Shown piece by piece: positions 1-61,005 of a stretch of DNA of 61,005 bases. The position numbers and the translations under genes were made by a program. The DNA lies in IMG/VR virus record IMGVR_UViG_3300046796_000499, positions 1 to 61,005 of that record; one strand, 5' to 3'. Origin of the DNA: a virus. Below the pieces are notes generated by a model. That model was not told where the DNA came from and ran no database searches. It was given only the letters and a program-made list of their open reading frames with translations. How positions within the stretch are numbered: position 1 is the stretch's first letter; each line of letters opens with the position of its first letter.

Positions 1-1018
1 CCAGGGCCGCCCGCGCGATGATCGGGGCCACCTCCTTCACCTTGGTCACCACCTGGTGGAACCGGTCCACGATCTGATCCCAGTGCTCGAGGATGTACCC
101 GAACCCCTGCTCCGCTTTTTGGAACAGCGTGTCGATCCGGTTACCGAGGTCGCGCCCCACGTTGAGCAGGAACGTTTCAATCTCCACCCGGTGCCGGAGG
201 ATGTAGCCGTTGAAGCGCTCCAGGTTGCGCCCCATGATCTTCAAGATCGGGGAGAAAGCCGAGGCCTTCAAAGCGTCGAAAATGTCGGTGAGCGTGCTGG
301 TGACGCCCTTCCAAGACGAGCCGAACGCCTCGCCTCCCTTGGCGAACTTTTTCAGGCCCGCCGCGATCGCCGCGATGCGCTTCTCGGGGGCCATCACGTT
401 GAACGCCTCCGCGTCCTCCTTGATCGCGCCGGTGGCCTTCAACATGGAAAAGAGCTTCACGTGGGCGCCCGCCAGCCCTCGGGCCATCATGTTGATGTCT
501 CGGGAGGCCTGGGGGAAATCCTCGTTCAGGGCCGAGGCCGCCAGCACCGTGTCCTGGGTCAGGTCCAGGACCTTCTGCATCGAGAAGCCCGCCGATTCCA
601 CCGGGCCGACAATGCTATTGAAAATGTCGAACATCTCGGCCGAGGTCGCCGGACTCTTGATCGCCATGTCGCGGATCTGGGTGAAGGCCGCCGTGGCGCG
701 CTTGCCCGCCGTCTCCCAGTCGGTGTTCTCCACCGCCGCCAGCACGCTCTGCAGGCCGATCTTGTTGGCCTCGAGCTCGCTCGTGTAGGCCACCGCGCTC
801 TTGGTCAGGCCCACCACGGCGTTGGTGATGGCCCTCACCCCGATGTACGCCGCCCCGAACGCCACCGCCTGCCCGACCATATCCCGGAAGGCGCTGCGGG
901 TGGTTTTCAGGCCATCGCCCAGGCTCCGGACCTCGGCCGCCACCTTGCGCACCTCGCCATAGGCCCCCTTGGACTGCAGTAGCAGGGTGGCCCGGACGTC
1001 TAGGGTTGAAGCTGCCAT
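1..1018 (-). CDS. Tail tape measure protein, N-terminal part (cut by window edge)
   Basis: The frame opens with ATG at 1018 and runs off the left edge, giving 339 residues of the N-terminus. It starts MAASTLDVRATLLL and continues with an alternating helical and Ala/Gly-rich hydrophobic stretch (about residues 48-75, GQAVAFGAAYIGVRAITNAV), as in tape measure proteins that set tail length and line the tail tube. It directly follows the frameshifted chaperone pair, the invariant position of the tape measure gene. A 12-nt sequence seven bases upstream of the start is shared with the portal gene. The C-terminus is not visible, so length and any lytic domain are unknown. Confidence 0.85.
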   Translation of the reverse strand, partial: MAASTLDVRATLLLQSKGAYGEVRKVAAEVRSLGDGLKTTRSAFRDMVGQAVAFGAAYIGVRAITNAVVGLTKSAVAYTSELEANKIGLQSVLAAVENTDWETAGKRATAAFTQIRDMAIKSPATSAEMFDIFNSIVGPVESAGFSMQKVLDLTQDTVLAASALNEDFPQASRDINMMARGLAGAHVKLFSMLKATGAIKEDAEAFNVMAPEKRIAAIAAGLKKFAKGGEAFGSSWKGVTSTLTDIFDALKASAFSPILKIMGRNLERFNGYILRHRVEIETFLLNVGRDLGNRIDTLFQKAEQGFGYILEHWDQIVDRFHQVVTKVKEVAPIIARAAL

Positions 1019-1035
1019 CGGCCCTGGAGTCTACC

Positions 1036-1314
1036 CTATGTCCTGTTTTGGAACGAGCTCGGGCGATTCGATTCGTTTTCCTCGTTCACCAGGTCCACCA
1101 GCGCCCGGAGGAACCGCTCGAGGTGGCTCTGGTCCAGGCCGAGCACCTCGGTGAGCGAGGCTCGGCCGTAGCGCGTGGCGTACGCGACCCGCTTCCAGAG
1201 CAGGCCCACCGCGTCGTCCAGATCGTGTTCCCGCCAGGCGAGCACCCAGGCCGCCCAATAGGCGACGCCCGACGGACAGAACCCGATCAGCCGACGGAAA
1301 TGGACCTCTGGAAT
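1036..1314 (-). CDS. Tail assembly chaperone, T-like extension reached by -1 frameshift
   Basis: This frame has no convincing start with a ribosome site (the first in-frame GTG is at 1245), but it is open from the slip site at 1314 to the TAG at 1036. Entering by a -1 slip adds 92 residues beginning IPEVHFRRLIGFCPSG to the upstream chaperone, for a fusion of about 255 residues. The arrangement matches the lambda G/GT pair: the short form and the frameshifted long form act as tape-measure chaperones during tail assembly. It lies between the short form and the tape measure gene, as expected. Confidence 0.8.
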   Translation of the reverse strand: MPEVHFRRLIGFCPSGVAYWAAWVLAWREHDLDDAVGLLWKRVAYATRYGRASLTEVLGLDQSHLERFLRALVDLVNEENESNRPSSFQNRT

Positions 1315-1802
1315 TTTCCCACGGCAGCCCCGCTAGCGCTGCCGATGTGCTGGAACGCCATCAGGCAGATCTGCCGGCCTTGCATGCCGAACCCCTCCCA
1401 AAAGAAATCTTTCCGGTCACTCGGGATCGGCTTGCCGTTGATGGCGTACAGGGCCGCGCGCGCGAGCAGGTAGGGGACCTGGCCCGCATCGCTCACGCCG
1501 CTCAAGGCCTCGATCTCCTCGGTGGTGGAGAGGCTCCGCATCGTGATCTGGACGTCGAAGTATTCGCCCGTGGCCGGGTCGATGAAAAAATCCGGGCTGC
1601 AGGTCTGGCCGTCCAGCAGAAATGAGCGGGTCTTTCGCTGGATGATATCGCCGCCGGTGAGCGCCGCCACGCCGCGCCGGGTGAGCCGATCGAATACGCG
1701 GTCCGCCGCTGCGGGATCTCGGGGGCGCTCGGGCGCGGGAGGTACGGGAGGCGCTGGCGCGCTTTCTTCTTGGGGCTCGGGCGCCCCTTCGCTTTCAATC
1801 AT
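1287..1802 (-). CDS. Tail assembly chaperone, short (G-like) form
   Basis: This is a 171-residue protein with a Pro/Glu/Ala-rich N-terminal tail (residues 1-30) and a compact domain containing the run RKTRSFLLDGQTCSPDFF. ATG at 1802 has a weak AGGT site in front. It lies between the tube-like gene and the tape measure gene, which is where the G-type chaperone lies in siphophages and myophages. Eight codons before its TGA stop it carries a perfect -1 slip heptamer. Function is inferred from position and frameshift architecture, not from family similarity. Confidence 0.8.
   Translation of the reverse strand: MIESEGAPEPQEESAPAPPVPPAPERPRDPAAADRVFDRLTRRGVAALTGGDIIQRKTRSFLLDGQTCSPDFFIDPATGEYFDVQITMRSLSTTEEIEALSGVSDAGQVPYLLARAALYAINGKPIPSDRKDFFWEGFGMQGRQICLMAFQHIGSASGAAVGKFQRSISVG
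1314..1320 (-). promoter_or_regulatory. Programmed -1 ribosomal frameshift site GGGAAAA
   Basis: On the minus strand the codons read GTG GGA AAA TTC, so the heptamer G GGA AAA fits X XXY YYZ exactly in the zero frame; lambda uses GGGAAAG at the equivalent place. After a -1 slip the next codon is ATT at 1314-1312 and the frame stays open for 92 codons. I could not identify a definite downstream stimulatory stem. Confidence 0.88.
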
Positions 1803-1901
1803 CGTGACCTAATCTCCTTTGCAGATAGGTCACGGGGCGGGCCGGAGGTAGCCGCAAAGGTGCTCCCGCCCGGTGCCCCGTGGTTTGGGTGGGGTGGGCT
1901 T

Positions 1902-2336
1902 TCAGAGCACGCGCCGCATATCGGAGCACTTCCACTGGATGGTGCCCGATACGTAGGCGGCTCGACCGCTCACCTTGATCGGCAGAGCGCCGAAAAACAG
2001 GTCCTCGAAGGTCAGCCGCGCGCGCGTGCCGTCAGGGAAATTGAAGGTGGCCGTGGCGGTGAACTGGCCATCGGCGGAGCTGCGGCGCTGGGCCCGGTCT
2101 TGGACCTTTTGCGTAAAGGCCAGGTACTGGGAGCTCCGCATGTGGATCTCCATCTGGCCCGTCACCCCGTGGAAAATGTCGTCGTAATCGTCGCTCACCT
2201 TGCCGAGGTAGGCCTCCTGCAGGGTCTCGATATCGAGCTCCGCCTCGAACGAGACCACGTCCTCGAGGCCCTTCTGATCGCCATCGGGGGAGGTGAACCC
2301 CACCACCACCTCCTGGCCCTTGATTCGCTGCGCCAT
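1902..2336 (-). CDS. Probable tail tube protein
   Basis: The protein is 144 residues (MAQRIKGQEVVVGF...), with beta-rich segments such as HGVTGQMEIHMRSSQY and TATFNFPDGTRARLTFEDLF. The size and the place immediately downstream of the sheath gene and before the chaperones are those of the tube protein of contractile tails, which polymerises inside the sheath. The ATG at 2336 is preceded by a GAAAG purine run. No single diagnostic motif is visible; the assignment rests on size, fold-like composition and gene order. Confidence 0.7.
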   Translation of the reverse strand: MAQRIKGQEVVVGFTSPDGDQKGLEDVVSFEAELDIETLQEAYLGKVSDDYDDIFHGVTGQMEIHMRSSQYLAFTQKVQDRAQRRSSADGQFTATATFNFPDGTRARLTFEDLFFGALPIKVSGRAAYVSGTIQWKCSDMRRVL

Positions 2337-2368
2337 TTATTCGCGTCTTTCTTTTGGGGGCCGGTGGC

Positions 2369-4570
2369 TCACGCCTCGCGCGAGATCACGGTGTTGGGGC
2401 CGATCTCGGTGCGGAATACGATCTCGTCCAGGGACGAAAGCGTCTTGACCTTGGTGTCGATGAAATACACGCCCGAGGCCAGCACCTCGTCGGTGTTGCC
2501 CGCGTTCTGATCGTCGTTGGTGACGTAGGCCGCGATCCGGCTCGTCTCGGGGCTCTGCTTGCTCCGCAGCCGGCTGAGGAACGAGTCCCACCGCCCCCGC
2601 AGCTTGTCGCGGGTCGACACCCGACTGAGCAGCTTGCAGAACGGCTTGCCCACGCTCACCGCCGTGTCTTGGATGAAATCGGCCATTTTGCGCCGGGCGA
2701 TGGTGGTCCGCCCGCTCTCGAGGGAGCTCGTCACCCCGGACTGGTACTCGGGGCCCGTGTCGAAATCGACCCGGGGCGCAATGATGCCCGCCGCTTTCCA
2801 GGCCTTGTAGGTGTCGATCGAGAGCGTCTCGCCGTCGGCCGCCACCTCGAAAAAATCCGCGATGAGGCCCGTGGCCTGGCCGGGGTTTTCCTCGGGCGGC
2901 AGCATCGCGCAAATGGTCGTGAGCGGCCCGTCTGGTCGCACCACGATGACGCCGTCCACCGTGAACCCGATGCCGCCCGCCACGCCGCGCTCGGCAATCT
3001 GGGGCACGCGCACCTTCCAGCCCTTGGTCGAGTAGAACACCCGGTCCGAGCGGTACAACGCCACGTTGATCAGGCTCTGGGCCACGAGCGTGCCGAGCAG
3101 GTCGCCGGTCACGAACTTGCGCGCGAGCAAGCCATTGGCCGTGGCCGTGATTACGTTGCTCCGGGCCGCGCGGATCACCGAATCAGTGCGCCGCGCGGAG
3201 AGCAGGTAGTTTGCCAGCCGCCCGGGGCCCGCCTCGTTCAGACTCGCGTTGAAGGCTGCCAGGTAGCGATTGTCCAGCTGCACCTCGGTCAACGCTGCGG
3301 TGAGCGCCAGGGCGTTGTTTACGTCCACCGCCGCGAAGCTCGGCAGGTCCGCCACCGTGTCCACCGCCGCCGCGATGGCTCCGGCGTGCGTGCCGTCATC
3401 GAGACCCGGCCGCACCCGTACCGTGATGGGGCTGGTGGTCCCCGCCGGGATGTCCAGGGTCTGCATCGTCACCCACTCGGCCCCCGGCGTCCCGCTCGCC
3501 CGCAGCCGCGTACCGGCCAGGATGCTCCCGCCCAGGTGGCTGCCCTTGGCCACGGTCGTGCCGATGGGGGAAAGCCCGAGCGCCGTCGCCATCGCGCCCG
3601 CCGCCACGCTGATGGTGGCCGCCAGAAGGCTGGTGGTGTTCAGGAGCCGCAGGCGCCCCGCCGCGCTCTCCGCCAGGCCGTTGACGGTCGTAATCGCCAC
3701 CGTGGCGTTGATGAACGTAATCACCTCGGTGAGCGTCACCGCGTCGATGTTGGCCGCGATGTTGCTCACCCCCGCCGTGGTGCCCACGGTGTGGCCGATC
3801 TTGGCGAGGGCTCCGGCGGTCACGTCGATGAGCTGGACGGAGCCGCCCGTGCCCTTGATGATCCCGCGCAGATCGATCTGGGCCGCGTTGATGACGGCCG
3901 AGGCAAAGCCGAGCGTGGCATTGATGCGCGCGAGCGCCGCCGCCTGGGTCACATCCCCGCCACCAAACACCACGTTGATCTGGGGCGCGCCGTCGATCTT
4001 GATGCCCACCGTATCGCCCGCCAGGATCGTGGCGAACGCCGCGCCGGCGCCCGCCCGGGTCGCCACCACGCCCGTGAGCGCTGCGGTGGCCCCGGTGCCC
4101 GTGTTGGTGGTGACACTCAGGGTCTGACCCACCGCGAGCTGGAAGGGGCCCGTGCCGCCCAGGATGCTCGGCAGGATCTCGAACGCCACCTCGCCCACCG
4201 AGGTGTCCACCCGCCCGATGAGCAGGCCTTGGGCCTGGAGCTTGAACCCCTTGAGGAACCCGTTTCCGTTCCAGCACTCGGTCAGGTGCTTGCGAGCGGA
4301 GGGGTTGTTTGCCACCACCCCGTCGTACGTGTAGCCGAACGAGCCGAACTTGGCCGCGTAGTCATCGGCCCCAAACACCTGCACCGCGCCCTTGGCCTCG
4401 GCATCGGTCGCGAACAGGCCATCCTCGAACTCCCCCACGAGCAGCACCACCCCGCTGCCGGCGCCCTGGACCGGGTCCTGGGGAGCGAGGTCGATGACGT
4501 TGACGGATTCGATCGTCTGGATTTCCTCCAGGGTCGGCGGACTGGTGAAGCGTCGAACGAATCCGGACAT
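2369..4570 (-). CDS. Tail sheath protein
   Basis: This 733-residue protein starts MSGFVRRFTSPPTLEEIQ and has the sheath-type N-terminus (PGVY-like region replaced by SVNVIDLAPQDPV, then VVLLVGEFEDG). The C-terminal domain is typical (about residues 620-733), with DKLRGRWDSFLSRLRSKQ and a final beta segment, IDTKVKTLSSLDEIVF. It forms the contractile outer tail cylinder. The middle (about 150-420) holds a Thr/Ala-rich insertion with repeats such as ALARINATLGFASAVINAAQ that look like hook-IN modules; a related motif occurs in the protein at 15476-16192. The gene lies directly upstream of the tube gene. Confidence 0.92.
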   Translation of the reverse strand: MSGFVRRFTSPPTLEEIQTIESVNVIDLAPQDPVQGAGSGVVLLVGEFEDGLFATDAEAKGAVQVFGADDYAAKFGSFGYTYDGVVANNPSARKHLTECWNGNGFLKGFKLQAQGLLIGRVDTSVGEVAFEILPSILGGTGPFQLAVGQTLSVTTNTGTGATAALTGVVATRAGAGAAFATILAGDTVGIKIDGAPQINVVFGGGDVTQAAALARINATLGFASAVINAAQIDLRGIIKGTGGSVQLIDVTAGALAKIGHTVGTTAGVSNIAANIDAVTLTEVITFINATVAITTVNGLAESAAGRLRLLNTTSLLAATISVAAGAMATALGLSPIGTTVAKGSHLGGSILAGTRLRASGTPGAEWVTMQTLDIPAGTTSPITVRVRPGLDDGTHAGAIAAAVDTVADLPSFAAVDVNNALALTAALTEVQLDNRYLAAFNASLNEAGPGRLANYLLSARRTDSVIRAARSNVITATANGLLARKFVTGDLLGTLVAQSLINVALYRSDRVFYSTKGWKVRVPQIAERGVAGGIGFTVDGVIVVRPDGPLTTICAMLPPEENPGQATGLIADFFEVAADGETLSIDTYKAWKAAGIIAPRVDFDTGPEYQSGVTSSLESGRTTIARRKMADFIQDTAVSVGKPFCKLLSRVSTRDKLRGRWDSFLSRLRSKQSPETSRIAAYVTNDDQNAGNTDEVLASGVYFIDTKVKTLSSLDEIVFRTEIGPNTVISREA

Positions 4571-4615
4571 AGCGTAGTGGGCTCCTCGGTCTCGGTTGTA
4601 CCGCTTTGGAGCGTA

Positions 4616-5296
4616 TCACGCCGGGCCGGCCGACTCCAACACCACTGGCTCACCGTTCACCCAGAACCGGGGCTGCAGGCGCGCGCCGCGCCGGAGCTGC
4701 ACCACGTCCACGTCCGCCAGCACCATCACCGTGAGGCGCCGCGAGCGCGCCTGGACCGAGTCGCTCGAGTTCTGGCGCTGCCGGCTCATCTGGGTGAAGC
4801 GGATCGGCAAATCCCAGTAGTCTGTCGGCCCCTGCAATAGGATGCCCGCGCGCCCCTCGGTCGGGTTGAACAGCTCGCCCAGCGCCGCGCTGATCGCGCG
4901 CTGCTCCACCTGGTCGGTGCACCAAAAGTCACATTGGAACGTGATCGCCTGCTCGGCGGTTTTCCAGAGCACGGTCCCGGGGCAGTAGCGATCGAGCGTC
5001 TCCTCGAGCGCCGTAGGGGTCAGGCTGTGCGCGTCCTCCTGGACCACGGGAGCCGTGAGGCTACAGGTCGGATACTCCAGGCCCTCGAAATTCTCGGGCC
5101 AGCCGATGGCCACCCGCTTGAGCCGAAAGCGCTGCTCGGGAGTGCCCGCCACCCGGAACACCGCCGCCTCGAGGTACGCCTGCAGGGTGTGCGCGGCCGC
5201 GTCCTGGGGGTCGATCGCGTTCATCGCCGCCAGCGGCATCCGGTCGGGCCCCACCGTGGCGTAGAGCAGGGTACCGATCGGGGGTGGGTCGCTCAT
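4616..5296 (-). CDS. Tail completion/terminator-position protein, unknown family
   Basis: This 226-residue protein starts MSDPPPIGTLLYATVG. I do not recognise the family with certainty. It lies between the joining genes and the sheath gene, where tail terminator or neck proteins usually sit, and has a mixed alpha/beta composition (FQCDFWCTDQVEQRAISAAL, then a C-terminal beta-rich part). Its ATG overlaps the preceding stop in an ATGA arrangement at 5293-5296, showing translational coupling. A role in capping the tail is inference from gene order. Confidence 0.6.
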   Translation of the reverse strand: MSDPPPIGTLLYATVGPDRMPLAAMNAIDPQDAAAHTLQAYLEAAVFRVAGTPEQRFRLKRVAIGWPENFEGLEYPTCSLTAPVVQEDAHSLTPTALEETLDRYCPGTVLWKTAEQAITFQCDFWCTDQVEQRAISAALGELFNPTEGRAGILLQGPTDYWDLPIRFTQMSRQRQNSSDSVQARSRRLTVMVLADVDVVQLRRGARLQPRFWVNGEPVVLESAGPA

Positions 5297-5820
5297 GACC
5301 CGGTCAGCTTACCACGCTCCTGCCCCGCACGGTCCACGCCCCCCGCCGCCTGGATTTCCGTCGCCAGGCGCTCGGCAAACGCCGCGGTGTGCGGCGCGTC
5401 TTTCCACCACTTGCGCACTTCCAGGAGCACCTCGAGCCGGGTCTCCTGCTTGCGATTGCGGCTCGTCTCCTGGAACGCGAGCACTCGCGCGCCCTCGTCC
5501 CGCTCGGCCATGGGCTTGGGTGCGGTCTCCCACGGCTTGGGGTCCCGATAGCGTTTCATGTATTCGGCGCACACCTGACAGGTTTTAAACCCATCGCGCT
5601 GGGGCCTGCCACACCGGCACCGCCCCTCGGCATGGAGTCGCGCTCGGACCTTTTTCTTTTTCAGCCGCGCGTAGGCGCGCACCGAAACCCGCAGCGCCTC
5701 CTCCGCGCTCTCTGCCGTCACCACCACCCAGTCGGCATCCCCGGGGCCCTCGATCTCGGTGGCCTCGAGGGGAACTCCTTCTGCCGTGAACGTGACGAGC
5801 CAGTTCCGCGCTCGGGGCAT
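5293..5820 (-). CDS. Zinc-ribbon-containing protein of the head-tail module
   Basis: The protein has 175 residues. After a beta-rich N-terminal domain (residues 1-50) and a lysine run (KKKKVRARL), a compact four-cysteine cluster appears around residues 68-84: CRCGRPQRDGFKTCQVC, a probable zinc knuckle. A charged helical C-terminus follows. The function is unknown. Its gene is coupled to the next by ATGA. A zinc knuckle in the head-tail joining block is unusual; it could be a DNA- or assembly-related accessory protein. Confidence 0.7.
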   Translation of the reverse strand: MPRARNWLVTFTAEGVPLEATEIEGPGDADWVVVTAESAEEALRVSVRAYARLKKKKVRARLHAEGRCRCGRPQRDGFKTCQVCAEYMKRYRDPKPWETAPKPMAERDEGARVLAFQETSRNRKQETRLEVLLEVRKWWKDAPHTAAFAERLATEIQAAGGVDRAGQERGKLTGS

Positions 5821-5829
5821 CGCCCCAAT

Positions 5830-6327
5830 TTACAACAATTCGAGCTCGTGAGAAATCTCGTCCGTCGTGATGGCCTGCATCCGGGCGATGCCGCGCGCGA
5901 AAAACCCCCGCGGCTCGATGCCTTCCTTTGCGATTTTCTTGGCGACGGCCCACGCGATCGCCTCGGCCTCGGCCTCGTCCACCCCGAATTTGCGCGTCGC
6001 CCAGACGATGAGCGGCGCCACCGGCGGGAAGTGTGGGCGCGTCCCGTACTCCATGAAGGGGAAATGGGGCGCGTCGTTGAACACCTGGGCGCCCTTGGGC
6101 AACGGGGCCCATTTGGTGCTCTGCCGGAGCTGACCGAAATTCACCGGCGGGTAGGGTTTGGAGGCGTCGATCTCCTCGGTCACGAACCCCACCCCCCGCA
6201 GCGCCGCCGAGCGCAGCCCTCGCACCACCGCGCCCTCCAGCTCCTTCGGCATATCCTCGAGCAGGTCCGCGAACTGGTCGAGCGTGAGCCGCCCGCCAAG
6301 TCCCCGGCGCCGGCGGGTGAGCGCCAC
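5830..6327 (-). CDS. HK97 gp10-like head-tail joining/tail completion protein
   Basis: The 165-residue product has a basic N-terminus (MALTRRRRGLGG), an amphipathic helix (LDQFADLLEDMPKELEGAV) and the sequence FPFMEYGTRPHFPPVAPLIV. The phrase EYGT(R/K)PH is characteristic of HK97-gp10-like tail completion proteins that join the tail tube to the head. The start is GTG at 6327, four bases after the upstream stop. Position between the capsid and sheath modules agrees. This family assignment is the firmest among the joining genes. Confidence 0.8.
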   Translation of the reverse strand: MALTRRRRGLGGRLTLDQFADLLEDMPKELEGAVVRGLRSAALRGVGFVTEEIDASKPYPPVNFGQLRQSTKWAPLPKGAQVFNDAPHFPFMEYGTRPHFPPVAPLIVWATRKFGVDEAEAEAIAWAVAKKIAKEGIEPRGFFARGIARMQAITTDEISHELELL

Positions 6328-6330
6328 CGA

Positions 6331-6942
6331 TCAGTCCCCTTCGGACATCAGCGGGTTTCGCAGGCGCTCGGGGAACTGCTGCCGCTCACCGGTCGTGTCG
6401 CCCTGCCGGTCCCGATCGGGGTTGGCCTTGGTCAGCCGGACCTGCCACTCGAACTGGCCCGCCTTGCGGAACGGGGGCCCCACCACCGTGAACCGCCGCC
6501 GAGCCAGCTCCTGGCCGTCTCGGGCATCGTGGCGCACCTCGAGGAACGATTCCTCGCCCGGGCCGAGGCCTCCGGGCGCCACCAGGCTCTGGACCTGATC
6601 CTCGGTCAGCCTCGGGCTCAGTTGTCGTAGCGTGAACTGGCCGTCCTCGGTGCCGCCGCCCTCGGTGTGCTTGCGCTTGACGGGCCCGAGGTCGACCAAG
6701 GGCGTGGGCAGTAGCTCGAGCTCTCGCACGACCGCCAGCGTTCCGGCGCCCACTCGCCCCCCGCTCCAGCGCTGCAGCACCGAGAAAACCCGATAGGGAC
6801 GCAGCCCGAAATCTGTGAACAGCTGCCGCAGATCGTCGGCCACCGCGCCCAGGTCCTCCACGAGCGAGCGGCCCGGCGTAGGGTTGGGGTGCACGCCTGG
6901 ATCGAAAGGCGGCACCCCAGCGCGAGGATTTGCAGGCCCCAC
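6331..6942 (-). CDS. Head closure-position protein, unknown family
   Basis: This protein has 203 residues with a GTG start at 6942, four bases after the previous stop. The N-terminus is Pro-rich; the middle has YRVFSVLQRWSGGRVGAG and a beta-rich C-terminal half ending in RRFTVVGPPFRKAGQFEWQV. The size and place fit a head-closure or neck protein, but I cannot show homology from the sequence alone. It is part of the tightly packed joining cluster 4616-7360. Confidence 0.6.
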   Translation of the reverse strand: MGPANPRAGVPPFDPGVHPNPTPGRSLVEDLGAVADDLRQLFTDFGLRPYRVFSVLQRWSGGRVGAGTLAVVRELELLPTPLVDLGPVKRKHTEGGGTEDGQFTLRQLSPRLTEDQVQSLVAPGGLGPGEESFLEVRHDARDGQELARRRFTVVGPPFRKAGQFEWQVRLTKANPDRDRQGDTTGERQQFPERLRNPLMSEGD

Positions 6943-6946
6943 CCGA

Positions 6947-7360
6947 TCACCCCGTCACCGTGGCGTTGATGCCACCGGCTCCCATCGCCCCGTAGTACTC
7001 GCGCGGCGCGTAGGGGTTGACCACCACCATCAGATCACTGGCCAGCTGCTGGCGCCAGTAAACCAGATCGTTGCGCAGCATGGTCGGCTCGAGGGGGTTG
7101 ACCACGAGGTCCCCGAGCGAGGTCGCCTTGTAGCGGCTGCGGGCCTCGCTCATCTGCTTTTCGATGCTCTCGCACTCGCACAGATCCCGCCGCGCCGCGT
7201 CCTCGCCCTCGAGCGTCACCCGCCCGAACGAGTCGTCCACCAAAAACAGCGGCTGGCTCGCCGCGGGGTAACCGAGCTGGATCGCCTGGGCCAGGGAGGC
7301 AAAGCTCGGGTATCCGAGGTGGTGCCGGATCCGAGCCTTTTCCATTTCGGTGAACGCCAC
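6947..7360 (-). CDS. Head-tail connector (adaptor)-position protein
   Basis: This 137-residue, largely helical protein (MAFTEMEKARIRHHLGYPSF...) starts with GTG at 7360. The opening E-K-A-RIRHHLGYP and the long central helices resemble the small helical head-tail adaptors that bind beneath the portal, and the gene is placed right after the capsid block. No catalytic motif is visible. Assignment is by size, helicity and order, so it is moderate. Confidence 0.6.
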   Translation of the reverse strand: MAFTEMEKARIRHHLGYPSFASLAQAIQLGYPAASQPLFLVDDSFGRVTLEGEDAARRDLCECESIEKQMSEARSRYKATSLGDLVVNPLEPTMLRNDLVYWRQQLASDLMVVVNPYAPREYYGAMGAGGINATVTG

Positions 7361-7369
7361 GGATTCACT

Positions 7370-7510
7370 CTAGCAGGGTTTGCCGCCCTTGATCTTGCCG
7401 ACCGGGGCGGGCTTGCCCCCGCTCCCCTTGCTCGCCGTTTCCCCGCCCTTGATCTTGCTCGCCGTACCGGGCTTGGGCTTGGGCGCGTCGCCCTTTTTCA
7501 CCGTGGCCAT
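7370..7510 (-). CDS. Very small basic peptide with a repeated KIKGG motif (46 aa)
   Basis: This is a 46-residue frame, MATVKKGDAPKPKPG onwards, with Lys, Gly and Pro making up most of the residues. KIKGG occurs twice (about residues 19-23 and 39-43). Its ATG overlaps the stop of the upstream gene in a TGATG arrangement, strong evidence that it is translated. The function is unknown; a disordered nucleic-acid- or capsid-binding peptide is possible. Confidence 0.6.
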   Translation of the reverse strand: MATVKKGDAPKPKPGTASKIKGGETASKGSGGKPAPVGKIKGGKPC

Positions 7511-8145
7511 CAGCCTGCCTCGCTCACTTGGTTACCGAGCTCGTCCAGCGACACCCCGAGCGAATGGATCGCCACGAGCTTGAACCCCTGTTTGCGGACG
7601 TGCTCCAGGTCGTGGGTCATCGGGGTGATGACGCTGCCCGCCGCGAGCTCCGTGGGGAACCCGTCGCGGGTGATGTAGCGCCCGCCCGAGGAGGTGACTT
7701 TCCAGCGCTCCATGGCCCCTCGGGCCTGCTCGCGCATTTTCTCCTCCCGCGCCTTGGTCGTGCGCTTGCCGAGCTCCTGCACCACGAGGTTTTTCAGGTG
7801 CGGGGCCAGGCCCGGATCGCTCGTCAGCCCCTCGAGCTGTTCGGTGGTCGCCGCGAAAATCTTCTGCGCCTGCTCCGGGGTCGCCTGCTTGGGGGGCTTG
7901 CCCGCCAGCGCTGCCTCCGCCAGGGCCGCCGCCTCCTCCGCGTTGGCCTCCTCGTCCGCACCGAGCTCCGCACCCGGGGGCTTTTCCGCCGCCGCCAGCT
8001 CCGCCTCCGCTGCCGCCCCGGCCGCCTCGAGCTCGGCGCGGCTCATCTTGCGCCGCCCCTTCACCCGCAGCTCGGTCGCGCGCGCGTAGAGCGCATCCTT
8101 GCTCGCCTCGTCCTCGGCCTCCTCGGGTGCGCTGCTCTGTGCCAT
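7510..8145 (-). CDS. Virion-module protein with a Rho-N/SAP-like N-terminal motif
   Basis: I start at ATG 8145 (MAQSSAPEEAEDE), giving 211 residues; an in-frame open extension to 8214 has no site. Residues about 17-45 (LYARATELRVKGRRKMSRAE) match the short helical Rho N-terminal/SAP-like motif often found in phage head-tail proteins. A long Glu/Ala coiled stretch follows, then a conserved-looking beta C-terminus (SSGGRYITRDGFPTELAAGS). The gene sits between the capsid and joining proteins. Its role is unknown. Confidence 0.7.
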   Translation of the reverse strand: MAQSSAPEEAEDEASKDALYARATELRVKGRRKMSRAELEAAGAAAEAELAAAEKPPGAELGADEEANAEEAAALAEAALAGKPPKQATPEQAQKIFAATTEQLEGLTSDPGLAPHLKNLVVQELGKRTTKAREEKMREQARGAMERWKVTSSGGRYITRDGFPTELAAGSVITPMTHDLEHVRKQGFKLVAIHSLGVSLDELGNQVSEAG

Positions 8146-8182
8146 TGCGGGTGAGCTTACACCCGGACCCGAGGTTTGGAAA

Positions 8183-8686
8183 TCAGCGCAGCCCGCGGAG
8201 CTCGAGGTGGGCACGCACCTTCGGCGTGACTTCCGAGCTGCCCACGCAAATCCCCATCACCCCGCCATCGGCATGGATGAGGCCGAGCCGGTGCCCGAGC
8301 TCGTGGCGCGCCACATCCCCGAGGCGTGCGAAATCCCGATCGAGCAAGATCGCGGTGTGGGTCGTCAGCCCGACAATGCGCAGATCGTCGCCCGCCCGCT
8401 CGAGCTCCTCGGCGTTGCGCTCGGCCCCCTCTGCGAACTCCGGCGCGTCGCGCTGCACCGCCGCGATACAGCGCGGGGTCTGTGCGTCGCACGGCCCGAT
8501 GGTGACCCGCAGCTCCACCCAGTCCCCGAGCTCGCCGCGCCAGAAGTCCACCGCGTCCAGGATCTGCTCGGTCTGCTCCGGGCTCCAGTCCTCGGCCACG
8601 GTCAGATCATAGTGGACCGGGGTCGGCTGCTCGCTCACCCCGCCCCCGCACCCCAGGGCCAACAGGCCCACCCAAAACAGTTTCAT
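8183..8686 (-). CDS. Lipoprotein with a metzincin-type zinc protease motif
   Basis: The 167-residue product starts MKLFWVGLLALGC: a short hydrophobic signal with a lipobox (LALG before Cys13), so it should be lipidated and exported. Residues 128-138 read HELGHRLGLIH, a complete HExxHxxGxxH zinc-protease signature, followed by GVMG (Met144), which could supply the Met-turn. Two cysteines (66, 73) could pair. At 167 residues it is short for a metzincin. It lies just downstream of the capsid gene behind a strong hairpin. It may act on host surface proteins or on virion maturation; that is inference. Confidence 0.8.
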   Translation of the reverse strand: MKLFWVGLLALGCGGGVSEQPTPVHYDLTVAEDWSPEQTEQILDAVDFWRGELGDWVELRVTIGPCDAQTPRCIAAVQRDAPEFAEGAERNAEELERAGDDLRIVGLTTHTAILLDRDFARLGDVARHELGHRLGLIHADGGVMGICVGSSEVTPKVRAHLELRGLR

Positions 8687-8702
8687 GCCCCCAGGAACGG
8701 CA

Positions 8703-8732
8703 AACGCCGGCAGCTCTAAAACTGCCGGCGTT
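8703..8732 (-). terminator. Perfect 11-bp hairpin between capsid and lipoprotein genes
   Basis: AACGCCGGCAG (8703-8713) pairs with CTGCCGGCGTT (8722-8732) around an 8-nt loop. It lies 41 bases after the capsid stop. There is no long U tract on the minus strand, so it may attenuate transcription or protect the capsid mRNA end rather than terminate fully. Confidence 0.6.
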
Positions 8733-8772
8733 CCCGAGGGAGGGAGTAGGGGCCCACCCGTTCCAAAAGGGC

Positions 8773-10158
8773 TCAGCCGTGCTCGATGACCACCGCGCGC
8801 TTGAACCGGGCGCCGTCGCCCACCACCGCGTCGGAGGGGACGGGGAAGTCCCCGCTCCAGCTCCAGGTTTGGTTCACGACCTGCTGCAGCAAGTCCTGGG
8901 GCGCCCGGAGGATGTAGCGGATGCGCTGGGCCATGATGGCCACCCCGCCGTTGATGACGCTGAACTGGCCGATCTTGCCGTTCACCCCGGCCTCGGTGAT
9001 GAACTTGGACTCGTCCAGGAATTTCTCGTAGATGCAGCCGCCGCCCGTGACCAGCGCCCGGCGGATGGTGAGGCCCGCCTCGGTGGTGAGCTCGCCACCG
9101 ATCTGGCCCGTAGAGGTCGCCAGGCCACCGCCGCCCGCGTCGCTCACGATGGCCGAGGCCTTGACCGTGGACGAGTCCGGAAGCTCGGTGTTGCGGTAGA
9201 AAATGCACCCGACCGCCATCCCGATCGCCAGCGCCCGGTAGGAGGTGGAGTCCGGCAGGGATTGGTGCAAGCGCTGCCAATGGTTGTCTTGGAACAGCTG
9301 CTCCTCGGCCTGGGTCGTCAGGTGCACGTGGTAGTAGCCGTCCGCATGCGGGGGGACGTTCTGACCCCTCAACCGGCTCACCGCGCTGATGAACGTGTTT
9401 AGGGTCACAATGTTGACGGACGTGATGCCGTCGACCGTGAGGCCACCGCCGACCCGTAGCCGCCGCGAGCGCGAGGAGGCCAAGACGCCCGCGCGCTGGG
9501 CGATGCCCACCGAGGTCACCGCGCCGAGCGTGAGCGTGCCTTGCCCGAGGGGCTGCAAGGGATTGCTCGGGGCAAAGCCGATCACCGTATTGGCGGGCTC
9601 GGCCACCGTGAAGGTGACCGGAAGCGGGTTGCTCGGACTCACCGGCTGCAGCTGGCCGTTAACCAGCCGCTGGGTGAACCCGTTCAGGTTCGCCACCTGG
9701 ATCTGATTGACGGCCGCGCCGACCGCCGCGAGCGTCACCGTTTCGCCCTGCAGGTAGCTCTGGAACATCCGGTCGCGCACCAGACGGTTGAGCGTCTGGG
9801 CCGCGTGCAGGCCGAGCTTTTGGGTGTTCTGCAGGAACGTGGACGCCAGGCTCACATAGCTGGTGGGCATGTGGGTCGGGATCGTCTTGCCGAACTGGCG
9901 GGCCTCGGCCTCCCACTGCTCGGCGGTGTACTCGCCGGGGGTCGGATCCTGCCCGGGAACCAGCGGATCGGTTTCCGGCTCGATGAGCCCCGTACGGGTG
10001 AAGATCTGCCGCTCGCCCAGGTTCGCCTGCCACAATTCGGGCTTGGCTTCTCCCCGGAACAGCAGGTTCGGGAACAGGGAGTCGTGATACATGCGTTCCA
10101 GGGTGCGGTCCTGGATCATGCTCGAAATGATTGCGGGAATGCCTTGGACGATGGTCAA
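8773..10158 (-). CDS. Major capsid protein
   Basis: This 461-residue protein has the features of a myovirus-type HK97-fold major capsid protein. It begins with a helical N-terminal arm (MTIVQGIPAIISSMIQDRTL), a P-loop-like extended region (MPTSYVSLASTF) and a C-terminal A-domain-like segment (KIGQFSVINGGVAIMAQRIRY). The start is TTG at 10158, with AGGAG ten bases upstream, chosen because no ATG or GTG precedes the conserved N-terminus. It follows the scaffold-like gene, the standard order. Confidence 0.85.
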   Translation of the reverse strand: MTIVQGIPAIISSMIQDRTLERMYHDSLFPNLLFRGEAKPELWQANLGERQIFTRTGLIEPETDPLVPGQDPTPGEYTAEQWEAEARQFGKTIPTHMPTSYVSLASTFLQNTQKLGLHAAQTLNRLVRDRMFQSYLQGETVTLAAVGAAVNQIQVANLNGFTQRLVNGQLQPVSPSNPLPVTFTVAEPANTVIGFAPSNPLQPLGQGTLTLGAVTSVGIAQRAGVLASSRSRRLRVGGGLTVDGITSVNIVTLNTFISAVSRLRGQNVPPHADGYYHVHLTTQAEEQLFQDNHWQRLHQSLPDSTSYRALAIGMAVGCIFYRNTELPDSSTVKASAIVSDAGGGGLATSTGQIGGELTTEAGLTIRRALVTGGGCIYEKFLDESKFITEAGVNGKIGQFSVINGGVAIMAQRIRYILRAPQDLLQQVVNQTWSWSGDFPVPSDAVVGDGARFKRAVVIEHG

Positions 10159-10249
10159 GGGGCCTCGTCTCCTATGTCGGGAGGGGGGTCCGTTGACGAC
10201 TGGCCTAGGTTCCGCCCGTTAACCGCCGGCGTGTGCGTGGGGGCTGAGT

Positions 10250-10280
10250 CGCTACGGGGAATTCGGTTGTGCCCGTAGCG
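10250..10280 (-). terminator. Hairpin in the scaffold-capsid intergenic region
   Basis: CGCTACGGG (10250-10258) pairs with CCCGTAGCG (10272-10280), a perfect 9-bp stem with a 13-nt loop, in the 151-bp gap between scaffold and capsid genes. Such hairpins often adjust the high capsid expression relative to upstream genes. No U tract follows. Confidence 0.5.
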
Positions 10281-10309
10281 TACCAGTCCGGAACGGTCCG
10301 GGCAACCGG

Positions 10310-11038
10310 CTACGAGAGCGCCGAGCCGGCGCCGTATTTCTCGAGGTGCTCTCGGAACTGGGTCGGATTCATCGCCATCACGTCCGGGGGCCCTCCGCCA
10401 TTGCCCGGAGCGGGCGGAGCGGGGGGAGGCGCGCCCGGGTTCGGGCTGGTGGTCACCGGTGCCGGCACAACCGCCGGGACCGCCTCGATGCCGAACGCGG
10501 TCTTGTATTCGGGTTTCTCGAGCAGCCCTCGGAGGTAGGTGTCCGGGTCGAGCTGCTGGCCCTCCGGCAAAGCCTCGGCCGCCTCCGCCACCAGGTACTG
10601 CGCATATTTCAGGTTTTTCACCCCGAGCTGGGCACACGCCCCGCTCACCACCGATCGGAACCGCTCCTGGTCCCGCTCGGCTGCCATCGCCGTCACCCGC
10701 GCGCGCTCGGTGGCCAGGTCCGCCTCGAGGCGCTGGGTGGCGGTGAGCTCGGCGCGCGCGCGCTCGGTCTCCGCATCCTCCAGCTGCTTGAGACGCGCCA
10801 GCCGCGCCTTGACCTCGTCCGCGCTCTCGAGCCCCGTCGCATCCCTCAGGGCCGCACGCCCCGCTCGGGCGAGCCGGTCATCGAGCGCCGCCTGACTGTC
10901 GAAGGTCGCAAAGGGAGCCGTAGGCGGGGCAGCAGGGGCCGGCGCGAGGGGAGGCGAGCCGCCGCCGCCGGCAGGCACGGGCGGATTCGGGTCCCTCAGA
11001 ACCCCCATGGCGAGCGCGCTAAACAGACCGAACCGCAT
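10310..11038 (-). CDS. Capsid scaffolding protein
   Basis: The 242-residue protein is disordered and Pro/Ala/Gly-rich at both ends, with a long charged coiled coil in the middle (about residues 50-135, ADEVKARLARLKQLEDAETE onwards). A small C-terminal segment (NPTQFREHLEKYG) could bind the capsid protein. This composition, and its place directly before the capsid gene, are typical of scaffolds that template the procapsid. ATG at 11038 follows a hairpin and GGGAAAGGGAAG run. Confidence 0.8.
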   Translation of the reverse strand: MRFGLFSALAMGVLRDPNPPVPAGGGGSPPLAPAPAAPPTAPFATFDSQAALDDRLARAGRAALRDATGLESADEVKARLARLKQLEDAETERARAELTATQRLEADLATERARVTAMAAERDQERFRSVVSGACAQLGVKNLKYAQYLVAEAAEALPEGQQLDPDTYLRGLLEKPEYKTAFGIEAVPAVVPAPVTTSPNPGAPPPAPPAPGNGGGPPDVMAMNPTQFREHLEKYGAGSALS

Positions 11039-11041
11039 TTT

Positions 11042-11075
11042 CTGAGCTTCCCTTTCCCCGGCGTTCCGCGCCGTG
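11042..11075 (-). promoter_or_regulatory. Stem-loop/GAAAG leader of the scaffold gene
   Basis: On the minus strand CGGCG and CGCCG (11059-11063 with 11069-11073) enclose a 5-nt loop, followed by GGGGAAAGGGAAG and, after a few bases, the ATG at 11038. The stem sequence differs from the other copies but the shape is the same. Confidence 0.6.
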
Positions 11076-11161
11076 ACGTGACCCTACGATACACCCGCGC
11101 CCCGCTCTGGGGCAGTGCGAATTTTCTCAAGCTTGGCGCCGCCGGGTCGTTCCTGGCTGTC

Positions 11162-11308
11162 ATGAGCAACGCGATTCGCCTCGCCCTCGTCGGTCTCCTG
11201 CTCGTGGGGGGCCTCGTTCGCCTCGCCACCGCCGCCACCCCCGAGCGCGCTGCGGTGGAACACACCGCGAGCTCCGGCGTGTGCCAGCTCGGAAAGCCCT
11301 GCAAGTGA
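11162..11308 (+). CDS. Small exported peptide (48 aa) of the plus-strand island
   Basis: This frame begins MSNAIRLALVGLLLVGG, a typical signal peptide ending near ATAAT (residues 22-26), leaving a mature part of about 24 residues with two cysteines (CQLGKPC). It is preceded by a GTCGTTCCT box shared with the next plus-strand genes. Its stop overlaps the next start as GTGA. The function is unknown; a small periplasmic or cell-surface effector is possible. There is no strong ribosome site. Confidence 0.5.
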   Translation: MSNAIRLALVGLLLVGGLVRLATAATPERAAVEHTASSGVCQLGKPCK

Positions 11309-11451
11309 GCGCCCTTCTCACCATCGGCGCCGGGGTTTCCTCGGTGCTCCTGGTCCAGCTGCTCCACCGCCTCGAAACGCGCCTGGGGCTCCCCCATTTT
11401 ACGCTGGTGTGCCTCGCGCTGGCCCTCGCTGGCACGCTCGCAGCGCGCTAA
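11305..11451 (+). CDS. Small two-helix membrane peptide (48 aa)
   Basis: GTG at 11305 overlaps the preceding TGA. The 48 residues hold two hydrophobic segments (about 3-18, ALLTIGAGVSSVLLVQ, and 31-46, FTLVCLALALAGTLAA) separated by a charged turn (HRLETRLG). It would be an inner-membrane hairpin. It is paired with the exported peptide upstream, so they may act together; a holin-like or superinfection-exclusion role is only a possibility. Confidence 0.5.
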   Translation: MSALLTIGAGVSSVLLVQLLHRLETRLGLPHFTLVCLALALAGTLAAR

Positions 11452-11460
11452 GAAATCGGC

Positions 11461-11510
11461 GTCGTTCCTGTTGATCAACTGGCCCGACACGGGGCCCCGA
11501 AAGAGACACC
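11461..11510 (+). promoter_or_regulatory. GTCGTTCCT box plus stem-loop/GAAAG leader
   Basis: GTCGTTCCT (11461-11469) is followed by CAACTGGCCC, a 5-nt loop, GGGGCC (stem GGCCC/GGGCC) and CCGAAAGAGACACC, then the ATG at 11517. The same blocks recur at 11775-11824. Confidence 0.65.
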
Positions 11511-11516
11511 CACCCA

Positions 11517-11744
11517 ATGAAAAAATCACCCGCCTACCGCCACACCCTGGACACCATCTCGACCCTGGAGGAGGCGATCGCCGCCTGGTCCAGCGATAGC
11601 ATCACGCTCGGCGCCATCGCCAAGCGAAACGAGCTGCTCGAGGCAGCCGGTCTGATCGCGTTCACCGGCGCCCCCCACCCCGCCTGGCAAGCCACCGATT
11701 TGGGGCGCTCGCGCGGTCTGGACTCCGCGCCACGGTTCATCTGA
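11517..11744 (+). CDS. Small unknown protein of the plus-strand island (75 aa)
   Basis: This 75-residue soluble protein, MKKSPAYRHTLDTISTLEEA onwards, has one or two helices (residues 16-45, EEAIAAWSSDSITLGAIAKR). I do not recognise it. The start is supported by the stem-loop/GAAAG leader immediately upstream. It lies alone between two copies of that leader, so it is likely expressed as its own unit. Confidence 0.6.
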   Translation: MKKSPAYRHTLDTISTLEEAIAAWSSDSITLGAIAKRNELLEAAGLIAFTGAPHPAWQATDLGRSRGLDSAPRFI

Positions 11745-11774
11745 AAAAACCCCCCTACAGGTTCGGCGCCGCGC

Positions 11775-11824
11775 GTCGTTCCTAGCAGTCAACTGGCCCA
11801 GCAAGGGGCCCCGAAAGCGAAACC
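11775..11824 (+). promoter_or_regulatory. GTCGTTCCT box plus stem-loop/GAAAG leader (second plus-strand copy)
   Basis: GTCGTTCCT at 11775-11783 is followed by CAACTGGCCC-AGCAA-GGGGCC and CCGAAAGCGAAACC, then ATG at 11830. It is nearly identical to the copy at 11461-11510. Confidence 0.65.
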
Positions 11825-11829
11825 AGAAA

Positions 11830-12246
11830 ATGACCACCCCCACCGCCCGCGTCCAAAACCCCGCCGAGTTCCTGTTTGCCGGCAAAGCCGAATTTACCCT
11901 CGAGAGCAAGGTGACCGGCACGCACTACACCTATCGCGTGAACCTGAACGACACGGGCACCGTGTTTTTCGTCTCGCTCCTCACCGGCCGCGGTCGCGAA
12001 TACGCTGGGCTGGTCCCCGCCGACGCCCGCACCCAGTTCCGCACCACCCGCGCGAGCAAGGTGGAGCGCACCCATGAATCGATCCGCGGTTTCGAGTGGT
12101 TCCTCAAGCACCTCGATTCCGAGCAAGTCGAGCTCCATCACTGCGGCAAATGCGGCCGCTGCGGTCGCAAGCTGACGAACCCCGAGTCGATCGCCCGCGG
12201 CATCGGCCCCGAGTGCGCCACCCGCACCGAAGGCCTCGCGGCGTGA
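11830..12246 (+). CDS. DUF6011-like zinc protein
   Basis: The 138-residue protein has an N-terminal domain of beta strands (residues 15-75) and a C-terminal four-cysteine motif around 105-131: CGKCGRCGRKLTNPESIARG, then GPECA. This C-terminal pattern is that of the DUF6011 zinc-binding domain, common in phages and mobile elements and of unknown function. Its stop overlaps the next start (GTGA). A preceding stem-loop/GAAAG leader supports the ATG at 11830. Confidence 0.75.
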   Translation: MTTPTARVQNPAEFLFAGKAEFTLESKVTGTHYTYRVNLNDTGTVFFVSLLTGRGREYAGLVPADARTQFRTTRASKVERTHESIRGFEWFLKHLDSEQVELHHCGKCGRCGRKLTNPESIARGIGPECATRTEGLAA

Positions 12247-12917
12247 GCGCCTGGCCCTACCCGGGCCCCGAGCACTTCGCGGTGCACCTGGACTGCCCCA
12301 AGGCGGTCCGGGTCGCCGCGCAGCGCCATTTGCGGGCCGAGCAGTACCAGATCGTGGCCGAGCTCCAGCAGCGCGGCCAGGCCAACAGCTACGCCTGCTA
12401 CCGGGACTCGCGCGGGCTCGGGGTGGATCGGTTCATCCAGGACGTGCTCCGGATGCACCGCCGCTCCCAGCGCGCGCCCGCTCACACCCCCTGGGGTACG
12501 CTGCTGCGGGACTGGACGCCCGAGCGCCGCTGCGCTGGGTCGTTCGCCGTGGACGCCCGGGGCCAGGTGGTGCACCACGACGATCCCGCCGCCGTGCGCT
12601 GGTGCCTCGCCGGCTGGCTCGCTCATCGCTGCATCCGTCCGAGCGCCGCGCGGCCCCACCACGTGAACGCCGAGCAGTGGTGGCACCGCTCGGACGATCG
12701 GGAGGCCCGGCGCCTGCTGGGCGAAGTCTGGGCCCTGCTGCCCGAGCGCCAGCGGCTGGCCACCGAACGCGTCTGGCGCCGCCGGGTGAAGCCAGCCGAC
12801 CGCAAGCGGCTCGACCAGCACCCGCTCGGCTACTGGTGGTTTCTCGCCCCGCACCTGGCCGAACGCTGGCTCCAGATCCCCCCGAGCGCCGAGCTCGCCC
12901 CCGAGACCCGCCGCTAG
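12243..12917 (+). CDS. Unknown protein, last gene of the plus-strand island (224 aa)
   Basis: GTG at 12243 overlaps the preceding stop. The 224-residue protein is Arg/His/Trp-rich (for example YWWFLAPHLAERWLQIPPSA) and contains a central segment reminiscent of DUF6197-like phage proteins (RRCAGSFAVDARGQVV, then AVRWCLAGWL), an assignment I hold weakly. It ends tail-to-tail with the minus-strand virion gene: both stop codons use the same CTAG at 12914-12917, and no terminator separates them. Confidence 0.65.
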   Translation: MSAWPYPGPEHFAVHLDCPKAVRVAAQRHLRAEQYQIVAELQQRGQANSYACYRDSRGLGVDRFIQDVLRMHRRSQRAPAHTPWGTLLRDWTPERRCAGSFAVDARGQVVHHDDPAAVRWCLAGWLAHRCIRPSAARPHHVNAEQWWHRSDDREARRLLGEVWALLPERQRLATERVWRRRVKPADRKRLDQHPLGYWWFLAPHLAERWLQIPPSAELAPETRR

Positions 12918-14095
12918 TTTTCTACAACGAATCCGGTCCCGGTCGCCGTGGTCGGTCCCATGAACTGTAATTCCAGCGTGTTCAAGGCGCTGGTACGCAC
13001 GCCGAGAAGCGCCCCACCGCCGGGGATCGCGCCGAGCGGGCGGACGCTGTAGCGATCGCCCTCCACCAAAAACGAGCTCCCGAGGCTCACCGTGGCCGTG
13101 GCCACGCCCAAGATCCCCGTGCCCAGGGCCGGCGGTGTCACCTGAAAATAGCGCCTCCGCCGGGTCGGCCCGAGCGGCTCGAACCCCATCAGCAAATCGC
13201 GATTGGCGTCCGCCGGCACCCGGGGCGAGACGTAGATATTTTTCGCCGTCGCGCCGAGCGAATTGCCCTTGGATGCCTCGTTGAAAATGCAGGTTTCGGT
13301 GAGCGTGTTGGGCATGCGGACCGGACCCGCTATCGAGGCCATCAGCAACCGATCTCTCCAGATCTCGACACGTTGGTTTCGGTAGACCCCTTCCACGAAA
13401 TGCGGATCGTTGGCCACTTCCGGATAGGACACCACGATGTTGGCCGTATCGTCCTGGTTTCTCACCCGGAAGGCCACTTGCCCGCCGCCCGAGCTGGTGG
13501 CGTAGAGCGCAAACATCTTGTTCCCGGTGGTGCCGCCCGTGTTGTATTGCGCCACCAGCGCCGCGATGCTGGCCGCAAATTCGCTCACGCTGAGCCAGCC
13601 CGCCACGTAGAGCTCCACCGAGGGCTGGAGCTTGGCCGCGGGGGTCGAATTGTAGGCGCCGCTGCCATTGGTAAAGCCGAGCGTCGCCACGAACGCCGGT
13701 GGCGCGCCGAGCGGCAGCACCGTGGCCGTGCCGTTGGCCACGTCCGTGGTCAAGGCCAGAGGGTTGGGGCACTGGTCGGTAATCGTGATGGCTCCCGCCC
13801 CTACTCCGGAGAGCCCTCGGCTCGGGCTAAACCAACTGCCCGCCACAATCTCCGGGACGAGCAGGGGGGAAAACCCCACCTGGCCGAGCTGGGCGCCGAG
13901 CGGGAACGGATCGACCGCCGTGGCCGAGACCTCGGTCAGCTCGAGCCCTCCGCGGAACGAGGGGCCCCCGAGCAGGGCCACCACTTGTGCCATGGTCGCC
14001 GCCACCACCACCGCGCCCCCCGCCGGGACGATCCCCCGGAGCGGATTGGGCAAACTGATCGAGGAGCTCCCGGGATTGCGGATCTGGATGGCCAT
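12914..14095 (-). CDS. Virion protein with a LamG/concanavalin-like domain
   Basis: The 393-residue protein starts MAIQIRNPGSSSISLPNPL. Its middle (about 150-330) has the pattern of a jelly-roll LamG-like domain: VELYVAGWLSVSEFAASIAA, YATSSGGGQVAFRVRNQD, then YRNQRVEIWRDRLLMASIAG. Such domains usually bind sugars or decorate virions. It follows other virion genes. The frame is open upstream to 14131, but ATG 14095 begins the plausible structured N-terminus. Confidence 0.65.
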   Translation of the reverse strand: MAIQIRNPGSSSISLPNPLRGIVPAGGAVVVAATMAQVVALLGGPSFRGGLELTEVSATAVDPFPLGAQLGQVGFSPLLVPEIVAGSWFSPSRGLSGVGAGAITITDQCPNPLALTTDVANGTATVLPLGAPPAFVATLGFTNGSGAYNSTPAAKLQPSVELYVAGWLSVSEFAASIAALVAQYNTGGTTGNKMFALYATSSGGGQVAFRVRNQDDTANIVVSYPEVANDPHFVEGVYRNQRVEIWRDRLLMASIAGPVRMPNTLTETCIFNEASKGNSLGATAKNIYVSPRVPADANRDLLMGFEPLGPTRRRRYFQVTPPALGTGILGVATATVSLGSSFLVEGDRYSVRPLGAIPGGGALLGVRTSALNTLELQFMGPTTATGTGFVVEN

Positions 14096-14176
14096 CGGCC
14101 CCGAGCATACCACCAGCCGGCCCTGACCCAAAACGGTCTTGGATTTGCTGGTCGCTCGACTCTCGCCCCTCCAGGA

Positions 14177-14386
14177 TCATGGCCTTCCCCTATGGCGCAA
14201 ACTGAATCGACTCCATGACGCCGCTCCTAGTGGCCTGGGGTCTCGCCAAGGCTCGGGTGGTCCAGGGTACTTGAGGCGCAACTGGCGCCGTTCTGTGGTC
14301 TCGTCGGAGCAGCAGTAGTCGCACTCTTCAGGGAACATCCTGCGGCAGTCATCGCAGTCGTAACGCTTGTTCGCTTGGTTGCTCAT
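14177..14386 (-). CDS. Small cysteine-rich zinc-knuckle protein (69 aa)
   Basis: ATG at 14386 gives MSNQANKRYDCDDCRRMFPE and further cysteines CDYCC, so four to five closely spaced cysteines within residues 10-28 suggest a zinc site. The C-terminus is Arg/Pro-rich. The frame is open farther upstream but without cysteines or a ribosome site. Function is unknown. Confidence 0.5.
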   Translation of the reverse strand: MSNQANKRYDCDDCRRMFPEECDYCCSDETTERRQLRLKYPGPPEPWRDPRPLGAASWSRFSLRHRGRP

Positions 14387-14728
14387 GGCTTCAGCAATGG
14401 TGTCCGTCGCCGGCCTCGGCCACTTCCGGGTCGAGCTCGCCGCGATGCTCCGGGTGATGGGGCCCCTCCGATAAACCACGCCCGACGCCCGGGGTAGAAA
14501 GGAGCTTCAACACCCCCGGGCGCCGAGCGCGCGCAGGAGGCCACCCCAATGTGGCCCACCCAAAAAGACGAATGCCCTGGAAGCCGTGAGGCTGTCCAGG
14601 GCATTCGCTTTTGCGTTGCGCCCCGAGGATCTCACTCGCCAGGGCTTGGGCTTGGGGGCGGGTGAGACCGGAGCCCCATCATGGGTGCGAACGCCACACC
14701 ATCCGCTCGGCCAGAGCCGAGAAGAATT
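14387..14728. other. Gene-free 342-bp interval
   Basis: Beyond the bidirectional terminator at 14561-14612 I see no convincing gene here; open frames on both strands have shadow-like composition and no ribosome sites. The part at 14387-14560 must contain the promoter of the 69-aa gene if the terminator is efficient, but I could not pick out a clear -35/-10 pair. Confidence 0.6.
14561..14612. terminator. Strong bidirectional intrinsic terminator
   Basis: CGAATGCCCTGGA (14569-14581) and TCCAGGGCATTCG (14595-14607) form a perfect 13-bp stem with a 13-nt loop. It is flanked by CAAAAAGA on the left and CTTTT on the right, so both strands give a stem followed by U residues. On the minus strand it ends the transcript of the gene stopping at 14729. 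Confidence 0.9.
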
Positions 14729-15400
14729 TCAGAACGGCTTGTCCGCCACGTCCAGGTTGGTGCCGAGCGGCGCGCGGGTGCCGTTGCCAATGCCCGGGGT
14801 CGCGATGTAGCGGATCGTGGCCGAGGTGACGGCGTCCGCCGCCAGGAACTGGGCCAGGCCGAGCACGGAGGCGGCCGCATGTTTGGTGGTCGCCACCGCA
14901 AAGCCGCGCTGGTCGACCGTGCACGCGCCGACCACGCCGCCGGTGATGGCCGTGGCCGCCAGCAGGCGCTTGATGTTGCGCCCTGCCAGGGGCGTGCCCA
15001 CGCCCGTACCCGGGACGACCGGGATCACCTCCTCGATGACGTCACCCTCCTCGGCCACATAGGTGACCTCGGCATCGGTCACGGCATCGGTGGCCACGTT
15101 GAACGACACGTGCCCCTCGGGGCTGGTGGTGACGGTGGTGGTCGCCGGGATGCCCGAGGCGGTGGCCGCCGGCACCGTCGGAGACTTGGGCCCGAGCGTC
15201 GACCCTGCCCGAACGAAGGCTCCCAGGATGGCCGAGGCGCGCGCGCTCTCCGGCAGGGTCAGGATCCCCGCCGTCACCGTGCCCCGGAGGAACCGCGGCA
15301 CCAGCGCCAGGATATTGCCGGCCTTGGCCAAGTTTAGGCCGGAGTCCGTCTTGTTCGGGTTGGCCTCGTTCAGGACGTCACGGAGGGAGCGATTCGGCAT
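14729..15400 (-). CDS. Virion-associated protein, probably head decoration/stabilisation
   Basis: The protein is 223 residues (MPNRSLRDVLNEANPNKTDS...), rich in Ala, Thr, Val and Gly with many short beta strands (TVTTSPEGHVSFNV, DAEVTYVAEEGDVIEEVIPV). The composition resembles abundant structural proteins. It is followed by a strong terminator, as for highly expressed genes, and lies in the head module. No family motif is certain. The leader contains CCGAAAGATTAACCC directly before the ATG. Confidence 0.6.
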   Translation of the reverse strand: MPNRSLRDVLNEANPNKTDSGLNLAKAGNILALVPRFLRGTVTAGILTLPESARASAILGAFVRAGSTLGPKSPTVPAATASGIPATTTVTTSPEGHVSFNVATDAVTDAEVTYVAEEGDVIEEVIPVVPGTGVGTPLAGRNIKRLLAATAITGGVVGACTVDQRGFAVATTKHAAASVLGLAQFLAADAVTSATIRYIATPGIGNGTRAPLGTNLDVADKPF

Positions 15401-15475
15401 CTGGGTTAATCTTTCGGTGCTCGGGTTAACGGTTGGAGGGTGTTTCGGAGTGGGTCACATAGGACCCACCGGGGT

Positions 15476-16192
15476 TTACGCCGCGAGGCCCGCGGCCAAG
15501 ACTTCGATCTGGGCGCTGCCCGAGATCTGGATCCGCTCGGGCGGGGAGCTCGGATCGAACTGCATCAGCGTGAGGCCGTTGACGAGCACGTCCGCGCCGG
15601 CGCCTGCCGCCTCTGCCGCAGCCGAGGCAAAGCCCACCGTGGCGTTGGCCACGGTAATGTCCACGAGGCCGTCCGGGCCCGTCCGAACGCCGCGCAGACC
15701 CACCTGGCCGTTGCTCTGCAGGAACGCCGGCAGGAACGTCACCCCGAGCAGCATCGCCGATGCGTTGATCTGGTTGATGACCTGCTGGGCGGTCTGAGCA
15801 CCCGCCGTGAAGGTCACGGTCACGGTGGAGGCGTCCACCTTGAACGCGAACGTTTCCCCGCCCGAAAACAGGGTGGGGAACGTGCCTCCCGAGCCGAGCA
15901 GCTCCGCCACGTCCGCCCCGATGCGGAGCACGACCTTGGCTGAGGATTTCAAGGCCAAGAGCTGAAAGCCTCCGATCGAGCTCACATTCGGCAGCTCGAT
16001 GAACGAGTCCCCCGCCGCTCCCGGGGTCGCGATGGGGACCGCGCAATCGGTTCCCCCGATCGCCTGGTAGATCTGCCCCGAGCAGGCAAAGCCGAGGCCG
16101 ACCAGCTTTTGGCTCAGATCGCTGCCGCTGCACCCGCACCCGGGGCCGCCGACCACGATCTGGCCCGAGAGCGTGAGCGAACAGGTGCCCAC
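15476..16192 (-). CDS. Virion protein with a hook-IN-like module
   Basis: This 238-residue protein starts MGTCSLTLSGQIVVGGPGCG (four cysteines in the first 36 residues). The central section (about 125-205) contains TVTFTAGAQTAQQVINQINA and then QVGLRGVRTGPDGLVDITVA, a pattern like the IN motif of flagellar hook proteins and similar to the insertion in this phage's sheath protein. It is probably a structural or decoration protein; the function is inferred from composition and place. Confidence 0.6.
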   Translation of the reverse strand: MGTCSLTLSGQIVVGGPGCGCSGSDLSQKLVGLGFACSGQIYQAIGGTDCAVPIATPGAAGDSFIELPNVSSIGGFQLLALKSSAKVVLRIGADVAELLGSGGTFPTLFSGGETFAFKVDASTVTVTFTAGAQTAQQVINQINASAMLLGVTFLPAFLQSNGQVGLRGVRTGPDGLVDITVANATVGFASAAAEAAGAGADVLVNGLTLMQFDPSSPPERIQISGSAQIEVLAAGLAA

Positions 16193-16195
16193 GGA

Positions 16196-16492
16196 TTACT
16201 TCCGGATCCCCTCGGGGGCCTTGAGGTACGAGAGCCCCATCGGGTCCTCTACCGTCGACACCATCGGGGTCTGGCCCGGATCGGGGCTGTAGCCGCCCGT
16301 GGTCGCCGGAGGCCCGCCCTGGACCGCCACCACCGGCAGCTCGGAATCGGAAAACCAGGCGCCGGCGGGGGCGCCGTCGTGCTGGTAGTCCTCCACCTGC
16401 TCGGGCAGAGCCGGCACGCCGCCGTTGCCCACGTTGCCACCGGTATCACCGCTCATCGCGATCGTTCGGGGAGTGCGTTCGGGTTCAGCCAT
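16196..16492 (-). CDS. Unknown small protein of the head module (98 aa)
   Basis: This 98-residue protein is Gly/Pro-rich and acidic (MAEPERTPRTIAMSGDTGGN...) and looks mostly disordered. It ends four bases before the next start. I do not recognise it. It could be a minor virion or assembly protein. Confidence 0.55.
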   Translation of the reverse strand: MAEPERTPRTIAMSGDTGGNVGNGGVPALPEQVEDYQHDGAPAGAWFSDSELPVVAVQGGPPATTGGYSPDPGQTPMVSTVEDPMGLSYLKAPEGIRK

Positions 16493-16503
16493 GGTTCCAG
16501 TTT

Positions 16504-16539
16504 GGCACAGCCGGCCGATCGGGTCTAGCCGGCCGTGCC
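16504..16539 (-). terminator. 12-bp hairpin with minus-strand G-U pair
   Basis: GGCACAGCCGGC (16504-16515) and GCCGGCCGTGCC (16528-16539) pair at 11 of 12 positions. The A-C mismatch at 16509/16534 on the plus strand becomes a U-G wobble in minus-strand RNA, so the structure fits the direction of transcription. It follows the stop at 16555. There is no U tract. Confidence 0.6.
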
Positions 16540-16554
16540 CTGAGTGCCGGGACC

Positions 16555-16758
16555 TCAGCTGTTCAACGCGTCTTGGACGTTCTGGACAGTCTGGGCCTGG
16601 GCCTGGAAGCTCGCCTTGCGACTCTCGAGCTGCCCCTGGAGCGAGGCCACCGCCGCCGTGTGGGTCGCGCCCGCGCCCGTGACCGGGCCGCCGGGAATGA
16701 TGTTGGAGGGGCTAGGGGAGTCGTTGGCCGTCAGTACGAGGGTGATGTTGAGCGCCAT
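16555..16758 (-). CDS. Small unknown protein (67 aa)
   Basis: ATG at 16758 (MALNITLVLTANDSPSPSN) has GAAAGGA as a ribosome site ten bases upstream; the longer open frame to 16812 lacks one. Residues 35-67 form one Gln/Ala-rich amphipathic helix (VASLQGQLESRKASFQAQAQ). It may multimerise as a coiled coil. Function is unknown. Confidence 0.6.
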   Translation of the reverse strand: MALNITLVLTANDSPSPSNIIPGGPVTGAGATHTAAVASLQGQLESRKASFQAQAQTVQNVQDALNS

Positions 16759-16826
16759 GGAAGAATCCTTTCGGGTTTCCTCCAGACTTCCAGGACTCAC
16801 CCGGCCCCGCAACCACCCCGCGGGGG

Positions 16827-17195
16827 TCAGTAGGGGACTTTGCGCTCTCCGGGGCGGGCTTGCGCCGGCATATCCTCGGGACTGTCGGGCAGCCCGTAGC
16901 GCTGCTCTCGGTATTCGGCATCCTCATCGAGCCGCGCCTGGGCGCGCTGCGGCGACTCGGGGCCGCAATTGGCGTAGGGGCTGGCGTTGTAGCCGCTCAG
17001 AAACTGCCGAGCGTCCCGCTCTCGCTCGTATTGCTGCAGCTCCCAGACCGCCTGAGTGCGCTGGGCCAGGCCATCGCCGGTCGGGTAGTCCTCTGCCAAG
17101 AGGAACGGCCGCGCCGGCAGCTCGGGGACCTGCTCGATCTGCTGCTCGTAGCTCAGACTATCGAATACCTCGGAAACGGGATCCGCCTTGGCCAT
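16827..17195 (-). CDS. Unknown charged protein of the head module (122 aa)
   Basis: The 122-residue product, MAKADPVSEVFDSLSYEQQI onwards, is rich in Glu, Arg, Gln and Tyr and predicted mainly helical and disordered. It contains no recognisable domain. It lies between the macro-domain gene and small head-module genes. Confidence 0.6.
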   Translation of the reverse strand: MAKADPVSEVFDSLSYEQQIEQVPELPARPFLLAEDYPTGDGLAQRTQAVWELQQYERERDARQFLSGYNASPYANCGPESPQRAQARLDEDAEYREQRYGLPDSPEDMPAQARPGERKVPY

Positions 17196-17210
17196 CCCCG
17201 AAGGGTACGC

Positions 17211-17816
17211 CTAGCCCGAGCTCCGGACAAGCTCACCGTCCCGCACCGCCAGGCCCGCGCCCGCGATCGCGTCGTTCAGCATACCCAGGCCCGCCACCGC
17301 CGCATTGAGCCCCACCCGGTAGCCGAGGTCCTCGAGCGGGAACTCCCAGTCGCAAACGGTGAATCTGTCGTCCGGCAAAAACAGCTGCAGGAGCGGCAGC
17401 ACCTCTACCGGCTCGAGGCCACCGTTCCCGCAGCCCGGAAAGCCGAGCGCGATGGGGCCTCGATGCCGGGTGAGCTGGGTGAGGCTCACCCGGATCACGT
17501 CCAGCCGTGCCTTTTGGTCCCACGAGCGCTCAGGGTTGGCAAAGTCCAGCAGTGGCTTGACCGGAAAGAAGATCAACCGATCGATCTCCACCACCGGCAC
17601 CGTGAGGAGGTGTCTGGGCCAGCGCCCATTGGCCCAGTGCCGGCAGTATTGCCCGTACCACCGCGGCAGCCAGGGGAACCGCTTCGCCGCCTGCAAGGCC
17701 ATCCCCGCGCCCATGTTGTTTTCGTGGTCCTTGGCGCTCCAGCCCACGTTGGTGGTGATGACGATCTTCTCACCGCGATCGTAGCGCTCCCACAGATCGG
17801 CCTGCTCGTGTCTCAT
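17211..17816 (-). CDS. Macro domain (ADP-ribose-binding) protein
   Basis: The 201-residue protein has the macro-domain pattern. A first loop is KIVITTNVGWSAKDHENNMG with GAGMALQAAKRFP (about residues 16-48), where Asn and the Gly-rich segment contact ADP-ribose. A second loop is ALGFPGCGNGGLEPVEVLPL (about 122-141). The overall order resembles DarG/TARG1-type proteins that bind or remove ADP-ribose. In a phage it could reverse host ADP-ribosylation defence such as DarT-type toxins, or bind ADP-ribose-derived signals; that is inference. Its ATG follows a stem-loop/GAAAG leader. Confidence 0.85.
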   Translation of the reverse strand: MRHEQADLWERYDRGEKIVITTNVGWSAKDHENNMGAGMALQAAKRFPWLPRWYGQYCRHWANGRWPRHLLTVPVVEIDRLIFFPVKPLLDFANPERSWDQKARLDVIRVSLTQLTRHRGPIALGFPGCGNGGLEPVEVLPLLQLFLPDDRFTVCDWEFPLEDLGYRVGLNAAVAGLGMLNDAIAGAGLAVRDGELVRSSG

Positions 17817-17819
17817 TCG

Positions 17820-17850
17820 CTTTCTCTTTCTCGCCCCCTCGGTGGGGCAT
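17820..17850 (-). promoter_or_regulatory. Stem-loop/GAAAG leader of the macro-domain gene
   Basis: Minus-strand GCCCC and GGGGC (17833-17837 with 17844-17848) form the stem; GAGAAAGAGAAAGCG then leads to the ATG at 17816. The arms are exchanged relative to most other copies, a compensatory form. Confidence 0.65.
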
Positions 17851-17860
17851 GGACGAACCT

Positions 17861-18193
17861 CTACCAGTCGTGTCGCATCGCGGCCACGAGCGCGCTCACC
17901 GTCTCGTAGCGTTTTTTTCCCACGGTCCGCAGCCGGACGTGCTTTTCGTACAGCTCAAGGGTCATCGGTCGGAGCTCGAACGTGTCGCCCCGCACGTCCC
18001 GAAACTTGTAGTGCTCGGCGTCCTCCTCGAGCACCTGGTCCACGAGGAATACCCGCTCGTGGCTCTCCTGCCAGATCACCCAGTGTGGACCGCCCCACTG
18101 GGGGACGAACTGCGGATCCATCCCCGCCACCACGTCGTCCCGCGAGGAGAGAATGACCACCGCCTCCGGCCAGGTAAATACCGCCGCCGCCAC
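17861..18193 (-). CDS. Unknown protein coupled to the MuF gene (110 aa)
   Basis: GTG at 18193 overlaps the last base of the MuF stop (TAGTG). The 110-residue product contains WGGPHWVIWQESHERVFLVD and FRDVRGDTFELRPMTLELYE, a mainly beta pattern. Because it is coupled to MuF, whose C-terminus looks toxin-like, it could be a partner or immunity protein, but it could equally be an ordinary virion protein. The frame is open far upstream only as the antiphase shadow of MuF. Confidence 0.65.
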   Translation of the reverse strand: MAAAVFTWPEAVVILSSRDDVVAGMDPQFVPQWGGPHWVIWQESHERVFLVDQVLEEDAEHYKFRDVRGDTFELRPMTLELYEKHVRLRTVGKKRYETVSALVAAMRHDW

Positions 18194-21100
18194 TAGCGAC
18201 GCAATACCACGAACTCCTCGAGCGGCACGCCGTTGATCTCGGTGAGCCCTTCCTTGCGGAGGCGGGTAATCAGCTCCTCCCGATCGCTCGCCTCGCGCGC
18301 CACCACCCGACGGATGGAGGAGCGGGGCACCTGCCGCTGCAGCATCAGCTCGTTGTCGCCCTGCAGCCGCCCCTCGCGCGCCAGAGCGGCCATCTCGGAC
18401 ACGGTTTCGCGCTGGTGGTGGGCGCCGACTTTGCCGTAATTGTCCGCATTGGTGAAATACGCATCCAGGCGCCCCGCCTCGCTCGGGTCGATCTGGTACG
18501 TCCACCGCGCGTACAGGCCTCCCACGTCCGCCGGATCGCTGGTCACCAGCCGGACGAACGCACTGTCCGCGCCGCCCGTTTCGAAGTCCCGGCCCGTGCT
18601 CTGGCCCTGGATGAAAAGCCCGCGCTGGTAGCGCTCGCGGCTCGAGAGTAGGCCGTCCTCCTCGCGCCGGAGGGTCATCTCCACGATGTCCGCGCCCTTG
18701 TCGGTGGTGTGGCTCAGCCACTTGACCCCCGCCTTTTCGAGCTCTTGGCTCAGTTCGGGGCTGTAGAGAGCATGGTGGCCCGGCGCCACCTCGCGCAATT
18801 CCGCCCCCGCCTCGATCTGGGCCAGCTTGGGGTTGCGCTGGACGCTTTTTTCCCACACCTGCTGAACGGCTGCGGGCGACCGGTCCTTGAGGGTTCGCAG
18901 TTCCCGAGCACTGTCCGGATCGGCGTAGGCCATGATCTTGGCGCGCTGGTAGGCCTCGAGGGATTTCCCTTTCGGCTTGGCCGTACCGATCCCGAGCGTC
19001 TTGAACCCCTCCTCGGCCTTGGCGAAAATGTCGGCATCGTTGGCCGGCATCGCGAACCGCAGCTCCACCACGTTGTGCGTGGCGGCCAGTTCCGAGCCGC
19101 CCACCGATTTGCTCTTGAGCATCGTGATCTGGACGCCGTTTTTCTGGGTCCCGATCGCCTTGGACCCTTCGGGTTTCTGCGAAATCGTGGTGTTGGCGTA
19201 CTCGAGCGCCTCGGTCTCGAGGCTCGCTTTTTTCTTGTAGCCGTAGTCCGTTTCCCGAGCTCCCGCCGACTCGAGCCGCTTTCGCACCTCCTCGCCTCGG
19301 TGCTCGGTCACCTTGAACCGGACCACCACCTCCTGCCGGGCGCCGACTTTCTCCTGGGTGAACGAAACCCCAAAGTTCTCGATGTAGTCCTCGTCCATCA
19401 GTACCCCCACCCCCGCGCGGTTCGGCTTGAGGTGCTCGGCCACGTCCTTGGCCACGCTGCCTTTCAGATCGGCCTGGGGCCGCTCGGGGGCCTGCCACTT
19501 CTCGCTCCAGGCCTTGGCCGCGCCTCCACTCGCGGTCTTGTTCACCACCTTGGCCACCGGCTTGGCCGCCGCCGCTGCCTTGGCTGCCGCTGCCGCATCC
19601 GCCGCCGCGTGCCCCTGCAGCTCCGCCAGTTTCTGCCCCACCTCGATGGCGTAGGCCGTCGCCTCCACCTGCTGGGTGAAGGTCATGTGGGGGTGGGTGC
19701 TCTCGATGCTCGCGGGGGGCTTGACCACCCAATGCGGCTCGGCCTCGGTGCCCTCCTGGAAGTAGTAGGCGACTTTTTTGCCGCCCTGATACACGTCCAC
19801 GTAGTTTTTCCCACCGCTCGGGGTGGGTTTCAGCTCCGCCTGGGCCGCCTCGAGCTTGAGGTCCTCCCAGTCCTTGACCACTTGGTGCAGGTAGGCCGCC
19901 TTGCCCTGGGCGCTCATCGCCAACACCTCGGTCACCTCCCCCGGCAGCACCATCGGGTTGCCCGCCACCAGGGCGTGGATCTCCTGCTCGGTGAACGCCT
20001 CCGCCGCCACCTTCAAATCGGCGTTGTGCGCCAGGAGCGCTGCCTTCTTTTGGGCCAACAGCTGCTCGGGGCTCAGCACCGGGACGGGTGGCTTTTTCGG
20101 CTTGGGCTTGGGCCACTCGAGCTGGGGTTGGAGCTGCTTGCCGAGCTGCTTGGTCAGGTTCCCGAGCTGCAGCGGATTGCTGATCTTGCCGATCGCGCTC
20201 TCGGCGGACTTGCCCGTCACCTGGCTGTAGAGCTCACCAAACACCTTGGGCTTGGTCTTGGCCAGGTGCTTGAGGGTGTCGGTTACATCCTTGTGGCTCT
20301 CGAACCCTGCCTCCGGATTGTTGTGCCAGGACTCCTTGTAGCCCTTCACCTCGGCCTGTAGCGCCGCTGCGCGCTCGGCCGCCAGCGCCTCGGCCTTTGC
20401 CGCGCGCTCGGCCGCCAGGGCCTCCGCCTTGGCCTGGGCGATCGCCTTTTTCTGCACCAGGTAGGCCTCGGCCTTGGCCTTGGCGGCGCTGAACTTGTCC
20501 CCCGGCACCGTCGCATGCACCAGCTTGTCGGCCGCCGCCTGCAGCGCCGCAGCGTCGGCCAGCTTGGCGTGCCCGAGCAGCTCGGTGCCCTCGGCCTGGG
20601 CGGCTTGCGCCTTGGCCTGGGCGAGAGAGTAGGCTTGCGCCTGCTCCTTCACCGCGGTGGCCTGGGCCTTCTGTGCCAGCACCTTGGCCTTGGCCTTCTG
20701 CAGCGCGTCCTTGAGCTCCCCCTTGCGCTTCTCTCCCAGGGGGGTGGGCTGGGCATCCACCACCGCCTGGGCCTGCACCTCGGCGGGCGGAGCCTGGGTG
20801 GCGGGGGTCGGCTCCCAGTGCGGCCGCCAGGGTATGATGGTCTCCCGGTCGTTCGGGCGCGCGGGGGGATGCAGGTACTGCCGGCCCGCCCCGTCGATGA
20901 ACATCTCCTCCAGCTTGCGGATCTGGCCGTGCACCGCGATCGAATCGGGCGCCGTCCGGGTGTCGAAAATGGCCAGAATCTTCTTTTGCAGGTCCGGGAA
21001 CTCCGTCTCCCTCAGCACGTTCATTCCCTGCAAGGCGCCGGCGCTGAGCGCGTGGGCATTCTCCGTGCGCACGATGCGCTCGGCCCAGTAGCGCCGCTTG

Positions 21101-21741
21101 ACGTAGCTGGTCGGCTCGGGGAACGAGGCGGGCTCGTTTTCATGCAGGCTGTGCGCCGAATGACCCCCCATCTTGCCCGCCTCCACCAGGCGCGAGACGG
21201 TCTGCTCGTGGGTGAGGCCCTCGAGCTTGCTCGTCCGCAGCACCCGCTCGAAATCCCCCACCATCGCTTTGCCGTAGCGGTTCCAGCTCGCCTGGTGTTT
21301 CTGCAGGAGCGACGCGCCCGGCCCCCGGACGACCGCGTCCTGCATTTGCTGGGTCTCGAGCGCGAGCGGGCGGGTGATGCCGGTGAACTTGGCCTCCATC
21401 GTCTTGGCCACGTGGACCGTGTCGGCCACGCTCGCTTTCATCGCCTTTAGGGCGGTCGCGTGGCTCACCCCGGTGAGGCGCTTTTCCAGATACTCGGTCA
21501 CCAGCCCGATCTGCTTGCGGTACACCGTGGCCGAGGCCTCGGTAAACTTGCCCGTGGGGCCGCCATTGTTCTGGACGACGGTGTGCAGCCGATCGGAAAG
21601 GTTCTTGTCGGCCTCTTTGAGCACCTGCAGGGTAGTGCCGAGCCCGCTTTTCCAGACCTGCTGGGCTTGTCTCAGGCTCTCATGGACGGCCGCCTCCGCC
21701 GGGTCGACGGGCGCCGGGGCCTTCTTGGCCGCCTTGGCCAC
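18193..21741 (-). CDS. MuF-type head morphogenesis protein with long toxin-like C-terminus
   Basis: This is a 1182-residue protein. Residues about 215-315 carry the MuF minor head domain: ERIVRTENAHALSAGALQGM, then KKILAIFDTRTAPDSIAVHG. A 350-residue Lys/Ala/Gln coiled region follows, then globular domains. The last 172 residues (from about 1011, HTTDKGADIV, with GLLSSRERYQRG, TGGADSAFVRL and NELMLQRQVPRSSIRRVV) resemble an ADP-ribosyltransferase-like effector domain. MuF proteins normally line the portal side of the head; three times the usual length suggests an ejected effector. The C-terminal activity is inference. Confidence 0.85.
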   Translation of the reverse strand: MAKAAKKAPAPVDPAEAAVHESLRQAQQVWKSGLGTTLQVLKEADKNLSDRLHTVVQNNGGPTGKFTEASATVYRKQIGLVTEYLEKRLTGVSHATALKAMKASVADTVHVAKTMEAKFTGITRPLALETQQMQDAVVRGPGASLLQKHQASWNRYGKAMVGDFERVLRTSKLEGLTHEQTVSRLVEAGKMGGHSAHSLHENEPASFPEPTSYVKRRYWAERIVRTENAHALSAGALQGMNVLRETEFPDLQKKILAIFDTRTAPDSIAVHGQIRKLEEMFIDGAGRQYLHPPARPNDRETIIPWRPHWEPTPATQAPPAEVQAQAVVDAQPTPLGEKRKGELKDALQKAKAKVLAQKAQATAVKEQAQAYSLAQAKAQAAQAEGTELLGHAKLADAAALQAAADKLVHATVPGDKFSAAKAKAEAYLVQKKAIAQAKAEALAAERAAKAEALAAERAAALQAEVKGYKESWHNNPEAGFESHKDVTDTLKHLAKTKPKVFGELYSQVTGKSAESAIGKISNPLQLGNLTKQLGKQLQPQLEWPKPKPKKPPVPVLSPEQLLAQKKAALLAHNADLKVAAEAFTEQEIHALVAGNPMVLPGEVTEVLAMSAQGKAAYLHQVVKDWEDLKLEAAQAELKPTPSGGKNYVDVYQGGKKVAYYFQEGTEAEPHWVVKPPASIESTHPHMTFTQQVEATAYAIEVGQKLAELQGHAAADAAAAAKAAAAAKPVAKVVNKTASGGAAKAWSEKWQAPERPQADLKGSVAKDVAEHLKPNRAGVGVLMDEDYIENFGVSFTQEKVGARQEVVVRFKVTEHRGEEVRKRLESAGARETDYGYKKKASLETEALEYANTTISQKPEGSKAIGTQKNGVQITMLKSKSVGGSELAATHNVVELRFAMPANDADIFAKAEEGFKTLGIGTAKPKGKSLEAYQRAKIMAYADPDSARELRTLKDRSPAAVQQVWEKSVQRNPKLAQIEAGAELREVAPGHHALYSPELSQELEKAGVKWLSHTTDKGADIVEMTLRREEDGLLSSRERYQRGLFIQGQSTGRDFETGGADSAFVRLVTSDPADVGGLYARWTYQIDPSEAGRLDAYFTNADNYGKVGAHHQRETVSEMAALAREGRLQGDNELMLQRQVPRSSIRRVVAREASDREELITRLRKEGLTEINGVPLEEFVVLRR

Positions 21742-21744
21742 CCG

Positions 21745-23421
21745 TTACTCCTCCGCGCTGCCGTCGCCGCCCGGAACGCCGTTGCGTGCGTCCGCTTCCG
21801 ACTGCCGATCGATGAGCTGGCCTTGCTCCTCCACCTGGGTCGCGCGTTCCACGTCGATCTCCGCCAGCTCCTGGTCCACGTCCGTCACCCCAAACACCGG
21901 AGCGGTGAACTTCACCGCCGTGCGCTGGCTGATCGTCTGGCCCTTGGCCGCCACCGCGGCGGTCACCATCGCCTGGACGTCCGGCATCGTCGGCTGGAAG
22001 TAGGGCGGCCACTTGAGCTCGAGCCGATCGCTCTCGCCCGGGACCCGATCGGTCACCACCTCCTCGCTCTCGGCGGGGTCTCCGGGGGCCGCTCGGGGCT
22101 TGTCCTGGGTCTGCACCTTCGGCGGCAGCACCACCACCGGGCGCTGCTGGATCCGCACCCCGTCGGCGGTGGTCTGGATGGGGCCCGGCTCGATGCTCGT
22201 AATCAGCCGCGCCGCCCGGAGCATGCCGCGCAGCACCTTGACGATGAGCGCGCCGTACTGCACCCGCAGCAGGTCGCATTGGTTGCACATCGGCAGATAG
22301 AGCATTTTCATGGCGAGCGAGCTCTGGGCCTTGGCCGCCATCTTGTCCGGGTCACCGATGACCACCCCGGCCGTGTTCAGACAGACCCGCACGATGGCGT
22401 CCGCCTGATCGTTGCCCGTTTTGAGCGAGGTGCCCTGTAGCTCCAGATACTCGGCGCCGCCCTTGGCAAAAATGGCCTGCCCCGAGCCCTTCTGCACTAC
22501 CCCGAGGTTCTTGGTCGCGTCATCCTTGATGACGAGCGTGGGGTCCACGTTGGCGATCGTGCCCTTGGTGGTGGCGCTCAGTAGGTGGTTGATCTTGTCG
22601 AAATTGTCCTCCAGACCCTCGATGTCCGAGATCCCGTCCTCCCGCTCGGTGTCGGGTAGGTTCTGGGTCCAGTAGACCGGGCATTCGCCATAGCCGTGGC
22701 GCACCGTGTAGGAGCGGACTCCGGTCGCCCACGTCCCGGCCTTGGCGAGCTCGTCCGGGATCGGGTCCCACACCGTCTCGATCTGCTCATCCCAGTACCG
22801 GGCAAAATAGAAATCCTTTTCCACCGGTTTGCCGTCGGGCAGAAACACCGTCCGCTGGTAGCGATAGGTCTTGAGCACCGCGCCCAGGACGTGCTCGTCC
22901 TTGTCGACCCAGCGCTGGGGGTACATGTGTTTTGCCTCGTGGGCCTTCACCCGCGGCACCCCGTCCACGAAGCTGAAACTCAAGCACGCCGTTCCCGAGC
23001 CGCCGCCCTGGTTTCGCGCCTCCTGCATCCGCTCTTGTAGCCGGCTCTCGGTCGCCAGCGCCTTGACGTAATCCTCGGCCTCGTCATCGCCGGGAACCGT
23101 CACCTCCGGCCAGCTCTCCTCCCCCATCGCCATCGCCGTCAGGCGCCCAATGATGACTTTGCCGAGGTTATACCGGACGTTGGGGCGGCGCTTGTCCAGC
23201 ATCACGTAGTAGCCGGGAAACACCGCCTGCTCCCCGCCGTACCCGATGCCGTAGCCATCCCAGTTGTGTCTGAGCCGATCGTATTGCCGGCAGCTGGCGT
23301 ACTGGTCGAGCCGATCGAGGATCTGAAAGCGCCGCCCTTGACAGAGCGCATCGAGCCGCAGCCGGGGCAAGTCCGGCACGTTGAGCTGGAGGGTGTCGGC
23401 GGAATTGAGCGCTGCGGCCAT
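21745..23421 (-). CDS. Portal protein
   Basis: This 558-residue protein sits between terminase and MuF genes and has portal-like features: a long alpha/beta body with repeated WD-rich segments (DFYFARYWDEQIETVWDPIP), KINHLLSATTKGTIANVDPT, a helical stem-like part (AKAQSSLAMKMLYLPMCNQC) and an acidic disordered C-terminus. It forms the dodecameric DNA gate of the head. The start is ATG 23421, preceded by the 12-nt sequence shared with the tape measure gene. The assignment is firm from length and synteny. Confidence 0.85.
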   Translation of the reverse strand: MAAALNSADTLQLNVPDLPRLRLDALCQGRRFQILDRLDQYASCRQYDRLRHNWDGYGIGYGGEQAVFPGYYVMLDKRRPNVRYNLGKVIIGRLTAMAMGEESWPEVTVPGDDEAEDYVKALATESRLQERMQEARNQGGGSGTACLSFSFVDGVPRVKAHEAKHMYPQRWVDKDEHVLGAVLKTYRYQRTVFLPDGKPVEKDFYFARYWDEQIETVWDPIPDELAKAGTWATGVRSYTVRHGYGECPVYWTQNLPDTEREDGISDIEGLEDNFDKINHLLSATTKGTIANVDPTLVIKDDATKNLGVVQKGSGQAIFAKGGAEYLELQGTSLKTGNDQADAIVRVCLNTAGVVIGDPDKMAAKAQSSLAMKMLYLPMCNQCDLLRVQYGALIVKVLRGMLRAARLITSIEPGPIQTTADGVRIQQRPVVVLPPKVQTQDKPRAAPGDPAESEEVVTDRVPGESDRLELKWPPYFQPTMPDVQAMVTAAVAAKGQTISQRTAVKFTAPVFGVTDVDQELAEIDVERATQVEEQGQLIDRQSEADARNGVPGGDGSAEE

Positions 23422-23504
23422 CGGCTCCGGAGTCTACCCTGCCCCGGCCCGGTACACTATGTGGTCGGTGCAGGTTCCGAGCCTGCTGAGGTTGCCCGGC
23501 GCGT

Positions 23505-23762
23505 TTACCGCGCGCCCCCGCTCCGTACGGGATTAACCGACCGTGAACTTTGCCGCAGCTCGCGCCGCCGGCGTTTCTTCTCTGCCCGCCACCAGGGCCC
23601 GAGCCGCCGCCGCAGCTCGCGCGCGCGCCAGCACCGAATGAGCTCCAGCGTCGCCTCCGCCGCCGCACTCTCGGCAAACGGCAGCACGTAGCACCCGCCC
23701 ACCGTCGGGAGGCTGGCCTCCCTCAGCTCGGCCACCATGGCTCGCATCTCCGCCAGCGTCAC
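23505..23762 (-). CDS. Unknown small protein (85 aa)
   Basis: GTG at 23762 overlaps the preceding stop as GTGA. The product, MTLAEMRAMVAELREASLPT onwards, is helical with an Arg/Lys-rich second half (WWRAEKKRRRRELRQSSRS), which may bind nucleic acid. It lies between TerL-side small genes and the portal gene. It is not recognised. Confidence 0.55.
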   Translation of the reverse strand: MTLAEMRAMVAELREASLPTVGGCYVLPFAESAAAEATLELIRCWRARELRRRLGPWWRAEKKRRRRELRQSSRSVNPVRSGGAR

Positions 23763-23959
23763 CGCTCCAGCTCCGCCGCCGCCTCGAGCAGCATGATCTC
23801 GCTCCAGCCCGCCTGGCTCGCCGCCTCGATGCTCCCGAACAGGAGCCAGCGCGCCGCGCGCCGCATCGCCCGCATGGCCTCCTCCCCGAGGAGCTCAGGC
23901 ACCTTGCCCGCAGGCGGCCGGCGCCAGTTGCGCAGCTGCCTCGCCGCCGCCTTGCGCAC
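23759..23959 (-). CDS. Unknown small helical protein (66 aa)
   Basis: The start is GTG 23959. The 66 residues (MRKAAARQLRNWRRPPAGKV...) are basic at the N-terminus and then form an Ala-rich helix (RAMRRAARWLLFGSIEAAS). Its stop is coupled to the next gene by GTGA. It has no recognised domain. Confidence 0.5.
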   Translation of the reverse strand: MRKAAARQLRNWRRPPAGKVPELLGEEAMRAMRRAARWLLFGSIEAASQAGWSEIMLLEAAAELER

Positions 23960-23979
23960 CTTGGGAGACGGGCTGCGCG

Positions 23980-24237
23980 CTAGGGCGTCGCGCCTTTTTT
24001 TTCCTTCTTGCGCTCCGCCAGTCGCTCGTCCACCTCGGCCCGGTCCGCCTCGATCTCGGGCTTGCGGTCCACCATCTGGGCCGTCCGGTGCTCGCGGTAT
24101 TTGGCCGCCAGGGCTTCCAGGGCCTCGGCCTCCTTGCCCTCGCCGTACTCGCCCAAGAGCTCCGGGAGCGTCTGACCCACGAACTGCATCAACACCGCAC
24201 CCCAGCTCATCTGGCCTCGCTTTCTGAGATCTGCCAC
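23980..24237 (-). CDS. Unknown small charged protein (85 aa)
   Basis: The 85-residue product starts MADLRKRGQMSWGAVLMQFV and ends with a long Glu/Lys helix (AEVDERLAERKKEKKGA). It is placed in the head module between the membrane-anchored gene and two small coupled genes. It is not recognised. Confidence 0.55.
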   Translation of the reverse strand: MADLRKRGQMSWGAVLMQFVGQTLPELLGEYGEGKEAEALEALAAKYREHRTAQMVDRKPEIEADRAEVDERLAERKKEKKGATP

Positions 24238-24238
24238 G

Positions 24239-24709
24239 TCACGGCCCGCCCTTCTGCAGCTGCATGGCTAGCTCTGCGTTTTCCGCCTGGGCTGCCTCCA
24301 CCACCGCTCGGGCATCGAGCGCCGCCGCCACCACGTCCCGCACCGGTACCGCGCCTGCCTCGGCCTGGGCCATGATTTCGTCCACCCGCTTGACCGCCAG
24401 CGCCACCAGATCGAGCGCCTGGAACGCGTGGTCGCACGCCGCCCGGATGCGCGCCACCGCCCGCTCCGCCTCCGCCGGCTCGGGCAGCTCGGCCGCCGCC
24501 TGCTCGGCGGTGTGGCAACTCTGCACGCTCACCCCGTAAACCTGATCCCCGCGGTGAACCACCTCGTTCACGATGTCCGCCGCGCTCACCGCGGCTTTCT
24601 CGTTGCCTCGCGCCGAGCAGCCGTAGAGCGTGAGCGCAAAGCACGCGATGCCCACCACCGCGTACAAGAGCCACATCACCCGCCAGAACTTTTGCCGCTT
24701 GGTCAGCAT
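24239..24709 (-). CDS. Membrane-anchored periplasmic helical protein (156 aa)
   Basis: The N-terminus is basic (MLTKRQKFWR) followed by one hydrophobic segment (residues 11-30, VMWLLYAVVGIACFALTLYG) ending in GC, so it could be a membrane anchor or a lipoprotein. The rest is a long Ala/Glu coiled coil. This topology resembles inner-membrane spanin (Rz-like) or other phage envelope proteins, but it lies in the head module rather than near the endolysin, so the spanin idea is weak. Confidence 0.6.
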   Translation of the reverse strand: MLTKRQKFWRVMWLLYAVVGIACFALTLYGCSARGNEKAAVSAADIVNEVVHRGDQVYGVSVQSCHTAEQAAAELPEPAEAERAVARIRAACDHAFQALDLVALAVKRVDEIMAQAEAGAVPVRDVVAAALDARAVVEAAQAENAELAMQLQKGGP

Positions 24710-25113
24710 CAGGAAAATCCGATCTTCAACGTGGCGTCCGCCGCCGGCGCCACCGTGAGCCGGTAGTACACCTTACCCGGCAGGGCCGTGAGCGCCACCA
24801 TCGTCCCCACCGTGACCACCTGGACGGCGCCGAACGCATAGAAGCGCCGCGCCGCCGCCCCCGCTTGCGGGTCATCCTCGAATTTCTTGTCCACGATCTC
24901 GTCCAGCGCGAATTGCTGGACGGTGACGGTCTGCGCCGCCGTCCCCTCGAGCGTCAGCAGCACGCTCGAGGGGTTCTTGTCCGTCCCCAGGATGGTCTGG
25001 GGTGACTCCTTGATGTGAGTCGGCGGCACGGTCCCGGGCGTGCTCCGCGGGTCTGGGGTATCCGCCTGGCCGCCCGTGATCTTGATCGTCTCGAATTTCA
25101 CGAGGCCCAGCAT
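24709..25113 (-). CDS. Unknown beta-rich protein next to terminase (134 aa)
   Basis: ATG at 25113 gives MLGLVKFETIKITGGQADTP. The 134 residues alternate beta strands (AAQTVTVQQFALDEIVDKKF, QVVTVGTMVALTALPGKVYY), a composition of small virion proteins. Its stop overlaps the next start (TGATG). The upstream open frame belongs to the shadow of the terminase gene. Confidence 0.6.
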   Translation of the reverse strand: MLGLVKFETIKITGGQADTPDPRSTPGTVPPTHIKESPQTILGTDKNPSSVLLTLEGTAAQTVTVQQFALDEIVDKKFEDDPQAGAAARRFYAFGAVQVVTVGTMVALTALPGKVYYRLTVAPAADATLKIGFS

Positions 25114-25148
25114 ACCCGACCCGGCCCGCGCGGTCCACGGGGCGCCCC

Positions 25149-26696
25149 CTAGCGTACCTGCAGCTGGGCTTGCTGGACGCGGGGCGCCGCATACTTGCGG
25201 AGCGCTTCGCGCGCGAGCCAGGACGCCATCAGCCGATCGCCGGTGTGCGCCTCGGGGTCGTAATAGAGCGCCTCGTTCATCCAGGCTTTGCCCTCGTCCG
25301 GCACGCTCAGGCCCGCGCCGCCCGAGGGAAGGATCCAGAGGCCGTTGCGCATTTCGACCGCCAGGCTTTCCACCCCGAATTTCTCGCTGAACTTGCGGCT
25401 GGCGGTGGTGGTGTAGCCGCGCACCGGCACCCGGCCCTGGCACATATCGAGCAAGAACTGCTGGGCGCCGTTGTCCTCCACCAGGATCTCCGAATCGAAC
25501 CGCAAATAGACACTCACCAGCCGATCGATGATCTCGGGCGCCTGCCAGCGGCCGCTCTCGATGTCCGCCACGAGCCGGCGCCCGTCGGGCATCAACGCGA
25601 GCGTAAACAGCACCGTGAGCGCGTTGGCATCCTCCACCCCTGCTCCCAGGTCGACGCCCGTAAAGCAGGGCAGCTTGGGGCCCTTGCTGTAGGCGGAGGG
25701 AGCTCGCGGCAGGAACGTCCGGCCCTTGCCGGAGAGCACCATCCGGTCGAGCCAGACCTGCCGAAAGCGCGAGGAGGAATCGATGCGCACCCGGCAGAGG
25801 TGCTTGCGGACGAATACCGATTCGGGGGTGATCTGGCGCTTGGCGAGCAGGCGCCGCACGCTCCAGTTCTCTGGCCAGAGCGGGATCCAGCGCTTGGGCG
25901 GATCGTCGGGATTGGTGACCGCGCTGTAACGCTTGGTCACGAACCCGGGCCGCGCCCCGAGCACGTGTAGGGCATCGTCGGGATGCCACGGCGTGCCCAC
26001 CATGATGAACCGCGCCAGCTCGGTCAGGCGCGTGAGCACGGTGGTGTCGATCCAGTCGACGGTCTTTTTTCGCTGCTCCTCGGTGCGGGTGTTCTCGAAA
26101 TCGAGAATGTCGTCCAGGATCACCCAGTCCAGGCGCGAACCCACCAGAGGCCCAAACAGCCCCATCGCCTGGATGCTCGGGTCTTTCGAGCGGGTCTTTC
26201 GCTCGACCGTGATCGCGCTCGTGTGCCAGGGGTCCTCGTCCCGAGAGCTCGGCTTGAGGTGCGGGAACACCTCGCGCACCCGCGGGTTGCGCTCGATCTC
26301 GGTGCGGACCTGCCGGAGGACTTTCTCCGCCTGGGTGCTGGTGACGCTGATGATCGCGCCGCGCTGCTCGGGGTGCGTCCCGAGCAGGTGGAGCACCTTG
26401 CCCACCGCTACCTGCTGGGTCTTACCGAACTCGACCGGGCAGATCAGGATCGCGAGGCGGTTTTCCTCGAGGTGCTCGTGCCATTCCTCGTGGAACGGGG
26501 CGTTCCGTAGGACGGTGTCGTCCTGTTCGTTCCGGAGCGCGTACTCGATGAACGCCGCCGCGCTCCGGCGGGCCGCGCGGATCTGCAGCTGCTTTTTGAC
26601 CCGGTGCCGCCGCAGCCGATCGGCGCGCTTGGCCTCCCCTCGGGCCGCGCGTGCCGCCACCTCGGCCGCCGCGCGCGCAAACGGTGGTCGCTTCAC
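25149..26696 (-). CDS. terL: Terminase large subunit
   Basis: The 515-residue protein has an N-terminal ATPase and a C-terminal nuclease. The P-loop is a variant, CPVEFGKT (residues 86-93), Walker B is LDWVILDD (189-196), and the coupling motif is MVGTPWH (232-238). The nuclease has Asp349 (TGVDLGAG), VEDN (406-409) and a late Asp in GDRLMASWLA. It cuts and pumps DNA into the head. The start is GTG 26696; an upstream ribosome site is not visible. The usual order, TerL before portal, is kept, but a clear TerS is about 9 kb upstream. Confidence 0.92.
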   Translation of the reverse strand: MKRPPFARAAAEVAARAARGEAKRADRLRRHRVKKQLQIRAARRSAAAFIEYALRNEQDDTVLRNAPFHEEWHEHLEENRLAILICPVEFGKTQQVAVGKVLHLLGTHPEQRGAIISVTSTQAEKVLRQVRTEIERNPRVREVFPHLKPSSRDEDPWHTSAITVERKTRSKDPSIQAMGLFGPLVGSRLDWVILDDILDFENTRTEEQRKKTVDWIDTTVLTRLTELARFIMVGTPWHPDDALHVLGARPGFVTKRYSAVTNPDDPPKRWIPLWPENWSVRRLLAKRQITPESVFVRKHLCRVRIDSSSRFRQVWLDRMVLSGKGRTFLPRAPSAYSKGPKLPCFTGVDLGAGVEDANALTVLFTLALMPDGRRLVADIESGRWQAPEIIDRLVSVYLRFDSEILVEDNGAQQFLLDMCQGRVPVRGYTTTASRKFSEKFGVESLAVEMRNGLWILPSGGAGLSVPDEGKAWMNEALYYDPEAHTGDRLMASWLAREALRKYAAPRVQQAQLQVR

Positions 26697-26766
26697 TCAG
26701 CCGTGGGGAGCAGAAATTCGAGCCGTCCTCGAGGAGCCTGATCTCCGTGCCGAGCCGATCACCGGG

Positions 26767-26967
26767 TCAGAATAGCACGCGATCGAAAAAATCGTCCTCG
26801 GGATCCCCGTGGGGCCACTCGGTCCAGCCCCCGCTCGCCCAGTCCGCCTGGGCCGCCGCCGCGCACTGCCGCTCATACTCGCGCCGCCAGCGCCACCAGA
26901 GCCGCACCCGCCGGCGCTGGCGTTTCTCCTTGGCGCTCCAGCGCGAATAGCGGCTGCTGCGCTTCAC
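26767..26967 (-). CDS. Small Arg/Trp-rich basic protein (66 aa)
   Basis: GTG at 26967 overlaps the preceding TGA. The first half is strongly basic (RWSAKEKRQRRRVRLWWRWR), the second acidic (EDDFFDRVLF). It may bind DNA. It is not recognised; the upstream open frame is a shadow. Confidence 0.55.
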   Translation of the reverse strand: MKRSSRYSRWSAKEKRQRRRVRLWWRWRREYERQCAAAAQADWASGGWTEWPHGDPEDDFFDRVLF

Positions 26968-27458
26968 GGATCGGGCTTTGCCCCCATCTTGCCGAGCAGC
27001 TCCGCCATCGCCGCCTGCCCCTCGGTCCCCGGCGTGCTCCACTCCTCCTGGGCTACCTCGAGCGCGGTCCGTTCGAAGTCCTCCCGGCTCACCCCTTGGT
27101 CGTGAGCCATCCCCGCACAGAACACGAGCAGCAGATCCCGCCAGACCTCTTTCGGCACCCGGCTGATCGAGGCTTTCTGGATCGTCTCCAGCATCTCGAA
27201 ACACGCAATCTTGTAGGCGTCCGGCACGCTCGGGATCGCCTCCCCCATCACCCGCGGTAGCATCTTGGCGCGCTGGCCCACCACCGAGTCGAGCAGCAGC
27301 CGCTGGCCCTCGCCCCGCTCCAGGGAGGAGGCGTAGGCCGTCTCGGTGTGGGGCCCGGCGGGCTTGGTCAGGATCACCACGAACGCCTCGCGCTCGCCCT
27401 GCTGCAGCGTCGCCAGAAAATCTGCCGCCGCCCGGATCTTGGCCTTGGTTTCCATCAT
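26964..27458 (-). CDS. Unknown protein (164 aa)
   Basis: ATG 27458 overlaps the preceding TGA (ATGATG), with GGGAGG just upstream; the second ATG at 27455 has better spacing and may be used. The product is helical and soluble (KIRAAADFLATLQQGEREAF, VWRDLLLVFCAGMAHDQGV). I do not recognise the family. It belongs to the coupled run 26767-29752. Confidence 0.65.
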   Translation of the reverse strand: MMETKAKIRAAADFLATLQQGEREAFVVILTKPAGPHTETAYASSLERGEGQRLLLDSVVGQRAKMLPRVMGEAIPSVPDAYKIACFEMLETIQKASISRVPKEVWRDLLLVFCAGMAHDQGVSREDFERTALEVAQEEWSTPGTEGQAAMAELLGKMGAKPDP

Positions 27459-28213
27459 TCCTCCCCGAGCAGGAGCCGCGCGTAGAACTCCTGCCACTCG
27501 TGATCCAGAGGCGCGCCGATGCCCACCGTGCCCTGAGGCACGTACAGGTGCGCCGGGGTTCGGGTCTCATCCCACACCCAGAGCTGACCCTCCAGCTCCC
27601 CCGTGCGCGCCCCCACTCGCTGCGCTTCTACAGCGAGGCTGAGCGGGTCCAGAGCCAGCACGCACTCCCTCGCCTTCACCGGCTCGCGCTGGATGCGCTG
27701 GACCGCCGTGGCGGGGTCCACCGTGACCCGCTCGTTCGCGTACAGGTTCAAATTAGCTTTGCCCGAGCGCTGCAGCGGCCCGAGCTCCACCCGTTGCAGC
27801 CAGAGCGCCTGGTTCCCCGGCAGGAGCGAGGTCTGCGCCAGCACCGCCCGGACCAGCGCGAGCGGGGCCTGCAGATCGGTTTGCCCCGGAGTCTGGGGCA
27901 TCGGCATCAGGGTGTAGTCCGAGACCGCCCACGTCCCGCGGTGGGGCCCGTCCAGATGGAACCACACCTGGCCCCAGTCGTTCGCCCCCACCGTGTCGAG
28001 GAACTGCTGCTGGGTGACGCGCAGGCGCTTGATCTTGGGCTGGGTCAGCTGGAGGTTTCCGTTTTCATCCATCACCATGTCCCCGGCAAACTGCTGCAGC
28101 GTGGGCACCGCGCGCTGCTTGGCTGCGCCCTGCTTGGCTGCTCGCTCGATCTCGGCCAGGAACGCTTTGCGCTTGGCGGCCACATCTCCCGCAATCGTGC
28201 GCCGATCGCTCAC
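27455..28213 (-). CDS. Unknown protein (252 aa)
   Basis: GTG 28213 overlaps the preceding stop as GTGA. The 252 residues begin MSDRRTIAGDVAAKRKAFLA, a basic helix, followed by a mixed alpha/beta body (WGQVWFHLDGPHRGTWAVSD). No motif points to a function. It lies downstream of the NPPF methyltransferase in the same run. Confidence 0.65.
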   Translation of the reverse strand: MSDRRTIAGDVAAKRKAFLAEIERAAKQGAAKQRAVPTLQQFAGDMVMDENGNLQLTQPKIKRLRVTQQQFLDTVGANDWGQVWFHLDGPHRGTWAVSDYTLMPMPQTPGQTDLQAPLALVRAVLAQTSLLPGNQALWLQRVELGPLQRSGKANLNLYANERVTVDPATAVQRIQREPVKARECVLALDPLSLAVEAQRVGARTGELEGQLWVWDETRTPAHLYVPQGTVGIGAPLDHEWQEFYARLLLGEE

Positions 28214-28830
28214 GTCCAGTACTCCACCGCCACCAGATCCGCCTCCCCCGCCGCGCGCGGGGTTTCCCGCCGGACCAGCTCGAGCACCACGTAATCGCTC
28301 ATGGGGGACTCGTTCCTGTCCCCCGGGCCTCCAAAGGGCGGAGGCCGGTTCACCAGCACCGCCTTGCGCACCACCCGCACGTACTGCATGCAGGAGAGCC
28401 AGCGGCCGGCGGTGTGCTCGAAATTGGTCCGCACCAGCGCCACCGTGCGCCGCGCCTGCCGGGTGGCGTGCGCCACGTGTCGCCCGTCCGCGCCATCGCT
28501 GAAAGGCGGGTTCATCAGCGCCAGATCGAACCCGGCCGATGGCTTGTTGCGCCACTCCAGGAAATCCGCCTGATGCACTTGCAAGCTCGCCCCCGCTCCG
28601 CGCTCGCCGATCTGTGCCCGCAACAGGGCCGCCTGCTCGGGGTGCACCTCCACCGCCACCACGTGGGCGCCGCGCTGCCGGGCTTCCCTCACCAGCGCAC
28701 CGCTGCCCGCGCTCGGCTCGAGCACGAACATCCCCGGTTCGATGCGAGCCCACTGCGCAATCCGCGCCGCGAGCTTGGCCGCGGTGAAGTACCGATCCCA
28801 GGGATCGCGATCGGGGCTGCGCTTGCTCAT
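28210..28830 (-). CDS. DNA adenine-type methyltransferase (NPPF, motif order I then IV)
   Basis: The 206-residue protein has the AdoMet-binding motif VLEPSAGSGALVREA (about residues 35-49) and the catalytic NPPF (about 109-112), the hallmark of N6-adenine or N4-cytosine DNA (or occasionally RNA) methyltransferases. No separate target recognition domain is visible, so specificity is unclear. It probably modifies phage DNA, for example against restriction. No cognate endonuclease is adjacent. The stop is coupled to the next gene by GTGA. Confidence 0.85.
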   Translation of the reverse strand: MSKRSPDRDPWDRYFTAAKLAARIAQWARIEPGMFVLEPSAGSGALVREARQRGAHVVAVEVHPEQAALLRAQIGERGAGASLQVHQADFLEWRNKPSAGFDLALMNPPFSDGADGRHVAHATRQARRTVALVRTNFEHTAGRWLSCMQYVRVVRKAVLVNRPPPFGGPGDRNESPMSDYVVLELVRRETPRAAGEADLVAVEYWT

Positions 28831-29111
28831 CCGTTGGGGTCCGGTGGGCTGCGGTCGAAATGGTAGGTCCAGGTTTTCGTGCCGAGGTGGACCGGGTCCC
28901 GCACGAACCCCAGCGCCTCGAGGCCGATGGGGTGCCAGCCGTCCTCGGTCACCGTGAAGGCTGCCGCGCTCCAGTCGAACCGCTGCAGGTGCGCCAGCCG
29001 CGCCCGCAGCTCTGCCCAGGGCCAGGAGGTCGCCTGCCTCACCAGAGGCGAAACCTGCCGCCCGTCCTCGTAGAGCGTGCCGTCCACGCCCTCCTCGCGC
29101 CGCCCGCTCAC
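28827..29111 (-). CDS. Unknown small protein (94 aa)
   Basis: GTG 29111 overlaps the preceding stop as GTGA. The 94-residue product, MSGRREEGVDGTLYEDGRQV onwards, carries FDWSAAAFTVTEDGWHPIGL in a mixed fold. It is not recognised. It lies just upstream of the methyltransferase. Confidence 0.6.
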   Translation of the reverse strand: MSGRREEGVDGTLYEDGRQVSPLVRQATSWPWAELRARLAHLQRFDWSAAAFTVTEDGWHPIGLEALGFVRDPVHLGTKTWTYHFDRSPPDPNG

Positions 29112-29752
29112 GACTGGCGGGCCCAAGTGAAGGTTGCCCCGAACTGCTGGGGGCTCACCAGCTCCCGCAGCTCCGTGAGAAGGACGGCATTTGCCAGGCA
29201 CTTGCCCGTCTGATGGGGGAACCCGTCCAGGTCGACGTACTTGCGCCGCAAGGCCTCCCAGCTGGAATTGGCAATCTTGGCCAGCTCGTTTCTCGTGATC
29301 TCGGCCGGCGCGCCCTGCCGGATCATCTCCGCCGCGCGCGTGGTCGCCACCACCGCCGAGAGCGCCCAGGTTTGCCAGTCGGTCTCCCGAGACGGCTTGC
29401 CCGCGATGCTCCGCAGCCACTCGTTGCGGTGGGTTTCGGTGCGCTGCAGCACCCCGGGCCAGAGCTCGGTGTCCACGCCGTACACCACGAGCTGAGCCGC
29501 GCTCAAGGCCTCGAGCGGCACCCCGCCGATGAACCGCACCACCTTTCGGGCCATCGTGGTGAACACCACCAAGACGAACCTGGGATCGGGAATGAGCTGC
29601 AGCACGATGGATGCCGCCACGTCCGAGCGATTGATCCACTCCCAGACCTGGTTGGTGTCGTGACCCACCGGTGGCCGGATCCGCTCGCTCTCCCAGAATC
29701 CGCGCACGAATGCCCCGAGGCCCTGCTCCCGATAAATGCTCACCCACTGCAT
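29108..29752 (-). CDS. Unknown protein, first gene after the structured RNA (214 aa)
   Basis: The 214-residue protein starts MQWVSIYREQGLGAFVRGFW and is mainly helical, with YGVDTELWPGVLQRTETHRN and ELAKIANSSWEALRRKYVDL. The ATG at 29752 follows a stem-loop/GAAAG leader, so it is likely the head of the cotranscribed run 29752-26767. I do not recognise the family. Confidence 0.65.
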   Translation of the reverse strand: MQWVSIYREQGLGAFVRGFWESERIRPPVGHDTNQVWEWINRSDVAASIVLQLIPDPRFVLVVFTTMARKVVRFIGGVPLEALSAAQLVVYGVDTELWPGVLQRTETHRNEWLRSIAGKPSRETDWQTWALSAVVATTRAAEMIRQGAPAEITRNELAKIANSSWEALRRKYVDLDGFPHQTGKCLANAVLLTELRELVSPQQFGATFTWARQS

Positions 29753-29760
29753 GATGTCTG

Positions 29761-29790
29761 TCCCTTTCAGGGGGCCACTGTGCCCCAGTT
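29761..29790 (-). promoter_or_regulatory. Stem-loop/GAAAG leader
   Basis: Minus-strand AACT precedes GGGGC, a 6-nt loop and GCCCC (pairs 29771-29775 with 29782-29786), then CTGAAAGGGACAGAC before the ATG at 29752. Confidence 0.65.
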
Positions 29791-29824
29791 ACTCCCCAGC
29801 CTGACGGGGGATTCTCTGCTTGTC

Positions 29825-29958
29825 AATTCGGCCCAGGCTCGCCACCCCGCCAGTCGCCCGAGGGGGTCTGTGTCTCGCTGCATTCGAGTGACCCCAGCAT
29901 CCATTTGCAGGGAGCCGCGACGCGAGCCGTCGGAGGGGTGGCGAACCTGGGCCGATTT
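29825..29958 (-). ncRNA. Candidate structured RNA element (about 134 nt)
   Basis: Positions 29828-29848 pair with 29935-29955. Twenty of 21 positions are Watson-Crick on the plus strand, and the remaining C38/A45 becomes G-U in minus-strand RNA. Two more pairs follow after one A-A mismatch. Inside are a 6-bp stem (29863-29868 with 29890-29895) capped by a 4-bp stem with a 7-nt loop (CTCG/CGAG), and a 5-bp hairpin CGACG/CGTCG (29918-29922 with 29928-29932). It lies between two minus-strand genes and contains no gene. Function is unknown. Confidence 0.6.
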
Positions 29959-29963
29959 GGGAT

Positions 29964-30311
29964 CTATCGTTTGAAGTTGAGCCGCTCCATGGTTTGGCTT
30001 GCCAGAGGCAGCTCCATGGCGATCCCCTCGTCGGTGGCTTTCATCCCTGGGAAAACCCCCTCATACATGGAGCTCAGCACCATAGCCTCGAATGCCACTT
30101 GCTGCTCGAATTCGGTACGGGAAAAGGCTCCCTTATCGATCAGCAGATTCACCAGCCCCGAGAGCTCCGCCCGCATCACCAGGGTGGAGTCCCGATGGTC
30201 CCGGAGCGCCGCGCACTCGGGATCGCGAGTCGGACGCGTGCCGAGCTGCCAGCCCGCCAGCACCGTCCGCCACTTGCACAATCGATTGAGCGCCTTTCGA
30301 TATTCCATCAT
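29964..30311 (-). CDS. Unknown protein (115 aa)
   Basis: ATG 30311 overlaps the preceding stop (ATGATG). The 115 residues (MMEYRKALNRLCKWRTVLAG...) are helical; the segment RDHRDSTLVMRAELSGLVNL, then FSRTEFEQQVAFEAMVL, looks soluble. It is not recognised. It ends just before the structured RNA element. Confidence 0.6.
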   Translation of the reverse strand: MMEYRKALNRLCKWRTVLAGWQLGTRPTRDPECAALRDHRDSTLVMRAELSGLVNLLIDKGAFSRTEFEQQVAFEAMVLSSMYEGVFPGMKATDEGIAMELPLASQTMERLNFKR

Positions 30312-30541
30312 TTTCTCCGGTGCTGAGCCGCATTGGGGCAGCTGGCAAAATGCGACTTGTAGGCGCCGAGCACCTGCCAAACGCCATCGATGTATACCAC
30401 CCGGCTCTCGCGCCCGCGGTCGATCGGCATCTTGCCACCGGTGCTCATCGTCACCCAGTAGATGAGCGCGCCGCAGCTCGAGCACGTCCCGTCGTCCCGG
30501 GCAGCTTTCTCGGCCTCGGTATTCTGCCCGAGACGCACCAT
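30308..30541 (-). CDS. Small zinc-ribbon protein (77 aa)
   Basis: The 77-residue product has CSSCGALIYWV (residues 20-30) and HFASCPNAAQH (about 64-74), giving a CxxC plus HxxxC(x)H site for one zinc. The middle is beta-rich (GGKMPIDRGRESRVVYIDGV). This is a common layout for small phage zinc proteins of unknown role. It is coupled to the next gene. Confidence 0.65.
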   Translation of the reverse strand: MVRLGQNTEAEKAARDDGTCSSCGALIYWVTMSTGGKMPIDRGRESRVVYIDGVWQVLGAYKSHFASCPNAAQHRRK

Positions 30542-30542
30542 T

Positions 30543-30782
30543 TCAGCCGCCCTCCGGTCGGGTCGTCACCATCACCACCTTGGTGCCCACGATGCGCAGC
30601 CCGAGCAAGGCCCCCGAGCGGATCCGGCGGGTGTCGGCCACCCAGCGATTGACCTCCTCGATGGCCTCGCGCCCCGCCTGGTCGTGGACCTGGGCGACGG
30701 TGCAGTCGTCGCCCCAGGTCCCCCGCTCGATCTCGATCGTCACCTGCACCCGGGCCGTCGCCACTACGCCTCGATCACCCAC
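30543..30782 (-). CDS. Unknown small beta-rich protein (79 aa)
   Basis: I use GTG 30782, which overlaps the preceding stop; GTG 30764 is an alternative. The product, with RVQVTIEIERGTWGDDCTVA and LRIVGTKVVMVTTRPEGG, is a small beta/alpha fold, not recognised. Confidence 0.55.
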   Translation of the reverse strand: MGDRGVVATARVQVTIEIERGTWGDDCTVAQVHDQAGREAIEEVNRWVADTRRIRSGALLGLRIVGTKVVMVTTRPEGG

Positions 30783-31830
30783 CGCGGCGTTCCTGCTCGT
30801 TCAGGCGCCGGGCCTCGGCCTCGAGCGCTGCGGCTGGCTCCGCTCCCGTTGCATGGACCACCGCAATTATACGAGGTAACGCCCGCGCTTTCTCGCGCGC
30901 GATTGCCTCCTGCCCGGAGAGCTCCAGCGGGTCGCACTCGCGCTCGGCCTCCTCCTCCACCGTCTCGTCCTCGGGGTCCTCGTCCCCGTCGATGAACAGC
31001 GGCACCGGGCCCGTGCCGTTGGTGCTCGGGGCTTGCGCCGGATCGGGCTCGTCCAGCTTGGTAAGGCAGACTGGGCAGTTGACCTTGCTGGGGTCGTCGG
31101 TCGAGCCCTGATCTGCCCAGAGCGGCTCACCGCAGAGCAGCGCGCCCACCCGGCTGAAATGCATCACCGTGGCCGGCGCCTTGCTTCGCAAATCACTCCA
31201 GGCTTTCGCCTCGGCTTCCGTCAGCACCTGGCGCCCGGATTGCCCGCTGCCCGAGCGCCAATGCAGCACCGTCTGTGCCGTCTCAGGAATGTCTGTTCCC
31301 ACCCCCTCGGCCTGATCCCGCTGGTCCAGCCGATCGAATATCCGCTCCGCCTCGGGCCCCATCGGCATCCCTTTCAGCTCATAGTAGCGCCGCACCTGCC
31401 GGCGCTCCTCGGCCGTGAACGCCTCGGGCGCCACCCAGCTGAGCCGGGCCATCAGCGGTTTGAGCTCCTCGAGGTCGGCCAGGACTTTCGCATCCGCCTT
31501 GGCCTTGGCATCGAGCTCCGCCATCCGATCGGGGCTCACCCTGCCGCCCGCGTCGCGCATATCGCGCCAGCGGTGGGCTCCGGCCTTGATGGCGTCCGCC
31601 GCCGCCGCCAGGCCCTCGCGCCGCGCCGGCGTGGGGGTCTCCTTGGCCTCCGCCAAGAGGAACGCCACCACCGCCTCGTGTTCCTGCTGCCGGGCACTGG
31701 CGGGCCCGAGCGGAGGGGTGAGCCGCTCGGTCTCGGCCTCCTGGGCCGCCAGGATGAGCTCGCGCCCGAGCTCGGTGAGCACCCGCCCCACGCTCCGCGC
31801 CAGCGCCCACATCCGATCTTCTCTGTTCAT
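30775..31830 (-). CDS. Unknown long charged protein with a cysteine knuckle (351 aa)
   Basis: ATG 31830 overlaps the preceding stop in ATGA style and gives MNREDRMWALARSVGRVLTE. Long helices fill residues 1-170. A CGEPLW...VNCPVCLTKL segment (about 243-275) could hold a zinc. The acidic C-terminus (EDPEDETVEEEAERECDP) is probably disordered. The function is unknown. The upstream open frame to 32286 is a shadow of neighbouring genes. Confidence 0.65.
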   Translation of the reverse strand: MNREDRMWALARSVGRVLTELGRELILAAQEAETERLTPPLGPASARQQEHEAVVAFLLAEAKETPTPARREGLAAAADAIKAGAHRWRDMRDAGGRVSPDRMAELDAKAKADAKVLADLEELKPLMARLSWVAPEAFTAEERRQVRRYYELKGMPMGPEAERIFDRLDQRDQAEGVGTDIPETAQTVLHWRSGSGQSGRQVLTEAEAKAWSDLRSKAPATVMHFSRVGALLCGEPLWADQGSTDDPSKVNCPVCLTKLDEPDPAQAPSTNGTGPVPLFIDGDEDPEDETVEEEAERECDPLELSGQEAIAREKARALPRIIAVVHATGAEPAAALEAEARRLNEQERRGG

Positions 31831-32009
31831 GCTCCGCCCTCCTGCTCGGGTTCGTTCGGCTCGGTCAGGACCAGGCTGTAACGCTGGGTCCTCGAAATCC
31901 GCACCGGCACCGGCATCGCCAGATAGCCGAGCGCCACCTCCCACACGTCCACGCGGGGCAGTGGCAAGGGAACCCAGAGCGGGTTGCGCTCGCGCAATAC
32001 TTGGCTCAC
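31827..32009 (-). CDS. Unknown small protein (60 aa)
   Basis: GTG 32009 overlaps the preceding stop as GTGA. The product, MSQVLRERNPLWVPLPLPRV onwards, is beta-rich (DVWEVALGYLAMPVPVRISR). It is not recognised. Confidence 0.55.
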   Translation of the reverse strand: MSQVLRERNPLWVPLPLPRVDVWEVALGYLAMPVPVRISRTQRYSLVLTEPNEPEQEGGA

Positions 32010-32332
32010 TTGGCACACCGCTTGCGCCAGTTGTCCTCCGCGATCGCCGCCAGGCCCAGGGCCATGTATTCCCCACCCCGCTCCGCCGCCTCCACCAGCC
32101 GAGCGTCCCGGTGCAACTGGTTGCGCCAGTCGGCCGCGCGCGCTTTCTCGCCGCCGTTGAGGATGGCCTCCACCCGCCGCGAGCACCCCGCCACCTCTGC
32201 CGGCGCCTCGTCCACGAGCGGCTCGGGCTCGGGCACCACTTCCCGCATCGCCTCGGGCACCCAGCGGTCCAGCAGGCGCCGAGCAATCAGCGTGTTGTAG
32301 GTGGGCCGCCGACCTTGCGTTGACTCGAACAT
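32006..32332 (-). CDS. Unknown protein (108 aa)
   Basis: ATG 32332 (MFESTQGRRPTYNTLIARRL) stands behind a stem-loop/GAAAG leader. The 108 residues are helical and charged. It heads the coupled run 32332-29964. It is not recognised. Confidence 0.65.
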   Translation of the reverse strand: MFESTQGRRPTYNTLIARRLLDRWVPEAMREVVPEPEPLVDEAPAEVAGCSRRVEAILNGGEKARAADWRNQLHRDARLVEAAERGGEYMALGLAAIAEDNWRKRCAK

Positions 32333-32340
32333 TCCCCGTC

Positions 32341-32370
32341 TCCCTTTCAGGGCCCCTCGTGGGCCAGTTG
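32341..32370 (-). promoter_or_regulatory. Stem-loop/GAAAG leader
   Basis: The minus strand shows CAACT, GGCCC, loop ACGAG, GGGCC (32351-32355 with 32361-32365) and CTGAAAGGGAGACGGGG, then ATG 32332. It is nearly identical to the two plus-strand copies at 11476 and 11790. Confidence 0.7.
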
Positions 32371-32386
32371 CTAGCGGGAACGGCAG

Positions 32387-32896
32387 CTAATCATTTTTCT
32401 GGAGCTCCAGCCAGAGCCAGGGGGGGATTTTTAACTCGAGCTGCCGGGCCACTTCCGGAGTCGGGCGCCAAAACCGGTGAGTCCCGGAACAGGGCAGAAA
32501 CGGGATTGGCTCCACCGCGCCGAGCTGGTAGCCGAACTGCTCCACCATCCGCCAGCGCGCCAGCGGCCACTCCTTGCCGAGCTTCGGGAGCACCCCGTCC
32601 AGCCGCGCCGCCCCCACGATGCCCCCGTAATCGAGATCTGTTCGGGAGGGGAGCACCGGCGGGGGTTCGTCGCCGGCCATGCTCTCGAGGAACATCTGGC
32701 ACCCGGCATAATCCTGCTTGGTGCTGTTGGCCGAGGCGTGCACCAGAAACCAGCCCCGGAGCTTGGTTTTCCAGACCCGGTTCTCGATGGCCTTGATTTG
32801 GTCCGCCTCCCAGAGCGCCGCGCGCTCGAGCGGGTCGGTCACATCGGGGCGCACCACGAGCCAGGCCCAGGGCTGCCGGAGGCTGAGCACCCTCAC
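32387..32896 (-). CDS. ASCH/PUA-like domain protein 1
   Basis: GTG 32896 overlaps the preceding stop. The 169-residue protein begins MRVLSLRQPWAWLVV and continues with IENRVWKTKLRGWFLVHASA, the strands that mark ASCH domains (a PUA-like fold thought to bind RNA or modified nucleotides). The C-terminal half lacks a second motif. A paralogue lies at 36983-37534. A role in RNA binding or in sensing modified nucleotides is inferred from the family. Confidence 0.8.
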   Translation of the reverse strand: MRVLSLRQPWAWLVVRPDVTDPLERAALWEADQIKAIENRVWKTKLRGWFLVHASANSTKQDYAGCQMFLESMAGDEPPPVLPSRTDLDYGGIVGAARLDGVLPKLGKEWPLARWRMVEQFGYQLGAVEPIPFLPCSGTHRFWRPTPEVARQLELKIPPWLWLELQKND

Positions 32897-33105
32897 GCTC
32901 GGTCCTTGCGGGCCCGCAGCTCCACCGGCTTGCCCTGCTCCCACACCACCGTGCCCACCTCCCAGCCGTGCCCGTCGTGGCGGATGTAGTCCCCCTGCCT
33001 CGGTACTGCCTCGAGCTCGATGAACGCGAACTGCCAGGGGCTCTCGCCCGGAGGGGGCCAGGGCTCTCCCTGCTCGGGCAGCCACATCAGTCTACAGGCC
33101 ACCAT
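32893..33105 (-). CDS. Unknown small protein (70 aa)
   Basis: I use ATG 33105, with GGGAGC as ribosome site; it overlaps the upstream gene by 14 nt. The product, MVACRLMWLPEQGEPWPPPG onwards, ends in a beta segment, GWEVGTVVWEQGKPVELRAR. A later ATG (33087) is possible. It is not recognised. Confidence 0.55.
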   Translation of the reverse strand: MVACRLMWLPEQGEPWPPPGESPWQFAFIELEAVPRQGDYIRHDGHGWEVGTVVWEQGKPVELRARKDRA

Positions 33106-33301
33106 CGGAGCTCCCGGGTCGGTTGGCCTCACTCGAAAACTGGCTTTCAGCGGTGGCCTGTAAATCGAGCGCCGCGAGAAAGCCCGCCACGAATGTTTGC
33201 CGCCTCGTCTTGTAGACGCGCTGCTTGTCCGCCTTGCGCCACTCGATCCAGGCTGCGGCCGCACGCTCCTCGGGGCTGGAGGGTCGGGAACAGGGAGGCA
33301 T
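33092..33301 (-). CDS. Unknown small protein (69 aa)
   Basis: Its ATG overlaps the preceding TGA (TGATG). The first part is a charged helix (SPEERAAAAWIEWRKADKQR, then KTRRQTFVAGFLAALDL), which could be a HTH-like or dimerising helix. It is not recognised. Confidence 0.55.
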   Translation of the reverse strand: MPPCSRPSSPEERAAAAWIEWRKADKQRVYKTRRQTFVAGFLAALDLQATAESQFSSEANRPGSSDGGL

Positions 33302-33807
33302 CAGCCCCGCCCGAGCTGCCGGGGGGCAGCGTCGAAGTCTGGTAGCAGCCCCACCATCTGGCCCGTTTCGTACATGGCTTCCACTGCGGGCTCGATGGCC
33401 TCACCCAGCAGCTTGCCGTTCGGTAGCACGATGTTGGCGAGGAACTCCCGCTCCACCGTCACGATCCCGGAGCGCACCGCTTCCAGCTTGCCCTTGATGA
33501 TCAGTAGCAGCGCCCGCCAGTTCTCTCTTTCGTACTGCTCGGGAGCGATGGGGCGGCCCACCTTGCCCTCGCGGCTGTAGGGTTGGAGGGTGAAGCGGAT
33601 TTGCCGGTGTGCCATGGTGAAGGCCACGAATCCCCCTTGCACTCCGAAGTCCGAGCCGCTTAGGGCCTGGGTCGCTCCGTGCCGCCGGACCAGGTCCTCG
33701 ATCTCCTGGCGTGTCTTGCTCACCGGAATGTCAGTTCCCTGGGCGAACCGCTGGGGCATTCCCTGCTTGGGCTTGGCGGGCTTTTTCTGCTGATTGGGTT
33801 CGGTCAC
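33301..33807 (-). CDS. Conserved phage protein of unknown function (168 aa)
   Basis: GTG 33807 overlaps the preceding stop as GTGA. The sequence KTRQEIEDLVRRHGATQALS, AHRQIRFTLQPY, ENWRALLLIIKGKLEAVRSG and FLANIVLPNGKLLGEAI follows a pattern I recognise from a widespread phage protein family with no known role, often near recombination or replication genes. No catalytic motif is evident. Confidence 0.75.
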   Translation of the reverse strand: MTEPNQQKKPAKPKQGMPQRFAQGTDIPVSKTRQEIEDLVRRHGATQALSGSDFGVQGGFVAFTMAHRQIRFTLQPYSREGKVGRPIAPEQYERENWRALLLIIKGKLEAVRSGIVTVEREFLANIVLPNGKLLGEAIEPAVEAMYETGQMVGLLPDFDAAPRQLGRG

Positions 33808-34274
33808 TTGTCGTACTCCCGCAGCTCGCGATCGTCCCATCCGTCTCCGGCGAGCAGGCGGAATACCGCGCGCCCGATCCGGCTCACGCCACCACCCCAG
33901 CGGATCTCGGTCTCCTGCATCCAGCGCTCCGCACCGAGAGCGTCCGTCTCTCGGTGCTCGATGAGCAGTTGGCCGTTTAGGTACTGCGCGCTCCCTGATT
34001 GTTTGCGCGCGGGAGCCACCAGCCGCAGCTTGCCCACCTGCCGGAGGATCCGGGGGTCAAGGCCGGGGGATGCCAGTGTAGCCCCAGGGATCGGCCTCTG
34101 TTGGGGCGGGAGCGTGATCTCCTGGACCAGCGCCAGCGCCTCCCGGCTCAGCTCCAGCGCTTTCTCCCTCCCCTCGTAGTCCGGCAGCTCGCTCCCCATC
34201 TCGTCCGCCAAGAACTCCAGCCGCTGGAGCGCCACCACCAGCCGGGCCCGTACCTCCTCCGTGATCTGCCACAT
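33804..34274 (-). CDS. Unknown protein (156 aa)
   Basis: ATG 34274 (MWQITEEVRARLVVALQRLE) has a stem-loop/GAAAG leader in front, which argues against the longer open frame to 34298. The N-terminal half is helical, the C-terminal half (HRETDALGAERWMQETEIRW) mixed. The first 218 nt of this gene are also read by the run-on frame of the upstream gene (34057-34476). Confidence 0.6.
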   Translation of the reverse strand: MWQITEEVRARLVVALQRLEFLADEMGSELPDYEGREKALELSREALALVQEITLPPQQRPIPGATLASPGLDPRILRQVGKLRLVAPARKQSGSAQYLNGQLLIEHRETDALGAERWMQETEIRWGGGVSRIGRAVFRLLAGDGWDDRELREYDK

Positions 34275-34476
34275 CGCTTTTCCCTTTCTCGGGGCCATCG
34301 CTGCCCCACATCGTTCGGATCTCGGCCAGGTATACCTCGCGCGCCACCCCGAGGCGCTGGGCGATCGTCACCGCCATCACCCCGAATATCGCCACCAGGT
34401 CCTGGGCGCTCGGGGGCGGGTCGAGCGCCGCGTGCCAGTCCCGCAGCGCCCGCAGCACCCGCGCCCGGTCGCTCAC
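34057..34476 (-). CDS. Unknown protein with a run-on frame into the next gene (139 aa)
   Basis: GTG 34476 overlaps the preceding stop as GTGA. The first 60 residues look like a real helical protein (MSDRARVLRALRDWHAALDP, then FGVMAVTIAQRLGVAREVYL). Past about 34300 it enters the leader and the coding sequence of the next gene in another frame and becomes Gly/Ala/Pro-rich without stops until 34057. Either the stop has been lost or the tail is dual-coded; the functional part is probably the first 60-70 residues. Confidence 0.5.
   Translation of the reverse strand: MSDRARVLRALRDWHAALDPPPSAQDLVAIFGVMAVTIAQRLGVAREVYLAEIRTMWGSDGPEKGKSDVADHGGGTGPAGGGAPAAGVLGGRDGERAAGLRGEGESAGAEPGGAGAGPGDHAPAPTEADPWGYTGIPRP
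34281..34310 (-). promoter_or_regulatory. Stem-loop/GAAAG leader
   Basis: The minus strand shows GGGGC (pairs 34291-34295 with 34303-34307), a 7-nt loop, GCCCC and GAGAAAGGGAAAAGCG, then ATG 34274. It lies inside the run-on frame of the upstream gene. Confidence 0.65.
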
Positions 34477-35177
34477 GCCGCGCCCCCGAGCGGGTCTGGC
34501 GCGGGTCCCTTGCGGGCCTGGGCTAGATACACCTCTGCCGCCAGGTCCGCGAACAGAGGCTCGCCGCATCCCACCTCGATGGCGTAGCGGGCCGCGTAGT
34601 TCAAAAGCAGGTTGCACCACTCCCGGGGCAACATCTGGTTGTGCGGCTCGGTGAGGAACTCCGCCAGGCGCTTGCTGATGGCCACCCCGCGCCCGCCGAT
34701 CGTGCCGTCGGGCAGCTCCACCAGGCTCGGCATCGGGATCACCGTCCCGGGGGGTTGGGGCGTCGGAGCGTAGCCGTTTTTGAGCGCGTAGTTTACGCAC
34801 GCCTCGAGCGGGAACACTCCCTCGCCGCGCGCCTTGCCCTCCGGATCCATCTCGTGGCGGACCACGAAAATCATCTGGTGGACGGTGGTCGGCCCCGGCA
34901 CGTGGTTCAATTCGAACCCCATCTCCCGGATGAACCCGAGCAGCCGTTCCTTCGGCTCCCAGAGCTCGTAGAGCCGGGCCATCTCCTCCAGGTTGATCGC
35001 CCCGAGCACCCCGGCCTCGAGCAGGATGCGCCAGAGGTGGAAAGAGTCCCCGTGCGGCCAGACCCGCACGATCTCCCGCCCCTCGCGGATCTCCCCCACC
35101 ACCGGGCCCAGATCCCCATCGGCTATCTCGAGCGGCAGCAACTCGCGCGGCGCCCCCGTCATGCACCAGACCCGCAT
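34473..35177 (-). CDS. Unknown protein (234 aa)
   Basis: The 234-residue protein starts MRVWCMTGAPRELLPLEIAD and carries REIVRVWPHGDSFHLWRILL, PTTVHQMIFVVRHEMDPEG and GVFPLEACVNYALKNGYAPT. It appears to be a soluble alpha/beta protein; I do not recognise the family. It ends with a GTGA coupling to the following gene. Confidence 0.65.
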   Translation of the reverse strand: MRVWCMTGAPRELLPLEIADGDLGPVVGEIREGREIVRVWPHGDSFHLWRILLEAGVLGAINLEEMARLYELWEPKERLLGFIREMGFELNHVPGPTTVHQMIFVVRHEMDPEGKARGEGVFPLEACVNYALKNGYAPTPQPPGTVIPMPSLVELPDGTIGGRGVAISKRLAEFLTEPHNQMLPREWCNLLLNYAARYAIEVGCGEPLFADLAAEVYLAQARKGPAPDPLGGAA

Positions 35178-35180
35178 CGT

Positions 35181-35567
35181 TTATCCCTCCGCTTCGCCCA
35201 GCAGATCGTCGTTGCTCGGGTAGCAGTTGGCCACTGCCCGCGCGCGCTCGATGGCCTCCACCAGGGCTCCGGGTTGCCCCGAGTCCGCCGCCTCCACCAC
35301 GTCGCGCAAGGCGCCGAGCGGGAGCGGTAGCCCCTGGATCGCGGCTCGGTGGTAGCGGAGCGCCGCCATCCCCGCCGCCAGCGCGCGCTTTTCTTTCGCG
35401 TAGTGCACCAGCACCGCGGGGGTCTCCACCTGGTCCACCAGCGCCCCGGCGCGATAGCGGAACATTCGCTCGAATACCACAATGTGGGCTTGGACCTTGG
35501 GCAAGATCGGCGCGCCCTGCTCATCGTAGCGGATCGGTCGTTCGTGCTTGGGATCGGGTCGTTGCAT
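35181..35567 (-). CDS. Unknown protein (128 aa)
   Basis: ATG 35567 is preceded by GAAAAGAAACCCC, a weaker relative of the GAAAG leaders. The product, MQRPDPKHERPIRYDEQGAP onwards, is mainly helical (AKEKRALAAGMAALRYHRAA). It is not recognised. The longer upstream frame is a shadow. Confidence 0.6.
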   Translation of the reverse strand: MQRPDPKHERPIRYDEQGAPILPKVQAHIVVFERMFRYRAGALVDQVETPAVLVHYAKEKRALAAGMAALRYHRAAIQGLPLPLGALRDVVEAADSGQPGALVEAIERARAVANCYPSNDDLLGEAEG

Positions 35568-35578
35568 GGGGTTTCTTT

Positions 35579-36055
35579 TCAGTGCAGCTCGGCCAATGGA
35601 TCTCTCGGGAGGTCGCTCGCCTTGGCCTGTTTGGGCGCCTCCTCCGGCCAGTGGCCGTGCTGATCGTAAAATTCGAGGTCGCCGTCCGAGCGGCTCTCCT
35701 CCTCGTTCTGGCCGAGGGTGCCGAGGCCCTCCACCTTGATCGGCGAATTGAGACCGAACAAGTCTTTCAGCTCCTTGGCGATGCGCGCGCACACCCCGTA
35801 TTGCCGGGCCGTGAGCGCCTTGCGGTACAGCGCCTCGAGCGTGAGCTCCATCTTGCCCCGCCGCGTCGACCGATCCACCTGCTCGGCTTCCGATAGGAGC
35901 TTCCACGCCTCGTTGTAGACTCGGCGCGCCGCCTGCTCGGTCACCTTGAACCGCTTGGCCATCTCCTTCACCACCACGTGCTCGGGGCGGAGCTCGGCAA
36001 TGCCGTCCTCGGCCATGTAGCGTGCCTCGAGCCGGAGCGCCTTGGTGAGCTTCAC
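35579..36055 (-). CDS. Putative terminase small subunit / HTH DNA-binding protein
   Basis: GTG 36055 overlaps the preceding stop. The 158-residue protein has a helix-turn-helix-like segment (KEMAKRFKVTEQAARRVYNE, about residues 34-53) and a helical region ending in CARIAKELKDLFGLNSPIKV. The pattern of an N-terminal HTH and a K-LFGLN-P-like helix is typical of small terminase subunits and related phage HTH proteins. The gene is next to an HNH nuclease, as in many packaging modules. TerL lies about 9 kb downstream, so the call is moderate. Confidence 0.6.
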   Translation of the reverse strand: MKLTKALRLEARYMAEDGIAELRPEHVVVKEMAKRFKVTEQAARRVYNEAWKLLSEAEQVDRSTRRGKMELTLEALYRKALTARQYGVCARIAKELKDLFGLNSPIKVEGLGTLGQNEEESRSDGDLEFYDQHGHWPEEAPKQAKASDLPRDPLAELH

Positions 36056-36372
36056 CGGTTCGCCTCGAATCGCACCTGCTCGGCCAGACCGAGCACCACC
36101 GCATTTCTCAACTGGACCGCGATCGCCTTCCAGAGCTCGGCATTCGTGCGATCCCGGCTCCAGTCGCCGATCGTGCCTTTCTGATGGAGCTGGCCGTGGT
36201 GGGGCGGGCAGAGCGCCACGGTGTGCAGGTCGCACGTTTTGATCCCCATACCACCGCCGCCTGCCTTTCGGCCGTGGTGGTGGGCATGCGTGCCCTCGGT
36301 TGCCCCGCAAATGCAGCAGCCGAGCGAACGCACCCAAGCGAGGTAGCGTTCCGAACGCAGCGGTGTCGTCAC
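36052..36372 (-). CDS. HNH endonuclease-type protein
   Basis: GTG 36372 overlaps the preceding stop. The 106 residues hold a zinc site and an HNH core: CCICGATEGTHAHHHGRKAG (about 19-38), then HTVALCPPHHGQLHQKG (about 50-66), where the CxxC and CxxH residues bind zinc and the His residues form the active site. This resembles the DUF968/Ref-type HNH proteins of phages. It probably nicks or cuts DNA in packaging or recombination; its neighbour is the putative TerS. Confidence 0.82.
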   Translation of the reverse strand: MTTPLRSERYLAWVRSLGCCICGATEGTHAHHHGRKAGGGGMGIKTCDLHTVALCPPHHGQLHQKGTIGDWSRDRTNAELWKAIAVQLRNAVVLGLAEQVRFEANR

Positions 36373-36986
36373 GGCCCTTGACCTGGGCGCTCGCGCGGAT
36401 CGGGCTGGTCCTCCTCGGGATCGCGCGCCAGAGCGCCATGGTGCTGGCGATCGGCCAGGCTTCCCTTTTCCACCCGCGTCCGCTTCTTTCGTGCCTTGGC
36501 CGCCTTGGGGGCAGGCTCCGCGCGGAACTCGAACAGCACGCTCGGCTGGTCCGGGACCTCGGGCAGCACCATCCCCGCGATGGGATGCGCGTGGGCGTGG
36601 ACCGCGCGCACCCACTGGCTCACCGCGAGCAGGTCCGCCTCGGGCCAGGCCTTGATCTCCGCCAGCGTCGGCACCGGTCCCGGCAGCTCCTTGGCGTGGT
36701 TTTTCAGGTCGTGGATGAGCGCCTGGGGCTCGATGGCGATCGGCTTGAAGGTCTCGCTCACCGGGTCGTATCGCTCTGGCCCCCGCTGTGGCTCGACTTT
36801 CCCCCCCTCCCAGATCCGCACGATCACCCCGCCATTGTCCGCCTTTTCCACGTTGCAGCGCTTCACCACCTCGAGCACGTCCGGCGGCAGAAAGCGCCGC
36901 TGGGCCGCGCCCGTAAGCACGCTCTCGATGAACTGCCGCTCGGTCAGAATGTAGACGCGATCGGCCTCGCTCTCGGGCTCGCTCAT
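36369..36986 (-). CDS. Unknown protein (205 aa)
   Basis: ATG 36986 has a stem-loop/GAAAG leader. The product starts MSEPESEADRVYILTERQFI; a helical core is followed by a Lys/Arg-rich C-terminus (AAKARKKRTRVEKGSLADRQ). It may bind nucleic acid. It is not recognised. Confidence 0.65.
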   Translation of the reverse strand: MSEPESEADRVYILTERQFIESVLTGAAQRRFLPPDVLEVVKRCNVEKADNGGVIVRIWEGGKVEPQRGPERYDPVSETFKPIAIEPQALIHDLKNHAKELPGPVPTLAEIKAWPEADLLAVSQWVRAVHAHAHPIAGMVLPEVPDQPSVLFEFRAEPAPKAAKARKKRTRVEKGSLADRQHHGALARDPEEDQPDPRERPGQGP

Positions 36987-37534
36987 ATAGGTGTCTCTTT
37001 CCGGGGCGCGTAGCCCATTTTTAGAAGCGTTTCCCGGTGCCAGGGGCTCAGCCCCTCGGTACCATGGCTGTCAGCATAGCACACCAGAGCCTCCCGGCAG
37101 CCCTTGGAATCCTCCCAGAACGCCCGGATCGTGCGGACGGACCCGGTTGCCCCATCGAGCTGGGGACGCCGGAGGATCCACGCCACGGGCCCGAGCACCC
37201 CCTTTCGAGTCCGGAACGGGGTGTCGTCTCCCGGGCGCTCCTGCCCGAGCACCTTTCGCCCGGGCCCGAGCCGGAGGTAACCGACCAGCTCGGCCGTCCC
37301 GAGCCAGCCCTGGGCCTGACAACGCAAGGAAAGCCGCAAGCCGTCCCGGGGCAGCTTGACCCCCAGGCCCTCGAGCAACCACCACGCCTCCCAGAGCTCG
37401 CCCCCCACTATGCCGATCCGCTTGCCGAGCAGGGAGTGCGGCGGGCAAAGATCGGTATTGGCCACCTCGAGCTCCCCTGAGAGGATCGCCCAGGCCCAGG
37501 GCTGGGGCAGGGCCAAGCCGTGCGTCACGCTCAT
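36983..37534 (-). CDS. ASCH/PUA-like domain protein 2
   Basis: The 183-residue protein opens MSVTHGLALPQPWAWAILSG, the same PQPWAW strand as in the first ASCH-like protein, and continues with RLSLRCQAQGWLGTAELVGY. The usual ENR-type basic segment is changed to ELEVANTDLCPPHSLLGK, so the binding pocket may differ. The two paralogues flank the terminase-small-subunit/HNH block. The start ATG 37534 ends the only plausible N-terminus. Confidence 0.65.
   Translation of the reverse strand: MSVTHGLALPQPWAWAILSGELEVANTDLCPPHSLLGKRIGIVGGELWEAWWLLEGLGVKLPRDGLRLSLRCQAQGWLGTAELVGYLRLGPGRKVLGQERPGDDTPFRTRKGVLGPVAWILRRPQLDGATGSVRTIRAFWEDSKGCREALVCYADSHGTEGLSPWHRETLLKMGYAPRKETPI
36992..37017 (-). promoter_or_regulatory. 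Stem-loop/GAAAG leader
   Basis: The minus strand shows GGGC, loop TACGC, GCCC (37004-37007 with 37013-37016) and CGGAAAGAGACACC before ATG 36986. It lies at the 3-prime end of the ASCH 2 gene. Confidence 0.6.
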
Positions 37535-37536
37535 TT

Positions 37537-38136
37537 TCAGCCCCGCAGCGCCTCCTCGATTACGTTCGCGCCGATGACTCCGCCCACCGTCGCATAATCG
37601 AGCGCCTTGCGAATCCGCTCCCGAATCCGCTCCGCCTCTGCTTTGCCCACCTCCGCCGCCGGCACGATCCGTAGCCCCGGCTGGACCAGCTCGCACCCCG
37701 GACACATCAGCGGCGTGAACGCGATCCCGCACTCGCACTCGCACAGATCCGGCTCGGGGGTCTCGGTCGTCCCCGCCGAGCGCCGTGCTTTCAGCTCCCG
37801 GAGCCGGATCGCCTCGTCCTGGGCGCTGTTGTAGGAGCGGCGGAGATCCACCATCGCCTCCACCGGATCCCGGCCCTCCTCGATGTCCGCGCCCAGCCCC
37901 GCCGCGTCGATGAGCCGCTCCGCCAGCGTGGGTGGCCTACGCGGCGCCAGCGGCGCGTCGTACTCGTCCACGAGCTCAGAGCACGGCACCTCGAACGGAT
38001 CGGCCTTCGGATCCCAGGGCCACTCGTACTGGACCGCCGCCAGGTTCTGGCCGTCCTTGGTGCGCAGCGCCTTGACCGTCCCGAACCCGTCCGCCCGCCG
38101 GTGAAATACTCTCTGGCCTAGTCTCAGATCGGTCAC
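37537..38136 (-). CDS. Unknown protein with a zinc-ribbon-like segment (199 aa)
   Basis: The protein starts MTDLRLGQRVFHRRADGFGT, a small beta-barrel-like N-terminus (FGTVKALRTKDGQNLAAVQY), and has a cysteine cluster CECECGIAFTPLMCPGCE at about 130-147. A helical C-terminus follows. It is an unrecognised phage protein, coupled to its neighbours. Confidence 0.65.
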   Translation of the reverse strand: MTDLRLGQRVFHRRADGFGTVKALRTKDGQNLAAVQYEWPWDPKADPFEVPCSELVDEYDAPLAPRRPPTLAERLIDAAGLGADIEEGRDPVEAMVDLRRSYNSAQDEAIRLRELKARRSAGTTETPEPDLCECECGIAFTPLMCPGCELVQPGLRIVPAAEVGKAEAERIRERIRKALDYATVGGVIGANVIEEALRG

Positions 38137-38477
38137 GGCTTCAACGCCTCCTCGTCCAGATCCTGGGGGTTGGAGTGAAACTCGATCACCTCTTCCAACA
38201 TCTCCTGGTCCACCCCCGGTTGCCCCATCAGGGTCGCCTGGGTCGCCTCCACCCCGAGGATATACATCTGTTTGAGCGCCTCCCGAAGGTGCGACACGTC
38301 GACCAGCATCGCCTGCTGGAAGGGTGAAATCAGCTCGGTGCCCTCCTCCGCCGTCACGTCCAGGGTGGTTCTGCCCTTCGGCTCCACGAGCGCGCGGATC
38401 ACCGCGTTTCTAAGGACACGCCAGGCGAGCGCGTCGAACGCTTCAATTTGCCGCGTGATGTCGGGTCTACCTTCCAT
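38133..38477 (-). CDS. Unknown protein (114 aa)
   Basis: ATG 38477 (MEGRPDITRQIEAFDALAWR) has GAAAGGTGAGG upstream. The product is helical. The longer open frame to 38585 is not supported. It overlaps the run-on end of the upstream gene by 79 nt. Confidence 0.6.
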   Translation of the reverse strand: MEGRPDITRQIEAFDALAWRVLRNAVIRALVEPKGRTTLDVTAEEGTELISPFQQAMLVDVSHLREALKQMYILGVEATQATLMGQPGVDQEMLEEVIEFHSNPQDLDEEALKP

Positions 38478-38752
38478 GGCCTCACCTTTCGGAGTCGAAT
38501 GTCCACCTTCACCTCGGCCAGCGCCAAGAGCGCCACGCGCCGAGCCTCCCACCAAATCCAGAGGTGACAGAGCCCGAACCCCCACCAGGCGCGCCGCGGG
38601 GTCATCACCTCGAGCGCGATAGTGTGGCCCTCGAACCGCACCGTAACGTTGAGCCCGGGGAACCGATCCCGCACCATCCCGAGCACCCGCAAGGCGCCGA
38701 GCTGCCGCATGCCGCGCGATTTGCCCACGGCCAGGTGGAGCGGGTGGATCAC
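38399..38752 (-). CDS. Unknown hydrophobic-centred protein running into the next gene (117 aa)
   Basis: GTG 38752 overlaps the preceding stop as GTGA. Residues about 55-80 are Trp/Leu-rich (AWWGFGLCHLWIWWEARRVA). The frame passes the ribosome site and start of the downstream gene and stops 79 nt inside it. It is not recognised. Confidence 0.55.
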   Translation of the reverse strand: MIHPLHLAVGKSRGMRQLGALRVLGMVRDRFPGLNVTVRFEGHTIALEVMTPRRAWWGFGLCHLWIWWEARRVALLALAEVKVDIRLRKVRPWKVDPTSRGKLKRSTRSPGVSLETR

Positions 38753-38886
38753 CGCCGCACCAGATAAATCCCCACGCAAATAGCCAACTGCAGGAGCACC
38801 GCCGCCACCAGCCAGTTCACCTGCCACTCGAGGCGCGCGATCCGCCCCTCCAGCTCCTTGACCCAGTACACGTGGCTTTCTTTCAT
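38749..38886 (-). CDS. Small single-pass membrane protein (45 aa)
   Basis: ATG 38886 overlaps the preceding stop as ATGA. An N-terminal charged helix (KELEGRIARLEWQV) is followed by one membrane segment (residues 23-42, WLVAAVLLQLAICVGIYLV) and a basic end. This tail-anchored layout could place it in the host inner membrane. Role unknown. Confidence 0.6.
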   Translation of the reverse strand: MKESHVYWVKELEGRIARLEWQVNWLVAAVLLQLAICVGIYLVRR

Positions 38887-39464
38887 CGCCTCACCTTGAT
38901 GGGTTCGGGCTCCCAGAGCGAGCGCCACCACTCGCCGATCCCCGAGGCGCTCGCCAGCCCCTCACGCTGCTTTTTGGTGGCGCCCTTCCATTCGGCCTCG
39001 TCCCCCACGAGCTCGGCCGCGCGCTTGATCGAGAGCGCGATGCCCTCGGCCCGCGGCAGGCGCCCCGGGATGCCCGCTCGCCGGCGCTGCCGGGCCTGCC
39101 AGGTGCTCGGGGAGACCTGGAACAGGTGCAGGTCCTTGCGTGTCCAAGTCTTGTCGCTGTGATGCATGATGGCCCCGAGCCAGCCGAGGCTCATCCCCTG
39201 CCGAAAGCTCATCTCGAGCACGCTCCCGGCCATCCCCAGGTTTCCGATATACTGGCCCTCCACCACCGCCACGCATGCCTCCACCGTCCGGAACAGCGCC
39301 ACCAGCGCCTCCGGATCGTACGCGTGGCAGAACGCGCACGGCACCAGTTGCCAGGGATACCAACCGAGCGCCCACCCATCCGCCCCCGGATCGATGGAGA
39401 CGAAAGGCACGTTGTCGAACCGCGCGCGCTGGTCGGCCTGCTTGTAGTCGAGCCGCTGGATCAC
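38883..39464 (-). CDS. RuvC-like Holliday junction resolvase family protein
   Basis: GTG 39464 overlaps the preceding stop and follows a stem-loop/GAAAG leader. The 193-residue protein has the RNase H-fold motifs VSIDPGADGWALG (first Asp), VVEGQYIGN (Glu) and FQVSPSTWQ, as in phage RuvC-like nucleases that resolve branched DNA before packaging. The C-terminal motif, usually with one or two Asp residues, reads QREGLASASGIGEWW, so the last catalytic acid is not obvious. It may be partially active or use the nearby Glu. Confidence 0.72.
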   Translation of the reverse strand: MIQRLDYKQADQRARFDNVPFVSIDPGADGWALGWYPWQLVPCAFCHAYDPEALVALFRTVEACVAVVEGQYIGNLGMAGSVLEMSFRQGMSLGWLGAIMHHSDKTWTRKDLHLFQVSPSTWQARQRRRAGIPGRLPRAEGIALSIKRAAELVGDEAEWKGATKKQREGLASASGIGEWWRSLWEPEPIKVRR

Positions 39465-39778
39465 GGGAGCTCTTTCCCTTTCTGGGCCTCTGAAGGCCAA
39501 CACCGAAAACACACCCGGTCCGCCCGGTTCTGCGCTGCCGGATCCGCCGGATGCCAACAGCGCTCGCTCAGTCTGACATTCCACCCGCACAGTTTGCAAG
39601 GCCGGGCGAATTTCCTCACCCGTCCGCGCGCCCAGAGCTGCAGCCCCGTCCCCACCGCCGCCTGGGCCATCGGCACGCCCTTTACCGTCACCCGCTCCAC
39701 CAGGGCGGGCCTCGGGGTGAGCTTCACCTCGGGCGGCTGCAGCGCCATCCCCCGCGGCTCCAGCCGCGCCCGCTTCAC
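39461..39778 (-). CDS. Zinc-ribbon-like protein (105 aa)
   Basis: GTG 39778 overlaps the preceding stop. The C-terminal half holds CKLCGWNVRLSERCWHP and VCFRCW, four or more cysteines with a His, a zinc ribbon. The N-terminus is basic. The function is unknown; such proteins are common among phage early genes. Confidence 0.65.
   Translation of the reverse strand: MKRARLEPRGMALQPPEVKLTPRPALVERVTVKGVPMAQAAVGTGLQLWARGRVRKFARPCKLCGWNVRLSERCWHPADPAAQNRADRVCFRCWPSEAQKGKELP
39472..39500 (-). promoter_or_regulatory. Stem-loop/GAAAG leader of the RuvC-like gene
   Basis: The minus strand shows GGCCT, loop TCAG, AGGCC (39485-39489 with 39494-39498) and CAGAAAGGGAAAGAG, then GTG 39464. It lies inside the C-terminal codons of the zinc-ribbon gene. 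Confidence 0.65.
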
Positions 39779-39987
39779 TCCCGCCCCACCGTGAGGGGGT
39801 GCTTGCAGGGGGCCACGTTGCCCGACCGCAGCGCGTAGCCGTAGAACACCCGGGTAGACCCGCAGCGTTCGCACTCGCACCGCCAGCGCGCGCCGTTGCC
39901 CCCCACCACCCGCCCGAGCACCTTCCAGCCGCCGTAGAGCTTGCCCGTCTCGTCCTTGAATGCCCAGTCCTGGCCGATGCGGCTCAC
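39775..39987 (-). CDS. Zinc-finger-like protein (70 aa)
   Basis: GTG 39987 overlaps the preceding stop. Residues about 36-63 read WRCECERCGSTRVFYGYALR, then CKHPL: four cysteines in a zinc-finger-like pattern close to that of common phage proteins with the LRSG-type segment (here LRSGNV). It probably binds nucleic acid. Confidence 0.7.
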   Translation of the reverse strand: MSRIGQDWAFKDETGKLYGGWKVLGRVVGGNGARWRCECERCGSTRVFYGYALRSGNVAPCKHPLTVGRE

Positions 39988-40331
39988 TGCTGCCACCGGC
40001 CGATCTTCAGCCGCACGTCCACCCACACCCCCGCCGGCAGCACGTGGACGGACAGACTCTCGGCGGTGGTGTCGGCGGTGAGCGCCGCTCGGCCTTTCAG
40101 CTCGGTCAGGATGCGGAGCTCGAGCGCCTGGCGGAGCCGATCGGCAAACGTGCCACCCGCCGCCGCGCTCTCGGCCTCGGCTTGCTCGAGGAGCCTCTCC
40201 AGGTGCTCTCGGGCTTGCTCGGTCCAGAGCTCCCAGGACGGGCTGCGGCCCTCCTCCGGCAGCACCTTGGCTCGCTCCAGGTGTTCGCGGATCCGGGACA
40301 GATCTCCCTCGCTCAGCCGCTCGGTGCTCAC
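39984..40331 (-). CDS. Unknown charged protein (115 aa)
   Basis: GTG 40331 overlaps the preceding stop. The product, MSTERLSEGDLSRIREHLER onwards, is mostly coiled coil (QAREHLERLLEQAEAESAAA), with a C-terminal beta end (LSVHVLPAGVWVDVRLKIG). It is not recognised. Confidence 0.6.
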   Translation of the reverse strand: MSTERLSEGDLSRIREHLERAKVLPEEGRSPSWELWTEQAREHLERLLEQAEAESAAAGGTFADRLRQALELRILTELKGRAALTADTTAESLSVHVLPAGVWVDVRLKIGRWQQ

Positions 40332-40912
40332 TCGTCCTCCGCGTCGGCAAAGCTCCGCTGGGCCGTGGGGGTTTTCCGCCAGCCCTCGGCCGCGGGCGGC
40401 CGGGTCATCCTCCGCAGCCAGACGGGCAACACCACCGTGTCCCGCCCAAAATGCTCCGCCCAGCCCCGCAGCCAATTGCTGTAACTAGGGCACGGCTCGG
40501 GCAGCCTGCAGCAGTACTGCTCGAGCAGCCACGAGCGCAAATTGGCCGCGTCGTCAATTCGCTGATGCTGCTCGAGCAGTCGGAGCACTCCCGCCACGGT
40601 CAGCAGGCGCCCCTGGACTTTGGCCTCGATGTCCAGGACCGCCGAACGCCAGGAGCCCAGCAACTGCAGTTGCTTCTTGTCCTCCGTGCTGATCTTCTCT
40701 CCCCGATCCTGCTTTCGGAACGCCTGCCAGAGCTCCTGATCGGTCTGGATCAGTTCCTCCGGTCGCGCCGGCAGCCCCGGCCAGCGCCACTGGTCGAGAC
40801 TTGCTAGCAGCGCGTCGGCGTTGGCCAGGAGCGCCTCCTCCGTCAGGCGGGAGCTGATGGGTTGCGGTCCCGGTGAGGTCCCGGATCCGGTCCTGTGTTG
40901 CTCGGTAGCCAT
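40328..40912 (-). CDS. Unknown protein (194 aa)
   Basis: ATG 40912 with GGAG seven bases upstream gives MATEQHRTGSGTSPGPQPIS. A helical body (ALLASLDQWRWPGLPARPEE, ELWQAFRKQDRGEKISTEDK) precedes a basic tail. 359 nt of it are also read in a different frame by the upstream replication gene. It is not recognised. Confidence 0.6.
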   Translation of the reverse strand: MATEQHRTGSGTSPGPQPISSRLTEEALLANADALLASLDQWRWPGLPARPEELIQTDQELWQAFRKQDRGEKISTEDKKQLQLLGSWRSAVLDIEAKVQGRLLTVAGVLRLLEQHQRIDDAANLRSWLLEQYCCRLPEPCPSYSNWLRGWAEHFGRDTVVLPVWLRRMTRPPAAEGWRKTPTAQRSFADAEDE

Positions 40913-41414
40913 CGGTGTCTCCTTCCTTCAATTGCGCTTGGGCCATGATCCGCAGCTCGTGGAGCGGGTCGTGGTCGGTCAACCTGGTCCCCGCCAGCTC
41001 GATGAACTGCTCCACCTTGGTGCCATTTCTGAAAATGAGCTCCAGCTGGTCGAACGTCTTACCGTCCTTGTTTTCCCCGGTGTGCCAGCTCGATGCCGCG
41101 CACCCGTCGATCGCCCGAAAGAGCTGCTCGACCGAGTATCCCTCTTTCAGCCGCGCCCGGACCTTGGAAATCCGATCGGGGGTGAGCCGGGCGCCCTTCT
41201 TGTCACACGTCCGCTTCCAGTAGCCGAAAACTGCCTGGACCTGGGGCCCGAGCCGATCTGGCTTGGCTTCTATTTCCCCCACTTCCAAATTGCCATCGAG
41301 CGCGCGCAGTTGCTTCTGTAGGAGCAGCCCGGCGCCTGAAGGGTCGTGTGGGAATTTTTTTACGTATTCGTAGGTGATGCGGGTGAGCTCCTGCACCACG
41401 TCCCGAGGCTTCAC
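40554..41414 (-). CDS. Replication initiator/helicase-loader-like protein with run-on tail
   Basis: The 286-residue frame starts MKPRDVVQELTRITYEYVKK. Residues about 80-145 carry RLTPDRISKVRARLKEGYSV, EQLFRAIDGCAASSWHTGEN and FDQLELIFRNGTKVEQF, a well-known C-terminal pattern of phage replication O/DnaT-like helicase loaders. After about residue 175 the frame enters the next gene out of phase and becomes Gly/Ala-rich. The functional protein is probably the first 175 residues. It adjoins the DUF669 and Sak4-like genes. Confidence 0.7.
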   Translation of the reverse strand: MKPRDVVQELTRITYEYVKKFPHDPSGAGLLLQKQLRALDGNLEVGEIEAKPDRLGPQVQAVFGYWKRTCDKKGARLTPDRISKVRARLKEGYSVEQLFRAIDGCAASSWHTGENKDGKTFDQLELIFRNGTKVEQFIELAGTRLTDHDPLHELRIMAQAQLKEGDTDGYRATQDRIRDLTGTATHQLPPDGGGAPGQRRRAASKSRPVALAGAAGATGGTDPDRSGALAGVPKAGSGREDQHGGQEATAVAGLLAFGGPGHRGQSPGAPADRGGSAPTARAASAN

Positions 41415-41432
41415 CTCGGGAACCTCGCCCGA

Positions 41433-42095
41433 TCAGAACGGAATGTCGTCATCGTCCACCGCGTGAGGGGGCACCCGCGCCGGGGGCTCCTCGAACCCGT
41501 CGTCCTGATACTCGTCCCCTCCCGCCGGCACGGCATCGCTCGGATCCACCGCATCGTCCTCGGGATTGCGCGAGCTCCGCTGGCTCCGGACCGCCTGCTG
41601 GGCCAGGTATTCCTCCGCCCAGACGTGCCAGGTCTCCACCCAGTTCTTTTGGAACACGAACTGGCCGATCTCGTTATTGGCGTACTGGCCCCGATTGTCC
41701 GCCCGCACCTCGGCCGCGAACGGCACGCGCTGAAAGAGTCGCCGGATGTTGTCGTCCCCCTCCGCGTCCAGCTCCTCGTCCTGATGGCCTTGGGCATCGA
41801 GCCCCCCGAGCTCGAAATCCGACTCCTCGATCCCGCACGCGTCTTTCCAGATCTGCCAGCGCGTCACCGTCCCCGGGCGGCCGAAATCGAGGTTCATCAG
41901 GGTGAAAAACGCTTCGCCCTTGCACCGCCCGCCGATGATCTCGAGCTTGATGTTCAGGTATGGCTTGCCGCCCTCGCGGCTCGTCCGCCGCTGAAACCAG
42001 GTGAGGGCCATCAGATAAGTCCCCGCCCGGACCAGCTTGCGCTCGCTGCTGCTGCCGCCTCCGCCGCTCCGGCCTCCGCCGCCGAGCCGCGCCAT
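41433..42095 (-). CDS. DUF669 protein with single-strand-binding-type acidic tail
   Basis: The 220-residue protein has the DUF669 pattern: VRAGTYLMALTWFQRRTS, then LNIKLEIIGGRCKGEAFFTL and MNLDFGRPGTVTRWQIWKDA. It ends in DDDDIPF, the acidic and aromatic tip typical of single-stranded-DNA-binding proteins, which recruits partners. A role in recombination-dependent replication with the adjacent Sak4-like ATPase is likely. The ATG overlaps the previous stop (TAATG). Confidence 0.85.
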   Translation of the reverse strand: MARLGGGGRSGGGGSSSERKLVRAGTYLMALTWFQRRTSREGGKPYLNIKLEIIGGRCKGEAFFTLMNLDFGRPGTVTRWQIWKDACGIEESDFELGGLDAQGHQDEELDAEGDDNIRRLFQRVPFAAEVRADNRGQYANNEIGQFVFQKNWVETWHVWAEEYLAQQAVRSQRSSRNPEDDAVDPSDAVPAGGDEYQDDGFEEPPARVPPHAVDDDDIPF

Positions 42096-43174
42096 TACTT
42101 GCTCCCTCGCTTCTTGCGCGTGCGGGCCGCGGGCGCTGGGGCTGAGCCCACGAGGTCGCGCGCCGCCTGGGCGCCGTCCTCGGCTGCCTGCTCCGCCGCC
42201 TTGGCCTCGGCGGGCTCCTCGAGCGCCTGCTGGGCGAGCGCCTTGGCCTCCACTACCAGACCGGACACGGTCGCCGCCAAGCTCTCGGAGCTCGGCGCCG
42301 GAGCGGTCGGCAGGGGGGTTTTGAGCGCGCCCCGGATCGCCTGCACCCAGAGCCCGAAGTCCGCCACCTCATGGTTCCGCAGCGGCCGGCAGGGCTTGAG
42401 CAGCAGGTATTCCGGGCCCACCGTCATCACGCCATAGGAGATTTGGATCTCTTTTTTCTTGCCCGCTTCCGGATCGGGCCGCACCTCGCGCCGGTAGGCG
42501 TAGGCCGTCAGGTTCACCGCCCCCGAGAGCACCGCCGGCAGCTTGCGCATCGGCATCGCCGGCTGGATGCTCCGGCGCTTGTCCTCCCCCTCGCCCACCT
42601 CCCGATCGTCCTCCTGACAGAGAAAGAGCTTGTGGACGGGCGCGTCCCGCAAGCCAAAGATCACGTTTTTGCAGCGGTCCCCGAGCACGTTCCAGTAGCG
42701 CTCGGAATCGACGGGCAACCCATCCTTGCCCATTTTGGGCGGGCTCTGCCGACGGATCTCCTCCTCCACCAGCCGCATCACATCACTCATCGAGTCCACC
42801 ACCACGGTTTCCGGCCACGCCTCCACCGGTAGCTCGAACGTGATCTCGCGCTCGGCGTGCCCGAGGTGGTCGCGCTTGGCGTTGCCATCCGCGTCGCGGA
42901 TGTACTCGAACGTCCGAAACGGCTCGGTTTTCGGCCCCCGCAAGGCGCGCAGCACCGCCCGGCAGTCGTCCAGCGTTTCCATGAAAATCACCGGAGGCAC
43001 CGCCACCCCGAGCCGCGCCGCCGCCTGGCGGATCGCCAGCATCCCCTGCCGCTCGCTCAGCAAGTGTAGAGGCCTCGGCGCCGACACCCCGAGGGTGGTT
43101 TTACCGCTGCCGCTCTTGCCGTACACGAGCGCCGACAACCACGCCTCGTCCTCGGTCTGGTCTAACCGTTGCAC
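42095..43174 (-). CDS. Sak4-like RecA-fold ATPase (single-strand annealing/recombination)
   Basis: GTG 43174 has a stem-loop/GAAAG leader. The 359-residue protein has a P-loop YGKSGSGKTTLGV (about residues 18-30) and a Walker B-like TVVVDSMSDVMRL (about 124-136); the rest fits the phage nucleotide-binding Sak4 type. Ala-rich coils (about 290-340) form the C-terminus. It should anneal or pair single strands during replication together with the DUF669 protein. No DNA polymerase or helicase is in this window. Confidence 0.8.
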   Translation of the reverse strand: MQRLDQTEDEAWLSALVYGKSGSGKTTLGVSAPRPLHLLSERQGMLAIRQAAARLGVAVPPVIFMETLDDCRAVLRALRGPKTEPFRTFEYIRDADGNAKRDHLGHAEREITFELPVEAWPETVVVDSMSDVMRLVEEEIRRQSPPKMGKDGLPVDSERYWNVLGDRCKNVIFGLRDAPVHKLFLCQEDDREVGEGEDKRRSIQPAMPMRKLPAVLSGAVNLTAYAYRREVRPDPEAGKKKEIQISYGVMTVGPEYLLLKPCRPLRNHEVADFGLWVQAIRGALKTPLPTAPAPSSESLAATVSGLVVEAKALAQQALEEPAEAKAAEQAAEDGAQAARDLVGSAPAPAARTRKKRGSK

Positions 43175-43177
43175 TGT

Positions 43178-43210
43178 TCTTTCCCTTTCCTGGCCCCGTC
43201 GTGGGCCGAG
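43178..43210 (-). promoter_or_regulatory. Stem-loop/GAAAG leader of the Sak4-like gene
   Basis: The minus strand shows GGCCC, a 6-nt loop ACGACG, GGGCC (43192-43196 with 43203-43207) and AGGAAAGGGAAAGAACA, then GTG 43174. Confidence 0.68.
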
Positions 43211-43287
43211 CGTTGCACCTTACCGCATGAGGCGGAACGGCGCCAAGCGCGTGTACAGGTTGCCCCCATCCCCCCCCAGGGTGTGGG

Positions 43288-43956
43288 TCAGTTCAGACCG
43301 GGCAAGCGTTGCTGCCGGCTGTCCTCGATCGCCTCGTTCAAGGCCTCGAGCGCTGCCTTGACGTCATCGCGCGCGCCCTTTTTCTCCTCGATGTTCTCCG
43401 CCTTGGCGTCGCTCCACTCGCCCCAGCGCACCGTGCAGGCATCGAGCTTTTCCCGATACGCCGCGAGCTCCACCACCCCCACGGGCAACGGTGCCTCGAT
43501 CGCGTTGGTAAACGCCGCCTCCGCGCCCTTCACCCGCTGGCCGCACTCGGTCGAAACCCGGGCCTTTTTTTCGAGCGCTCCCGTCCACTTGCCATGGGCT
43601 TTTTGAATCGATTTGAGCAGCTTGCTGGCGTCCGCATCGCCCGATTCCCCGCGCGCCTGCAGCTCCGCCGAGCGTACCCGCACCAGCCGCTGGGGCTTGG
43701 TCTCCTTGGCCGGTGCCGCTGCCTTCTTTTTGGCGGCTCGGCTCGCCTTGGTCTCGGGTGCCTTGGCCTGGGTTTTCCCCTTCTTGCTCGCCTTGCCGTC
43801 GCCGTTCTTGCTGCCCGGGGGGCGGCCGAGCTTGCGCTTGGGGGCTGCCTCTGGGGCGCCCGGCACCGGCTCGTCCTCGAGCTCAGAACGGGTCAGGGGC
43901 TGGACGAGAGACAGATTGCGCGCTCCATTGTTCAATTCCGAATCCGCCATCACCAT
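43288..43956 (-). CDS. AT-hook-like basic protein (222 aa)
   Basis: ATG 43956 has GAGGAG upstream. Residues about 40-100 are Lys/Ala-rich, with KRKLGRPPGSKNG, an AT-hook-like RPPGS motif that binds the minor groove. A helical C-terminal domain (KKARVSTECGQRVKGAEAAF, about 130-215) follows. It lies after the nuclease gene, whose last 74 nt it overlaps. It may be a DNA-binding accessory of replication; that is inference. Confidence 0.62.
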   Translation of the reverse strand: MVMADSELNNGARNLSLVQPLTRSELEDEPVPGAPEAAPKRKLGRPPGSKNGDGKASKKGKTQAKAPETKASRAAKKKAAAPAKETKPQRLVRVRSAELQARGESGDADASKLLKSIQKAHGKWTGALEKKARVSTECGQRVKGAEAAFTNAIEAPLPVGVVELAAYREKLDACTVRWGEWSDAKAENIEEKKGARDDVKAALEALNEAIEDSRQQRLPGLN

Positions 43957-45220
43957 GATCGAGCTCCTCGTGGCGAGTCGTTGCCACCCGAAATGCCGCC
44001 CGCGCCTCCGGATCTTCCGGCGAGGCACAGACCCCTGCATATACGCATTTAGGGCTGCCCGGTCCAGTGCAGGCATAGGGGTTTCGGGTGCGGAGCGTCG
44101 GGTCCCGCTCGGCCGCGCGGATCGCCTTGGCCTCCACCCACATCTCTTGGCGCCAGCGCTCGAGCTCGGCGGGCCCGCGGAAAAACTCGAACTGCTGAAA
44201 ATAGGGGTTGGCCTTGGCCTCGAGCGCCGCCAGGCGCGCCCGCTGCTTGTCGGTGACCGGTTGGTGCCGCTCCCGCACCTGCTCGTCCAGCGCCCGCTGG
44301 TAGACCCGGGGCAGGGTGTCGATGTCCGCCGCGGAGACCTCGCCCCGGTTCACCTCATCCTGCTCCTGGGCGTGGTAGAGCCGGGAGAGAGGGGTATCGA
44401 GCGCCGCCGCCTTGGCCGCCATCCGCAGCTGGTTCACGCTCGGGACTCCCGGCTTGGCCCGCCGCGACACGTTGAACCGGATTAGCCCCGCCGTGCTGCG
44501 CCAGATGGCCGCGCGCTCGCGCTCCATCAACCCGCGCACCGCGGGGGTGGTTTGGTTCCAGAATCCGCTCCCCCAGCCCGCAACGGAAACGCGCGCGAGC
44601 AGCACCTGTAGCGCCCGGAGGTAGCCCGTCGGCTGGGTGAGCAGCTGCAGCCGGCCCTCGTAGGTCTGCACCGCATAGCCCGAGGTCTTGTGCTCATCGA
44701 GCAAGATCTGCGAGGCCCGCCGATCCCAGAGCACCAGATCCATCTTGCCGTTTTGGTGCAGGTGGCCCCCCTGGCCCGCACGCGTGGGGATCGGCACGTC
44801 GAACCGGGCCTCGATGGCGAGCGGCACCAGGTCCAGGTCCTCCTGCCGCCGCTCGAAATAGTGCACCGTTGCCCACTGAGCGATTTCGGTCTGCTCGGTC
44901 AGCTCCTCGAGCGCCTGCTGCTGCCGGTCGCCTTCTGCCTCGGTCTCGAGCCGGGTCCGGTGCTCGGCGCTCGCCTGGTGGATCGCCAGCATCGCCCCCG
45001 AGCACGCCCGGTGCAATCGGTCGGTCGTGGATAGCTCGAGCTCGCTCCAGGCTGCCCGCCAGCCCGCGTCACAGCCGAGGTGATAGAGCGTGCCATAGGA
45101 GAGCTCCAAGGGCTGCTCGAGGGGCCGGAGGAGCTCCGCATCGCGGTAACCCCAGTACGCCCGACATTTTCTGAAATCCTCGATCTCGCTGTTGGTGATG
45201 ACGTGTAGATGCCGCCTCAT
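43883..45220 (-). CDS. PD-(D/E)XK nuclease with Fe-S-type cysteines
   Basis: The 445-residue protein is Cas4/AddB-like. Cys19 (DFRKCRAYW) and a late triplet Cys384, Cys392, Cys398 (CTGPGSPKCVYAGVC) fit a 4Fe-4S cluster. The catalytic set is Asp161 (KMDLVLWD), Glu176-x-Lys178 (DEHKTSG) and an RLQLLTQPTGYLRA segment (190-203). Such enzymes resect DNA ends for annealing; the partners here are the Sak4-like and DUF669 proteins. It overlaps the next start by 4 nt. Confidence 0.85.
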   Translation of the reverse strand: MRRHLHVITNSEIEDFRKCRAYWGYRDAELLRPLEQPLELSYGTLYHLGCDAGWRAAWSELELSTTDRLHRACSGAMLAIHQASAEHRTRLETEAEGDRQQQALEELTEQTEIAQWATVHYFERRQEDLDLVPLAIEARFDVPIPTRAGQGGHLHQNGKMDLVLWDRRASQILLDEHKTSGYAVQTYEGRLQLLTQPTGYLRALQVLLARVSVAGWGSGFWNQTTPAVRGLMERERAAIWRSTAGLIRFNVSRRAKPGVPSVNQLRMAAKAAALDTPLSRLYHAQEQDEVNRGEVSAADIDTLPRVYQRALDEQVRERHQPVTDKQRARLAALEAKANPYFQQFEFFRGPAELERWRQEMWVEAKAIRAAERDPTLRTRNPYACTGPGSPKCVYAGVCASPEDPEARAAFRVATTRHEELDHGDGGFGIEQWSAQSVSRPAPDPF

Positions 45221-45411
45221 TTAACGCTTCCATTCTTGGGCACATAGGTCACCAGAAACGGCCCGATCCGCAGCGCCCGCCGTAGCCCCTGCCGAATGCT
45301 GAACGCCTCGCGCCCGCGCTCCACCCGCTCCACCGCCAGCCCTGGGCCCAGGTCCCACAACCGGACCCAGCGGCAGCCGTCCCGGAACAGACCGCTCCGG
45401 CTCCAGAGCAT
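45217..45411 (-). CDS. Small unknown protein between nuclease and VWA genes (64 aa)
   Basis: The ATG at 45411 follows the VWA gene stop immediately (TGA ATG). The 64 residues (MLWSRSGLFRDGCRWVRLWD...) are beta-rich. It is not recognised. Confidence 0.55.
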   Translation of the reverse strand: MLWSRSGLFRDGCRWVRLWDLGPGLAVERVERGREAFSIRQGLRRALRIGPFLVTYVPKNGSVK

Positions 45412-47154
45412 TCACACCCCACCAAACACGAGGTCCACCGCCTCGTCCTTGGCCGCGCCCTTGGCTGCCGCCGCCTGCCACCTCTGGCCCTCGGCCAGAT
45501 TGTCGATGCGCGCCACGCCCGCCAGCTCGCGTTTTTGCTCGGCCGAAAAATCGCTTTCGATGGCCACCCCGTACACCTGGGCCCCCACCTTGCCGAGCTG
45601 CTCCACCGCCGTACCCCAGCCGCCGCCGCCATCGGTCACCAGGATCACGTCCGCTTTGCTCCAGGCGCCCTTGCCGAGCTCGCCCCGCGCCCAGTCGAGC
45701 GGAGGGGCGAACGCCGTCCCGCCGCCCGAGAAGTAACTCACCATCTCGATGAGCTCGGACAAGGTGAGGCGCCGCTTCGGCTCCACCAGGAACGTGGCCT
45801 GGACCGAGGAATCGAAATGGCAGAGGCCGAATCCCCGCTTTTGGATCGCACAGATCTCCATCAGGGCCAGGCCAACGGCCATTGCCCACTCGTTGCGCGC
45901 GCCCGTCATGCTGCCCGAGCCATCCACCAAGAGCAGGATCGGGCCCTGGTCCTCGCTCTCGCGGCCCTCCATCTGATACTCGAGCGCCTGGCGTTCCACC
46001 AGCTTGCGCAGTAGCAGGAGCTCGGTCTCCTCGGCCGCGAGCAACACCAGCTCGCTCGGCAGCAGGCGCGCCAGCTCGGCCCCGATCGTCACGTCCACGA
46101 TCTGCTCGGGCACATAGTTCACCTTGGTGCGCTGCTTGGCGCGCGCCCGCATCCGCAGCCGCCCCGCGAGCTTGGCGATCCGCTGCAGCTTCGGATCGGC
46201 CGCCAGCGCCTTTCGGACCTGCTCGCTCGGGGCGTTCACCGCCGAGAGTACCCCGGGGCCACCGCCGGCGCCCAGGCCCGCCATTGCCAGCTGAAGATCC
46301 TCGATCTGATCGGCCGCCGCGTCCGCCGCCACGCGCACCGCTTGGCGGATCGCGAACTCCACCCGCTCCTTGCCGAGTTCCGTGCGCAACGCCTCGGCCT
46401 GCACCTCGGCCTGGCGGGCTTGATCGTCTTTCATCACCCCCGCGCCCGGGGCCATCTCATCGAGCTCGGCCGCCTCCTGCTCGAGCCGCCCCGGATCTTG
46501 CTGGGGGGCGAGCTTGCGGATCGCCTCGTCCAGCACCTTGCCCAAGGTCTCGGTCACCCGCCCCGCGCCGATGCCCGCCGCCCACGGATCGCCCTCGCAC
46601 CGCGCCTCGAGGTCCTCCCACTCGCTCACCTGGCCCACCTGCTCGTGGATGGCCTCGAGCCACTGGTCGCCCGCTGCCACCTCATCGAGCGCCGCCGCGC
46701 CGCCGTAGAGCCGCGCGAACAGCTCGCGCTCGAGGCCCGGCCACTGCTCGACCGCGTGGCGCTCGACCGCGTGGCGGTAGACACCCTGCTCGTCCGCCTC
46801 GCGCGCTGCCAAGCCGCGCACGAATGGATCGACCGCGAGGGTATGATCGCGGCCCGCCTCGAGCAGCTCCCGGCGCTTTTCCCAGACCAGCTCGGGCGCC
46901 AGCTTTTCCCCCGCGAACTGCACCAGCGGCACGTAATCCCGGCCGTTGGCGTAGCACTCGAGCATTCGCCGACCGTCGGCCTCGAACTGGGCTGCGGGCA
47001 GATTGGCTAAAATCTTGCCGTCCTTGTCCACCAGGTTCCAGGACACCGCCTCGGTTTTGCCCGAGGGGCCCGCCGCCATCACCGAGCGGGCCGTGTAGGT
47101 CCCTTCGGAACCCTTCACCGTGATCGGCTGGGGGCGATTCGTCAGCTGCACCAT
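45412..47154 (-). CDS. VWA-domain protein, ViaA-like partner of the adjacent MoxR ATPase
   Basis: ATG 47154 (MVQLTNRPQPITVKG) has a leader hairpin and GAAAG-type run. The 580-residue protein has a helical N-terminal part (about 100-270) and a C-terminal VWA domain (about 400-570) with an intact metal site: DGSGS (411-415), Thr480 (GGGTAF) and Asp508 (VTDGGGG). The pattern GPILLLVDGSGSMTGARNEW is close to ViaA. In bacteria RavA-ViaA acts as a chaperone pair on membrane-linked targets. Here its function is unknown but probably shared with the ATPase next to it. Confidence 0.85.
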   Translation of the reverse strand: MVQLTNRPQPITVKGSEGTYTARSVMAAGPSGKTEAVSWNLVDKDGKILANLPAAQFEADGRRMLECYANGRDYVPLVQFAGEKLAPELVWEKRRELLEAGRDHTLAVDPFVRGLAAREADEQGVYRHAVERHAVEQWPGLERELFARLYGGAAALDEVAAGDQWLEAIHEQVGQVSEWEDLEARCEGDPWAAGIGAGRVTETLGKVLDEAIRKLAPQQDPGRLEQEAAELDEMAPGAGVMKDDQARQAEVQAEALRTELGKERVEFAIRQAVRVAADAAADQIEDLQLAMAGLGAGGGPGVLSAVNAPSEQVRKALAADPKLQRIAKLAGRLRMRARAKQRTKVNYVPEQIVDVTIGAELARLLPSELVLLAAEETELLLLRKLVERQALEYQMEGRESEDQGPILLLVDGSGSMTGARNEWAMAVGLALMEICAIQKRGFGLCHFDSSVQATFLVEPKRRLTLSELIEMVSYFSGGGTAFAPPLDWARGELGKGAWSKADVILVTDGGGGWGTAVEQLGKVGAQVYGVAIESDFSAEQKRELAGVARIDNLAEGQRWQAAAAKGAAKDEAVDLVFGGV

Positions 47155-47157
47155 GAT

Positions 47158-47198
47158 CCGTTTCCGCTTTCTGCCGGGCCGCTCGGGGCGCCCTGGCT
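47158..47198 (-). promoter_or_regulatory. Stem-loop/GAAAG leader of the VWA gene
   Basis: Minus-strand GGGC/GCCC arms (47176-47179 with 47190-47193) are followed by GGCAGAAAGCGGAAACGG and ATG 47154. The stem is longer and less regular than in other copies. Confidence 0.5.
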
Positions 47199-47217
47199 CG
47201 TTCATCCTAGCAGGCTT

Positions 47218-48375
47218 TCAGAGCCCGAGCACCTGGCGCGCCGATTCCCGGACGGGGCCGAGCGCGCCGTCCAGTTGCTTGGCCATGGCCAAGATCTTCT
47301 CCTTCTTGCGCGGGTTGCGGCTCTCTTCGGCCAGCTTGCGGATCTCCTTGAGGGCCCGGTTTCCGTCCCGGTTGCAGGCCACCAGAGCGTCCTGGTAGCT
47401 CTTGTCCGGACCGCTCACCGGCATCGCCGGCAAGGCCTGGATCGTCTCCAGCATCAAATCCCGCTTGCCGCTCGCCTCCCCGATCGCCCCCGCACTCACC
47501 TTGCCCACCACCTTGGCCACCGTCTCGCGCTGCTCGGGCGCATCCCAGAGCACATCGGCCAGCACCCCGAAATGGTCGTCCCCCACCTCGATGTCCCCCG
47601 AAAGCCAGGCATTGGCCCGCAGCAGGTTCACCGAGCGCTTGAGGCGCCGATCGGACGGATGGATCCCGGCCTTGCCGAGCTCCGCCCGCACGTTCCAGAG
47701 CGACTGCTGCGCCGTCCGGGGAAAATCGACCGCGCGCACCGCCGCCCGGGCCGCGTCCCACTCGGTGAGCGAGAGCAGCGGGCCCAGGGCCTCCTCGCTG
47801 CCGGTCAGCACCGCGAAAAACGCCTCGGGCGTCCGCACGCGTTCCACCCAGTACCGCACCAGAAACCGATCGTAGAGCGCGCCGAGCTCCGCCCCCTCGG
47901 GTAGCTCGTTGGAGGCGCCCACCGCCATCCGGAGCGGGATGTCCAGCGCGGCGGGGCCGTTGTGGAACTTGCGCTCGTTCAGGGCGGTGAGCAGCGTATT
48001 GAGCACGCCGGAATTGCTTTTGAAAATCTCGTCCAGAAACGCCACGTGGGCGTGTGGGAGCTTGCCGGTCGTGACCCGCTCGAACCGGTCGGCCTTCAAT
48101 CCAGAAATGCTGATGGGACCGTAGAGCTCCTCGGGTGAGCTGAACTTGGACAGCAACCACTCGAAATACTGGGCCTCCCCCACCGCGGAACAGAACTCGC
48201 GCGTGAGCGCGCTCTTGGCCGTCCCCGGAGGCCCGAGCAGTAGCACGTGCTCGCCTGCCAGGGCGGCGCACACCATCCCCTCGATGACTGCCTGGCGCTC
48301 CTGAAAGCGCGAGGTGAGCCGCGCCGAGAGCGCGAGAAACCGATCGACCAGCCCCGAACCATTACCGTCCGCCAT
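47218..48375 (-). CDS. MoxR/RavA-type AAA+ ATPase
   Basis: ATG 48375 (MADGNGSGLVDRFLALSARL), with a GAAAGGGA run upstream, gives 385 residues. The motifs are Walker A LGPPGTAKS (47-55), Walker B FLDE (113-116), sensor 1 Asn156 (GASNE) and Arg170 (YDRF). The run SPEELYGPISISGLKADRFE, FLDEIFKSNSGVLNTLLTAL and ASNELPEGAELGALYDRFLV closely resembles RavA. It is followed by its VWA partner, as in the RavA-ViaA operon. It should form a hexamer that remodels a protein target, which is not known. Confidence 0.92.
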   Translation of the reverse strand: MADGNGSGLVDRFLALSARLTSRFQERQAVIEGMVCAALAGEHVLLLGPPGTAKSALTREFCSAVGEAQYFEWLLSKFSSPEELYGPISISGLKADRFERVTTGKLPHAHVAFLDEIFKSNSGVLNTLLTALNERKFHNGPAALDIPLRMAVGASNELPEGAELGALYDRFLVRYWVERVRTPEAFFAVLTGSEEALGPLLSLTEWDAARAAVRAVDFPRTAQQSLWNVRAELGKAGIHPSDRRLKRSVNLLRANAWLSGDIEVGDDHFGVLADVLWDAPEQRETVAKVVGKVSAGAIGEASGKRDLMLETIQALPAMPVSGPDKSYQDALVACNRDGNRALKEIRKLAEESRNPRKKEKILAMAKQLDGALGPVRESARQVLGL

Positions 48376-48376
48376 T

Positions 48377-48418
48377 TTTCCCTTTCTGGGCGCCCGCGGC
48401 ATCGATGCCCCGCGCCAG
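48377..48418 (-). promoter_or_regulatory. Stem-loop/GAAAG leader of the MoxR gene
   Basis: The minus strand shows an extended hairpin built around GGCATCGATGCC (48399-48410) with outer CTGG-CGC/GCG-CCCAG pairing (one bulged base), then AGAAAGGGAAAA and ATG 48375. Confidence 0.6.
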
Positions 48419-48429
48419 GTCCGTTTACT

Positions 48430-48729
48430 CTAGCAAGGCGCTCCCGAGCCACCAGAACCATTTCCCGACCGGTCGTTTTTTCTCGTTCGCTCTTGGAACA
48501 GCCGCAAGCTTTGCAGCACCGTCCGCTTGCGGGGCAGTGGCCGATCCCAGTCCTCCGGCACCATCCCGAGCGCTGCGGTGATCCGCAGAAAAAACGCCTC
48601 GGTGATCTCGGGGTGCGTGAACGCTTCGGAGAGCTGCTGCGGCAGCACCCCCATGCGCGCCGCCACCTCGGTGAGCCTCAGGCCCTTGGCCGCCGCGCGC
48701 GCCTCCACCTCAGCGCCCCAGGTAGCCAT
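48430..48729 (-). CDS. HTH (Xre-like) small regulator
   Basis: Starting at ATG 48729 (MATWGAEVEARAAAKGLRLT) the 99-residue protein has a helix-turn-helix pattern, LRLTEVAARMGVLPQQLSEA (residues 17-36). An earlier in-frame GTG at 48744 is possible. The C-terminus is basic and Gly/Ser-rich. It is a likely DNA-binding regulator; its place directly upstream of the MoxR gene suggests local control, but that is inference. Confidence 0.6.
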   Translation of the reverse strand: MATWGAEVEARAAAKGLRLTEVAARMGVLPQQLSEAFTHPEITEAFFLRITAALGMVPEDWDRPLPRKRTVLQSLRLFQERTRKNDRSGNGSGGSGAPC

Positions 48730-48997
48730 CGTCCGGATCGTCACCCTCCGCATCACCCGGGTCTCGGACGGTCTGGCGATTTTCGGGGGACGCCCGGCGC
48801 TGCTGCGTTTCCCAGGCATCGAACTCCCTCACCGCCTCGCTGGCATGCTCGCCCGCGAGGATGGCCATCGAGCGAGGCACGCTGTAGCTCGGCGGAGGCT
48901 CGGCCACCACCTGCTCCAGGCACTGCAGATACACCCGCTGCCAGAACACCCGCCGGCGCTGCTGGTGGACGTCCAGCTCGAAATCGTCCCCGCTCAT
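48710..48997 (-). CDS. Unknown protein (95 aa)
   Basis: ATG 48997 overlaps the preceding stop as ATGA. The product, MSGDDFELDVHQQRRRVFWQ onwards, is helical with an acidic C-terminus. It is not recognised. Confidence 0.6.
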   Translation of the reverse strand: MSGDDFELDVHQQRRRVFWQRVYLQCLEQVVAEPPPSYSVPRSMAILAGEHASEAVREFDAWETQQRRASPENRQTVRDPGDAEGDDPDDGYLGR

Positions 48998-49650
48998 GGC
49001 TGGACTCCAAACAAGGTCTCCTGGGCCAATCGCTGGACCGCGATCTCGCAATACTTCTCGACCAGCTCGATGCCGACGTATCGCAGGCCGCGGTCCTTGC
49101 AGGCCTTGGCGACGGGCCCCGAGCCCATGTAGGGATCCACGACGGTCTTGGCGTCGGGGAAGAAGCCGAGGCACCAGGACATCAGGGCGACAGGTTTTTG
49201 CATCGGGTGCAACACGCGAGCCGCGTTCTCCGAGGCGCGCAGAACTCCCGACCACTGATGACGAAACAGGCGCACCGTTTGAAACGGCGTTCCTCTGGTC
49301 CACGCGAGCTCCAGATCGGTCACGCTGCCGCTCGCAACACGGTCCCAGCCGAGCCAGCACGGGCTATCAGGCAGCCTGCTGGCGAAGTGATTCGCGCCCC
49401 AAAGAACCTCCCCGTGAGCCACGTCCAGCAGCGGCTCCGGATCGAAGGGTTCATCATCGCCGATGACCCGGATGTGACCCGGGTCGTTTGAGCGGCGGCC
49501 GCGGCCGCGCTGGCTCGTGTCCAGGTCGCGCCCCCACGGCGGATCGGTCAGCATTAGATCGAAGCTCCCGAGCAAGGGCAAGATCTCCCGGCAGTCACCG
49601 TGATAGATCGTGATGCCGCCGTGGTCGTAGTAGGGCTTGGGCAGGCTCAC
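48994..49650 (-). CDS. DNA methyltransferase (DPPW, motif order IV then I)
   Basis: GTG 49650 overlaps the preceding stop. The 218-residue protein has the catalytic DPPW (36-39) before the AdoMet-binding DPYMGSGP (172-179), the beta-class order of N6-adenine/N4-cytosine DNA methyltransferases. The region between, including DLELAWTRGTPFQTVRLFRH, would carry target recognition. No restriction enzyme is adjacent, so it may protect phage DNA from host restriction. It is unlike the NPPF enzyme at 28210-28830 in motif order. Confidence 0.85.
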   Translation of the reverse strand: MSLPKPYYDHGGITIYHGDCREILPLLGSFDLMLTDPPWGRDLDTSQRGRGRRSNDPGHIRVIGDDEPFDPEPLLDVAHGEVLWGANHFASRLPDSPCWLGWDRVASGSVTDLELAWTRGTPFQTVRLFRHQWSGVLRASENAARVLHPMQKPVALMSWCLGFFPDAKTVVDPYMGSGPVAKACKDRGLRYVGIELVEKYCEIAVQRLAQETLFGVQP

Positions 49651-49880
49651 CCGTAGGCCTCCTCGGGCAGCTCGCCCGTGCTCACCCAGGCCCGGACCTG
49701 GTCCTCGTACTGCCGCCGCATCGGTGAGCCCACGATGCCCGCATAGGGCCCCGAGGGGCCCAAGGGGAAGGTCAGTCCCGCCACGCGCCGCGCCTTGCCC
49801 TGGGACCGCACCCAGAACGATAGGCCCCGCTCGCCCCAAGAGGCGAACCGCACCGGCGGGCGATAGGACTCAAGGTGCAT
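49647..49880 (-). CDS. Unknown small protein (77 aa)
   Basis: ATG 49880 with GGAGAGG upstream gives MHLESYRPPVRFASWGERGL. A Trp/Gly-rich beta segment (LSFWVRSQGKARRVAGLTFP) and a C-terminal helix are visible. It overlaps its upstream neighbour by 11 nt. It is not recognised. Confidence 0.6.
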   Translation of the reverse strand: MHLESYRPPVRFASWGERGLSFWVRSQGKARRVAGLTFPLGPSGPYAGIVGSPMRRQYEDQVRAWVSTGELPEEAYG

Positions 49881-50859
49881 CGAGGAGCCTCTCCACCTCC
49901 GCCCGTGCGCCCTCGATCTCCTCCCCCAGCTCGTCCGCGATGCCGCCGAGCACGTCGCGAAAGAGCTCGACCCGAGCCGAGAGCTGCCGATAGGCGTCCG
50001 CGCGAGTGACCACGCTGCGCTCCTGGCGCTGGGCGAGCGGAGTGCCCGCGCGAAATTCGGAGACTTCCTTTTTGAGCTCTGCCAACTGCAGCTGGAAGGA
50101 CGCCCGCGCCGCCTTGCCCGCCGCCTGCAGGTTGTCGGATGAGCCCGTGATCGTGAGCACGTTGATCTCGCACTTCGGCGCGAGCCGCTCCACCACGCTC
50201 CGGAGCGCGTGCAACACCGGCAGCTTGCTGCCATGGACGAAATACAGGCCGCCCGTGGTTTGCCGGAGGCTCACCGCGCCGAGCAACTGGTCCCGCGTCG
50301 TCCCATGCATCGCGTTCACCAGGATCGCGCCCAAATCGCTCGTGTTCAAGTACGAGCGGGTTTCGGCGAACTTTTCCTCCACCTCCCGTGCAAGAGGCAT
50401 CACCAGTGCGAGCGCCTCGGCCGGCGCCTGGAATTTCCAGTCGAGCTCCGGAGCGGGCCGCTCGGGGTGCCGCTCGCGCCGCCGCTCCACCATGATCTCC
50501 ATGGGATCGGCCACGACCGTGGCCGCGTGCACGTGCTTGAGTTTGCCCGGCTGGGCCGGGTCCGGGCTCTCGAGCACCAGCGCCCAGCCCTTGGCTACCT
50601 TGCGCATCAGCACGTTGGGCTTGCCCACCTGCACCTGGTGCACCGCCGTGGTCAGGCTCGCGCTGTGCCGCGGATCGCGAGACATCGCCGCGCCTAGCCC
50701 TGCCTCACCGAGTGCCGCCCGCAGTGCGGTCCGCTCGATGCGTACCCCGGCAAGGGACCAGAACACGAGCGCGCCGATCGTGCGGTGGCCGCCGGAGGCG
50801 AGGAAATCCCCGAGGTGCGAAAGGGTGTGGTTGGAGGTGTCGAGCGATTGGGCTGCCAT
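49870..50859 (-). CDS. Unknown protein in the MoxR-VWA neighbourhood (329 aa)
   Basis: ATG 50859 has a stem-loop/GAAAG leader. The 329-residue protein starts MAAQSLDTSNHTLSHLGDFL, has an alpha/beta N-terminal half (about 20-230, with GSKLPVLHALRSVVERLAPK) and a C-terminal coiled coil (about 255-329, SFQLQLAELKKEVSEFRAGT). I cannot assign a family with certainty. It heads the run of genes that leads to the methyltransferase and the MoxR and VWA genes, so it may be a third partner; that is inference. Confidence 0.65.
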   Translation of the reverse strand: MAAQSLDTSNHTLSHLGDFLASGGHRTIGALVFWSLAGVRIERTALRAALGEAGLGAAMSRDPRHSASLTTAVHQVQVGKPNVLMRKVAKGWALVLESPDPAQPGKLKHVHAATVVADPMEIMVERRRERHPERPAPELDWKFQAPAEALALVMPLAREVEEKFAETRSYLNTSDLGAILVNAMHGTTRDQLLGAVSLRQTTGGLYFVHGSKLPVLHALRSVVERLAPKCEINVLTITGSSDNLQAAGKAARASFQLQLAELKKEVSEFRAGTPLAQRQERSVVTRADAYRQLSARVELFRDVLGGIADELGEEIEGARAEVERLLDAP

Positions 50860-50867
50860 GATTGCGT

Positions 50868-50898
50868 TTCTCTTTCTGGGGGCCGAGTCGCCCCAATT
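50868..50898 (-). promoter_or_regulatory. Stem-loop/GAAAG leader
   Basis: The minus strand shows AATT, GGGGC, a 6-nt loop GACTCG, GCCCC (50879-50883 with 50890-50894), then CAGAAAGAGAAACGC before ATG 50859. Confidence 0.66.
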
Positions 50899-50965
50899 GG
50901 GTGGCGGCCGAGGGAGTTTTTTCCCGGACCGTCCAGTAAAATGATGTCACGCCGCGGGCGGGAAA

Positions 50966-51274
50966 TCAACCGACGGGCGGGAAATGCAACGGGTCGAGAT
51001 AAGCGCGCTCGGCCTGCTGCTCCTGCTCGAGCGCGAGGTGCAGTTCCATTTCGGCGAACTTGTCGCCCCCCTGCTCGTGGTAGCGGCCGATCGCCTCGCG
51101 GGCGATCTCCCGCGCCCGCACCGCCTGGGCCCGGCGCTTTCGGCGCTCGAAAAACTCGAGGATCGCCGTGTCGTCCGCGCGCACTCGGTCGGGCTCCGCT
51201 GCCGCCGGCGCGATCGTCGTTGCCTGATAGTCCACCGCCAGCGTCTGGCGTCCCACTTTGGTTTGATTTGCCAT
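50966..51274 (-). CDS. Unknown protein (102 aa)
   Basis: ATG 51274 (MANQTKVGRQTLAVDYQATT) is preceded by GCCGTTCCTGGGGGCA, a 16-nt sequence also found before the metzincin lipoprotein. Residues 40-100 form charged helices (EFFERRKRRAQAVRAREIAR). The frame is open upstream to 51562 with fairly protein-like composition, so a longer form starting at GTG 51562 cannot be excluded. It is not recognised. Confidence 0.55.
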   Translation of the reverse strand: MANQTKVGRQTLAVDYQATTIAPAAAEPDRVRADDTAILEFFERRKRRAQAVRAREIAREAIGRYHEQGGDKFAEMELHLALEQEQQAERAYLDPLHFPPVG

Positions 51275-51639
51275 CGTGCCCCCAGGAACGGCTGCGCTCC
51301 GGAACGGCTTGAGTTTTTTATGCCGGTCGATTTCTTTCAAGATCAGATCGGGACGGTCGTTCACCTCGGCATGGACGCGCTGCTGGTCACCATCCCCAAG
51401 GCCCCCAGGGTCCCTCACGATTTTCAGGCGCTTCTTTGCTTCCAAGTTCCCCAAACACGCGTTCAGATTCGCCGATGCGCCGAGACCGCTGCTCGCCTGG
51501 ACGCCGTCGATCTGGAAGGCACGACCCAAGCAGATCAACTCGGTTGATCCCTCGCGACCCACCTACCCGAAGCGGCATCCCTCTCTGCCTCCCTGGGGTC
51601 CCCTTTAGGGGCTCGACTCTATGACTCGGCGGCAGCCGA

Positions 51640-51681
51640 GGGGGGTCCCAAGGGGTGGGGGAAGGGGGGAGGGGATCGGGG
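51640..51681 (+). other. Predicted G-quadruplex-forming cluster
   Basis: Six runs of 4-6 G, at 51640-45, 51652-55, 51657-61, 51664-69, 51671-74 and 51678-81, are separated by loops of 6, 1, 2, 1 and 3 bases. This density exceeds the usual G4 pattern and lies outside any gene. Confidence 0.6.
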
Positions 51682-51792
51682 CCCCTCCCCCGGAGCGCGA
51701 CCAGCGCGACTGGAACGCTGCTAGCCCAACGCCCAGATCCGGATCCATTTCCAGTGGGGGTGCTGTCAAGATGGGTTGTTTCGGACCTGGGC

Positions 51793-51823
51793 AAACTGGG
51801 CTGATTAACCCAGTTTTCATTTT
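51793..51823 (+). terminator. Hairpin with T-rich 3-prime side
   Basis: AAACTGGG (51793-51800), loop CTGATTAA, CCCAGTTT (51809-51816), then TCATTTT. It may be an intrinsic terminator or attenuator on the plus strand, upstream of the membrane protein gene. Confidence 0.5.
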
Positions 51824-51909
51824 AGTTCACCCCTCAGGGTGGGGGCTAAAGCCCCCAAATTGCAGGCTATTGGGTACGGGCCTACTGCTCCGAAATGCTA
51901 CACTGCAGC

Positions 51910-52419
51910 ATGTTGCCCCTCTGGATCGCTGCCTCGCTGCCACTGGTTCCGTGGTTTCGGGACGAGTCGCTCTGGATTGCCGTCTCGAATCTGGTCCTCG
52001 TGGCGCTCGTGGCCATTCTGGCCGTCCGCAATGAACACCTCGGACGCATGCTCGGGCGAGCCACGCGCAAGCTTTTGGTCGGCAAGCGCACGAACAAGGC
52101 CGTGCGCTACGCGCTCAAGGTCACGGTCCATCAGTACCACTCGCTGCGGCGCAAGTTCGACCGGCGCCGCCCGCTGGTCGCGCCCACCCCGGTCGCCTCC
52201 CGCCCGCCGCCGGCTGCGTTCATCATGCCCCCGCCGCTCGATCTCGCCCCGCCGGCGGGAGACGAGCCCTCGAGCTGGAGCGATTCGGGCCTGCTCACCG
52301 CGCACCGCCCGAGCACCCTGCCGCCCGATGACACCGGCACGCGCGAGATCCGGCTGACCGACACCCAGCCGCTTCCGATCGATCAGCGGCTCATCAAGCT
52401 GAGCCGCACCCCGCACTGA
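51910..52419 (+). CDS. Membrane protein with basic cytoplasmic and Pro-rich tail (169 aa)
   Basis: I use ATG 51910 (MLPLWIAASLPLVPWFR); ATG 51895 is an alternative, and neither has a clear ribosome site. Two hydrophobic segments (about residues 1-15 and 21-40, LWIAVSNLVLVALVAILAV) are followed by a strongly basic helix (RMLGRATRKLLVGKRTNKAV) and a Pro-rich disordered tail. It is near the lysis genes, so a holin- or antiholin-like role is possible but unproven. Confidence 0.6.
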   Translation: MLPLWIAASLPLVPWFRDESLWIAVSNLVLVALVAILAVRNEHLGRMLGRATRKLLVGKRTNKAVRYALKVTVHQYHSLRRKFDRRRPLVAPTPVASRPPPAAFIMPPPLDLAPPAGDEPSSWSDSGLLTAHRPSTLPPDDTGTREIRLTDTQPLPIDQRLIKLSRTPH

Positions 52420-52426
52420 AAAGACG

Positions 52427-52464
52427 AACGGCGCCCCCCCGGGACGAGCAGGGGAGCGCCGTTT
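52427..52464 (+). terminator. Hairpin after the plus-strand membrane gene
   Basis: AACGGCGC (52427-52434) pairs with GCGCCGTT (52456-52463), extended by CCCC/GGGG with one bulge. A short TTTGAAAAG follows. It lies directly after the stop at 52419. Confidence 0.6.
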
Positions 52465-52479
52465 GAAAAGTTAGAGAGA

Positions 52480-52524
52480 GGGAGCGTTGGGGGCCGGGGG
52501 GGGACAGCCTCGCGCAACGCTCCC
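52480..52524 (-). terminator. Hairpin after the holin candidate
   Basis: GGGAGCGTT (52480-52488) pairs with AACGCTCCC (52516-52524) across a 27-nt loop. On the minus strand TCTCTCTAACTTTTC follows, so it may end the holin transcript. Confidence 0.6.
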
Positions 52525-52592
52525 CCCCAGAAACACCATGGCCCCAGGCGCTCGTCCTGGCAATCGCCAAACGTTCACCCCTCGGGGTCTGC

Positions 52593-52931
52593 TCAGCTGC
52601 CCCTGGGTGGTTCGATACCCGGCAGGGTCGTCCGATCGGGGGTGGAGGCCTCGCGCGCCTGCTGGATGAGCGCGCGGGCTTTCTCCTCGGTCAGCTTCGG
52701 GTTGTTTGCCCGCAGCGTCGCCACCGCCCAGGCGTCCACCGTCTCGGATGCGACGTTGCCCGCGAAGCTCTGGCCGAGCTCGTTGGCCTCGGTGTGCGCC
52801 TGGGCCGCCTCCGCCTCCCAACGGTGCTGACGGCTCTGCAGCCACGCCCGGATCGCTCCCGCCACCACCGGCACCAGCGCCAGCAGTGCTGCCGTCACCC
52901 CCGGCCCGATGCTTTTCCAAAATTCGCCCAT
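52593..52931 (-). CDS. Holin candidate (LLH-type, one membrane segment)
   Basis: I use ATG 52931 (MGEFWKSIGPGVTAALLALV); ATG 52940 is possible. Residues 8-27 are hydrophobic (IGPGVTAALLALVPVVAGAI), followed by an Ala/Glu helix and a C-terminal segment (AVATLRANNPKLTEEKARAL) reminiscent of the LLH-type holins. It lies 58 bases from the divergent endolysin gene. The pairing with an endolysin is the main support; holin homology is moderate. Confidence 0.6.
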   Translation of the reverse strand: MGEFWKSIGPGVTAALLALVPVVAGAIRAWLQSRQHRWEAEAAQAHTEANELGQSFAGNVASETVDAWAVATLRANNPKLTEEKARALIQQAREASTPDRTTLPGIEPPRGS

Positions 52932-52989
52932 GGTTTCCATTGTACCATCGCGGAACAAATCGGCCGTTCACCCGCAAGGGGATTTGACT

Positions 52990-53784
52990 ATGCCCAAGAC
53001 GATCCAACCGACTGCCCCCGATCCGGATATCGAGCAGCTCCAGCGCACGCTCCAGCGCCTCGGCTATGGCCAGGGCATCCAGGTCACCGGCTACCCGAGC
53101 CAGGAGCTCTGGAGTGCCGTGGCGCTCTTTCAAATGCAGCACCTCGGGCCCTCGAGGCTACCGCTCGAGCCCGACCGCATCGTGGGCCAGTCCACCTGGT
53201 GGGCCCTGGCGAACCCGTCCGGGCCGCTGCAGCGCTCGGGCTATGCCCTGGCGCTCTCGCCCCGTGACCAGCTCACCCCGGGCCGCCTGGCGCTGCAGGA
53301 GGCTTTCGTGGCCGAGTACCGCAAGGACGTCCACGAGGAGCCGGACGGCAGCAACCGGGGCCCGCAGATCGACTCCTATTGGGGCAACACCGGCCTGCTC
53401 GGCCAGTCGTGGTGCTGCGCTCTGGTCTCCACCCTGCTCTTGCGCGCGCTCGGCCACTACCCGCTCGGCTACCATCACACCAGTGTCTCGGGGATGGTGG
53501 CCTGGGCCAAGGCCCACGATCGGCTGACCCGGGTGCCCAAGCCGATGGATATCTGGGCCATCGTCCATGCCGATGGCACGGGCCACACCGGCGTTGCCCC
53601 CGCGATCGATGACCTGGCGAGCGTGTTTGCGACCTTCGAAGGCAACTGTGGAAACCGTCTCAAACACGGGCGCCGGCAGTTTGCCGACGCCCTGTTTTGG
53701 ATCGACCCGTTCCAGGACGAGCAGCCCCCCCTCTATCAACGTTTGCCCGAGCTCGAACAGCTCGCCGCCCAGGCCACGCGCTAA
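52990..53784 (+). CDS. Endolysin: PGBD + CHAP-like hydrolase
   Basis: ATG 52990 with AAGGGGA upstream gives 264 residues. Residues about 13-80 form a peptidoglycan-binding domain (DIEQLQRTLQRLGYGQGIQV, then ALFQMQHLG). The rest looks like a CHAP/NlpC-type hydrolase: GQSWCCALVSTLLLRAL holds the candidate catalytic Cys (about 143), GHTGV the His (about 199) and FEGNCGN the third residue. It would cleave wall peptides at lysis. There is no signal peptide, so it depends on a holin. Confidence 0.82.
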   Translation: MPKTIQPTAPDPDIEQLQRTLQRLGYGQGIQVTGYPSQELWSAVALFQMQHLGPSRLPLEPDRIVGQSTWWALANPSGPLQRSGYALALSPRDQLTPGRLALQEAFVAEYRKDVHEEPDGSNRGPQIDSYWGNTGLLGQSWCCALVSTLLLRALGHYPLGYHHTSVSGMVAWAKAHDRLTRVPKPMDIWAIVHADGTGHTGVAPAIDDLASVFATFEGNCGNRLKHGRRQFADALFWIDPFQDEQPPLYQRLPELEQLAAQATR

Positions 53785-55583
53785 AGCTGGTAGCCCTGCA
53801 CCCGTAGGCTCGAGACCGGGTTGGCGTTGTAGCCCGCACCCGGAACCAAAAACCGCAGCGCCAGCAGGGTGGAGCCCGCCGCCGCGATGGCGTCGTAATT
53901 GTCATTTCCGCGCAACGGGACCCAGACATCGTGTGTCTCGAGCAGGTTCAACGTGCCGCCCGAGTCGTTGCGCATTTGCCGAGTGCTGTAGGCCAGGGTC
54001 ACCACCACCCCGCCGATGTCCGCGCGGAGCTGCGATTCGGTGAGCGCCTTGGCGGTGAGGATGGAGTGAACCACCTGCAGCTCCAGCAATACCCCCGCCG
54101 CGGTTTTGGGGATCCCCGGGCCGCCCGCCGAAATCGTGGCCACTTGGGAATGCTCGCTCGCCGGGTTGGCCAGCGCGTCATCGGTGAAGGCCCCCGGATC
54201 GATGTTCACCAAGAGAGTGAAGTTCGGGCCCGGGGCGTTGGCTCCCGCGTAGGTCACCGAACGGGTGGGCCAGATGTATTTTTGGTCCACGCTCGAACCG
54301 CTCGGGGGATACACGTCCGTCCCCGCCGTGCCGACCGCGGCGTAACAGACCACCTGCCCCCAGGCCCCGGTGGTCTCGCCGAAATGCACCGGCAGCACCG
54401 TGGGCTCGATGATGCCGTTTTTATGGATGTTCCCGCCGCCGTCGGGACCGTTGAGCACGACCAAGATCCCGCGCGGCCCTTGCGGGTAGCGCCCCGCCTG
54501 CCGGAGGCGGGTGGTGTCGTTGGCCGGGAGCGAGGCCTGGCTGTAGCGGACCCAGCGTGGATAGCCCCTCGGAAAGAACGCCCCGAGCGTAATGACCGTA
54601 TCGGCCACGAGCGCGAACGCCCCCGAGCGCACGGTGGCCGTTTCGAAATTGAAGCCGTTGAAGCTCGCGCCCGGGGCCGTGGTGTCGTTGAACAGGGCGA
54701 GCGAGGGGGACGGGTCGTTCCTCCGGATCTGCCCGCCGCTCCAGTAGCCGGCGAAATGGCTGCGGTAGTAGCCCCGCAGCCGTCGACCGTTCACCCCCGC
54801 CGAAGCTTGCGGGGTAAATTCTGCCTCGTAGAGCGGGGTGCGCACGACCGCCGCGCCCACGGGAGCACCGAACGGGTGGCGCGTGCCCCACTCGCACCGA
54901 TCGGTGGTGAGCGGGCGAATGTCGAACAGGTCGGAGTCGGCAAAGGAGGTGGCATCGGTGCGGACGTGCACAGCCGCCAGCGGCATCCAGTTGGCATCGA
55001 TGTCCGGGATGCCGGCGCCCTGCACCCCGCGCCGGATGCGGAAGGTGAAGGCGCTCGCCTGCACCTTGTTCACGAGCTGAGGATTGAATACCTGGAGCAC
55101 CTCATCAAAAACTTGCCGGTTGGCCTGCTGCGCCACCGCATCGGCCGCCACCTGGCACTCGATGATATCCCACCTGACCCCCGGGCCCGCGTTGGCCAGG
55201 AAGGTGAGCTGGGCCGGGTCATTCAGCCCAGGGGAAAAGCCGAAAATCCACGGGGTATCGTTCGCCGTCAGGCCCGCGCGCACCGGCTGGTAGAAGGCCG
55301 CGCCGCCCGGATCGACCGCGCAAAACGTGGTGCCGGGCCGCACCATCAGACCACTCAGGCACTGGTGAGCCACCTCATCGGTCGGCACTGCCGCGTCCGC
55401 GATCGATTCATAGGCGGAGTGCGTGCCTGGATTGCTGTAGAAACCGCCGGCGAGCTTGGGGGCCGTGAGCCAGCGGGCGATTTCCCCCGAGCGCTGGGCC
55501 TCGAGGCTCTGCAGATCGAGGATATCCACCGGCTCGGCGCGTTCATCGATGGCAATTAAAATGCTCTTGTTACCGCTGCTCAT
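53781..55583 (-). CDS. Tail fibre or baseplate-attached virion protein (600 aa)
   Basis: The 600-residue protein starts MSSGNKSILIAIDERAEPVD. It has a structured N-terminus (about 1-250) and beta-rich C-terminal segments (QVVCYAAVGTAGTDVYPPSG, GPNFTLLVNIDPGAFTDDAL), as in fibre-like or baseplate peripheral proteins. It is the last gene of the baseplate run and ends tail-to-tail with the endolysin (stops overlap at 53781-53784). The receptor role is inferred from place and composition. Confidence 0.65.
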   Translation of the reverse strand: MSSGNKSILIAIDERAEPVDILDLQSLEAQRSGEIARWLTAPKLAGGFYSNPGTHSAYESIADAAVPTDEVAHQCLSGLMVRPGTTFCAVDPGGAAFYQPVRAGLTANDTPWIFGFSPGLNDPAQLTFLANAGPGVRWDIIECQVAADAVAQQANRQVFDEVLQVFNPQLVNKVQASAFTFRIRRGVQGAGIPDIDANWMPLAAVHVRTDATSFADSDLFDIRPLTTDRCEWGTRHPFGAPVGAAVVRTPLYEAEFTPQASAGVNGRRLRGYYRSHFAGYWSGGQIRRNDPSPSLALFNDTTAPGASFNGFNFETATVRSGAFALVADTVITLGAFFPRGYPRWVRYSQASLPANDTTRLRQAGRYPQGPRGILVVLNGPDGGGNIHKNGIIEPTVLPVHFGETTGAWGQVVCYAAVGTAGTDVYPPSGSSVDQKYIWPTRSVTYAGANAPGPNFTLLVNIDPGAFTDDALANPASEHSQVATISAGGPGIPKTAAGVLLELQVVHSILTAKALTESQLRADIGGVVVTLAYSTRQMRNDSGGTLNLLETHDVWVPLRGNDNYDAIAAAGSTLLALRFLVPGAGYNANPVSSLRVQGYQL

Positions 55584-55589
55584 ATTCTC

Positions 55590-56927
55590 TCACCTCAAAA
55601 AGATCTGGAACGCGACTCCCGCCGCGCGCGCCGCGTTGAGCTCCTGCCAGAGCTGAGAAATCAATGCATTGAACTGAACTGGGCCGCCACCCCAGATCCC
55701 GAGGCCCCACGCGTTCGGGTGCCCCAGGGGGTAGGTGGCCGAGCCCCAGGGCATGCCGAACTCGCCCAGGCCGACCGAGTCCACGAATACCGCGAAGTAG
55801 CGCACCTGCCGCACCCGCGGCAGCATCACGATCCCCTGGCCCACGAGCTCGCTACCCGGTACGCGCGGCTCATGCTCGAACGTGCCCACGCCCCAGGGGT
55901 GCACGCCCCAGGTGAACCCCATCAGCGTCTCGGGGTCGCCGGTCTCCAGGTATTCGTAGCCGATGCCCCGGCTGCCGAGGATGCGGTCCAGGATCCGGAT
56001 GTGGCTCGCGGGCGAAATGATGTCCGCCAGCTCGCCCAGGCGCGCGCGGAAATTGTCGTCGCTCTCGCCCGTCACCCGCGCGATGTTCCGATCGGTGCCG
56101 AGCGCGCCGAGCGCGTCGGGTACGCCCTCCGTGATGGCCTCGGGCTGGGTCACGGTCAGGCCCAGATCCGCGTATTCCTCCACCTCCACCGTGACCGCCA
56201 CGCCCACGTCCGCCACGGCATCGAGCGGCAGATCCACCGTGATGCCGAGCTCCCCATTGACATCGAGCGTCACCGCGAGGATGCGGCGCGGGGTGGTGGC
56301 GTTCAGACTCGCCAGCGCCCCCACGAGCCGCACGTAGCGGCCCACGAACCCCGGCTCGAACCGATCGGACAGCCCCGTCAGGCCCGCCACGCGCTGGAAG
56401 GTGGTGGGGGTGATGACCGTGCACGGCACCTCCACCGTGCCCTGGGCTTGAAATTCGGTGATGAACCCAGGCGCCAGGTTTCCGGTGTAGCCGGGGAACT
56501 CCGCCGCGACCGGGACCGTGAACGGCCCGAGCGAGCCCGCCGGCAGGGCCACCTCCGCGGTGGATAGGTAGCGCCCCAAAAACAGCTCGTCCCCGAGGCT
56601 ATCGGTGGTGAGCGCCCGGAAGATCGTCCCCTGGGCGAGCACCAGCGCGCCTTGCGTGGGGGCCGCGCGCGCCACGATGACCTGGCCCGTCGCCGCCCGC
56701 GCGCTGGCCGCAATCGGGCCCGTAGCGGTCGAGTGAGGCCGAAGGTAGTAGCCCTGCTGCGAAAGGTTCGCGGCATCCTCCACCGTCGCCCACATCGCCG
56801 CGTGCGCCGCGGGGATGTCCAGGCCGACTCCCCCGCCCTCGCTTTCGATCGGCTCGGTGTAGCTGCCCGGCAGCACCCGCCGCCAGAGCTCGAGAAAATC
56901 GGCTTGAGTGAACGGCCGCAACGCCAT
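55590..56927 (-). CDS. Second baseplate J-like protein (445 aa)
   Basis: The protein starts MALRPFTQADFLELWRRVLP and contains GESDDNFRARLGELADIISP and EVPCTVITPTTFQRVAGLTG, patterns shared with the baseplate J protein encoded just upstream. The C-terminus (NALISQLWQELNAARAAGVA, FQIFLR) is typical of J-like wedge proteins. The two J-like genes in a row probably form inner and outer parts of the same wedge. Confidence 0.75.
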   Translation of the reverse strand: MALRPFTQADFLELWRRVLPGSYTEPIESEGGGVGLDIPAAHAAMWATVEDAANLSQQGYYLRPHSTATGPIAASARAATGQVIVARAAPTQGALVLAQGTIFRALTTDSLGDELFLGRYLSTAEVALPAGSLGPFTVPVAAEFPGYTGNLAPGFITEFQAQGTVEVPCTVITPTTFQRVAGLTGLSDRFEPGFVGRYVRLVGALASLNATTPRRILAVTLDVNGELGITVDLPLDAVADVGVAVTVEVEEYADLGLTVTQPEAITEGVPDALGALGTDRNIARVTGESDDNFRARLGELADIISPASHIRILDRILGSRGIGYEYLETGDPETLMGFTWGVHPWGVGTFEHEPRVPGSELVGQGIVMLPRVRQVRYFAVFVDSVGLGEFGMPWGSATYPLGHPNAWGLGIWGGGPVQFNALISQLWQELNAARAAGVAFQIFLR

Positions 56928-56928
56928 T

Positions 56929-58068
56929 TCAGAGGCCGTTCACTGTCACGAGGTCCAGGCTCGTTTTGATGACCTCCTGATCTGCCGGCTGGATGTCCCC
57001 CGCCGGCAGCTGCACCGCCGCGTCCCCCACGATGGCCCCGGGGATGCTGCGGGCGAGCGCGAACAGGAGCGAGCGCTGCAGCGGCTCGCGCGGAAAGAGG
57101 GTATTGACCGCCGCCACCGTGATGGCCTTCAATTGATTGACGGCCGCCCGGGTGTCGGTGCCCGAACGGAACGAGATCTGGTAGGCGATGGTCTCGAGCC
57201 GGGGCCGGGTGGTGAACACCGGCACGATGATCCCGCCCGCGCGGAACTCCCGGAGGCGCTGGTTGACCGCCGCCGTCAGCACCTGGTTGCTCCGGCCGAG
57301 CTCGTCCGCCACGAATAGCCGGACCTCGCCGGTGGGCAAGCCATCGAGCCCCAGGATCTCCTCGGCCGTGGCGGCCACCACCCCGTCCACCCCGAGCGCG
57401 CCGGCCTCGATCGCCGGCAGGGTCCCGCGCCGGGCCGTCACGAAAAACAGCCGCGCGCGAGCCCGGAGGCTCGCGTCCGTCTCGATGTCCGTACCGCCGC
57501 TCGCCGGCTCGGGGTTGGTGACCAGGATCGTCGCGTCCGCCGGGGTCTGGCTGAATTGGCGGATCTCCCCCTGCTCCACGTTGCCCCCCGTGCCGCTCAG
57601 CACCGCCTGGGCCCGGACCGAGATAGGGCCCGTGGAATTGAGCGGGAAGCTCGCCGCCTCGGTGAACGCGTACTCGGTGCCCCCGGTCGTGCGGACCTTG
57701 GTGCCCACGTCCAAAGTCACCACCGCCCCGGAGCTCGGCGGGATGGGACGGGTCAGCTCGAGCGGCACCACCGCCTGGGCCGATTGCTTGCGGACGATCT
57801 CGGGACTGAAGCGATCGGCCACCAGCCGATCGAGGTCCTCGTCCTCGGCCGAATCGAGGTAGAGCGCCGCCATCCGCAGCGCCAGGTGGCGGAGCGTTTC
57901 GTCCCCCATCGCGCTGCAGGCGGCCAGCACGATGTTGATGTCCGTGCCCGGGGTGAACACCGCCTGGGGCGAAACGCGCGCGCCGGGCGGGCGGTTCTGA
58001 CCTCGGGAAAAGACTTCGCCGGCGCCGACCTGGAACAGGTCCTCGCGGGTCGGGAGCGCAGCCACCAT
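56929..58068 (-). CDS. Baseplate J-like (gp47-type) protein
   Basis: The 379-residue protein has the J pattern: GTDINIVLAACSAMGDETLR in the N-terminus, DEDLDRLVADRFSPEIVRKQ, SVRAQAVLSGTGGNVEQGEI, TNPEPASGGTDIETDASLRA and the helical C-terminus AVNQLKAITVAAVNTLFPRE. It assembles the baseplate wedge around the hub. It follows the gp25-like gene, as in Mu and P2. Confidence 0.88.
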   Translation of the reverse strand: MVAALPTREDLFQVGAGEVFSRGQNRPPGARVSPQAVFTPGTDINIVLAACSAMGDETLRHLALRMAALYLDSAEDEDLDRLVADRFSPEIVRKQSAQAVVPLELTRPIPPSSGAVVTLDVGTKVRTTGGTEYAFTEAASFPLNSTGPISVRAQAVLSGTGGNVEQGEIRQFSQTPADATILVTNPEPASGGTDIETDASLRARARLFFVTARRGTLPAIEAGALGVDGVVAATAEEILGLDGLPTGEVRLFVADELGRSNQVLTAAVNQRLREFRAGGIIVPVFTTRPRLETIAYQISFRSGTDTRAAVNQLKAITVAAVNTLFPREPLQRSLLFALARSIPGAIVGDAAVQLPAGDIQPADQEVIKTSLDLVTVNGL

Positions 58069-58081
58069 GGGCCGGATCCTA

Positions 58082-58984
58082 TCAGGGAATCGCGATGGGG
58101 ACGACCAGCCCCAGCGGATCGCCGCCGTTCGGGGTCACCCGGATCGTGGCGAGCACGGTGCCGGTCGTGCCCGCCGCCAGAGCGAGCACCACGACCGCCT
58201 CGAGGACGTCCGGCTCCTGGAGGATCTGGGCGCGGATGCGCGCGCGCAGCCGATCGACCGCGTCCACCGTGAGCAGGCCCTTGATCTTCTGCCCCGCGCC
58301 GTAGTCCGGCAGATGAAAGAATCCGCCCGCCGCCGTCGTCACCCGCCGCAGCACGCGCTTGCGCAGGCTCGCCTCGAGCGACTTGTCCAGACCGAAATCG
58401 CCCGTGTCGGTGAGCTGGTAGGTGCCGAGCAAGGGCGGCAGCCGTAGCACGTCCCGACTGACGAACGGATTGGCTAGATCCTGCAGTCGGTCACCGTCTC
58501 GGGCATCGGTCTGGCGGGTGTCGCGCCGCAGCACCAGCCCCACGAGGCTCGCGCAACTGCACCCCCCCGTCGCCACCCCGAGCGCGTCCAAATGCAGCTC
58601 GTAGGGGATGCCGGGGCCCAGGTTGCCATCGAACCAGACGAGAAAGAACGGAAGGTCCACGAGCGAGAGCTGCGGCCACTCATCGGTCCAGACCGCCAGC
58701 TCCGCCGCGTCCGGCACCGCCGCCACGAACTGCACCAGCCGCAGCAGGGCGCCCGGCTCCCCGGAGAGCAGGGTCCAGTTGCCCGGAAACAGGGGCCCGC
58801 TCGTGTTGCCCGGATTGGGTACCCCGATGTCCCCCACGTAGCTCACCGCCGCCAGGTTGGCCGCGATGAGCACACCACCGAGCAGGCCGAACGAGTCGCC
58901 GGGAGTGCCCGTCCCGAGCGGCATCGTGCCCAAGGGGCCCGTTCCCAGGCCCGATCCCGGCAAAAATAAACACTCGCACGCCAT
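58082..58984 (-). CDS. Baseplate wedge protein with gp25-like C-terminal domain
   Basis: The 300-residue product has a Gly-rich N-terminus (MACECLFLPGSGLGTGPLGT) and, from about residue 175, the gp25/gpW-like domain: SLEASLRKRVLRRVTTAAGG, then DYGAGQKIKGLLTVDAVDRL and ARIRAQILQEPDVLEAVVV. gp25 starts sheath polymerisation at the baseplate. The N-terminal 170 residues are an unusual extension, possibly a second domain. Confidence 0.75.
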   Translation of the reverse strand: MACECLFLPGSGLGTGPLGTMPLGTGTPGDSFGLLGGVLIAANLAAVSYVGDIGVPNPGNTSGPLFPGNWTLLSGEPGALLRLVQFVAAVPDAAELAVWTDEWPQLSLVDLPFFLVWFDGNLGPGIPYELHLDALGVATGGCSCASLVGLVLRRDTRQTDARDGDRLQDLANPFVSRDVLRLPPLLGTYQLTDTGDFGLDKSLEASLRKRVLRRVTTAAGGFFHLPDYGAGQKIKGLLTVDAVDRLRARIRAQILQEPDVLEAVVVLALAAGTTGTVLATIRVTPNGGDPLGLVVPIAIP

Positions 58985-58988
58985 CGGT

Positions 58989-60566
58989 TTACGGCAGGCC
59001 GATCAGGGTAAACGTGGCCTTTCCACCTTTGTTCCCTTGGCCCGGGGTCATGTTGCCACCGTTCGTGGATGTGACGGCTCCTCCGCCGCCCGCGCCACCG
59101 CCGCCTGCCGCGCCCGCCGCGCCGTCGCCTGCCGCCTGGGCCCCGGCACCGCGTGCCGAGGCGCCGCCGCCGCTGCCCGTGGCGCCAACGGTGTCGGTCG
59201 CATCCACGCCCGGCGTACCGTTCTTGGGCCCGGCAATCAGGCCACCGAGTCCGCCCCCTCCCACGGCCAGACCCGTCGCCGAATTGCCCGTCGAGCCGCC
59301 ATCGCCGCCGTTACTCGCCGCCGCCGCGGCTGTCGTGCCGCCACTGCCGCCGCCGGCGCTGCCGCGTAGGCTACTGCCGCCAGCGGTGACGATTCCGCCA
59401 GAGTTAGGGTCTCCTCCGCCTCCGCCGCCGCCATCGGTGGCATTACCGGCTAGGCCGGCGCCCGCACCGCCCGAGTTCTGCACACCAAAGCCGCCACCAA
59501 AAGAATAGTTATCGTGCTCGGTCGAGCTGCCGCCGCCGCCGCTGCTCGCGCCCGTGCTCGCTGGACGGCCGCCGTTTCCGCTGGCGAGCACGTTGCCATT
59601 GCCCCAGAGGCCTCCGCCGCCCCCGCCGTTGCCCGCGACTCCGCCTCCCGTACCCGGAGCCCCCGAACCTGCAAAGCCCTTGAACCCGGTTCCGGAAAAC
59701 AGCGCCCCGCCGGAGGCGGCCACCCCGCTGCCGCCGTTGGCCGAACCCACTCCGGCCGCGAGCGTGCCGCCGGCGCCGCCATCGGGCAAAGTGAGCACTA
59801 CGGGTAGCATCGCGATGAACTGCTGGCGGGTCATCAGCCAGCGATGGCAGGCCCCGCCACCGCTCGCCGCGCCGCCCAAGACGTTGGTGTTAGCCCCGCG
59901 TGCGCCCGCACCCGAGCCCCCGGAGGGGCCGCGCAAAATGCACAGAAAGAAATTGCCGGGGGGGATGTCCGCCGCCGTCGTGAAGGTGGGAGCGGTGGAG
60001 AAATCGTAAACAGTGCGGCTCGCAAAGCCGTTGGCCGAGCCCGTCGCGCGAACAAAGGTCGCCTCGAGCGCCAGTGTGAGCTCGTGGACCCAGCGCCACC
60101 ACGCCGCAAAGCGCCGCGTGTTCAAGCTCGCGATCGTGTAATCGTCGGCATTGTCCTCGGCCGCCTCGATCTGCGCCGCGCCTGCATTGACCATACTGGC
60201 GCTCGCGTCGCCCACCTCGTTCAGGGCCGGGATGGTGAGGCCAAAGATCGGCGTTCTCACCTTGAACGTGCGGACCTCGCGCCGTTCGCTCGGGCGGCCC
60301 TCGTCCTCGATGAGCTGGATCCGATAGGTGCCCGGCTGGCTCGCCGTGGGACTGAACGTCCACACCTTCGGGCCCGTCTGCACCAGCGAGGCCACCGCGG
60401 TGGTGTCACCGGGCGGCACCCAGAGCAGTCGGAATCGGGTGGTGGTCCCGAGCCCCGTATTGGTGAGCGTGACCAGCTGGCCGCCGCTCTTGCCATCGGT
60501 GCGTGACTTGCCAGCCGTGCCCGCCGGGGCGAGGGTGGCCTGGTCGATCTTGACTTGGGCGCTCAT
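58989..60566 (-). CDS. Glycine-rich fibre/adhesin protein (525 aa)
   Basis: The 525-residue protein starts MSAQVKIDQATLAPAGTAGK. After an Ig-like beta region (about 25-110) and a helical linker, residues about 215-515 are dominated by poly-Gly runs (GGGGGGLWGNGN and GGGGGG-type repeats), like polyglycine II helices of T-even receptor-binding adhesins. ATG 60566 has GGGGGGAG upstream. It is a likely receptor-binding tip. The repeats are prone to recombination and may drive host-range change. Confidence 0.75.
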   Translation of the reverse strand: MSAQVKIDQATLAPAGTAGKSRTDGKSGGQLVTLTNTGLGTTTRFRLLWVPPGDTTAVASLVQTGPKVWTFSPTASQPGTYRIQLIEDEGRPSERREVRTFKVRTPIFGLTIPALNEVGDASASMVNAGAAQIEAAEDNADDYTIASLNTRRFAAWWRWVHELTLALEATFVRATGSANGFASRTVYDFSTAPTFTTAADIPPGNFFLCILRGPSGGSGAGARGANTNVLGGAASGGGACHRWLMTRQQFIAMLPVVLTLPDGGAGGTLAAGVGSANGGSGVAASGGALFSGTGFKGFAGSGAPGTGGGVAGNGGGGGGLWGNGNVLASGNGGRPASTGASSGGGGSSTEHDNYSFGGGFGVQNSGGAGAGLAGNATDGGGGGGGDPNSGGIVTAGGSSLRGSAGGGSGGTTAAAAASNGGDGGSTGNSATGLAVGGGGLGGLIAGPKNGTPGVDATDTVGATGSGGGASARGAGAQAAGDGAAGAAGGGGAGGGGAVTSTNGGNMTPGQGNKGGKATFTLIGLP

Positions 60567-60596
60567 CTCCCCCCGAGGATACCAGGGGGCCGCCGG

Positions 60597-61005
60597 CTAG
60601 TCGCCCTTGATGCGCGCGCTCAGGGCATCGCCCGCCACCGCCGCCGCCTGGAAGCGCGCTCTCTGGTCCTCGCTCTGGACGATGGCCGCCACCACCGCGC
60701 CGATCTGATCGGGGGTAATCGACCCGGGCGCCAGCAGATTGAGCGCCGTATACACGGCCAGATCCGCCTCGCCGTTCTTGGTGACATATTTGGTCACCGC
60801 GTCGATCCAGCCGTTGAGGGCCTCCACGAATCGCTCGCCCCGCACGTAGCTCTGCAGGGCATCGCGCACCGCGAGCTTGACCGTTTCGGTCGCCTCGATG
60901 ATCTGGCTCTTGGCCTGGATGTGGCGGTCTCCGGCGTACTCCTCGCGGCGGTGGTGGCTGCTGCTCACGATCTCGGTGTCAAACGGAGACACGGACAGAT
61001 CCGAG
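60597..61005 (-). CDS. Unknown protein, 5-prime end cut by window edge
   Basis: At least 135 residues are visible, open beyond the right edge; GTG 60992 is an internal start candidate. The sequence (KSQIIEATETVKLAVRDALQ, FVEALNGWIDAVTKYVTKNG) is helical and soluble. It precedes the fibre gene. It is not recognised. Confidence 0.6.
   Translation of the reverse strand, partial: SDLSVSPFDTEIVSSSHHRREEYAGDRHIQAKSQIIEATETVKLAVRDALQSYVRGERFVEALNGWIDAVTKYVTKNGEADLAVYTALNLLAPGSITPDQIGAVVAAIVQSEDQRARFQAAAVAGDALSARIKGD

What the first reader, a model, noticed from the sequence alone, without database searches (positions are those of the whole stretch)
45412..48375. Phage-encoded RavA-ViaA-like MoxR ATPase and VWA pair
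The ATPase (47218-48375) has intact Walker A/B, sensor and Arg-finger residues and a RavA-like body, and the VWA protein (45412-47154) has an intact metal site (DGSGS, Thr, Asp). Bacterial RavA-ViaA is a chaperone-like pair; MoxR-VWA pairs also form the core of several proposed conflict systems. A phage copy next to a DNA methyltransferase, a small HTH gene and an unknown 329-aa protein could protect against host defence or remodel a virion or host membrane complex.
Basis: partly seen in the sequence, partly recalled or inferred. Interest (0 to 1): 0.75.

Follow-up and report, generated by a model that had tools for sequence, protein, structure and literature searches.

The report
Phage ATPase–adaptor–DUF6744 recombination cassette
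This phage carries a ring-shaped molecular motor (MoxR), its metal-binding adaptor (VWA) and a third protein of unknown structure (DUF6744) as a conserved three-gene unit beside its DNA-recombination genes; the motor probably remodels the phage's own recombination proteins, and this three-part unit appears to be undescribed.

Summary
The pair is real: a MoxR AAA+ ATPase and a VWA protein, one operon, on a tailed-phage record. Walker A/B, sensor 1, Arg finger and MIDAS residues are intact and near-invariant in 84 distinct viral relatives; VWA lies within 4 kb on the same strand in 82. It is not RavA-ViaA: only the AAA+ and VWA modules match, and LARA and RavA C-terminal domains are absent. Methyltransferase and HTH neighbours are not conserved. 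The 329-aa protein (Pfam DUF6744) is: it accompanies the pair in 59/84 viral contigs, and DUF6744 genes found independently sit beside a MoxR/VWA pair, twice of an unrelated type. In the window's clade the order is DUF6744–MoxR–VWA–PD-(D/E)XK exonuclease–Sak4-like–SSB. DUF6744 has a confident model with no PDB counterpart. In a sister lineage its C-terminal helical tail recurs on the YqaJ exonuclease and on the next gene's product; all ten tail-bearing exonuclease loci with enough upstream DNA carry the cassette. Best explanation: an ATP-driven remodeller of phage recombination/replication complexes with DUF6744 as dedicated partner (~0.5). Rivals: virion-assembly chaperone, counter-defence. 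New variant of a known kind. Unexpected: 15 relatives lacking DUF6744 carry a reverse transcriptase instead.

The parts
47218..48402 (-). MoxR-class AAA+ ATPase, 394 aa (385 aa if started at 48375)
   Evidence: Pfam bpMoxR 4e-57; phrog_19600 1.6e-74; nearest solved structure RavA, AAA+ part only; tree places it in a starred clade of 10 phage ATPases, apart from RavA
48211..48234 (-). Walker A GPPGTAKS (residues 57-64)
   Evidence: sequence; catalytic Lys 83/83 in relatives
45412..47205 (-). VWA adaptor protein, 597 aa (580 aa if started at 47154)
   Evidence: VWA_2 3.8e-7; phrog_24053 1.5e-34; AlphaFold2 pLDDT 87; best PDB fold match is the NorD VWA in the NorQD AAA+ complex
45511..45939 (-). 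VWA domain (residues 423-565)
   Evidence: Pfam
45910..45924 (-). MIDAS DGSGS (residues 428-432); T497 and D525 complete the site
   Evidence: sequence; near-invariant in relatives
49870..50859 (-). DUF6744 protein, 329 aa: third component of the cassette
   Evidence: Pfam PF20529 2.8e-8; homologue in 59/84 viral MoxR-VWA contigs; AlphaFold2 pLDDT 90, no PDB fold match at E<=0.001
49879..50139 (-). C-terminal helical tail of DUF6744 (residues 241-327)
   Evidence: tail family recurs on YqaJ exonucleases and adjacent proteins of sister phages
43883..45220 (-). PD-(D/E)XK exonuclease, syntenic neighbour directly after VWA
   Evidence: Pfam PDDEXK_1 1.1e-7, phrog_1218 exonuclease 1.2e-23; same order in relatives
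43288..44076 (-). 262-aa ORF between exonuclease and Sak4-like gene; start uncertain because it overlaps the exonuclease
   Evidence: homologues only in the close clade L014, L015/L016, L020, L034
42095..43174 (-). Sak4-like / AAA_24 recombinase
   Evidence: AAA_24 4.8e-12, phrog_124 Sak4-like 5.3e-14
41433..42095 (-). DUF669 / SSB-like protein
   Evidence: DUF669 0.00047, below Pfam cut-off; phrog_378 ssDNA-binding 0.0089; syntenic in relatives

Best explanation
The three genes encode an ATP-driven remodelling machine for the phage's own DNA recombination/replication proteins. MoxR forms the hexameric ring (inferred from the family). The VWA protein is its adaptor: its C-terminal VWA domain docks on the ring as in NorQD and grips a client through the MIDAS metal (inferred from fold match and residues). 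DUF6744 is the dedicated third partner, working on or beside DNA with exonuclease, annealing/recombinase and SSB proteins. ATP cycles pull or twist on the VWA adaptor to load, activate or take apart that complex. Shown: pair and intact sites, conservation of the cassette, its place in the recombination operon, the shared DUF6744/exonuclease tail in a sister lineage. Inferred: physical complex, client identity, direction of remodelling.
For: Cassette conserved: VWA in 82/84, DUF6744 in 59/84 viral MoxR contigs, against 9/59 cellular ones. Independent reverse test: DUF6744 loci retrieved without using MoxR/VWA lie beside a MoxR/VWA pair wherever the contig reaches (L212, L213, L214/L215, L218); in L213 and L214/L215 the pair is an AAA_5 plus DUF2201 metallopeptidase-VWA type, so DUF6744 follows the function and not just the lineage. 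Operon order DUF6744-MoxR-VWA-exonuclease-Sak4-SSB kept in the window's clade and in L005, L037, L218; VWA-MoxR plus these genes in L019, L022, L028. Recombination genes found in 24 of 84 loci, 21 of them with DUF6744. Moorella phage MTATph1: near RNR, resolvase, UvsX, helicase. A clean DUF6744 tail model finds, among 20,627 ORFs, only YqaJ exonucleases (1e-8 to 1e-3) and the following gene's product in L004 and L100 (0.0045, 0.0021) outside DUF6744; all 10 tail-bearing YqaJ loci (9 distinct) with enough upstream DNA have the cassette, while tail-less YqaJ L240 (98-kb record) and four cultured phages lack it. One DUF6744 has a SAP domain and L003's ends in a histone-H1-like KAPAKK tail, fitting DNA work. 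VWA model's best fold match is NorD of NorQD; finger-in-pore mechanism from PMC13036017.
Against: No interaction or phenotype data. 60 of 84 loci show no recognised recombination gene by my three profiles within reach. The tail is not detected on the window's own exonuclease. L123 has the cassette and a tail-less YqaJ. DUF6744 is absent from 25 of 84. Tail-bearing YqaJ contigs L230, L232, L233 show no MoxR, although each breaks off 0.3-1.4 kb upstream of the exonuclease. DUF6744's fold gives no direct functional clue.
Confidence: 0.5

Rival explanations
1. Virion-assembly chaperone: the MoxR-VWA pair remodels a head or tail protein, as shown for p618/p892 of Acidianus two-tailed virus and proposed for jumbo phages.
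For: The only experimentally studied viral MoxR-VWA pair I know of acts in tail development (reviewed in PMC4124505); Iyer et al. propose the same for jumbo phages (PMC7824862); a MoxR-like ATPase was found in virions of a Staphylococcus jumbo phage (PMC10638138).
Against: Here the genes lie in the recombination operon, away from terminase, portal, head and baseplate genes, and this synteny is conserved. The shared tail joins DUF6744 to an exonuclease, not to a structural protein.
Confidence: 0.18
2. Counter-defence or inter-phage conflict system related to the MoxR-vWA ternary systems, with DUF6744 as sensor or effector.
For: The ATPase is of the bpMoxR family and has the GxxxTAKS P-loop variant described for the beta-propeller and FtsH systems; in a separate viral clade the third gene is a reverse transcriptase, a common defence enzyme.
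Against: RavA hits bpMoxR just as strongly, so that family name is not diagnostic. VWA ends after its VWA domain, with no propeller or effector module. No PADLOC match. DUF6744 is a stable partner, not an exchanged effector.
Confidence: 0.15
3. Metal insertion or metabolic chaperone, like NorQD or CobST, acting on a phage or host metalloenzyme.
For: Closest fold match of the VWA is NorD; haloviruses carry a CobS/CobT-like pair (PMC8651126).
Against: No candidate metalloenzyme was found in the conserved neighbourhood; DUF6744 has no resemblance to a chelatase or reductase.
Confidence: 0.07
4. Stolen host RavA-ViaA that copies the host's respiratory/stress role.
For: The AAA+ module is closest to RavA among solved structures.
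Against: LARA and RavA_C domains absent, scores far under the family cut-offs; the tree separates it from RavA with starred support.
Confidence: 0.04

Closest known systems
RavA-ViaA (E. coli/Salmonella)
   Same: MoxR AAA+ module (NCBIfam RavA 4.8e-67 over residues 17-300) next to a VWA protein matching ViaA over its VWA region (1.3e-22)
   Different: No LARA or RavA C-terminal domain; far under curated cut-offs; has DUF6744 partner and recombination neighbours; separate clade
NorQ-NorD
   Same: VWA model's best PDB match is NorD's VWA (E 1.4e-5, target TM 0.59); works-like candidate for finger-in-pore twisting (PMC13036017)
   Different: No nitric oxide reductase client; similarity is of fold, 17% identity, about 275 columns
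ATV p618/p892 and jumbo-phage MoxR-vWA pairs
   Same: Virus-encoded MoxR ATPase plus VWA protein
   Different: ATV pair acts on tail development; ATV ATPase is distant (30% over 41% of the query); the jumbo-phage vWA carries a metallopeptidase domain (PMC7824862); the passages read mention neither DUF6744 nor a recombination link
MoxR-vWA ternary conflict systems (VMAP, iSTAND, FtsH, beta-propeller; Kaur et al. 2020, PMC7159879)
   Same: MoxR + vWA + third protein; bpMoxR family; GxxxTAKS P-loop
   Different: No VMAP, iSTAND, FtsH or beta-propeller component and no effector modules; encoded in a phage recombination operon
Moorella phage MTATph1 (OR602862)
   Same: Only record among 50,697 phage records in which the whole cassette was found: DUF6744 (CDS0119), ATPase (CDS0115), VWA (CDS0114)
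   Different: Two of the three are annotated hypothetical; no paper found

Membership tests
MoxR-class AAA+ ATPase | Walker A/B, sensor 1, Arg finger, MoxR-type core and AAA_lid_8 | tested here: met
MoxR-VWA pair | adjacent co-directional VWA gene with intact MIDAS | tested here: met
   82/84 relatives, residues intact
MoxR-VWA pair | physical ATPase-VWA complex, VWA-stimulated ATPase | not testable with these tools
   needs purified proteins
RavA (PRK13531 / NF010054) | LARA domain PF20265 and RavA C-terminal PF12592 | tested here: not met
   window ATPase has neither; Salmonella RavA control hits both
RavA (PRK13531 / NF010054) | curated family score of 681 bits | tested here: not met
   227 bits; control 986 bits
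ViaA (PRK10997 / NF008230) | curated family score of 500 bits over full length | tested here: not met
   80.7 bits over residues 334-525 only; control 862 bits
[quoted passage not shown]
   VWA ends about 30 residues after the domain; no propeller hit (definition)
beta-propeller MoxR-vWA ternary system | third component with TPR/propeller and variable N-terminus | tested here: not met
   third component is DUF6744
Known anti-phage defence system | match to a PADLOC model beyond the generic methyltransferase | tested here: not met
DUF6744 (PF20529) | score above the Pfam cut-off of 27 bits | tested here: met
   33.5 bits; 59/62 aligned homologues match the family at E<=0.01

The most novel reading that the evidence does not exclude
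The DUF6744 tail is a transferable client tag: a C-terminal helical hairpin by which phage recombination proteins (DUF6744 itself, YqaJ exonuclease, the following protein) are recognised by a MoxR-VWA machine that loads or strips them during recombination. This would be a client-tag system for a MoxR ATPase and a new kind of recombination mediator.
Probability: 0.25. Interest if true: 0.82.

Novelty: new variant of a known kind. Interest (0 to 1): 0.6.

Why it matters
MoxR-VWA pairs are widespread yet have few known clients, and none that I know of in DNA recombination. A compact three-gene phage unit with a third partner of unmatched fold, tied by synteny and a shared tail to exonuclease/annealing proteins, makes a concrete and testable client hypothesis, assigns a first context to DUF6744 (no paper found), and adds a possible motor to phage recombination. 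It also flags records that call VWA proteins 'HNH endonuclease'.

Tried and rejected
RavA-ViaA identity: rejected. Methyltransferase, HTH and 198-aa ORF as parts: rejected, no homologue in any locus. A full second DUF6744 copy fused to YqaJ: first seen, rejected as profile contamination; a clean profile shows only the last about 70 residues are shared. DUF6744 in N4-like phages: LUZ7 ORF36 tested, it is another AAA protein. CL131 gp148 as DUF6744: it is LPD29. HVTV-1 AAA/VWA as orthologues: my profiles do not hit them; PMC8651126 describes the AAA/vWA pair of this virus family as CobS/CobT. DGR or known retron RNA at the reverse-transcriptase loci: no direct repeats of 40 b or more and no Rfam retron. 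Window tail on other window-clade proteins: none significant. Whole-family DUF6744 alignment as DNA scan query: not conserved enough, so subsets were used. Single-protein VWA scan found nothing. PDB fold search with DUF6744: nothing at E<=0.001.

Full report
OBSERVATION. The window is a 61,005-base virus record, 68% GC, without terminal repeats, from a tailed phage with a baseplate gene: terminase (25149-26696), portal (21745-23421), major head (8773-10158), baseplate wedge (56929-58068) and endolysin (52909-53784, +) are recognisable. The ATPase start at 48375 is supported by an AGAAAGGG stretch; the VWA start is open between 47205 and 47154. Pfam gives bpMoxR 4e-57 and VWA_2 3.8e-7; the 329-aa ORF is DUF6744 at 2.8e-8. 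PHROGs already hold phage families for ATPase and VWA (phrog_19600, phrog_24053).

RELATIVES. Scans with ATPase and VWA alignments returned 80 and 46 viral loci and 80 cellular ones. After removing duplicates, 84 viral MoxR contigs remain: 82 have VWA within 4 kb, all on the same strand, median gap 17 nt. Catalytic and MIDAS residues are near-invariant. So the pair is under strong selection as a working machine.

THE THIRD GENE. An iterated profile of the 329-aa protein found homologues beside the pair; with a clean profile 59 of 84 viral contigs have it (order UMV 38, MVU 14, MUV 5, two others), 59/62 aligned homologues match DUF6744, against 9 of 59 cellular loci. The reverse test used DUF6744 alone as query: L212 and L218 have the same pair; L213 and L214/L215 have DUF6744 next to an AAA_5-type ATPase and a DUF2201 metallopeptidase-VWA protein, a different kind of MoxR-VWA pair. 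L220 is a 6-kb fragment and cannot be judged. HVTV-1 gp25 is a DUF6744 (3e-19), there with an AAA_5/VWA pair about 15 kb away. The methyltransferase, HTH and 198-aa ORF have no homologue in any locus.

NEIGHBOURHOOD. In the window's clade DUF6744-MoxR-VWA is followed by PD-(D/E)XK exonuclease, Sak4-like AAA_24 and DUF669/SSB-like genes, then an O-like replication initiator. Recombination genes of these three profiles occur in 24 of 84 contigs, 21 with DUF6744. Moorella phage MTATph1 has the cassette among RNR, resolvase, thymidylate synthase, UvsX and helicase genes; Aphanizomenon phage CL131 has MoxR-VWA next to a sliding clamp.

STRUCTURES. DUF6744: AlphaFold2 pLDDT 90, pTM 0.84, an alpha/beta N-terminal part, a second alpha/beta part with the conserved GGxYFVP motif and a long C-terminal helical tail; no PDB match at E<=0.001, four related viral predictions including an HVTV-1 protein. 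VWA protein: pLDDT 87; best PDB match the VWA of NorD in NorQD, also Midasin MIDAS. In NorQD a finger of the VWA enters the ATPase pore and the C-terminus contacts the ring (PMC13036017); that the phage pair does the same is inference.

SHARED TAIL. A profile of the DUF6744 tail alone, searched against 20,627 ORFs, hits outside DUF6744 only the C-termini of YqaJ-type exonucleases in L127-L130, L004/L110 and L100 (1.4e-8 to 1.1e-3) and of the protein encoded directly after YqaJ in L004 (0.0045) and L100 (0.0021); the remaining hits are weaker, and of those the only one under 0.01 is a fragment in L027 (0.0098) that lies where DUF6744 is expected. In L127-L130 the gene after YqaJ is RecT-like (L130: Pfam RecT 7.2e-23). 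A scan with these exonucleases found 14 loci: 13 have the tail; the 10 with at least 6 kb upstream all carry DUF6744-MoxR-VWA (L234 and L235 are the same sequence there), three end 0.3-1.4 kb upstream and cannot be judged; L240 lacks the tail and its 98-kb record lacks MoxR. Exonucleases of Salinibacter, Arthrobacter, Geobacillus and Parageobacillus phages lack the tail and show no cassette in the stretch examined. L123 shows that the cassette can exist with a tail-less YqaJ, so the rule is one-way. The tail-bearing exonucleases are one related group, so these are not independent events. The window's own exonuclease has no detectable tail.

MECHANISM. Most likely a remodelling machine for recombination/replication proteins: VWA as adaptor between ring and client, DUF6744 as DNA-side partner (one homologue carries a SAP domain; L003's ends in an H1-like basic tail). 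The shared tail suggests either a tag read by the machine or a common oligomerisation module; the data do not separate these.

MEMBERSHIP AND NOVELTY. MoxR-VWA pair: yes. RavA-ViaA: no. Beta-propeller ternary system: no, although the P-loop variant is shared. The bpMoxR label also fits RavA, so it says little. A maximum-likelihood tree puts the window ATPase in a starred clade of ten DUF6744-bearing phages, apart from RavA (many deeper forks are weak). Viral MoxR-VWA pairs are known (PMC4124505, PMC7824862, PMC7911831), but no paper in the library mentions DUF6744 and I found no account of this cassette or its tail. I file it as a new variant of a known kind.

UNEXPECTED. Of 25 viral contigs without DUF6744, 15 carry a reverse transcriptase (RVT_1 2.4e-20) downstream of VWA, 12 within about 3 kb; none with DUF6744 does (Fisher 2.2e-10, but the 15 lie in one part of the tree, so they are few independent events).

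Noticed in passing
L047, L051, L061, L067, L076-L078, L080, L087, L115, L122, L125 (and L107, L113, L117 farther off): Viral MoxR-VWA loci without DUF6744 carry a reverse transcriptase (RVT_1; PQGAxxSP, YCDD and VTG motifs, retron-like) downstream of VWA; none of the DUF6744-bearing loci does. No DGR-type repeats (two loci checked) and no Rfam retron RNA (six loci). Possible second cassette type in large phages.
   Followed up: partly
L226 (Pseudomonas phage LUZ7) 7264-10020; N4-like phages carry an AAA ATPase (N4 gp24-like) and a DUF2201-type VWA relative (N4 gp25-like) next to helicase and DNA polymerase genes: another phage AAA-VWA pair in a replication module.
   Followed up: partly
phrog_1314; phage records: The family named HNH endonuclease (phrog_1314) matches the VWA part of the window protein, and DUF2201-VWA relatives in Vibrio phage records are annotated HNH endonuclease: likely a spreading misannotation.
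   Followed up: partly
L013 (Campylobacter phage A11a, MG065691), H2, H4, H5; L085: Enterobacterial RavA-ViaA genes inside unverified phage records and a RavA-like gene in an IMG/VR contig look like host DNA contamination.
   Followed up: no
L216 9815-10966 (HVTV-1 gp25): DUF6744 (3e-19) in a cultured haloarchaeal tailed virus, on the other strand and about 15 kb from its AAA_5/VWA pair; a tractable system for DUF6744.
   Followed up: partly
window 46831-47160 (VWA residues 16-125): N-terminal beta-rich domain of the window's VWA protein has no detectable homologue in any other locus, even close relatives.
   Followed up: partly
L184, L139, L144, L146, L154 (Myxococcota/Anaeromyxobacter), L176, L183, L195, L198: DUF6744-MoxR-VWA cassettes on bacterial and archaeal contigs; whether these are proviruses was not determined.
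   Followed up: no
L010 758-1600 (CL131 gp148): LPD29 domain protein directly before MoxR-VWA and a sliding clamp in Aphanizomenon phage CL131: a further candidate third partner.
   Followed up: no
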